Shown here: positions 1 through 32,650 of the stretch, one piece after another
Position numbering within the stretch: the stretch's first letter is position 1
Layout: each line of letters starts with the position of its first letter
NCBI GenBank assembly: GCA_003560095.1
Contig: PWJI01000049.1
Location: forward strand, 1-32,650
DNA from: Candidatus Nealsoniibacteriota bacterium
GTDB lineage: Bacteria > Patescibacteriota > Minisyncoccia > Minisyncoccales > PWPS01
DNA length: 32,650 bases
Direction: 5' to 3'
The notes under the pieces: model-generated
Seen by the model: the letters and a program-made list of their open reading frames with translations, nothing else
Told to the model about the DNA's origin: nothing
Databases searched by the model: none
Translations under genes and position numbers: made by a program

Positions 1-81
1 AACAAAACACTTTTTATTGGGTGCAAATAAAAGGGCCGGAAGCGTTAACTCCAATTCTTATGAGTACGTGCCTTCCGACCC
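1..81 (-). ncRNA. Structured RNA (cis-regulatory leader of an off-window gene, or small RNA)
   Basis: Minus strand: strong promoter followed by GGG.CGGAAG/CTTCCG.CCC stem (33-42 with 72-81), inner CGT..ACTC/GAGT.ACG stem, then a perfect 7-bp TTTTATT/AATAAAA hairpin (12-18/26-32) with 7-nt loop. Confidence 0.5.
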
Positions 82-87
82 AAACTT

Positions 88-115
88 ATTCTATCAAAGC
101 GAAAAAAGGTGTCAA
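88..115 (-). promoter_or_regulatory. Sigma70-type promoter, TTGACA-N16-TAGAAT with TG extended -10
   Basis: Minus strand GGGCTTGACA CCTTTTTTCGCTTTGA TAGAAT; -35 at 110-115, -10 at 88-93. Confidence 0.75.
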
Positions 116-302
116 GCCCTATATTCGAGCTTTCCTTGATTTTTTTAAATTTATCGATAAAACCAAATCAAAACAAGTTTGATAAAAAAATGCGTCTATA
201 GTTTAAGACAGCATGCAAGTGCGTAAACTTTTTTCTTTTTTTAAGCTAAATTTATGCAATATATACTGCATATTTAACAACAAATCTTTTTATTTTAAGA
301 AA

Positions 303-334
303 GCAAAAAACCTCGCTCGAGTGAGGTTTTTTGC
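303..334. terminator. Bidirectional intrinsic terminator
   Basis: GCAAAAAACCTCGCTCGAGTGAGGTTTTTTGC: long self-complementary hairpin with A-tract and T-tract. Confidence 0.85.
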
Positions 335-367
335 CTAACTGGAGTAACGATTTCCAACGTACTCTCT
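305..367 (-). ncRNA. Candidate ~63-nt small RNA
   Basis: Promoter (375-402) directly followed by a GAGTACG/CG(T)TACTC hairpin and the strong terminator, with no room for a CDS. Confidence 0.5.
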
Positions 368-374
368 AATTTGA

Positions 375-402
375 ATATTATCAAAATAAAAAAAAATGTC
401 AA
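375..402 (-). promoter_or_regulatory. Sigma70-type promoter, TTGACA-N16-TAATAT with TG extended -10
   Basis: Minus strand GGGCTTGACATTTTTTTTTATTTTGATAATAT. Confidence 0.75.
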
Positions 403-455
403 GCCCGTAAATTTATTCAAAACAAAGGCTATTTTGTTAATTAATTAACATAAAA

Positions 456-1484
456 TCACTTCCCGAAATTTGTCAAAAAAAGAGAAAATTGTCTATAAAA
501 AGCACTAAAAGAAAGACGAATAAATAAAATAACGCCAAAAAGACAAACAATTAAATCAGCACTTCTTAAAATGATTGCCGCTGTAACCCCGGAAGAAAAG
601 CCAAGTCCCAACGCCCCAAATCCAAGAGCCAAAATAGCCTCAAGGCCACCAAGAGCAGCAGGCAAAGGTAAAATCATGGACAAAATGACAAGACCGTAAA
701 TTGCCAAAGCAACCCCTATGTCAGCTACTTCCGCAACAAAAAAGATTATTACAAAAACACGAAAAAGCAAGAAAAGGTGTCTTAAAAAACTAATAAGAAT
801 TCCCTTTGTAAAATAACCTTCTTCTGACGAAAAAAAATCAATCATATCTTTTTCCACCTGCGTAATTATTTTCCCGTTTTCCGTATTGGTTATAAGGTTT
901 CTGGTTTTTTTAAAAGCACCTAAAACCCAAAACAAAAAGCTTCTTTTTTTCAAAATACGATTATAAAAAAGAACAATCAAAAGAAGCATAACTATAATAA
1001 CAATTCCCGCATAAAGAAAAAAAAGGCTTTTTACAGAGCCACCATAGAAAACAAAAAGAATTATTCCGGGAACAAGGAAAAAAAAGTGTGTTGTTACGTC
1101 AAGGATTTTGTCTGTTATTGCGGAAAAAGCACTTTTCCTTATTCCCACCTTTTCTTGCATTAAGAAAATCCTCACCATCTCTCCACCAAAAAGAGAAAAA
1201 GGCGTAAGAAAATCAACCGTAAATCCTTTCACAAGGTAGCGAATTGTAAGAAAAAAAGAAACATTCTCTCCTTGAGTTTTTAAAATACTTTTCCATCGCA
1301 TAGCGCCAAAAATAGCCACAATTAAGGTAATTGCCAATATCAAAAGTCCCTCTTTACCCCAAAAAAGAGAAATTGCCGCCCAAATTGCATCTGCGCCTGT
1401 CTCTTTTACAACAAAATAAAAAAGAGAAGCGCCCACAACAAAGGCGATTATAAATTTTATCAAATTACGCATTTTACTCTCCAA
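456..1484 (-). CDS. Lysylphosphatidylglycerol synthase TM region / UPF0104-family flippase-like membrane protein
   Basis: Polytopic; motif LTPFSLFGGEMVRIFLMQEKVGIRKSAFSAITDKILD resembles the UPF0104 core. Confidence 0.75.
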   Translation of the reverse strand: MESKMRNLIKFIIAFVVGASLFYFVVKETGADAIWAAISLFWGKEGLLILAITLIVAIFGAMRWKSILKTQGENVSFFLTIRYLVKGFTVDFLTPFSLFGGEMVRIFLMQEKVGIRKSAFSAITDKILDVTTHFFFLVPGIILFVFYGGSVKSLFFLYAGIVIIVMLLLIVLFYNRILKKRSFLFWVLGAFKKTRNLITNTENGKIITQVEKDMIDFFSSEEGYFTKGILISFLRHLFLLFRVFVIIFFVAEVADIGVALAIYGLVILSMILPLPAALGGLEAILALGFGALGLGFSSGVTAAIILRSADLIVCLFGVILFIRLSFSAFYRQFSLFLTNFGK

Positions 1485-3198
1485 TCAAAGAATTTATTTT
1501 TTTTCTTGTATAACTACCGACATATCCGGTTCCTTGAGAAAGATTTAAGGGATCAAGAATTTCTTTGCTGTATTTTTCTTGAAAGCGAATTACCGCATTT
1601 TCTGTCATTTGATAAAAATTTCCCGTAATCAAGCCTTCCTGATATATTTCTTCTCCTTGTTTTTTTAAAAATTTTTGTAATCTCTTAACTTCACTTGAGT
1701 TCGTCATTCCAAAATAAAGATCTTCCTCAAGCTCAACAATTTTTATCTCAGTATAATCTTCTCCTTTTATCAGAAAATAAAGCTCCTCTACTCTGCCTCT
1801 TAAAACATGTATTCTTTCTCTTAATTCTCTAATGCGCTTCTCTCTTTCCGTCTCCTCTTTTCTTTCAATCTCAATTTCAAAAGTAAAAGAAAATTTATCT
1901 TCCGGTCCATTAAATCCCCTAAATTTACCTTGCATAGAAGGCATAACAATAAGTGATTCATACTCCGTATTAAAGTTTTCCACAACCAACTCTCCCTCTC
2001 CTCTTCTATTTAAAGCAATATAATCAAGTTTACACTTATCATTTGCCCCACAAAGAGCATAAGGAACAACAAACCTTTCTTCACCATCAAATCTTAAGGT
2101 AAGATCCCCCTTATCTCCGGTTATTTTGTACCAATTTCCCGCCCAGTTTGTAGTCTCCTCCTTAAAGAAAAAAGGATTTTCTCTTTCAGAAGAAACAAAA
2201 AAAGTAGTGGGAGAAACTTTTAGATCTTCTAAGTGCTCATTTTTAAAGCAATATTCTTTTTTGTAAGAACAATCATTTAAGTAAACAGCTACTTTCCAAT
2301 CGGTAAAAATTTGAGAAAATGTTTTCTCGGCCTCAATCTTTGAAAGAGCATAATCAATGCTCGGAATCCCTACTATATCTATATTCATTGACTCAGATAA
2401 AACTTTATCACCATAATGATCAAGAAGATATTGTCCAAAAATATTGACTACTCCATAATCTTCAATTTCCTCTTTCCACTGAGTAAGAGAAGTGCTTGGA
2501 CTTCTTAAAAAGGTTCTTTTTCTTTCTTCAAGATTACTTCCCTCGTAAGTATCGTCATAGCCCAAAATGGAAATAATCATTTCCGCCCGAAGTTCATCAA
2601 GCCAAATTTCTTCCTCTATTTGATAATCCCAAGTTTTTTCGTTAAACGTAACAAGATGAACATATTCATGAGCAATATATCCTCCAAGATTATCGTCTTC
2701 TATGAGTGATGCGTTTAAATATAAAATATTTCCTTCGTTTGATCGAGGATACTGATATTTTGAGTACTGATCTCCTTTTCTAAAATAACCTCCGGATCCA
2801 TCAGTCATAGAATGAAAAAACACCGCCATTCTCTCTCTACCCCCCACAATGTCGTGAGAAGGCATTCTACCAAAATTATTTAACACCCAAGGATAAGTAT
2901 TTCTCTCAAAATCATTTCCAGCCGAATACATAATGCTTCTATACTCTCTCTTTTCTTGCTCATCAAACTTTTCCCATAAGCTACTTTCTATATAAAAATA
3001 AATATAATTGGTAACAAGAACAAGCTCTCCCTCGGTCCTTCCTCTTGAACGCTTGTCAAAAGAAGGTTCTATAAAAAAATAGTCTTTCTCCGGGAAAAAA
3101 GATCCCCGGACACTAAAAAAAGGTACTAAAAAAATTAATACGCAAAAAATAATTATAACTTTATATCTCTCTTTTCTCATAAACTCTTTTTTGAACAA
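1474..3198 (-). CDS. Signal-anchored HEXXH (gluzincin-like) metallopeptidase with C-terminal PG_binding_1 domain
   Basis: IAHEYVHLVTF ... IWLDELRAE; C-terminal FYQMTENAVIRFQEKYSKEILDPLNLSQGTGYVGSYTRKKIN. Confidence 0.7.
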   Translation of the reverse strand: MFKKEFMRKERYKVIIIFCVLIFLVPFFSVRGSFFPEKDYFFIEPSFDKRSRGRTEGELVLVTNYIYFYIESSLWEKFDEQEKREYRSIMYSAGNDFERNTYPWVLNNFGRMPSHDIVGGRERMAVFFHSMTDGSGGYFRKGDQYSKYQYPRSNEGNILYLNASLIEDDNLGGYIAHEYVHLVTFNEKTWDYQIEEEIWLDELRAEMIISILGYDDTYEGSNLEERKRTFLRSPSTSLTQWKEEIEDYGVVNIFGQYLLDHYGDKVLSESMNIDIVGIPSIDYALSKIEAEKTFSQIFTDWKVAVYLNDCSYKKEYCFKNEHLEDLKVSPTTFFVSSERENPFFFKEETTNWAGNWYKITGDKGDLTLRFDGEERFVVPYALCGANDKCKLDYIALNRRGEGELVVENFNTEYESLIVMPSMQGKFRGFNGPEDKFSFTFEIEIERKEETEREKRIRELRERIHVLRGRVEELYFLIKGEDYTEIKIVELEEDLYFGMTNSSEVKRLQKFLKKQGEEIYQEGLITGNFYQMTENAVIRFQEKYSKEILDPLNLSQGTGYVGSYTRKKINSLIGE

Positions 3199-3227
3199 TT
3201 CTTAAAACACTTTATGCGTCTTTAAAA

Positions 3228-3950
3228 TTAGTCTCCAAATAAATAAATAAAACGATAATAAATAATTCCAATATGCTCGTGAAAAGCAATGTCCGAATTT
3301 CTTAAATTTTGTGCACTTGGAATAAAATCAAAAATCGTATAAGAAGGAAAACGTTTTCTCTTGAAATCTGCAGGAGCCGGGATTGGATTTGCCCCCAGTC
3401 TTTCAAATTCTATAAGAGATCTATTCATATGATAACCCGAAGTAACCAGGAAAAATGGTTTTTCTTCTACAATTTTTTTAACATTAATAACATTTTCTCT
3501 TGTGTTTCGAGACTTTCCCTCTATGATAATATTTTCCGGATTAACTCCCCTATAAATAAAAAAGTTTCTTACTGCCGTTGCCTCTTTACTTGTTGAAATA
3601 AGAGGATCGGTTCCGGAAATAATTATATTCATTTTTCCGTTTGTCAAATGCCAAATTCTAAGAACTTCACTTCCGCGTAAAACATTGCTCTCTCTTCCTC
3701 CTAAAAGAAGAACTATCTTTTGAGCCCTATCCATTTCTTCAATTGCCAAAAATGAATGTTTTTCCTCAAGAGGCATTAGAAGAAAATCACTAACCGGTGT
3801 AATAGAAAAAAAATAGTATAAAAAAGCTCCGAGAAAAAATAAAATCTTAGACCATTTTCTCTTTTTTTTAATAAAAATAAGCCCGATTAAAGCGAGTAAA
3901 AGTACAAAAGTGCTGGGCATTAAAAAACTTTGCAATATCTTCAATAACAT
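3228..3950 (-). CDS. YdcF/SanA/ElyC-like DUF218 protein
   Basis: Two N-terminal TMs; IVLLLGG ... IIISGTDP ... TRENVINVKKIVEEKPFFLVTSGYHMNRSLIEFERLG. Confidence 0.85.
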   Translation of the reverse strand: MLLKILQSFLMPSTFVLLLALIGLIFIKKKRKWSKILFFLGAFLYYFFSITPVSDFLLMPLEEKHSFLAIEEMDRAQKIVLLLGGRESNVLRGSEVLRIWHLTNGKMNIIISGTDPLISTSKEATAVRNFFIYRGVNPENIIIEGKSRNTRENVINVKKIVEEKPFFLVTSGYHMNRSLIEFERLGANPIPAPADFKRKRFPSYTIFDFIPSAQNLRNSDIAFHEHIGIIYYRFIYLFGD

Positions 3951-3977
3951 TAAATTTTATTATAGCAAAATTTTATT

Positions 3978-5321
3978 TTAAAAAATAGCTCTAATTGTTT
4001 TTATAATAATAACAATATCAAAAAAGAAAGACCTATTTTTGATATAGTAAAGATCGTATTTAAATTTTTCCTCTGCCTCTTCTATGCTTTTTGATGGCGG
4101 ATAATTTATTTGTGCCCATCCGGTAAGACCCGGTCTAACCAAGTAACGCAATCTATAGAAGGGTATATTTTCTTCAAAGTGCTTGGAAAGCTCGGACATT
4201 TCCGGTCGAGGACCAACAAAACCCAAATCCCCCTTTATTATATTATAAAATTGGGGCAGTTCATCTAGATGGTTGTTTCTTAGAAGTAAGCCAATCCTTG
4301 TTACCTCGCCGTCTTTTTCTTCTCTCCATGGAGCAGGTTTTTCATTTTCCTTATAGTGCATTGTTCTAAATTTATATAAAACAAACTCTTTTCCTTTCTC
4401 CCCTATTCTTTTTTGTCTATATAAAACAGGCCCCCTTGAGTCAATTTTTATAAGCAAAGCAAAAAAAGGAAACAAAAAGATAAGCACAATAACTCCTACT
4501 AAGGAGACAATTAGCTCGGGTATTCTACTTATTATGTCGTTCATTTTTCTTTGCGGTCTTGATATATTTTCCAAAAACCACCACTCATCCAACGAGCGCA
4601 GAGGAACCTTTTTAACAATCTCTTCGTAAAGAGAAGAAAACTCCATATACTTCATATTAAGCGAAAAAGAAGTAAAAATTTTTTTTACCGCCTCTTTGTC
4701 ATTTTTTATCTCCGGAGAAAGAATTAAAACATCAACTTTTTCCAATAATTTTTTTGCTAAAGCAATATCGTCAACCACCTTTATTTTTTCTTTTACTTTT
4801 TTGGGAACTTCATCTTTTGTATATATACCCACAAATTCATAATCTAAAGATTCTCTTTCAATAATTTCTTCCATTTCTTTACAAAAACCTACAAAAAGGG
4901 CTTTTTTTTGAAAACTCTTAGACCCGGCTACATTTAACAAAACAATCCTCCACAAAGAAGAAATGACGGTAAAGTTAATAACCGTAAGAAATAGTATTGC
5001 TCTTGGAGTAACATCCAACTGAGGCTGAAAATAAAAATAAAACGTTCCTAGCAAAGTTGCAATTAAAGAAAAAACAATCATTCCTCTTAGAAAAGGAACT
5101 GTCTTTTTAAAAGAATCAAGTTCATAAAAATCCAAAACAAAAAAAACAAGAGCCCAAATAAAAAAAAGATACAAAAAGGGAGCTTGCAGAGAATAAAACA
5201 AATCTATGTCGGGAGAACCTCCCTTTCTTATAAAAAGAGCCAAATAAAGAGAAATGTAAAAAAGTAAAAAATCTCCTATTAAAATAGAAGCTCCAACTAC
5301 TCTGTTTTTTACTTTGTTCAT
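3978..5321 (-). CDS. Polyprenyl glycosylphosphotransferase (bacterial sugar transferase, WbaP/WcaJ-like)
   Basis: Multiple TMs; GPVLYRQKRIGEKGKEFVLYKFRTM, LDELPQFYNIIKGDLGFVGPRPE, YLVRPGLTGWAQIN. Confidence 0.93.
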   Translation of the reverse strand: MNKVKNRVVGASILIGDFLLFYISLYLALFIRKGGSPDIDLFYSLQAPFLYLFFIWALVFFVLDFYELDSFKKTVPFLRGMIVFSLIATLLGTFYFYFQPQLDVTPRAILFLTVINFTVISSLWRIVLLNVAGSKSFQKKALFVGFCKEMEEIIERESLDYEFVGIYTKDEVPKKVKEKIKVVDDIALAKKLLEKVDVLILSPEIKNDKEAVKKIFTSFSLNMKYMEFSSLYEEIVKKVPLRSLDEWWFLENISRPQRKMNDIISRIPELIVSLVGVIVLIFLFPFFALLIKIDSRGPVLYRQKRIGEKGKEFVLYKFRTMHYKENEKPAPWREEKDGEVTRIGLLLRNNHLDELPQFYNIIKGDLGFVGPRPEMSELSKHFEENIPFYRLRYLVRPGLTGWAQINYPPSKSIEEAEEKFKYDLYYIKNRSFFFDIVIIIKTIRAIF

Positions 5322-5406
5322 ATTTTTTCAAATAATACCCTTTTTCTCTTTTCTTGAAATTGCACCCTCCTTTTTCATTGCAAGCTATTTAATTTTCTTT
5401 ATTCTC

Positions 5407-6420
5407 TTATCTTTGCCCTTTAACAAGAATATATTTGTTTTCTTTTATGGCGAAAAAGCCCTCTTCTTTTTTACTGACATAAAAGGCTTCCGGTTGCAGA
5501 AAAAAAATTCTTTTGTAACTTATATTAAAGAAATTGTCATTTTCAGGAGCCATTTCAAGAGAAATGTTCTCACCTTTACTAAGTATTATTCTTTTATTAT
5601 CCATATCACCAAACATTTTTTTTACACAATCAACGGGAATCCATCCAACTCCTTCAATGTAAAATTCTGTCCAAAAGTGAAATTCTTGCCTCTTCTCAAT
5701 TTCTCCCCAAACACCCGAAATCATTCTAGCCGGTATATCAGCCGCCCTAAGCATAGCAAGTAAAAGAAAATTGATTTCAATAGTTCCTCCACTGCCATTT
5801 TCTAAAACCCTCATTGCCCCTCTTCTCGTATTTGTATTTTGCGGAGTAATGTTTTTTATTATCCAGTTATATATTATTTTTGCTTTTGCCAAATAACCCT
5901 CCCCTTCCCGAGTAATATCGTTTGTCAAATTAACAATATCTTCCGTTTGACCGATATATCTTTCGCCTCTTGTGTACCTTATATAAAAAGGAGAAGATTT
6001 GTCGTATTCCTTTGTTTTCCAATCTCCGGGATCAAACGCTACCTGATAGATGTCAGTAGAAAATTGAACTTTAAGTTGCTTTTTGCCCAATATATTTTTT
6101 GAAAAATCATATAGCGCAATTGTATTTTTATTTTCTTTATCTTCGTATTCCTTACTTTCCCTTATGCTGTAATGAGCATCTATATTTTTTTGACTTTCCC
6201 ATTCTTTTATCTTTGAAATCCAAAGAAAGAAACTTTCCTGTCTTTGTGAGGAAGGAAAGACATGCACATCTCTGCCATACCTTTTTTGGGCAATTTCTTT
6301 TATTTCTTCTTCACTCGCATTTCTTAAATTAAATTCCCTCTCTTTGGAAAGAAAATTAATTTCCGCCTCCCAAATAAAAATACTTTGCTTTTTTTCCGGA
6401 TTTTTGTATTCAATTTTCAT
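5407..6420 (-). CDS. Transglutaminase-like domain protein lacking the usual catalytic Cys
   Basis: NGSGGTIEINFLLLAMLRAADIPARMISG ... FHFWTEFYIEGVGWIPVDC. Confidence 0.75.
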   Translation of the reverse strand: MKIEYKNPEKKQSIFIWEAEINFLSKEREFNLRNASEEEIKEIAQKRYGRDVHVFPSSQRQESFFLWISKIKEWESQKNIDAHYSIRESKEYEDKENKNTIALYDFSKNILGKKQLKVQFSTDIYQVAFDPGDWKTKEYDKSSPFYIRYTRGERYIGQTEDIVNLTNDITREGEGYLAKAKIIYNWIIKNITPQNTNTRRGAMRVLENGSGGTIEINFLLLAMLRAADIPARMISGVWGEIEKRQEFHFWTEFYIEGVGWIPVDCVKKMFGDMDNKRIILSKGENISLEMAPENDNFFNISYKRIFFLQPEAFYVSKKEEGFFAIKENKYILVKGQR

Positions 6421-6480
6421 TGTAATAAATTTTAATACATTTTAGCTAAAAAACAATCACCAAAGAGCTTGTGAGAAAAA

Positions 6481-7323
6481 TTAAGACTCCTCTTTTTCTA
6501 TGTTTTCCTTCATTTCTTGAACATAATCAGTTATCAATTTTTTTAAATAATTTACTTCATCATTTTTAATTCTTGCTAAGCCGTCTTTATTTAAATCTTC
6601 TTCCGTTAACTCCCTTTCTCTTATTTTTTCTTTATTATGGTTTAAGGAGAGTGCGTCTAAATACATGTCAAAATAAATCGGGTGCCAAAGATACATTGTT
6701 ACAAGCTCATTAGCATCCTCTTGTGCTCTTACGGCAATTTCGGAAAATTTATTTGGAATATTTTCGTTTTCTTCATGGTTGTAGTTGGAAGAATTTCCCC
6801 AAACGGAAAGCCCTCTTTTTCTTTCCCCCTTAGCGCCCTCTTTTTCATCCTCTTGCATTCTTTTTTGAAAACAAAATTTAAACAATCTTCCGTAGCAAGA
6901 TTCAATTTCTCCTTCCAGTACTTTTTCATACCAAGCCTCCGGTTCTTTTGGACTTTCATTGAAGCAAAGATAGTCTTGATAAGCATGATTAGCTTCGTGT
7001 AAAAAACGGTATTTTTTTGTTTCCATTCCCGGACTCGGAAAAAGATTTTCTTGTGCTTCTTTATTAAATCCCATTTTAAAAATACAATACTCCCACTTAT
7101 TATGAGGCATTTCTTTCTTGGAAATTGCTATATTTCTCGTGGTGCTATAATAAACAAACCCCCAGTCTTCACTCCTTTCTTCAACTCCTCTAATGTACTC
7201 TTTATCCACCAAAAAAAAGCCCAATTTTTTCTCTATATTTTCGTTTTCGTCTCCCTTAATCGCTTTTAAGGGAACATCTAAAAGATTCTCTATCTTTTTC
7301 TTAATTCTTTCTTTTTTTTCCAT
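6481..7323 (-). CDS. Hypothetical protein with HEXXH motif
   Basis: RFLHEANHAYQDYL; ATG at 7323 is preferred to the TTG at 7329; overlaps the upstream gene end. Confidence 0.55.
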   Translation of the reverse strand: MEKKERIKKKIENLLDVPLKAIKGDENENIEKKLGFFLVDKEYIRGVEERSEDWGFVYYSTTRNIAISKKEMPHNKWEYCIFKMGFNKEAQENLFPSPGMETKKYRFLHEANHAYQDYLCFNESPKEPEAWYEKVLEGEIESCYGRLFKFCFQKRMQEDEKEGAKGERKRGLSVWGNSSNYNHEENENIPNKFSEIAVRAQEDANELVTMYLWHPIYFDMYLDALSLNHNKEKIRERELTEEDLNKDGLARIKNDEVNYLKKLITDYVQEMKENIEKEES

Positions 7324-7627
7324 AATCAATCTTTCTCTTACTCATTTTTATAATCTCTAAAATGTTGTCTTCTTTTGCCGATTTTACTTTGTGTCTAAAC
7401 CCACACAAAGTACAACGGTAATAAATAATAAATCTTTCTCCCCTTTTTTCTACGCCCTCAGGTTCCATCATTCCCTTGCAAGAAGAAGCTCTGTCTCCCG
7501 GGTTATTATCAACGTGCTTTGACCATAAACAATTATAACAATGATCGGTATATCCGTCTCCTTTAATAAAAGTTTTACACTTATCACACAAAAAAGATTC
7601 TTCCTTTTTTTGAAATTTTTTTGTCAT
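7301..7627 (-). CDS. RNHCP-domain protein
   Basis: FLCDKCKTFIKGDGYTDHCYNCLWSKHVDNNPGDRASSCKGMMEPEGVEKR ... YRCTLCGFRHKVKS; ATGA overlap with the upstream PHP gene. Confidence 0.85.
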   Translation of the reverse strand: MTKKFQKKEESFLCDKCKTFIKGDGYTDHCYNCLWSKHVDNNPGDRASSCKGMMEPEGVEKRGERFIIYYRCTLCGFRHKVKSAKEDNILEIIKMSKRKIDYGKKRKN

Positions 7628-8388
7628 TTAACTCTTTTTTTGTGATTAAAATGAATTTTTCTCAACTTAAAATTATTGACTCTAAAATAGTTTCTTAAGA
7701 CAAATTTTGAGTAAAAATTTTCTTTCAAAAAATTATTCTCTGCCTTTGCTTTTCTTATTACTTTTCTCCAACGATCATTTTTCTCTCTAAAAGACTTTAT
7801 CTCTTCTCTTACTATAATATTTCCTTCTTTTATTGATTTTAAAAAATTTTCTTTATTTAGTTTTTCAAAGACTTCTACCACCCCCATTCCCACCTGCCCA
7901 CTGGCGTGAGTATCAGAACCTGAGCTTTCCAAAAGATTTTCTTTTATGCACTCTTTTGATACTTTTTCTCTTTCTTTTGCGCTATCCATCGCATTACCCG
8001 ATTCCATGCCATCAATAAGCTCTAAAAAATCTTTATAATTTTCAGGGAAATTTTCTTTCCCTCTAAGCGGATGTGCCCAAAAAGCAAACCCTCCTTGACG
8101 CTTAATTTCCATTACTGCGCTGCAAAAATCCGTATCTTTTTCAATCTTCTCTTTTACAAAAAATCCCAAAAGATGATGGCCCTCTTTTGTACTAACCTCA
8201 ATTCCGGGAATTATGGAAATACCGTCAACAAGAATTGGCCCTGAATAAATTTCATCGTGCTCGGTAATAGCAACGCCGTCAACACCCCTTTCCTTGGCTT
8301 TTTTGATGATGCTTTTTAAAGTTGTACTGGCGTGTCCGGATTTTATTGTATGACAATGCAAATCATAAAAATAACTCTTTCCCTTCAT
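7624..8388 (-). CDS. PHP-domain metal-dependent phosphoesterase
   Basis: YDLHCHTIKSGHA ... GVAITEHDEI ... GIEVSTKEGHHLLGFFV ... GSDTHA. Confidence 0.9.
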   Translation of the reverse strand: MKGKSYFYDLHCHTIKSGHASTTLKSIIKKAKERGVDGVAITEHDEIYSGPILVDGISIIPGIEVSTKEGHHLLGFFVKEKIEKDTDFCSAVMEIKRQGGFAFWAHPLRGKENFPENYKDFLELIDGMESGNAMDSAKEREKVSKECIKENLLESSGSDTHASGQVGMGVVEVFEKLNKENFLKSIKEGNIIVREEIKSFREKNDRWRKVIRKAKAENNFLKENFYSKFVLRNYFRVNNFKLRKIHFNHKKRVK

Positions 8389-8403
8389 TTTAATTTCAAA
8401 GCT

Positions 8404-9363
8404 TTAAATCATTTTTTTAAACTCCTCGACCATTGGAACCCCTTCGGGATCAACACCATACCCTTGCGCAAGATAATAAGCCGACCAAGCAGAAAGAATA
8501 AACCCGGAAAGCACTTTTTCCATTCTTGACGTTCCCTTAATTTCAATTTCCAGAACCTGAAAATCTCTTTTTTCAAGAACTTTTTTTAAAACATCCATTC
8601 TTTTTTTATTCATTGGAAAATCATCCTCATCTTTCACGTTAATAAAAATCATTTTTTCACTCAAATGTTTAGTTGATGGTGCTATGTCAAAGCCTGTCAT
8701 TTCGTTGTGATTCATTTCCGGAACTATATTGTGAAAGGAGGGTATTTTTGATGTTTCGTTAAAGTTTATTTTCCATATAAGGCAAAGCGCATAATTTCTT
8801 TGCGTACCATAAATAACAGGCACCTTATTTTCAATCAAAGAAGCTATCTTTTCCCCTTTTTCTCTTAACTCCTCTCTTCTTTTTTCAAGATTATTAGCTG
8901 TTTTTTCGGTCTCCTTGATTGCTTCTTTTAAATTTATTGCTTTCAAAAGAGATTTCAAACTATATCCTATTCCCATTCTGGGCTGAACATTGTTTTGTGG
9001 AATTTTGATATAAGGAAGGCTTTTTTCTTTCGCTATCTTTAAAAGGTTTCCTCCTTTAGAAATAGCAATAACCGGAATATTTTTTGCTATTGCGTTTTCG
9101 TAAGAATCAATTGTTTCTTTCGTATTTCCCGAATAAGATGCTACAATAATTGCCTTATCGTCAAAAGAAATATTAGGAAGCCCGTAATCCGAATGCAAAA
9201 AAAGGGGAAAATCCGAAAAAACCGAATTAAAAATATTTCCCTGAAGATGAGAACCTCCCATTCCACATAAAACATACTTTTTATAGCTTCCCCATCTTTC
9301 CTTATTTTCTATTTCCGGGGAAAAAGAAATTTGATTACAAAAATTATATATATCTTCTTTCAT
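8404..9363 (-). CDS. SIS-domain bifunctional phosphoglucose/phosphomannose isomerase-like protein
   Basis: VLCGMGGSHLQG ... ASYSGNTKETID ... PEMNHNEMTGFD. Confidence 0.85.
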   Translation of the reverse strand: MKEDIYNFCNQISFSPEIENKERWGSYKKYVLCGMGGSHLQGNIFNSVFSDFPLFLHSDYGLPNISFDDKAIIVASYSGNTKETIDSYENAIAKNIPVIAISKGGNLLKIAKEKSLPYIKIPQNNVQPRMGIGYSLKSLLKAINLKEAIKETEKTANNLEKRREELREKGEKIASLIENKVPVIYGTQRNYALCLIWKINFNETSKIPSFHNIVPEMNHNEMTGFDIAPSTKHLSEKMIFINVKDEDDFPMNKKRMDVLKKVLEKRDFQVLEIEIKGTSRMEKVLSGFILSAWSAYYLAQGYGVDPEGVPMVEEFKKMI

Positions 9364-9366
9364 TTT

Positions 9367-10539
9367 TTATTTATCTTTTTTAAGTACATCCTTAAAGACC
9401 TTTATTTGCCTTTCTGTCATTAGACTTTTTGAAAAATTATTTAAAACAAATTTTTTGGCTTCCTTTGTCATTCTTTCTCTTTTTTCTTTATTTTCCAAAA
9501 TATCTATAACTGCCTGAGAAAAGTTTTCTTCTTTTTTTAATATTACTGCCTTTCCTTCAGGATAAACCTCTCTTTGAATTGGTGAAGCAAGTGCAACTAC
9601 CGGCAAACCGACGAGCATTGCTTCTCCGACCACCAATCCTTGTGTCTCTGTCTGAGAAGAAAAAGTAAAAACGTCACACCCTCCATAAACTTTTTGCGCC
9701 TCCTCTCTTTTGAGCGGACCAGTGCAAAAAACAACATCTTCTATACCCATTTTGCGTGATTTCTTTTTTACTTCCTGAATATCTCCCGGACCGACAAAAA
9801 GCAAAATAGCTTTATAATTTTTTCTTTTTAAGTCCACCATCATTTTAAGAAGAGCTTCTATATTCTTCTCTTTGGACATTCTCCCTAAATAAAGTAAGAT
9901 TTTTTTGTTTGGAGGAAGATTAAATTTTTCTCTGATTTCTTTCTTGGTAAAAGATTTTTTGGGAGCACTTATTCCCGTCGGTATTATATAGATAGGTTTT
10001 TTTACTCCGTACTCAAGAAGTTTATTTTTCATCATATTGCTGGGTGTCATTACAGCATCAACTTTATTGCAAAGTGCTTTTGTTCTTTTTCGCATAACAA
10101 GAGCTCCCATTTCTCCCGCATAAAGTCTTCCATATTCTTCAACTAAAGTATGATAAAAAAGAACCTTCTTTTTGGAAGAATTAAGCATTTGTGTTTCAAA
10201 GGCATTCGCACCCCATGTAACTGTATGAAGCCAATAAATGTCCGGATTAAACTTTTTGGCCAGGGCATCTATTCTCTTTTTGGAATTTATTCTAAAAACT
10301 CTTTCTTCTTTTCCAAATAAATTCATGGCAATTCTGTGTGCCACCAAAGAAGAAGGAATCTCTTGATGCTCGGGTCTCGCTTTTCCTACCTTGTATTTAG
10401 GTGCAACAATCATAACTTTATGCCCTTCTCTTAAAAGACCGTCAACTGCTGTGTTAAGAGAGGCCGTAACTCCGTTAGGAAGTGGATAAGTAAGAGAAGA
10501 AACCATTATTTTCATCTCTTCATCTTTTTTGTTTTTCAT
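9367..10539 (-). CDS. Glycosyltransferase family 4
   Basis: YPLPNGVTASLNTAVDGLLREGHKV ... LYLGRMSKEKNIEALLK ... SSQTETQGLVVGEAMLVGLPVVA. Confidence 0.93.
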   Translation of the reverse strand: MKNKKDEEMKIMVSSLTYPLPNGVTASLNTAVDGLLREGHKVMIVAPKYKVGKARPEHQEIPSSLVAHRIAMNLFGKEERVFRINSKKRIDALAKKFNPDIYWLHTVTWGANAFETQMLNSSKKKVLFYHTLVEEYGRLYAGEMGALVMRKRTKALCNKVDAVMTPSNMMKNKLLEYGVKKPIYIIPTGISAPKKSFTKKEIREKFNLPPNKKILLYLGRMSKEKNIEALLKMMVDLKRKNYKAILLFVGPGDIQEVKKKSRKMGIEDVVFCTGPLKREEAQKVYGGCDVFTFSSQTETQGLVVGEAMLVGLPVVALASPIQREVYPEGKAVILKKEENFSQAVIDILENKEKRERMTKEAKKFVLNNFSKSLMTERQIKVFKDVLKKDK

Positions 10540-10594
10540 TTTTTTGAAAATTACTTATACTTTTTTAGTTTATCATAAAAAAATTAAAGAAAAA

Positions 10595-10612
10595 ACCGGC
10601 CTAAAAGCCGGT
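10595..10612 (-). terminator. Intrinsic terminator whose loop contains the stop codon of the upstream CDS
   Basis: Minus strand ACCGGC TTTTAG GCCGGT TTTTTC. Confidence 0.8.
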
Positions 10613-11137
10613 TATTGGTACCACAATTTTTTTTGTGGATTTTTTTCGTTTTTTTTCGCGCCTCTTTTGTCTTTTTATCTCTTCTCTGGTTTTGTCTGCC
10701 AATTGCATTAATGTAAGTTCGTCTACTTCCTTTTCTTTCAAGATTATCTTCTCCAGAAAAAGAAAAAGCTCTTCTTTTTTATATAAATTTGTAAAAATTC
10801 CGTGCCATCCTTCGTGAAATTCTACGGGAATTTTTATTGTTGTTTTCCCGCTTCTGCTTTTGGGTGGCCAGTGATGTTTATTCTTCTCCACTCCAAGAAG
10901 AAAAAGATTTTCTTTTTGAATAAGATAAATCTCTTTTCTTCCTATCTCCCTTTCTTTGGCTTTTTCTTTTTTTACTCTCTTTCCCATTAAATTACAAAAT
11001 TCTTCCGTCATACGAAAAACTTCTACCTCACTTCTCGCTCTTAGCCCAAAAACCATAAAAAATGATTTTTGAAAGACAGGAGGCTTGTTTTCAAGGAACT
11101 CTGGTGCTTCGTTTAAGTATAGCTCACTTTTGAGCAA
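10601..11137 (-). CDS. Small hypothetical with HHWPPKSR...HEGWH motif (HNH-like or zinc-binding)
   Basis: TTG start with strong SD (AAAAGGAGGGATCATTTTG); KHHWPPKSRSGKTTIKIPVEFHEGWHGIFTNLYKKEE. Confidence 0.7.
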   Translation of the reverse strand: MLKSELYLNEAPEFLENKPPVFQKSFFMVFGLRARSEVEVFRMTEEFCNLMGKRVKKEKAKEREIGRKEIYLIQKENLFLLGVEKNKHHWPPKSRSGKTTIKIPVEFHEGWHGIFTNLYKKEELFLFLEKIILKEKEVDELTLMQLADKTREEIKRQKRREKKRKKSTKKIVVPITGF

Positions 11138-11211
11138 AATGATCCCTCCTTTTGTAAAAAATATTTATAGTATAATAAACAATTTTCAAAAATAGGCAAA
11201 TTTAATCAAAA

Positions 11212-11817
11212 CTATTTCCAAGTTATAAGGTATTCGTGATAAGGACCATCTTTATGCATACACTTTGTTTCCCTTACCGAGATTTCTTCGCTTTTTATTA
11301 CAAATTCAAGCACTCCTTTAAAATAACCGGCATGATAACGACACATCACAGGAAGAGTTTGAAAAAATTTTTTCCGCACTACAATGTATTTATCTTCTTT
11401 ATTAAGCTCAACGGGCTCAAGTTCTCCAAAGTCGTGGTGTTTTCTCCAATAATCCCCGACATTATTAAAAACAGTATCCACGGAAATAAAATATTGAATC
11501 ATTGTTTTTATAAAAAAAGAAGCTCTTGGGGAGTTTCTACCCATCTCAAAAATATCTTCGTCAGACCAATTAAAAACCTCTTTACAAATAGCAATAAAGG
11601 CAGAATTTTTCCATTCTTTTTCCCATGTTAAAGAGTTTAATTTTTCAAAATCCAAATCCACTTCAAGTTCTTTCATTTTATCTTTTACCTTTTCAAGTCC
11701 CTCTTCCCCTTCTTTTTTAAGAATATAATCTTTTTCAACCCGAATAACTTCCGCCTTTACTCTTCTTGTAGAGTTTTTTTCTTTTTCTATAAAATTTTTA
11801 ATATTTTCTTCTTCCAT
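11212..11817 (-). CDS. Hypothetical protein
   Basis: Complete 201-aa ORF, codirectional with neighbours; no recognised motif. Confidence 0.65.
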   Translation of the reverse strand: MEEENIKNFIEKEKNSTRRVKAEVIRVEKDYILKKEGEEGLEKVKDKMKELEVDLDFEKLNSLTWEKEWKNSAFIAICKEVFNWSDEDIFEMGRNSPRASFFIKTMIQYFISVDTVFNNVGDYWRKHHDFGELEPVELNKEDKYIVVRKKFFQTLPVMCRYHAGYFKGVLEFVIKSEEISVRETKCMHKDGPYHEYLITWK

Positions 11818-11923
11818 TTTTTTAATTTATTTTATCTACACTTACATCATATTGTGTTTTAAAAAATTATACAAGAAAACTTTTTTCATTTGCTTAAAAT
11901 AATTAAAAAATATTTTTACTAAT

Positions 11924-11952
11924 TTTACATATTATCTTATTTGTTTTATAAT
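11924..11952 (+). promoter_or_regulatory. Promoter TTTACA-N17-TATAAT
   Basis: -35 11924-11929, -10 11947-11952, upstream of an SD-led microORF. Confidence 0.7.
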
Positions 11953-11979
11953 AAAAGAAATTTTAAAGGAGGGATAAAA

Positions 11980-12090
11980 ATGTTTCGTTATGGATTTGAT
12001 TTCGAAAGAATGAAAAACGTTACAAGTCTTTTTCTTTTTTTGCTCTTTGTTTCTGTTTTCGAAAAAATTATTTTCCTAAAAAATAGGTAA
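11980..12090 (+). CDS. 36-aa membrane microprotein MFRYGFDFERMKNVTSLFLFLLFVSVFEKIIFLKNR
   Basis: Below the ORF-track cutoff; promoter, AAAGGAGGG SD 6 nt before ATG, one hydrophobic helix, basic tail. Confidence 0.6.
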   Translation: MFRYGFDFERMKNVTSLFLFLLFVSVFEKIIFLKNR

Positions 12091-12103
12091 CTCACCTACA
12101 CTT

Positions 12104-12145
12104 AAATCCCCATCTTACGCCCCTTAAGGGCGTAAAGTGGGGATT
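12104..12145 (+). terminator. Long imperfect hairpin after the microORF
   Basis: AAATCCCCAtcTTACGCCCcttaaGGGCGTAAagTGGGGATT; poor U-tract, so terminator or 3' structure. Confidence 0.55.
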
Positions 12146-12147
12146 AT

Positions 12148-12176
12148 TTGCTAAAAAGGAAAATAAATTTTATAAT
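12148..12176 (+). promoter_or_regulatory. Promoter TTGCTA-N17-TATAAT for the O-antigen ligase gene
   Basis: -35 12148-12153, -10 12171-12176. Confidence 0.55.
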
Positions 12177-12231
12177 ATTGGCCACAAGCAATTAGTTAAA
12201 AAACACAAAAAATAAATTTAATAACTCGTTT

Positions 12232-14466
12232 ATGGGGAAAAAAATAGCTGAAACAATAAAAGAAACTCCTTTGATTTACAAAATAGGAATATTTATTATT
12301 CTTCTTTTGCCTCTTTTAAACATTCCTCCTCTGTTTGCTCCTCCGGCCTTTGGAAAATCTATTGTGTTTAGAATTGTTTTTTCTGCTCTTTTTCTTTATT
12401 TTGTTTACGATATTTTTTTTGCCAAAAGAGCTTTTCTTTTTAGAGAATTTATTAAAAAAATCAAAGGGAGAAAGGAAGTGTTTTTTTTCGCTCCGCTTGC
12501 TCTTTTAGCAATTCTTCTGTTTTCCGTAATACTCTCTGTAGATACTAACTTTAGTATTTTTGGCGACCCTGCAAGAGGTGGCGGGTTTTTAAATTTTTCC
12601 CTTATTATTATTTTTGGTTACTTTTCATTTTTTCTCCTGCAAAAAAAAGAGTGGAAAACCGCCTGGAATATTCTTTTTTTTACCGGAGTAGGGGCAACTT
12701 TTTTGGCTTTTGCTCAATGGCAAGGTCTTTTTGAAGGGCTACTCGTCGAGGCAACACGTAGACCATACGCCTCTTTCGGAAATCCAACAATTTTAGGCAC
12801 TTATCTTGCGATATTGATTTTTCCCTTAATCTCTTTTCTTTTAAAGGAAGAGAGAAAGACACAAAAAAATATTTACATTATTTTTCTTGCTATCATCTTT
12901 TTTGGAGTAATACTTACTTTTACTCGTGCTGCAGTACTCGGAATCGTTGCCGGATCCATTTATTTTGCTCTGTTTTTCCCAAGAAAAGAAAAGATATTTA
13001 AATATTTAAAGGTGGGGCTTCTCTCTTTTTTAGCCATTGCTTTTTTGCTGGTATATTACGTAAATACATCTCCTCTTCCCGATTTTGTTAAAGAAAATTC
13101 TTTTCTTCACGGGCTTACAAGGAGAATGGATGTTCAAAGAGCACTGGAAGACCCACGTATTGGCGGATTCGTTATTGGCTGGAATGCAATTTTGGAAAAA
13201 CCTGTTACCGGATACGGAGTAGAAAATTTTGCCTACGCGTTTGATAGGCACTTCCATCCGGAAGCTCCTTTTATTCAACAAGACGGATGGTGGGATACGG
13301 CACACAATCTCCCTATAGAGATAGGAGTTTGGGGGGGCTTTCCCGCCCTTTTAATATTCCTTCTAATATTTATTTCTCTCTTTCTGGCCCTGAGGAAGAG
13401 AAAAGAAGGAAAGGAAATAGATTATTACGCCCTTCAAGCAACACTTATTACTTTTTTTGTAGCTAATTTTTTTACCGTAGATGATTTTTCAACCTATCTT
13501 CTTTTTGCCGTGATTATTGGATATATTTTTTACCTTTGCATTGAAGAAAAAGATATAAATATTGATAAAGAATTAAATAAAAGATCAAAAATTAATAGCT
13601 ACAAAGTGGCTTTTATGATTTTAGCTATTCCTTTCTTTTTGTGGTTTTCTTATAGTCTTAACTGGAACCTGCTTACTTCAAATAGAGATATTTTAATTGC
13701 CGAAAGCTATCAAAGCGCAGGAGAATGCGAAAAAGCACTCTCATACGCAAAAAAAGCAACCTCCGATCAATTGCCCATTGACGCGTATCTCTTCTTTAAA
13801 AAAGGATTAATAGCCGACAAATGTATTGAAAATGAAGAAGAAAAAGCTCAAGAAATGTTTAATGCAATGAAAGTAGTAACGGAAAAAAGACCATCTTACA
13901 CAAGAGGATGGACAAATCTAGGAACATCTGCGGCAAACTTGGTCGATCACAAAGAAGATCCTGAAAAATACCTTCAAAAAACCATTAATGCCTATGAAAA
14001 AGCATTAAATCTTAGGCCAAACCGTTACTCTTCTCATAGAAGTCTTTCTATTCTCTACGCCAAAAAAGGAAATTTCAAAGACTCTTTAGATAGCTCTAGA
14101 AAATGCCTTGAATTAAAAGAAGATGAAGAAATGTGTGTCTTGCTTAAGGCAATATCTATGTCTGTTCTTGATAAAGAAGGTGCAAAAAAAGCAAGAGAAG
14201 AAGCAAGAGAATATAACTTCACAGGCGGCATAAATACCATTTTGCGCCACCACATAGAAACCAAAGACTATGAGAAAACAATACCTCTTTACTTATTACT
14301 TATCAAAGAAGATCCCTCAATAGTGCAAAACTATTTCTCGCTGGCCACCGCTTATCGAGAAACAGGATACTACGAAAAAGCAAAAGAGTATGCATTAAAA
14401 GGACTGGAAGAGCAACCCGGAGCGCGATATCTTGTAGAAGAATTCTTAGAAACTCTTCCTAAATAA
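12232..14466 (+). CDS. O-antigen ligase/polymerase (Wzy_C) family membrane protein with C-terminal TPRs
   Basis: Many TMs; FGNPTILGTYLAI, FTRAAVLGIVAG, GYGVENFAYAFDRHF...AHNLPIEIGVWGG; TPR-like C-terminus. Confidence 0.9.
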   Translation: MGKKIAETIKETPLIYKIGIFIILLLPLLNIPPLFAPPAFGKSIVFRIVFSALFLYFVYDIFFAKRAFLFREFIKKIKGRKEVFFFAPLALLAILLFSVILSVDTNFSIFGDPARGGGFLNFSLIIIFGYFSFFLLQKKEWKTAWNILFFTGVGATFLAFAQWQGLFEGLLVEATRRPYASFGNPTILGTYLAILIFPLISFLLKEERKTQKNIYIIFLAIIFFGVILTFTRAAVLGIVAGSIYFALFFPRKEKIFKYLKVGLLSFLAIAFLLVYYVNTSPLPDFVKENSFLHGLTRRMDVQRALEDPRIGGFVIGWNAILEKPVTGYGVENFAYAFDRHFHPEAPFIQQDGWWDTAHNLPIEIGVWGGFPALLIFLLIFISLFLALRKRKEGKEIDYYALQATLITFFVANFFTVDDFSTYLLFAVIIGYIFYLCIEEKDINIDKELNKRSKINSYKVAFMILAIPFFLWFSYSLNWNLLTSNRDILIAESYQSAGECEKALSYAKKATSDQLPIDAYLFFKKGLIADKCIENEEEKAQEMFNAMKVVTEKRPSYTRGWTNLGTSAANLVDHKEDPEKYLQKTINAYEKALNLRPNRYSSHRSLSILYAKKGNFKDSLDSSRKCLELKEDEEMCVLLKAISMSVLDKEGAKKAREEAREYNFTGGINTILRHHIETKDYEKTIPLYLLLIKEDPSIVQNYFSLATAYRETGYYEKAKEYALKGLEEQPGARYLVEEFLETLPK

Positions 14467-14470
14467 AAAA

Positions 14471-14492
14471 CTCCGCATAAAAAAATGCGGAG
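14471..14492. terminator. Bidirectional terminator between convergent genes
   Basis: AAAAAACTCCGCATAAAAAAATGCGGAG hairpin, 4 nt after the plus-strand stop. Confidence 0.8.
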
Positions 14493-14511
14493 CAAAAACA
14501 TTTAGTGTTTT

Positions 14512-15339
14512 TTATTTTACTTCAGTTTCCTTACTTTCCCAGCCACTGTCTTTTAAGAAACTTATTTCGCAACCATCTTTTGCTGTATAGCTTAACTTAC
14601 CATCGCAACTCATTTCTCTTATTTCCATAGTACATACTCCTTGACTATCTGAATAATTTTGTGCTTTGGGGATGTCAAAAAGACACTCACTAAGAGTTTT
14701 TTCAATCCTTTCTACATCTTCTTCCTCTTCTTCTTCCTGTAAAATGTTTCTAAGTCTTTCTTTTGTTTCTTTCACTTTTAAGAAAAGAGCATTAACTCTT
14801 TCCTTTATATCTTCACTGTCTTTCTCTTTTGTCTCTGTAATTGTCACTCCGCTTTGAAGAATTTCGTTTGCTTTAGCTCTGCTTTGTGATAAAAAGTCTC
14901 CCGTCTGAGATATTCCGTATTTTCTTTGGAACCTAATAAGAGCATCTCTCGTAGCCGGACCAAAATAGTTGGTTTCTCTTCCCGGAGAACCCGGACCGGA
15001 ACTTGCAACTCTTGTTTGAGGATCGACATTAAGAACTTTTTGTAAGTAAATAACTGTTTCTCCCGTAGCTCTTTGTCTTAGGTTATGATTAAAAGAAAAA
15101 CCCGAAGGAACTCCCGAAACAAGAGCTGTCCTTGTTTTGGTTTCAGGTTCTTTGTGATAATCTTCTTTTATTTCTTCAAGTTGCCTGGAAATTGAAACCA
15201 CATCTTCTCTTATTTCTCTCATTTCATCTTCTTTGCTTTGGGCAAAAATAGGAGCAAGAGCGGAAAGAGCAACTCCGGCAGCCATCAAGATAACTATTAT
15301 AACTTTTACTTTGTGAATCATTTTTTTCTTCTTTTTCAT
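14512..15339 (-). CDS. Exported PG_binding_1 protein
   Basis: N-terminal signal/[33 protein letters not shown]. Confidence 0.8.
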
Positions 15340-15381
15340 GTTGATAAAAAATTAAATTGATAAAACGACCTTTTTTTATAG

Positions 15382-16695
15382 TTAATCCAAGTCTCTTAAA
15401 ATATCTTCTTTTTTGGGATGAGGGTATTGTTTTGGCCCTGTTGCATTGTACCAACTGTCAACATGTTCTCCGCTATACTCACTTTCTTTTCCGTCAATAA
15501 CCTGAGTAACAACATAATAATAAATCGCCTGCATTCCAACCCCCATATCCATAAATTCCTCTTTGGTGCTAACACCAACCTTATTATAAGGTCCTTCGTG
15601 GTTTAGTGATCGGTAAATATTATACTGCTCAATTCCTCCCCTATCCGTTTCCCATTCAAGAACTATAGTTGCTTGCTGATTTTTTATTTTCGCCTCTTTG
15701 GTTTGCAAATTAAAAGGGGTTGGCTCCAAGTTCATTGTTATTTTAATCTCTCTACTATACCCACTCTCTTTACCGTCAACAATTTGAGTAACTGCCATAT
15801 AATAAGTTTCTTTATACTCAAGTCCTGAAATTATACCGTAGTCTTTTGTGGTATGTCCGTACATTTCGTAGTCTCTTGACGCTTTCCCTTTATAAGCAAC
15901 ATATCTTTGAACATCTTCATCTTTATCCCAAGTAAGTAAAACCTCTCCGTAAGCTATTACTCTTGCCTGAAAATTTTGTGGGGCATCTTCCGCTCCTTCG
16001 GGCTCTTCAGGATCTTCCGGGTCATCATCATCGGGTTCTATGGGGTCAGGGTCGGAATCATCGTCATCGGTGTCATCATCAGGGTCTGTGGATTTTTCAT
16101 AATCATCTATTTTCTCTCTTAATTTTATAATATCTTCCAATATGAGCAAAAGCTCTCTTTTAATCTCTAAAAGTTTCTCTCTTTTGCTTAATTTAATTAC
16201 AACCTCTCCTTCTAATATTTTGTTAAGTTTTTTTTGTGTTTGTATTGCCGCTATGCCCGTAGGCTCAGTAATTCCCCAAGGATGAAGTATCTCTTCTTTA
16301 TATTTTTCTTGAAATTTTTTAACGGCATTTTTTGTAATGTTTCCAAAACGCTTAACTTCTTTTCCGGGAGAACCTATCCCCGACTCAGCAAGTCTTGTCT
16401 GGGGATCGGCATTCAATATTATTTGCATATAAAAAACTTCTTTTCCATAATCTTCGTACCTTATGGGCGTGGTCTCCGCAAAACGAAAATCAGAAGGAAT
16501 TCGCGGAAAGGATGCCAATATATCCTCCTTGCCGTCAATAATTATATGAGTATCTCTTTCTATTTCATAAACCCTTTCTTTTATTTCTTGAAAGTCTTTT
16601 TTTATTTCTTCCTTTTCGCTGGCAATTGCAAAAGAAAAGCTAAAAGAAAAAAACAAACAAACCAAAAAGCTTTTTACTAGTAAATTTTTAATCAT
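15382..16695 (-). CDS. Exported PG_binding_1 protein with Asp/Pro-rich linker and two FN3-like domains
   Basis: ESGIGSPGKEVKRFGNITKNAVKKFQEKY; acidic linker; repeated VTQ(I/V)(V/I)DGKES(G/E)YS. Confidence 0.8.
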   Translation of the reverse strand: MIKNLLVKSFLVCLFFSFSFSFAIASEKEEIKKDFQEIKERVYEIERDTHIIIDGKEDILASFPRIPSDFRFAETTPIRYEDYGKEVFYMQIILNADPQTRLAESGIGSPGKEVKRFGNITKNAVKKFQEKYKEEILHPWGITEPTGIAAIQTQKKLNKILEGEVVIKLSKREKLLEIKRELLLILEDIIKLREKIDDYEKSTDPDDDTDDDDSDPDPIEPDDDDPEDPEEPEGAEDAPQNFQARVIAYGEVLLTWDKDEDVQRYVAYKGKASRDYEMYGHTTKDYGIISGLEYKETYYMAVTQIVDGKESGYSREIKITMNLEPTPFNLQTKEAKIKNQQATIVLEWETDRGGIEQYNIYRSLNHEGPYNKVGVSTKEEFMDMGVGMQAIYYYVVTQVIDGKESEYSGEHVDSWYNATGPKQYPHPKKEDILRDLD

Positions 16696-16733
16696 GTCTT
16701 TGTAATTAAAATTTTTAATTTAAATTTATGTTT

Positions 16734-17918
16734 TTAGCTGTTTTTTTCAGTTATTTTTTTGGCAACAATTTCAGCGGTAACTACAGCTGTTTCAAGCCAA
16801 GGGTAGTAATAATAATCTCCACAAAGATAAGCCCCTTCAGTGTCTGTTTCCATTTCCGGAACTCTGTCTCCGGGGCCAATCACCGGCATGGCGGGAGAAA
16901 GACTCTCCTCTTCAACAACTTTGTGTTTATTATATAGTTTGCTCAAATCAACCTCTTTATTCATATCTGCCGGATAAACAAGCTGATAATAAGGAAAAAC
17001 ATTAAAAACAGCCTTAAGGTTTGCCTTATTTCCGGGCATTCCTATCATAAATTTTATCTCAGGCCTTTTTAGTTCTCCTTCAACGAAAAGACATTTGGAT
17101 TCCGGATAATCAATGTCACTCTCTATATTTAGCTCCGGAAATATTTTTTCCGTTATATTTAGAGGTGTTGCAAAAACAACATTTTCCACCCTATCTTCTT
17201 TTTCTCCCTCTTTGTAGTAAGAAACAACAAATTCATCGTTTTCTTTTCTTACATTTTCCACGTTAGCTGATTTTACAATTTCCCCTCCTTTTTCCAAGAT
17301 TATTTTTTCCAAAACATTGGTCACTGCCATAATATTGTTCTCCTCGAAGCCAAAAGCTTTTCCGGTTCCAAGTTCATTGGCAAAACGCATATGAGAAATT
17401 CCAAACTCCGCACTTATTTTACTTAAATCTTCTTCGTACGTAAAAATCATCATCGGCTCTACAACCATCTTCCTTACAGTGTCAGGGCAAACTTTTAGAT
17501 ATTCCTCAAAAGAAATATCTCTTAGCTCTTTAAGTTTGGGATCAAATTTTTCAATATTAAACTCCAACCCGTTAACAAAAGCATTTAATCTTATGAAAGC
17601 TATCATATCCCCCATGGAAAAGGTTTTTAAAGAAATAAGAGGAAGTTTGTCCATTGTTATAACACTATCATCGGGAGCAAAAAATGCTTGCTCTTTTTTA
17701 AAAAGAGGAACTTTTAGCTCTTCAAGTTCCAGCTCTTTAATAAGAGAAGTGAGCCTTGGATGAAAACTTTCCGTGGCTACCGCTCCGCAATAAGGTACTC
17801 TTCCTCCTATGGAAGCTTTTTTTTCAAAAACTACGGGAGAAAATCCTTTTTCAATGAGGCGGTAAGCACAAACCAAGCCGCCAATTCCTCCGCCGATAAT
17901 TCCTATTTTTTTATTCAT
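16734..17918 (-). CDS. FAD-dependent NAD(P)-binding oxidoreductase (protoporphyrinogen oxidase/phytoene desaturase-like)
   Basis: IGIIGGGIGGLVCAYRLIEKGFSPVVFEKKASIGGRV; C-terminal GAYLCGDYYYYPWLETAVVTAEIVA. Confidence 0.85.
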   Translation of the reverse strand: MNKKIGIIGGGIGGLVCAYRLIEKGFSPVVFEKKASIGGRVPYCGAVATESFHPRLTSLIKELELEELKVPLFKKEQAFFAPDDSVITMDKLPLISLKTFSMGDMIAFIRLNAFVNGLEFNIEKFDPKLKELRDISFEEYLKVCPDTVRKMVVEPMMIFTYEEDLSKISAEFGISHMRFANELGTGKAFGFEENNIMAVTNVLEKIILEKGGEIVKSANVENVRKENDEFVVSYYKEGEKEDRVENVVFATPLNITEKIFPELNIESDIDYPESKCLFVEGELKRPEIKFMIGMPGNKANLKAVFNVFPYYQLVYPADMNKEVDLSKLYNKHKVVEEESLSPAMPVIGPGDRVPEMETDTEGAYLCGDYYYYPWLETAVVTAEIVAKKITEKNS

Positions 17919-17974
17919 ATTTTAAAAACTTTACTTTTTTATTTAAAGCAAAATTGTTACTTTTACTTATCATT

Positions 17975-18002
17975 ATTATAACAAAAATAAATAAACAAAC
18001 AA
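17975..18002 (-). promoter_or_regulatory. Promoter TTGTTT-N16-TATAAT
   Basis: Minus strand; -35 17997-18002, -10 17975-17980; upstream of the 17918 start. Confidence 0.5.
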
Positions 18003-18027
18003 ATAAAAAACAACCCCTAAAAAAAGA

Positions 18028-18061
18028 CCGCGACTTAGGGTATTAAAACCCTAAATCGCGG
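18028..18061 (-). terminator. Strong intrinsic terminator
   Basis: CCGCGACTTAGGGTATTAAAACCCTAAATCGCGG, followed on minus strand by TCTTTTTTT. Confidence 0.85.
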
Positions 18062-18077
18062 CCCTCTTAAGTCAAGT

Positions 18078-20093
18078 CTACCAATAAAGGCTTACTCTTC
18101 CTGTCTTTAGATCTTCGACAAAAAATCCTTTCCATTCAAACTCCATCGCGTCGCCATTTTCGTCTTTTACTATCCATCTTAGCGCGCTCACCTCAAATCT
18201 ATTTCTTTCACTTGCATTTATCGACTCAAGTCCTATTTCAACATCTCTTTCATTCCCTGCTAAAACATAATAATAATCTCCCGTAAGTCCTAGAGGATTG
18301 GTTTTAGATCTTGCTTTGCTTGTAAAGCTGGCAAAAGAAAGATCAAATCCTTCAATATCAACAGCTCCTTCGTTTGCGTTTTTGACATCTTCTTTTTTCT
18401 CAAAATAGATATCTCCGCCTACTGCCTTTATTTTAAATTCAATCTCTCCGGCTGCACGATCATCACTTCCTTTGGTAATCTCTACTCTTTCAATGTCGGT
18501 ATTTGTCAATACTATCTCCGGGGCAATAACATAGAGGTGTTGCTTATAGCCGTTTACATCCCTATCTATTCCCACATCATTATCGTTTATGTCATACCCC
18601 GTTTTTTCGTTATCTCCTTTGTTTAATACCGCTCTAAGAGAGGCCCCTTGATCAGAAATTTTCGTTCTTAGTACGTCTGCTTTAAGCACAAACGTTTCTG
18701 TTTTTCCTTTAGGTATTTCTATAGACATTCCCGCAAAAACCGTCTCTCCATCAGAAGAATTTACCGATGCCGTTTTTACCCTTTCAGATCCTTTATAAAG
18801 CATTGCATTTTGTAATATCTGAGAAAGAGCAAGTGATGTATTTTCTTCTTCAATAAAGAAAGTTAAATCGTTTATCTCTACATCGGAGTGCTTAGCGGTG
18901 ACAGTAAATCTAAGAAGCTCTACTTGAGTTCGATTTTTTTCGCTTACCATTGCTACTCCTTCTCGAAGATTGTCAGCATCTCTTCTTACTTCCAAAGCAC
19001 CTATTTCTTCTCCCGTGAAAGTGAAAGTTCTTCTTATGGCACTTCCTCCGGCATATTGAGATATTCCTGCTTCATCTATTCCTCTAATTGCCATAGAGTC
19101 CGTAAAGCCAATTTCCAAAACCTTTGTTTCATCTCTTCCTGTTCCTGTTATCTCTACTATTAAATCCTTATACTCTCCCTCGGAAACTTTAAGATCAATG
19201 TTGCTAAATCGAATGTATTTATCGTCTCTTCCCGGGTTAGAAGTGCTAAGAGTTATGTCTTGAAGTTTTTTATCTTCCGTATAAAGAGCTACATTAGCCA
19301 CATACCTTCTAAATTCAGTCGCTGTTACAGAATGAGTTCCGGAATGATTAAAGTAAAGATCCACCCTTCTAATATCAATATCGGAATCTTCTGCCTTTAT
19401 GCGAAAAAGAGCTACTTGTGCTTTTCCGTTTGCGGGCACTTCCTCATCAATGATATCCGATCTAAGTTCTACAGAAAGAACTCCTTCTTCTCCGGTTGCA
19501 GGCTTATCAATCGCATCCACTCTCTCTCGAAGATCTTTTATCGCTTTATTAATCTCCTCTAATGCTTTAACAACCTCAGCTAAAGAGGAACCGGGATCTT
19601 CTTTGGTGGGTGCCCCTTTGCTTAAAATAGTATTAAGCTTTGCTCTGGTTTGGACTCCGACAAAGCCGGTCGGCGAAGTAAGACCGATAGGAGCTAAAAT
19701 TTCCGAAGAATATTTGCTCTGAAACTTTCTTACTGCTCCTTGAGTAATAGGGCCAAAGTATTCCGTTTCGTTCCCCGGAGATCCGGGACCGGTTTGAGTC
19801 AATCTTGTATCGGCATCGGAATTTAGCACTATTTGAAGATGCTTTACGTCCGCTCCACGTGCGCCAATTCCCATATTACGCGTAAAGGTAAATCCCGAAG
19901 GAACTCCCTCTATTGTTTTGACGGTTTCTACTCCTTCCGTCTTCCCCTTGATTTCCGCTTGAATGCTTTCGAGCATAGCTTCAATTGCGGCAATTTCTTT
20001 TTTAATGTCTGTTTCTTCTCCTCTTACTTGTGTCACGCCAAGCACGACAAAACAGAGGGAAAGAGTCAGAACACCTATAATTATTTTTTTCAT
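18078..20093 (-). CDS. Exported PG_binding_1 protein with large beta-rich C-terminal region (S-layer/adhesin-like)
   Basis: Signal peptide; GPGSPGNETEYFGPITQGAVRKFQSKYSSEILAPIGLTSPTGFVG. Confidence 0.8.
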   Translation of the reverse strand: MKKIIIGVLTLSLCFVVLGVTQVRGEETDIKKEIAAIEAMLESIQAEIKGKTEGVETVKTIEGVPSGFTFTRNMGIGARGADVKHLQIVLNSDADTRLTQTGPGSPGNETEYFGPITQGAVRKFQSKYSSEILAPIGLTSPTGFVGVQTRAKLNTILSKGAPTKEDPGSSLAEVVKALEEINKAIKDLRERVDAIDKPATGEEGVLSVELRSDIIDEEVPANGKAQVALFRIKAEDSDIDIRRVDLYFNHSGTHSVTATEFRRYVANVALYTEDKKLQDITLSTSNPGRDDKYIRFSNIDLKVSEGEYKDLIVEITGTGRDETKVLEIGFTDSMAIRGIDEAGISQYAGGSAIRRTFTFTGEEIGALEVRRDADNLREGVAMVSEKNRTQVELLRFTVTAKHSDVEINDLTFFIEEENTSLALSQILQNAMLYKGSERVKTASVNSSDGETVFAGMSIEIPKGKTETFVLKADVLRTKISDQGASLRAVLNKGDNEKTGYDINDNDVGIDRDVNGYKQHLYVIAPEIVLTNTDIERVEITKGSDDRAAGEIEFKIKAVGGDIYFEKKEDVKNANEGAVDIEGFDLSFASFTSKARSKTNPLGLTGDYYYVLAGNERDVEIGLESINASERNRFEVSALRWIVKDENGDAMEFEWKGFFVEDLKTGRVSLYW

Positions 20094-20129
20094 ATTTTTG
20101 TTGATTTATTAACGACTCTTAATTAATAC

Positions 20130-20260
20130 TGTTTTGCCGCTGTCGACCTCTTTCTTTTCGTATCCGTAAAACGCTCGATTAGAAATTAGCGGCTCTTTTC
20201 CGGCAGGTTTGCCTAAAATCCGCAAACCCCATGTGTCTTAAAGATAAGACGTCCTTTTTT
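20130..20260 (-). promoter_or_regulatory. Structured 5' leader RNA, riboswitch-like
   Basis: Minus strand hairpins GTCTTA/TAAGAC (235-240/245-250), GGTTTGC/GCAAACC (206-212/222-228), long-range GCCGCT/AGCGGC (136-141/188-193). Confidence 0.45.
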
Positions 20261-20323
20261 GTTTTTTGTTACATATCTTAAAAAGCCCTACGTCCTTGCC
20301 TTTAAAAAATTAAATTAAGCTGG

Positions 20324-20329
20324 TATAAT
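20324..20329 (+). promoter_or_regulatory. Extended -10 (TGGTATAAT)
   Basis: Upstream of SD AAGGAGGT and GTG start at 20388; no clear -35. Confidence 0.5.
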
Positions 20330-20387
20330 ATAAACAGTACCCTCTCATAAAAGGCGAAAAGAAGCGTCAAATAAGGAGGTTTTTGCT

Positions 20388-20780
20388 GTGAAAAGCAAAA
20401 AAGAGCAAGACGGTTACCGGCCGAGAGTCGATGAAATAGATTTTGATGAAAAAGCCACCGAAAAAATGGGGCTAATACTCGAAAACATTCTTTGCAAAGA
20501 TGTAAGTAAAATAACAGAAAGAGAAGTTGACATAATAAAATATGCAAAAAATGTTATTCTATTTAGAAAAGGATTGCTCGGCTGGGAAAATTTCCAGGAA
20601 AAAACAGAAAAAATACGACAAAACGAAGGAAAGAAAAACACTCTTGCGCTCTCTCTTTGGATAAGGGGAGCAAGAAGCAGTAAAAAAGAACTACTTTCTT
20701 TAGAAGAGCTAGAAGAGCTTGATGAGAGGGTTGAAGAAAAATTATCAAAAATAAACGACGCTTCTTTTTTGCACTCTTAA
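20388..20780 (+). CDS. Hypothetical helical charged protein
   Basis: GTG start, SD ATAAGGAGGT, own promoter and terminator. Confidence 0.7.
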   Translation: MKSKKEQDGYRPRVDEIDFDEKATEKMGLILENILCKDVSKITEREVDIIKYAKNVILFRKGLLGWENFQEKTEKIRQNEGKKNTLALSLWIRGARSSKKELLSLEELEELDERVEEKLSKINDASFLHS

Positions 20781-20806
20781 GGGCGCATACAAAGTGCCCC
20801 AATTTA

Positions 20807-20829
20807 AAAAGGCGCTTTATGCGCCTTTT
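20807..20829. terminator. Bidirectional intrinsic terminator
   Basis: AAAAGGCGC TTTAT GCGCCTTTT. Confidence 0.85.
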
Positions 20830-20837
20830 TTTTAAAA

Positions 20838-23800
20838 TCAAATATTTTTAATTTGCCTTTCGATTCTTTCTTGAATGTTTTGTGCTTTCTCTTTTATTTC
20901 TAAAAGAGAACCTCTTATGCCTTCTTCCAGGCCTGCTCTTTGAGTGAGACTTATAAGATTTGAAAGAGAGTCGCTCACTCTGCTTGCCCGCTTTTTTTGA
21001 TTATTTAATTTATCTAACTTTTCCTCTCTTTCCTCTATTTCTTTTTCAATTCTTTTTTCAATATTTTGTGCCGTTTCTAAGACACTAAAAACCGCATCTC
21101 TTATCTCCCCACTTTGCCCGGAAACAGCTCTTTGTAAATTTTCTATCGCTTTTTTTATTCCACCAAGTCTTTCTCTTTGTTTTATTAAATCGGAAAGTGA
21201 AGTTTTTGGCTTTTCTTCTTCTTTTTCATCATCGTCATCGTCATTTTCATCGTCATCGTCATTGTCATTACTGCTACCTCCTCCGCCTCCTCCACTTCCA
21301 CCTGAAGAAGGCGGAGGAGTAGGCTCCATTTTAAAGCTAACCGTTCTATCACCGCTAACCGAAAAACTACCTTCATAATCTTCATAATTAGCTCTTGTTG
21401 CGGTAAACCGATAACTTCCCTCTTCAAGATTTATCAGGGCCTCTCCATCAAAATCAGTTTCAATAGTATCTCCTACTTGTCCTCCGTTTTCTTCTTCATC
21501 CCTATAAACATCTATAGAAACATATTCCAATAAATCTTGTTCTTTAAAAGTAACCGTATAAAGCTTAACTGTGGCGGTTATTGTAATACTGTCTTTTTTT
21601 TCGTTATCACACGCCGAAATTACCGATATTTCGCTACTTCCTTCGCTTTTTAGCGCCTTTATAAGGCCTTCTTGACTCACAGTAACAACGTCTGCGTTTT
21701 CAGACTCCCAAAAGACATCTTTATTAAAAGCTCTTGCCGGCTCCAAGGTAAACGTTAGCTGTACTTCATCTCCTTCCATAAGCTCTTTATCGTCTTCGTT
21801 TATACTTACACTCTCTACTTTTGTTTCTTGGGGCACAAAAGAAATTAATCTTTCTACGCCATCAATAAGAGCTCTTGCCGTATGGGTTACGTTTTCCTCT
21901 ACCGGTGTTTGCGTGTCGGGCTTATAGTAAAAAAGATTTCCTTCTGAAAAAGTAACTGTTTCCACTATGTCAAAAAGAAGACCTTCTTTTGCATTTGTGA
22001 CCGAAAAATCTACATCATACTCCCCTTCAAGCAAATTTCCATAATTATCTTCGCCATTTTCAAAATTAAACTTAGGAACATAGCCCAAAGAAGCATCTTC
22101 TTTTGATAAATCAAAAAAGCCGGCTGTTCCCGAAAACACCGAAAAAGTTTCTGTTGCTACACTATCATCAATCATATTATCTGCCGATGCAGTAGCAAAA
22201 ACATCGTAATTGGCAGCCGTTACAACCTCTCCCAAAGAAAAAGTAACCACGCTACTTTCACCTCCTGTAACCGTACCAATATCTTCTTGCTTGTCTATAA
22301 TGTAATTTTCTTCTCCTTGCTCTTTTATCTTAAAAGAAATTATTGTATTTGTTGCATCCGTATTATTTGTTTCGTTTACTATAAGAGATATATCTCCGTA
22401 ACAATATCCCGCTTGCTTGTCGGGAAAGCTTTCTGAAAAATCATCAAAAGAAAGTAACGCTTCTTTTTTTAGTGAAAAAGAAATATTAAGTTTAGTGCCG
22501 GAAACCGTAAAATCACCCTCAAAATCATAATAATTTTCTTTGCTTGCCGTAAACCAATAATCATCATCTTCAAGATAAGTAAAAGCCTCTCCGTCTTGGT
22601 TGGTAAAAAGACTGTTTTGTATCGGAGTTACTCTTTGGTCGTCATCATAAATAGAAATAGAAACGTTTTCCAAATTGTTTTCTTCAATAAAATTAACTCT
22701 TGTTACAGAAAAAGTTAATGAATTATATGCATTTATCCTTCCCGAGCCTAAAAGCCCCTTATATCCTTCGTTTTCTTCGTCAATATCATCTGCAAAATCT
22801 ATTATAATATCCCAAACCTCCCCCCTTTCAAGCTCACTATCTTTAGAAAGTATAAGCGCCGCCAGTCCGGAAACAAAAGGTGCAGCCATTGAAGTTCCAT
22901 TAATAGAGGCATATTTATTTTCCGGATAAGTGCTTAAAATTGATTTCCCCGGAGCGAAGACATCCACCCATTCTCCGTAGTTTGATCCGCCATTTGGAAA
23001 AGAAGCTTTCTTATCATCTTCGTCTGTTGCTCCCACGGAAATTACATTTTCGTAAGAATCAATAAATTCTTGACTTCCATCTTTCCCCGGATCACAGTTT
23101 TTGTCATCGTTTCCGGCAGCAAATATCACTAAGCTCCTTTCACTATTTGCATGATTTATAGCACTTTGCACTACCGCCGGAAGTTTTTCGCAGTACCCAC
23201 TTACACCCCAACTGTTATTTATAATATGTGCTCCGTTTTCGGCCGCATATCTTATTCCTTTTGCCGCCATAACAGTGTCCCCGCTTCCTTCATCGTCAAA
23301 TATCTTTACCGCCATTAGCTTGGAGCTCCAACTTACTCCGGCAACGCCTTTTTCGTTATTACCTACCGCCCCTGCAATTCCGGCAACATGAGTTCCGTGC
23401 CCATCTTTATCCATCGGATCTTTGTCATCCTCTCCAAAATCATAACCATAAGTGCATCCTCCCAAAAATTCACCATTTTCATTAACACAACTCTCTCCAT
23501 TCCACATGTTGCTTTCCAAATCCTCGTGGTTATAATCAATTCCCGAGTCAACAATAGCTATTATTATGTCGTCACTTCCCGTTTCAATATTCCACGCCTT
23601 TGGTGCCTCTATTTTTTCAAGCCCCCATTGACTTCCACTTTCAAAAAAAGGGTCGTTTGGCTCAAAGCCCTCATAAAGCTCTAAATGATAATTTAAATGA
23701 GCATATTCTATGCTTGGATGGTTTTCGTAATCTTTTACCACTTTCTTTAAATCAACATTTTCCGGAAATCTTGCTTTATAAATATTGGAAAAAGGATCTT

Positions 23801-24077
23801 CTTTTTGATTTTGTAAGCTAATCTCCCCTTTTTGAGAATTTTTAAAAAGGTTTTCTATTTCTTTCACTCCGTAGCTTTTCGCCAAATACTCCAAAGAATG
23901 AGTTCTCGCTTCTTTTTTGCTTGTAGTAATGCCAATAGTTGGTGATACTTCTTCTTTTATTTTAAAAATAATTTCTCCGGGAACATAATTTTCTTCTTTT
24001 GCAAAAGCACCCTCTGCTGAAAATATAAACCCAATAAAAAGAAATAATAAAAAAGTTTTTAAAAATTTTTTTGCCAT
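20838..24077 (-). CDS. Secreted subtilisin-like serine protease (S8) with Big_2-like, duplicated beta-sandwich and coiled-coil regions
   Basis: Intact triad: IVDSGIDYNHEDL, DGHGTHVAGI, GTSMAAPFVSGLAAL; signal peptide. Confidence 0.95.
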   Translation of the reverse strand: MAKKFLKTFLLFLFIGFIFSAEGAFAKEENYVPGEIIFKIKEEVSPTIGITTSKKEARTHSLEYLAKSYGVKEIENLFKNSQKGEISLQNQKEDPFSNIYKARFPENVDLKKVVKDYENHPSIEYAHLNYHLELYEGFEPNDPFFESGSQWGLEKIEAPKAWNIETGSDDIIIAIVDSGIDYNHEDLESNMWNGESCVNENGEFLGGCTYGYDFGEDDKDPMDKDGHGTHVAGIAGAVGNNEKGVAGVSWSSKLMAVKIFDDEGSGDTVMAAKGIRYAAENGAHIINNSWGVSGYCEKLPAVVQSAINHANSERSLVIFAAGNDDKNCDPGKDGSQEFIDSYENVISVGATDEDDKKASFPNGGSNYGEWVDVFAPGKSILSTYPENKYASINGTSMAAPFVSGLAALILSKDSELERGEVWDIIIDFADDIDEENEGYKGLLGSGRINAYNSLTFSVTRVNFIEENNLENVSISIYDDDQRVTPIQNSLFTNQDGEAFTYLEDDDYWFTASKENYYDFEGDFTVSGTKLNISFSLKKEALLSFDDFSESFPDKQAGYCYGDISLIVNETNNTDATNTIISFKIKEQGEENYIIDKQEDIGTVTGGESSVVTFSLGEVVTAANYDVFATASADNMIDDSVATETFSVFSGTAGFFDLSKEDASLGYVPKFNFENGEDNYGNLLEGEYDVDFSVTNAKEGLLFDIVETVTFSEGNLFYYKPDTQTPVEENVTHTARALIDGVERLISFVPQETKVESVSINEDDKELMEGDEVQLTFTLEPARAFNKDVFWESENADVVTVSQEGLIKALKSEGSSEISVISACDNEKKDSITITATVKLYTVTFKEQDLLEYVSIDVYRDEEENGGQVGDTIETDFDGEALINLEEGSYRFTATRANYEDYEGSFSVSGDRTVSFKMEPTPPPSSGGSGGGGGGSSNDNDDDDENDDDDDEKEEEKPKTSLSDLIKQRERLGGIKKAIENLQRAVSGQSGEIRDAVFSVLETAQNIEKRIEKEIEEREEKLDKLNNQKKRASRVSDSLSNLISLTQRAGLEEGIRGSLLEIKEKAQNIQERIERQIKNI

Positions 24078-24148
24078 TTGTTTGTTTAATTAATTATTTG
24101 CCGTTAGTCATTATGACAAAAAAAGAAAAAAAATAAAGAATCAAAAAA

Positions 24149-24168
24149 CCCCGCCTAGATTGACGGGG
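24149..24168 (-). terminator. Intrinsic terminator
   Basis: Minus strand CCCCGTCAATCTAGGCGGGGTTTTTTG. Confidence 0.75.
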
Positions 24169-24193
24169 CTTCTTTTAGGCTTTAAAGTGTCTC

Positions 24194-24595
24194 TTATCCT
24201 TTTCTGGTAACAAAGAATACCAAAAGACCTACTGCGATAATAACCAATACAACAATTATTACTGTCATATCTTCTTCCTCTTCTTCTAATTCATAGTCTT
24301 CATCTATGTCCATATCATCTTCAAAATCTTCTTCCGGATCTACATCAAGATCCAGATCTTCAGGATCTACAGGATCAACAACATCCTCATGATCCACAGG
24401 ATCCATTTCTTCTGCATCCTCTACGTCTTCTACATCCTCTACATCTTCTGTATCTTCTACGTCCTCTACATCCTCTACTTCTTCTCCCATTATTTGCACA
24501 TCAACTTCTTCTTCAGCAATAACACTAAATGCTCCCATTGTAAATGCAAAAACAAACGCAACCAGTCCGATTGTACGTAAAATTTGGTTTGTCAT
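24194..24595 (-). CDS. Ultra-acidic exported protein with C-terminal TM anchor
   Basis: Signal peptide; (VED)n/(DPVD) low complexity; C-terminal MTVIIVVLVIIAVGLLVFFVTRKG. Confidence 0.75.
   Translation of the reverse strand: MTNQILRTIGLVAFVFAFTMGAFSVIAEEEVDVQIMGEEVEDVEDVEDTEDVEDVEDVEDAEEMDPVDHEDVVDPVDPEDLDLDVDPEEDFEDDMDIDEDYELEEEEEDMTVIIVVLVIIAVGLLVFFVTRKG
24400..24485. repeat. Imperfect microsatellite-like repeat encoding (VED)n
   Basis: TCTTCTACATCC-type units recur in tandem. Confidence 0.7.
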
Positions 24596-24690
24596 GATTG
24601 TTAAATTATTAAATTTATAATTAATTTCTAATATAAGGTCGACCTATTTTCTTCCAACCTCAAATATCTTTTTAATTTTACACTTTGGGT

Positions 24691-24718
24691 ATTATAAGAA
24701 ACAAAACAAAAAATGCAA
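24691..24718 (-). promoter_or_regulatory. Promoter TTGCAT-N16-TATAAT
   Basis: Minus strand; divergent from the plus-strand promoter at 24772. Confidence 0.6.
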
Positions 24719-24771
24719 GTGGAAAACACTTTTTAAAAGGATTTTGTCAATTTAATTTTAAAAATTAAATA

Positions 24772-24800
24772 TTGACTATATTGCTATTTTGATGTATTAT
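24772..24800 (+). promoter_or_regulatory. Promoter TTGACT-N17-TATTAT
   Basis: -35 24772-24777, -10 24795-24800. Confidence 0.7.
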
Positions 24801-24831
24801 AAAAACAAATTTTAAAAAGGAGGTTGCTATT

Positions 24832-25503
24832 TTGAATAGTTCTTTAGAAAAAATACTCGTAGAACTTGTAAAAAAATTGCGCTCAGGGGCCACCATTGCA
24901 AAAAGCAATATAGTAGAAGAGGCGGAAAATATAAATTACTGCCTTAGAGAGGAAGAATACCTCTATATCAAGGATAATTTATCTTTACTTTACCCTCTAG
25001 CGCGTCAAAGAGAAAAATCGGCAAATCAATTAGTTCGGGAATTTCTATATCCCAAGGAGAAAGAAAAAAATGAAAATAGCGAGCAAAATGAAACGGGGGA
25101 GGTTGTCACTGATTCAAACTTTGACAAAGCAATAAAAGAAGCATACGAAGTTTCCCCAAATAGTGCAAACTACCTGCAAACAATAAATAAAATAGCAGAA
25201 AAACACGATTTAAAAGAAAAAGAAATTGCTGAGCTTAGAAAAAAGCTAAAAGAAAAAAATAAAGAAAAAGACAAAGAAAGCGGAATAGAAGGAGATGAAG
25301 AAGACAAAGAAGAAAATATTGAAAAAGCAATAGAAGAGATAAGAGAAAAATATCTGAAAACAAAAAACCTAAGCCTAATTACAAAAACGGAAATAGAAAA
25401 AATAGCAGAAAAAAACAAAGCAAGTAAAATGAAAGTTATCGAGAGATACAAAGAAAAACATAAAGATTGGGCAAAAGAAAGAGCAAATAAAAAATTTCTT
25501 TAA
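24832..25503 (+). CDS. Hypothetical Lys/Glu-rich helical protein
   Basis: TTG start, SD AAAGGAGGT, promoter upstream and terminator downstream. Confidence 0.7.
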   Translation: MNSSLEKILVELVKKLRSGATIAKSNIVEEAENINYCLREEEYLYIKDNLSLLYPLARQREKSANQLVREFLYPKEKEKNENSEQNETGEVVTDSNFDKAIKEAYEVSPNSANYLQTINKIAEKHDLKEKEIAELRKKLKEKNKEKDKESGIEGDEEDKEENIEKAIEEIREKYLKTKNLSLITKTEIEKIAEKNKASKMKVIERYKEKHKDWAKERANKKFL

Positions 25504-25530
25504 AACAAAAAAGTTCTCTTAAAGCAAAAC

Positions 25531-25552
25531 CCCCGAAAATATTATTTCGGGG
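25531..25552 (+). terminator. Intrinsic terminator
   Basis: CCCCGAAAatattaTTTCGGGG ATTTTTTTT. Confidence 0.85.
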
Positions 25553-25582
25553 ATTTTTTTTGCCATTTTATTTTTTAATTTG

Positions 25583-26461
25583 CTATCCGGAAGTGGTTAC
25601 CTTAGGTTTTTCTTTGTCTGTGTATAGCTTATGTAAAACATATCCAAGGCCCAAAGAACCGAAAATAATTACAACCCAAGCAAGAGTATCTCTTTCCCCC
25701 TCTTCTTTTTCTTCTTCTACAAGCTCCTCATCTTCCTCTAACGCTTCATCTTTATCCTCTTCCTTTTCAATATCTTCTCTTTCATCATCGGTGTATTCTT
25801 CTTCCGTCGCTTCTTCATGTACCTCTTCTTGTGCCACTTCTTCGCGTACCTCTTCTTGAGTTGTTTCTTCGTAATCGGTATCAACTTCAACCCTCGCTAC
25901 TCCCACATCCGGAATAGGGATATTTATCTCGGGATTTTTAATATCGTTAATTTTTCTTCTTGTTGTTTTATAAACATATCCGGTTGGTTCGGTAATTCCC
26001 CAAGGCTCTAAAATTTCACTGGCGTGTTTCATTTGAAAACGGTTTACAAGCTCAAGAGTCATATCTCCGTAATATCCGGTTACAGGAAGGTCTTCGTGCA
26101 AATATTCGTTTAAAAACGTTTGTAGCTTTTCAACCTCTTTTCCGCTTGTTCCGTAGCTAATATAATCTTCAAGATACGTGTCGTACTCTGCTTCTTTTGT
26201 GTCTTCTACTTCTTCTTTGTCATCTTTTTCTTCTACATCTACATCTTCTTCCTCTACCTCCTCTTTTAGATCTTGTGCTTTTTCTATGAGCTCATGGGTG
26301 GCATCAGAGAGCTTGTCAAGTCTTTCTCGAAGATCTTCCGCTTCTTCTTTGTCGTTATCGTTATTGTTATTATCTGCATGAACATCTATAAAAGAAAATG
26401 CTCCAAATGCAAAAGTAAATAATGTGATATAAAGTATTGTTTTTTTTGTTAAATTTTTCAT
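25583..26461 (-). CDS. PG_binding_1 protein with acidic stalk and C-terminal TM
   Basis: Signal; GYYGDMTLELVNRFQMKHASEILEPWGITEPTGYV; Glu-rich stalk; DTLAWVVIIFGSLGLGYVLHKL. Confidence 0.75.
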   Translation of the reverse strand: MKNLTKKTILYITLFTFAFGAFSFIDVHADNNNNDNDKEEAEDLRERLDKLSDATHELIEKAQDLKEEVEEEDVDVEEKDDKEEVEDTKEAEYDTYLEDYISYGTSGKEVEKLQTFLNEYLHEDLPVTGYYGDMTLELVNRFQMKHASEILEPWGITEPTGYVYKTTRRKINDIKNPEINIPIPDVGVARVEVDTDYEETTQEEVREEVAQEEVHEEATEEEYTDDEREDIEKEEDKDEALEEDEELVEEEKEEGERDTLAWVVIIFGSLGLGYVLHKLYTDKEKPKVTTSG

Positions 26462-26521
26462 TTTTTTCTCTGTTAGTTACGAATAACAAAAGTCTGAAAC
26501 TTCATTAAAATTAATAATATC

Positions 26522-26548
26522 TACCCTCCTTCGTTTTACCCTCCTTCG
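26522..26548. repeat. Tandem duplicate TACCCTCCTTCG, 15-bp period
   Basis: 26522-26533 and 26537-26548 identical; minus strand reads CGAAGGAGGGTA twice. Confidence 0.85.
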
Positions 26549-26724
26549 TAAAAAGCGAGATACAAAGCATAAAAATAATTGCTATGTATGTATTTTCTGT
26601 CAAGCGCAAAACAATTACTAACAAATGTTTTGCAAACCAATTTTTATCTTTTAGCCTTACAAGATAAGGATTTGGTTAAAACCTGAAAAATAAATAAATA
26701 ACAGGTCATCCTTTTGATTGCTTC

Positions 26725-26752
26725 TTTATACCAAATACATTTTTATTGTCAA
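26725..26752 (-). promoter_or_regulatory. Promoter TTGACA-N16-TATAAA with TG extended -10
   Basis: Minus strand TTGACAATAAAAATGTATTTGGTATAAA; implies a ~250-nt leader before the 26461 start. Confidence 0.7.
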
Positions 26753-26767
26753 GTACCCATACATACT

Positions 26768-26827
26768 GTCGGAGGTTCAACCTCCGAAAATGCTCCCCCA
26801 ACAATCGGAGGTTCAACCTCCGATTGT
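26768..26827. repeat. Pair of extragenic palindromes TCGGAGGTTCAACCTCCGA
   Basis: 26768-26786; second copy with 12-bp stem (26799-26827); tandem CCGATTGTTAT x2 at 26819-26840. Confidence 0.85.
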
Positions 26828-26848
26828 TATCCGATTGTTATTTAAAAC

Positions 26849-26879
26849 AAAAAAGCCACTCTCTTTGCGAATGGCTTTT
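26849..26879. terminator. Intrinsic terminator hairpin
   Basis: AAAAAGCCA ... TGGCTTTTT; serves the minus-strand operon. Confidence 0.75.
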
Positions 26880-26924
26880 TATTATTTTACTTGGCAAATC
26901 TTTTTTATTTTTTTATTATTTTTA

Positions 26925-27149
26925 TTACGAAATCTCTCTTTTTATTTCTTTAACTATCAGCTCTATTTCTTCAATGATTTTTAGAAGTGATTCTTTTTCT
27001 TCTTTGCTAAAAGAAAGGTCTTCTTTTTTCGCCTCTCCCGCTAAAGAAAGATTTCTTTGAGCTCCCTTTATATAATACAAAGAGTCATATATTTTTACTA
27101 AAAACTCTCTATATTTGCTCCTTACTTCTTCTCTTGCCCCTTCTTTCAT
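26925..27149 (-). CDS. Small helical hypothetical protein
   Basis: ATGA overlap with the preceding gene; SD GAGGAAG. Confidence 0.65.
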   Translation of the reverse strand: MKEGAREEVRSKYREFLVKIYDSLYYIKGAQRNLSLAGEAKKEDLSFSKEEKESLLKIIEEIELIVKEIKREIS

Positions 27150-27448
27150 TTCTTCCTCACAGCCTTTCTTTCTTTTTTTAGAGAAAGATTATCACAATCC
27201 CCGCTTAAGATAGCTCTTTTAAAGGATTCAAGATTTTTTATTTGCCTATCTATGCTACTTGAAATCCTTACTTTCTCTTTGTTTTCCACCTCTCTTAAAG
27301 CATCTCTTATCTCTTTTTCTCCTTTTTCTTCTTGAGCTTCAATAAAAGCGCTTCTTAAGTCTTTAAAGCAAGTAGCCACTACGTAAATAAAGTTATCGCT
27401 TACAGTATAAAGAAATTTTTGCACTTCTTTCTCTTTCTGCTTTTCCAT
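27146..27448 (-). CDS. Small helical hypothetical protein
   Basis: Start revised to MEKQKEKEVQ (or GTG 27457), after SD AGAGGGGCG; the longer call overlaps the upstream gene. Confidence 0.6.
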   Translation of the reverse strand: MEKQKEKEVQKFLYTVSDNFIYVVATCFKDLRSAFIEAQEEKGEKEIRDALREVENKEKVRISSSIDRQIKNLESFKRAILSGDCDNLSLKKERKAVRKK

Positions 27449-27482
27449 ATTTCTCACCGCCCCTCTTTTAGGATTTTTATAC

Positions 27483-27917
27483 TTAGGCCCGATTATCTTC
27501 CCGAAGCTCTTTTTGAACGCTATTAAGAGATGTTTTTTTGTATCTTTTTGCGGCAAATTCAATGTATTTTTTCATTTTTATTGTTCTATTTTCCAGTCTT
27601 TCCATATTTTCTTCTTTTGCAATTTCTATTACTTTATCCATTTTTACTTCTATAAGACATCTATTTATAATCCACATCCCTCTCCAAGCGTGTTCCATTC
27701 CGGGGGTTCCCCAATCATTCTCTTTTTTACCGAGAAATTTTACAATCTCGTCTAAGACAATAAGGCACTTTCCCTCTGCCTCCATTTTTGCCCTCTTGCT
27801 TTTATCTCCTTTAAGCAAAAAAGTATTTAAAACAATGAGGCAAATTTTTATCATCTCTACAAATTCTTTATAAAGAATCCCTCTCCTCTCTTTCATTTTT
27901 TCCATTTCAAAGCTCAT
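27483..27917 (-). CDS. Hypothetical helical protein, first gene of a three-gene unit
   Basis: SD AAGGGAGG, ATG start; Trp/Cys-bearing core DWGTPGMEHAWRGMWIINRCLIE. Confidence 0.65.
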   Translation of the reverse strand: MSFEMEKMKERRGILYKEFVEMIKICLIVLNTFLLKGDKSKRAKMEAEGKCLIVLDEIVKFLGKKENDWGTPGMEHAWRGMWIINRCLIEVKMDKVIEIAKEENMERLENRTIKMKKYIEFAAKRYKKTSLNSVQKELREDNRA

Positions 27918-27932
27918 TAAAAATCCTCCCTT

Positions 27933-27971
27933 TTAAAAAGATTTTGTCCAAGAAAAATTTTCAAAGATCAA
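27933..27971 (-). CDS. Putative 12-aa leader peptide MIFENFSWTKSF
   Basis: TTG with GGAGG SD; stop 15 nt before the next ATG; -10-like TATGCT at 27995-28000. Confidence 0.35.
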   Translation of the reverse strand: MIFENFSWTKSF

Positions 27972-28043
27972 CTTCCTCCCCTCCTTTTTTTAATAGCATA
28001 CCATATTTTTAAAAAAAATAAAGAGCTTGCACCTTCTTGTTTT

Positions 28044-28090
28044 AATAGGAAATGATAGGACAAATGAGCACAAATTTCCTATTTCCTATT
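28044..28090. promoter_or_regulatory. Imperfect inverted repeat at the promoter (candidate operator)
   Basis: AATAGGAAAtgaTAGGA ... TCCTATTTCCTATT, touching the -35 at 28089. Confidence 0.5.
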
Positions 28091-28116
28091 GAAAATGAAA
28101 ATATTTATTGTATAAT
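28089..28116 (+). promoter_or_regulatory. Promoter TTGAAA-N16-TATAAT
   Basis: -35 28089-28094, -10 28111-28116. Confidence 0.7.
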
Positions 28117-28145
28117 ATAAGCAAACAGAAGGGAGGTGTGTTCTT

Positions 28146-28667
28146 TTGAATTATAGTCCAAATGGACCGTATATTTTTACAAACCCCAAAAGTAGAAATT
28201 ACGGTTCTTCTGTCGAGCAACTCTTCATAAGTCCCGGAAGAAAGAGGAATAATTTACTCTTTATGAAGAGTAAAATGGAAGAAAAAAAAGAAAGAGAAAT
28301 GAATGCACTGGATAAACATATCCAGTGGATATTTGAAAGAGGTGAAAATAGAAAAACTAAGACACTTTGTCCCCACTGTAAGGCAAAGAAAGTCAAATAC
28401 TTCTCCGTGAGGTATACTCGCTTAGGGTATTCCGGAAAAAAGAGCGATATCGGTTGTTCTTTAGGAATACCTTACAGTGCGTGTGAAGACTGCCTCAATA
28501 AAATAAAGGGAGAAAAAACAGAAATATTCCCCTTTAAGTTTTCGGTCATAGATGGTTTTCCAACGGTCTATGATCAAAAAAAAGCGATAGAGCTTTTTTT
28601 ATGGGCCTTTAACTTGAAGCGCCCCCTTAAAAAAGAAACTATTTTTCAATTCTTTTTTGAGGAATAA
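28146..28667 (+). CDS. Hypothetical zinc-ribbon-like protein
   Basis: TTG start, GGGAGG SD; CPHC ... CEDC pair. Confidence 0.7.
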   Translation: MNYSPNGPYIFTNPKSRNYGSSVEQLFISPGRKRNNLLFMKSKMEEKKEREMNALDKHIQWIFERGENRKTKTLCPHCKAKKVKYFSVRYTRLGYSGKKSDIGCSLGIPYSACEDCLNKIKGEKTEIFPFKFSVIDGFPTVYDQKKAIELFLWAFNLKRPLKKETIFQFFFEE

Positions 28668-28697
28668 ATAAAAGGGCAAATTACTGCCCCAAAATAC

Positions 28698-28728
28698 AAA
28701 GCACTTGGTTTTTTAAAACAGGTGCTTT
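28698..28728 (+). terminator. Intrinsic terminator
   Basis: AAAGCACTTGGTTTTTTAAAACAGGTGCTTTTTTC. Confidence 0.7.
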
Positions 28729-28733
28729 TTTCT

Positions 28734-30203
28734 TTATTTATGATTTATTGCTTCTTTAATATGAGATTCTCTTATGCTTATTTTCCCTTCAAGATCGGCA
28801 ATAGTCCTTGCCACCTTTATTATTTTAAGATAATCATTTCTTGAAGATTCTTTTTTTAAGGTCTCTTTTGCTTTCTTTTCTAGAAAAGCATATTTTTTTA
28901 TTTCCTCTTTTTTCATTTCCGAGTTAGTAAATATATTTTCTTCCTTAAATCGTTTGCTTTGCATATCTCTGGCTCTTTTTACTCTTTCTTTCATTTCTTT
29001 TAGTATCTCTTCTACCTCCTCCTTTCTTAAAGAAGAAATTTCTTCTTTTTTTGAAAAATCAACACTCATGTCAGCTTTATCTGTAACAAAATCTTTAATT
29101 TTTTTGTTATAAGCTTTTAAGCTCTCTTTGGAACAAGTACAGTTTTCTTTCCTGCAAAGGCAAGAAGATACAGCAAAAACAAGCAAGTTTTTTGCCGGAT
29201 AAACAACTCTTTTTTTACCCGAAAAAACAATCACATAACCGTCTTTTGACGGCTTTCGTAATCTTCTAAGTAAAGACTTTGGAATCCTTTCCGCTCTATC
29301 TAAAAAAAGTATTCCTTTGTGTGAAAGAGTGACTTCTCCTGGTTTGGGGAAAACACCTCCCCCAATAAGTCTTTCAAGGGTAATGTCGGGCTTTACAAGC
29401 CGAAGAGGTCTTTTTTTAACTAACCCTTCCTCGGCATAGGTATTTCCAAAAACAGAATGTATTTTGGTAACCTCCAAAGACTCCCTGTGGTCTAATAAGG
29501 GAAACATACAAGAAAGCGCACGAGCGAAATTAATTTTTTTGGCTCTAATTCCGCTTAGTAAAACTACGTTATGATTTCCTCCCGCGGCAATTTCTACTGC
29601 TCTTTTAATGTTTTCTTTTTTGATTATTTCTTTAATGTCGGGATTATAAGAAAAGATTTCACTTTTCTCCTTATATTTCGCTCTTTTTATTTTCTTTTCT
29701 TTTTTTAAAAAAGATACTATTTCTTTTAGGTTTTCTGTAGGATAAATATTTATATCTTTTACCGCTGATGCCTCATAAGCGCAACTGGCGGGCAGAAATA
29801 TTCTTTTAAATCCTTTTTTTCTGGCAAAAAGAGTGAAAAGAAGAGAACCTTTAATGTGCTCTAAAGATCCATCAGAAGAAAGTTTTCCGCAAAAAATACT
29901 TTTTGGAGGTATATTAAATTTCTCCTTAAAAGAAAGAATACCAAGAGCAACGGGAAGATCGTATATAGATGCTTCTTTTGGCATATTTACCGGACTAATC
30001 TTAACTATAACCCTCAAAGAAGAAAAGTCTTTTTTAAGAGATTTTAGTGCCCCCCAAACTCTCTCTTCCAATTCTTTTTTTTCTTCCCCAAAAAGACCAA
30101 CAACCCTAAAAGAAGAAAAACTGCTTTCTTTTACGCTCATTTGAACCTCAACTTTTTTCCCCTCTAGTCCGAAAGCGCTTGCCGATGTTATTTTAATAAT
30201 CAT
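28734..30203 (-). CDS. ComM/YifB-type Mg-chelatase-like AAA+ protein with degenerate catalytic motifs
   Basis: N-terminal ChlI-like domain; IGGGVFPKPGEVTLSHKGILFLDRAERIPKSLLRRLRKP; CLCRKENCTCS; C-terminal IIKVARTIADLEGKISIRESHIKEAI. Confidence 0.85.
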   Translation of the reverse strand: MIIKITSASAFGLEGKKVEVQMSVKESSFSSFRVVGLFGEEKKELEERVWGALKSLKKDFSSLRVIVKISPVNMPKEASIYDLPVALGILSFKEKFNIPPKSIFCGKLSSDGSLEHIKGSLLFTLFARKKGFKRIFLPASCAYEASAVKDINIYPTENLKEIVSFLKKEKKIKRAKYKEKSEIFSYNPDIKEIIKKENIKRAVEIAAGGNHNVVLLSGIRAKKINFARALSCMFPLLDHRESLEVTKIHSVFGNTYAEEGLVKKRPLRLVKPDITLERLIGGGVFPKPGEVTLSHKGILFLDRAERIPKSLLRRLRKPSKDGYVIVFSGKKRVVYPAKNLLVFAVSSCLCRKENCTCSKESLKAYNKKIKDFVTDKADMSVDFSKKEEISSLRKEEVEEILKEMKERVKRARDMQSKRFKEENIFTNSEMKKEEIKKYAFLEKKAKETLKKESSRNDYLKIIKVARTIADLEGKISIRESHIKEAINHK

Positions 30204-30235
30204 TTTGAAAGCAAAAATTAAAGTATTGCAAAAAA

Positions 30236-30679
30236 CTACTCCCCTATTAACTGAAAATGAATTTCTCTTTCTCTTGCTCTGTCAAGCTCCACAAACATAA
30301 GACTTTGCCAGGTTCCAAGATTAATTTCTTTATTTTCAACATTCAAGGTTATACTGGAAGGCAAGTAAAGAGCCTTGCAGTGAGAGTGCCCGTTATCACA
30401 CTCCCCTTCGCACATATTAACTGTTCTTGTTGAAAAATCATCATGATTATAGTTTTCGTTTGCCGGAGCAAGACGCTCCAGATTTTTTTTCATATCTTTT
30501 AAGAGAAGTGGTTCGTTTTCGTTTAAAAAAACGGTTGCCGTTGTGTGCTTGGTTTGAATGTTTAAAAGTCCGTTTCTTATTTGTGATTGCTCTACAAAAT
30601 CCTTAACTTCTTTTGTGATGTCAATAAACTGTAAAGTTTCTTCACTTTTTATTTTTAATGTTTTGCTTTTACTTTTCAT
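30236..30679 (-). CDS. yjbQ: YjbQ/UPF0047 family protein
   Basis: TKHTTATVFLNENEPLLLKDM ... NGHSHCKALYLPSSITL ... LGTWQSLMFVELDRARER. Confidence 0.93.
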   Translation of the reverse strand: MKSKSKTLKIKSEETLQFIDITKEVKDFVEQSQIRNGLLNIQTKHTTATVFLNENEPLLLKDMKKNLERLAPANENYNHDDFSTRTVNMCEGECDNGHSHCKALYLPSSITLNVENKEINLGTWQSLMFVELDRAREREIHFQLIGE

Positions 30680-30805
30680 TTTTTTAAGATTTTTAACTCT
30701 TTTTCTTATTTTACGGCTCTTTGTTTTTTAAACGTAACAAAACACCTTTTTAAAGTAAAATGCCTATAAAAGAGATTTTAAGCGCTAATAAGAGGATTTA
30801 AAAGC

Positions 30806-32650
30806 CTATCTGCACCCTTGTGTCGCCGATTCGCAACGCGTTCCCTCCTTGGGAGAAGAGCTTTCCGTTACACAATAAAAACCTGCTTCTTTTTCGTTTT
30901 CACCGCTTTCTTCTTGTTCTTTAAGCATTTCAATAGAGGCACAATAATTTTCATCTTCAAAATAAATATCCACTGCTTGCATCTCTTTGTACATTAAAAT
31001 TTCCGGCTCCTCTTTTGTGCCTTCATAACTTCCTTCATCCTCATAATTTAACGCAGCAAGATACTCAATTTCTTTAATTAATTGCAGTCTCTCCTCATTA
31101 GAGGCTATCTCAAAAATAAAATCAAGATAATAAGCCATAAACTCTTCAAACAATTCTTGCAGTGTTAAAAATTCTCCCGGTCTTTCAATGTTAAAGTCTT
31201 TATTAAAATCTTTAAATTCTAAGATTATATCAAAATCAACATCAATGCCGTCAAACATTTCTTCTCTTTTGTGTTCTTCGAGGTGCTCCCTGCTGGAAAA
31301 CTCTATTTTTAAAATATGGTCTTCGTTGGCCCATATATTAATATTGGAAAAAACATCCCCTTCCTGCGTTTCTTCTCTTGTCACTATAAGATCTTCTTTT
31401 ACTTGACTTATTTCTTGATAAAAAATTTCTGCCTCAGGCATGTTCTCAAGTTTTCCCAGTGCAAAAATAAGATTGTCTAAAAAAGGTTTTTCTTTGAGAG
31501 CAACTTTATATCTGGTTGCCGAAACTCCATCTACTTGATCATCTCTATACTCCAAAACCTCAATGGCATCTTCGGTAAACATTTCTCCCAGCGAAATTTC
31601 TTCATTAAATGGCGTTTCAAAAAAATCCATGTATTTATCAACATCCACACTTCCTCCTTCAAGTCCGTAAAAATCAAAAAAATCTTCTTCAAAGTCTTCG
31701 CTTATCAAAACATATCTTCCTGTAAAAATTTCTTTTAGATTGTCAATCATATTATTAAAATTATCTTCAAATAACTCTGCCTCCTCTTCTCCTGCTTGTT
31801 CTAGAAAATAAAAGAAATCTTCTTCTATGGAGGGAATACGAAAATCAATATCTTCAATTTTCAAATAAAAATCACCTTCTTTGTAAACCGAAGAAAGATT
31901 TGCTCCCAAAAACATTCCTCCCCAGTTATCTTCTAGCCTAAAATCAAAGCCACCGGAAGAAGAAAAAGAATTGTTTATTTTATCAATTTTTGTGTCTAAA
32001 TTTAAAGTATATTCAAATTCATCACCCCCCTCTTCTGCATTTAAAAAGATTTCATAACTCACATTAAAAGAATTAAGGTTTTCCATATTATTTACTTTCT
32101 CTACGAGCCTCTCCTCTAAAGATGCTGTTTCTCTAAAAAACAAAAACCAAGCAAAGAAAGAAACAAGTAAAAGGGCTAAAACCCCTCCTAGAATCAAAAA
32201 TTTTATATCAAGAGGAGATTTCTTTTTTTCTTCTCCAATGTTACCTTCCGGACTCATTATTGCTCCATCTACACTTATTTCTTTTCCTACGTCTTGCACT
32301 CGCTCCCCTTCTTTTTGAACACCTGTATCAAAGACGGGTTTTTCTTCTTCGGGTTCTTTTTGAGACTTATCAAAAGAAGAAAAAGCCTCATCTATTTGAG
32401 AGCCTTCCCATCCGGCAGACATAAGTGCGTTTTTGATATCTTCTTTAGAGTATCCGTTTGCCAAGTTTTCTTTTATATAACTTGATATTTCATTGGAAAC
32501 TTCACCATCTTGATTAGAAGAACTTTGACTTTCATTGGAGCTTCCCCCTTCTAAAGAAGAAAAAGCCTCATCTATTTGAGAGCTTTCCCATCCGGCAGAC
32601 ATAAGTGCGTTTTTGATATCTTCTTTAGAGTATCCGTTTGCCAAGTTTTC
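30806..32650 (-). CDS. Membrane protein with tandem GYSKEDIKNALMSAGW helical repeats, one TM and a large extracellular domain (5' end off window)
   Basis: Frame stays open to 32650, reading ENLANGYS upstream of the called start; TM FLILGGVLALLLVSFFAWFLFF. Confidence 0.85.
   Translation of the reverse strand, partial: ENLANGYSKEDIKNALMSAGWESSQIDEAFSSLEGGSSNESQSSSNQDGEVSNEISSYIKENLANGYSKEDIKNALMSAGWEGSQIDEAFSSFDKSQKEPEEEKPVFDTGVQKEGERVQDVGKEISVDGAIMSPEGNIGEEKKKSPLDIKFLILGGVLALLLVSFFAWFLFFRETASLEERLVEKVNNMENLNSFNVSYEIFLNAEEGGDEFEYTLNLDTKIDKINNSFSSSGGFDFRLEDNWGGMFLGANLSSVYKEGDFYLKIEDIDFRIPSIEEDFFYFLEQAGEEEAELFEDNFNNMIDNLKEIFTGRYVLISEDFEEDFFDFYGLEGGSVDVDKYMDFFETPFNEEISLGEMFTEDAIEVLEYRDDQVDGVSATRYKVALKEKPFLDNLIFALGKLENMPEAEIFYQEISQVKEDLIVTREETQEGDVFSNINIWANEDHILKIEFSSREHLEEHKREEMFDGIDVDFDIILEFKDFNKDFNIERPGEFLTLQELFEEFMAYYLDFIFEIASNEERLQLIKEIEYLAALNYEDEGSYEGTKEEPEILMYKEMQAVDIYFEDENYCASIEMLKEQEESGENEKEAGFYCVTESSSPKEGTRCESATQGCR
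32373..32650. repeat. 98-bp direct repeat, 180-bp period (32373-32470 and 32553-32650)
   Basis: One mismatch seen (C 32404 vs T 32584); second copy is truncated by the window end. Confidence 0.9.

Follow-up and report, generated by a model that had tools for sequence, protein, structure and literature searches.

The minus-strand gene at 28734-30203 of the window (the whole stretch of DNA that was analysed, 32,650 nucleotides) raises the question whether a ComM-family AAA+ protein can be kept after its ATP site has been lost, or whether it is a duplicate in decay. The initial annotation described it as a pseudo-ATPase retained for scaffolding, regulation or DNA binding.

An eroded, full-length ComM homologue

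The gene and its two terminal domains are:

28734..30203 (-): eroded ComM/YifB paralogue with an intact reading frame, 489 aa (ORF, Pfam and TIGR00368)
29649..30203 (-): Lon-protease-like N-terminal domain, residues 1-185 (Pfam ChlI, pLDDT and Foldseek)
28737..29003 (-): C-terminal domain, residues 401-489, the best conserved part (17/19 near-invariant residues kept)

The intact frame that had been claimed was confirmed: the ORF starts with ATG and runs through 489 codons with 0 internal stops. Pfam placed ChlI at residues 20-139, Mg_chelatase at 189-387 and Mg_chelatase_C at 402-488, all above cut-off and in ComM order. TIGR00368 (YifB) spans the whole protein with 318.1 bits, which is under the curated family cut-off of 362.4, and in a phmmer search residues 8-489 matched Legionella ComM (E 4e-53). 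The protein is a full-length ComM/YifB homologue in which the architecture of Lon-like, Mg_chelatase AAA+ and Mg_chelatase_C domains is present end to end. The domain order, the IGGGxxPKPGE element (IGGGVFPKPGE at residue 280) and the CxC...CxC cysteines, all said to be kept, were indeed found. Codon usage of the eroded copy is normal (0.695, compared to 0.647-0.738 in the neighbours and 0.50/0.55 out of frame). The protein contains 15.5% lysine, versus 7-10%, and has a pI of 9.8. The predicted structure was built from a three-sequence alignment and is confident for the Lon domain only, the AAA+ part being uninformative; the Lon domain forms a block with a pLDDT of mostly ~70-90, and Foldseek matched it to the ComM Lon domain 8rxs with a TM of 0.82.

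The gene is preceded by a co-directional gene and followed by a hairpin:

30236..30679 (-): upstream gene of the UPF0047/YjbQ family, 32-nt gap, possible operon partner (ORF and family match)
28673..28690 (-): terminator-like hairpin downstream of the eroded gene (pattern match only; 6 sites found where 2.5 are expected by chance in the region)

When the UPF0047 loci of five relatives were searched for UPF0047-comM adjacency, a shared insertion site or synteny, none was found. The UPF0047 gene itself is 66% identical to that of a genus g2 genome and 51-54% to those of its own genus, hinting at acquisition by transfer. Elsewhere in the window, a poorly coding stretch at 26769-26823 carries the palindrome TCGGAGGTTCAACCTCCGA twice, 36 bp apart, and at the contig end (32370-32650) a 101-nt direct repeat (98%) with a spacing of 180 nt lies inside ORF 30806-32644, giving repeated protein segments.

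The ATP site has lost most of its catalytic residues

Four sites were assigned by alignment:

29532..29555 (-): former Walker A, SGIRAKKI at residues 217-224, with substitutions of G, P, G, G and T and a retained Lys (8 or more nt substitutions over the 8 codons)
29277..29315 (-): former Walker B at residues 297-309, where the Asp persists and the catalytic Glu303 has become Arg
29133..29168 (-): zinc-finger-like CxC...CxC; 4 Cys kept, loop 5 residues shorter, sensor-1 Asn346 changed to Ser
28836..28838 (-): position equivalent to the Arg finger R463 of Legionella ComM, occupied by Asn456 and directly preceded by an Arg (residue role from PMC11612176)

The non-canonical Walker A reported near 29532-29555 corresponds to SGIRAKKI at residues 217-224, and GILFLDRAERI (residue 297), SSCLCR (346) and DFVTDKADM (371) are all present as quoted by the initial annotation. 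Its wording that every catalytic motif is eroded was slightly too strong: most are lost, but K223, D302 and the sensor-3 Arg R316 are retained. It had also placed the Arg finger in GPLLDRID. The change there is real, but the Arg of GPLLDRID is the sensing residue R381, which is Lys376 in the eroded copy (mapped on the cryo-EM structure, PMC11612176), whereas in the solved ComM structure the Arg finger is R463 (PMC11612176), here N456. E302 of PMC11612176 sits one column off its Glu in our alignment and was treated as the Walker B Glu.

Within the AAA+ core, 31 of the 75 near-invariant positions are lost, while the intact paralogue described below keeps 74/75. The lost positions include all P-loop Gly/Pro, Glu303, Asn346 and Arg376, and the P-loop Thr and Arg456 of the C-terminal domain are gone as well. 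A comparison with 94 other full-length ComMs showed no variation at the P-loop Gly, Pro and Lys or at the sensor-1 Asn, and the Walker B Glu is kept in all fetched ComM copies covering Walker B. Wherever a fetched copy spans the motifs, it shows the GxPGxGK[TS] pattern of the P-loop, Asp-Glu at Walker B and Asn at sensor 1. Since the ATPase motifs are invariant across the other ComMs compared, their loss here is not a matter of chance. No intact P-loop was found elsewhere in the eroded protein, and a misalignment with the P-loop at another position was ruled out by the nearly gap-free alignment at Walker A, in which the Lys is aligned and kept. The eroded copy lacks the intact Walker A, Walker B Glu, sensor 1 and Arg finger of ComM/YifB proteins, and has lost the catalytic residues, as expected of an AAA+ pseudo-ATPase.

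Because P-loop, catalytic Glu and Arg finger are missing, ATP-driven branch migration is not expected, and the protein would be unable to run an ATP-driven ring motor. A non-canonical yet active ATPase that relies on the Lys of Walker A and the Asp of Walker B, both retained, could appeal to the presence of K223, D302 and R316. However, the P-loop glycines, the Thr/Ser, the catalytic Glu, the sensor-1 Asn and the Arg finger are all gone, and disruption of Walker A abolishes DNA binding and helicase activity of ComM (PMC11612176, citing Nero et al. 2018), which leaves this explanation a negligible chance.

An intact ComM is encoded in the same assembly

The presence of a canonical ComM elsewhere in the genome, as a possible active partner, had been put forward as something to look for. 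Such a gene was found on contig C23 (G000:C23:2080-3585), with all motifs intact. Its surroundings presumably have the order dprA, yraN, comM, comF, with what we take to be type IV pilus genes a few genes further. The assembly comprises 768 kb in 55 contigs and is estimated to be 99.7% complete and 4.5% contaminated. The contigs C11, which carries the eroded copy, and C23 have a GC content of 34.0 and 34.6%, respectively, and tetranucleotide correlations of 0.93-0.98. Genes on C11, genes on C23 and rpoB have the same nearest genomes (G006, G003, G007 and G001), and rpoB occurs as a single copy whose parts lie on two contigs. As GC, tetranucleotides and nearest genomes agree and rpoB is single, both ComMs are taken as probably belonging to one organism, which would give the eroded copy an active-looking paralogue in its own genome.

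If C11 or C23 came from another species, the eroded copy might be the sole ComM of its true genome. The contamination estimate would allow for such a chimeric bin, and so would the close species G006 and G007, in which ComM and DprA are missing. Against it stand the similar composition of the contigs and the nearest genomes shared by the C11 and C23 genes and the single rpoB; bin contamination is not favoured, and we regard a chimera as very improbable.

Ring and DNA contacts have changed together with the ATP site

Substitutions in the eroded copy also affect residues outside catalysis. Two near-invariant contacts of the Lon ring are changed (E22 to Q and R117 to E), and so is R50 (to W), where conservation is lower. 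In the DNA loop, Ser has taken the place of the invariant Arg R328, and one pore lysine, K46, is now Glu. Of the near-invariant residues, 17/19 are kept in the C-terminal domain, compared to 26/40 for the Lon domain and 44/75 for the AAA+ core. Because the Lon contacts, R328 and K46 have changed, there is no clear sign of scaffolding in a normal ring or of DNA binding in the canonical way, and the loss of ring-contact and DNA-contact residues weakens a simple scaffold model. The changes in the Lon contacts, R328 and K46 are as compatible with general drift as with a specific new function.

These residues also bear on whether the eroded copy could form mixed rings with canonical ComM as a regulatory subunit, much as other AAA+ machines contain inactive subunits; it would supply a trans face (R316), its own ATP site in cis being dead. 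The loss of P-loop, Walker B Glu and sensor 1 next to a kept R316 and a conservative Lys at R381 is consistent with such a subunit, as are the Lon-domain fold retained in the predicted structure and the intact partner encoded in the same assembly. However, Asn stands in place of the Arg finger R463 and Q/E in place of the E22-R117 contact, both of which an interface partner would be expected to keep; moreover, the two ComM genes lie on different contigs. A mixed ring would therefore seem quite unlikely.

The eroded copy is a long branch within its own genus clade

A ComM match was obtained in 102 of the 147 genomes searched. The eroded copy was not found in 247 genomes of the order, where the best matches were canonical ComMs with 37-45% identity (41-45% to the ComMs of its genus). 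A scan of public genome contigs yielded two canonical ComMs only and no eroded orthologue, and no match to the eroded ComM was found in the viral contigs scanned. A conserved orthologue group, looked for in relatives, viral contigs and public genome contigs, was thereby rejected. The suggestion that related genomes might share the loss did not hold: none of the genomes searched in the genus, family and order carries the eroded gene, so the conservation across relatives looked for in an AAA+ pseudo-ATPase is absent among them.

In the trees, the eroded copy is nested, with a support of 99/100, in the clade formed by genus g1 and its neighbours, indicating descent from the ComM lineage of its own genus; the placement is supported at the level of this clade. 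Its branch is very long, with ~4 to 5 changes per column compared to a median near 0.2. A sister placement with its own paralogue was not rejected by the protein AU test (p-AU 0.11), yet by codon likelihood a recent duplication of the own ComM is 42 lnL worse.

Several side observations concern ComM in other genomes. In the family, dprA and comM go together; both are absent in G006, G007, G010, G012 and G013, where pilT-like genes remain, which suggests that the recombination step of transformation was lost jointly in some species. Two ComM copies per assembly, all with intact motifs, occur in G063 (L044/L045) and G052 (L046/L047), reflecting paralogy or mixed bins. The ComMs of G127 (L120) and G055 (L121) have intact ATPase motifs and lack the zinc-finger-like cysteines (NPSPSG and NPTPGG, respectively); some active-looking ComMs thus do without the four cysteines. 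In the relative G095, ~50 kb separate two parts of comM (G095:C3:1-2665 and 51293-53964; L049 and L050), the break lying directly ahead of the Walker A codons, presumably with a recombinase-like ORF at one junction. The arrangement resembles the insertion of an integrative element into comM, which is known for AbaR islands in Acinetobacter.

Selection acted on the gene while its ATP site was already dead

We analysed the constraint on the eroded copy with a purpose-written branch codon model. The omega of the eroded branch was 0.34 (F3x4) or 0.44 (F1x4), a rough value because this branch is long, against 0.06-0.07 in the background. An omega of 1 was rejected on the eroded branch (2dlnL 16.4 with F3x4 and 11.6 with F1x4), and also for every other attachment tried. 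Equality with the background was rejected as well (2dlnL 33); constraint on the eroded copy was about six times weaker than on ComM. The proposed dN/dS below 1 was borne out in this way, and as it derives from a single species it describes a historical constraint.

In neutral simulations run to 50% identity, 17-18 stops arose on average (minimum 9), and to 60% identity ~14 (minimum 6), whereas 0 are observed. All 5 indels of the eroded copy comprise whole codons and stay in frame. Outside the ATP site, genus-fixed positions were retained at 106/155 (68%) if conserved in the wider family and at 28/78 (36%) if not (p = 3e-6). As retention follows conservation in the wider family, the remaining constraint is of the ComM type. 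At the 95% level, a last stretch of neutral evolution can account for no more than ~0.15 substitutions per codon. For the 8 codons of the P-loop alone, 8 or more substitutions are required, and under the bounded neutral phase these have a P of ~4e-5; this value is indicative, since the sites were chosen as known catalytic but also known to have changed. The P-loop changes exceed any final neutral phase, and therefore the ATPase-dead state coexisted with selection. The eroded gene was kept as a protein while already ATPase-dead.

A fresh pseudogene is ruled out by the 0 stops, the in-frame indels, the omega and the bound on the neutral phase; neither frame disruption nor neutral evolution was found. 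The main rival is decay, in which a duplicate ComM that diverged under relaxed selection is by now useless and has not yet met a stop codon. This would account for the absence of the gene from relatives, the sixfold omega, the erosion of DNA and ring-assembly contacts together with the ATP site, and the strong Lys enrichment, which fits drift in an AT-rich genome. However, no stops or frameshifts are seen where 17 stops are expected, the P-loop changes do not fit into a neutral phase of at most ~0.15 substitutions per codon, and residue retention tracks family conservation. We consider decay unlikely. Selection has kept the protein in the one species known to carry it, the constraint measured being historical.

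A ComM paralogue that may act without ATP

What the sequences provide is an ATP site that is lost, a frame that is intact and partially constrained, and an intact paralogue in the assembly. We favour the explanation that the gene is probably a diverged ComM paralogue of the genus lineage that no longer binds or hydrolyses ATP, was kept by selection beside an intact ComM, and acts without ATP as a DNA- or partner-binding accessory. Its Lon-like N-terminal domain, its C-terminal domain and its highly basic make-up could support such an ATP-independent action, through which it might assist recombination by binding DNA or a partner. The likeliest target would be canonical ComM or its substrate, which could be modulated or sequestered. 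Of the role first proposed, retention and an ATP-dead state by sequence stand, while the specific function (scaffolding, regulation or DNA binding) is so far not supported. That the protein is an ATP-independent modulator of natural transformation, either a brake on canonical ComM or its DNA-holding partner, is a more speculative idea to which we give little probability. If true, it would be the first inactive-subunit partner for the ComM/RadA branch-migration motors. If the eroded copy works, an inactive-subunit regulator would be possible in DNA-uptake recombination, in a ~0.77 Mb genome with few spare genes. The eroded copy also offers a natural experiment to learn which surfaces of ComM are important in the absence of ATP.

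Comparison with known systems

Dead AAA+ paralogues are already known in several machines. For the ComM/YifB family, a limited search of open-access papers found no report of an ATPase-dead paralogue. The best reading is that the eroded copy would be a species-level ComM pseudo-ATPase, so far in one species only. With ComM/YifB itself (TIGR00368; Legionella ComM, PDB 8rxd) it shares the three-domain order, the length, the four cysteines and the IGGGxxPKPGE hairpin, but its ATP site, Arg finger, R328 and Lon-ring contacts are replaced and its score is below the family cut-off. Clamp-loader delta/delta' and degenerate Orc subunits are AAA+ proteins that have lost ATPase activity and are retained for assembly or DNA contact; they are ancient and lineage-wide, whereas the eroded ComM is seen in one species. 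In Mg-chelatase, BchD/ChlD is an AAA+ paralogue with degenerate ATP motifs and an active partner, BchI/ChlI; BchD carries integrin/VWA domains and forms a defined heteromeric complex. The eroded ComM belongs to the same broad AAA+ clade and likewise has degenerate ATP motifs beside an active-looking paralogue, but it has no integrin/VWA domain and its partner is putative.
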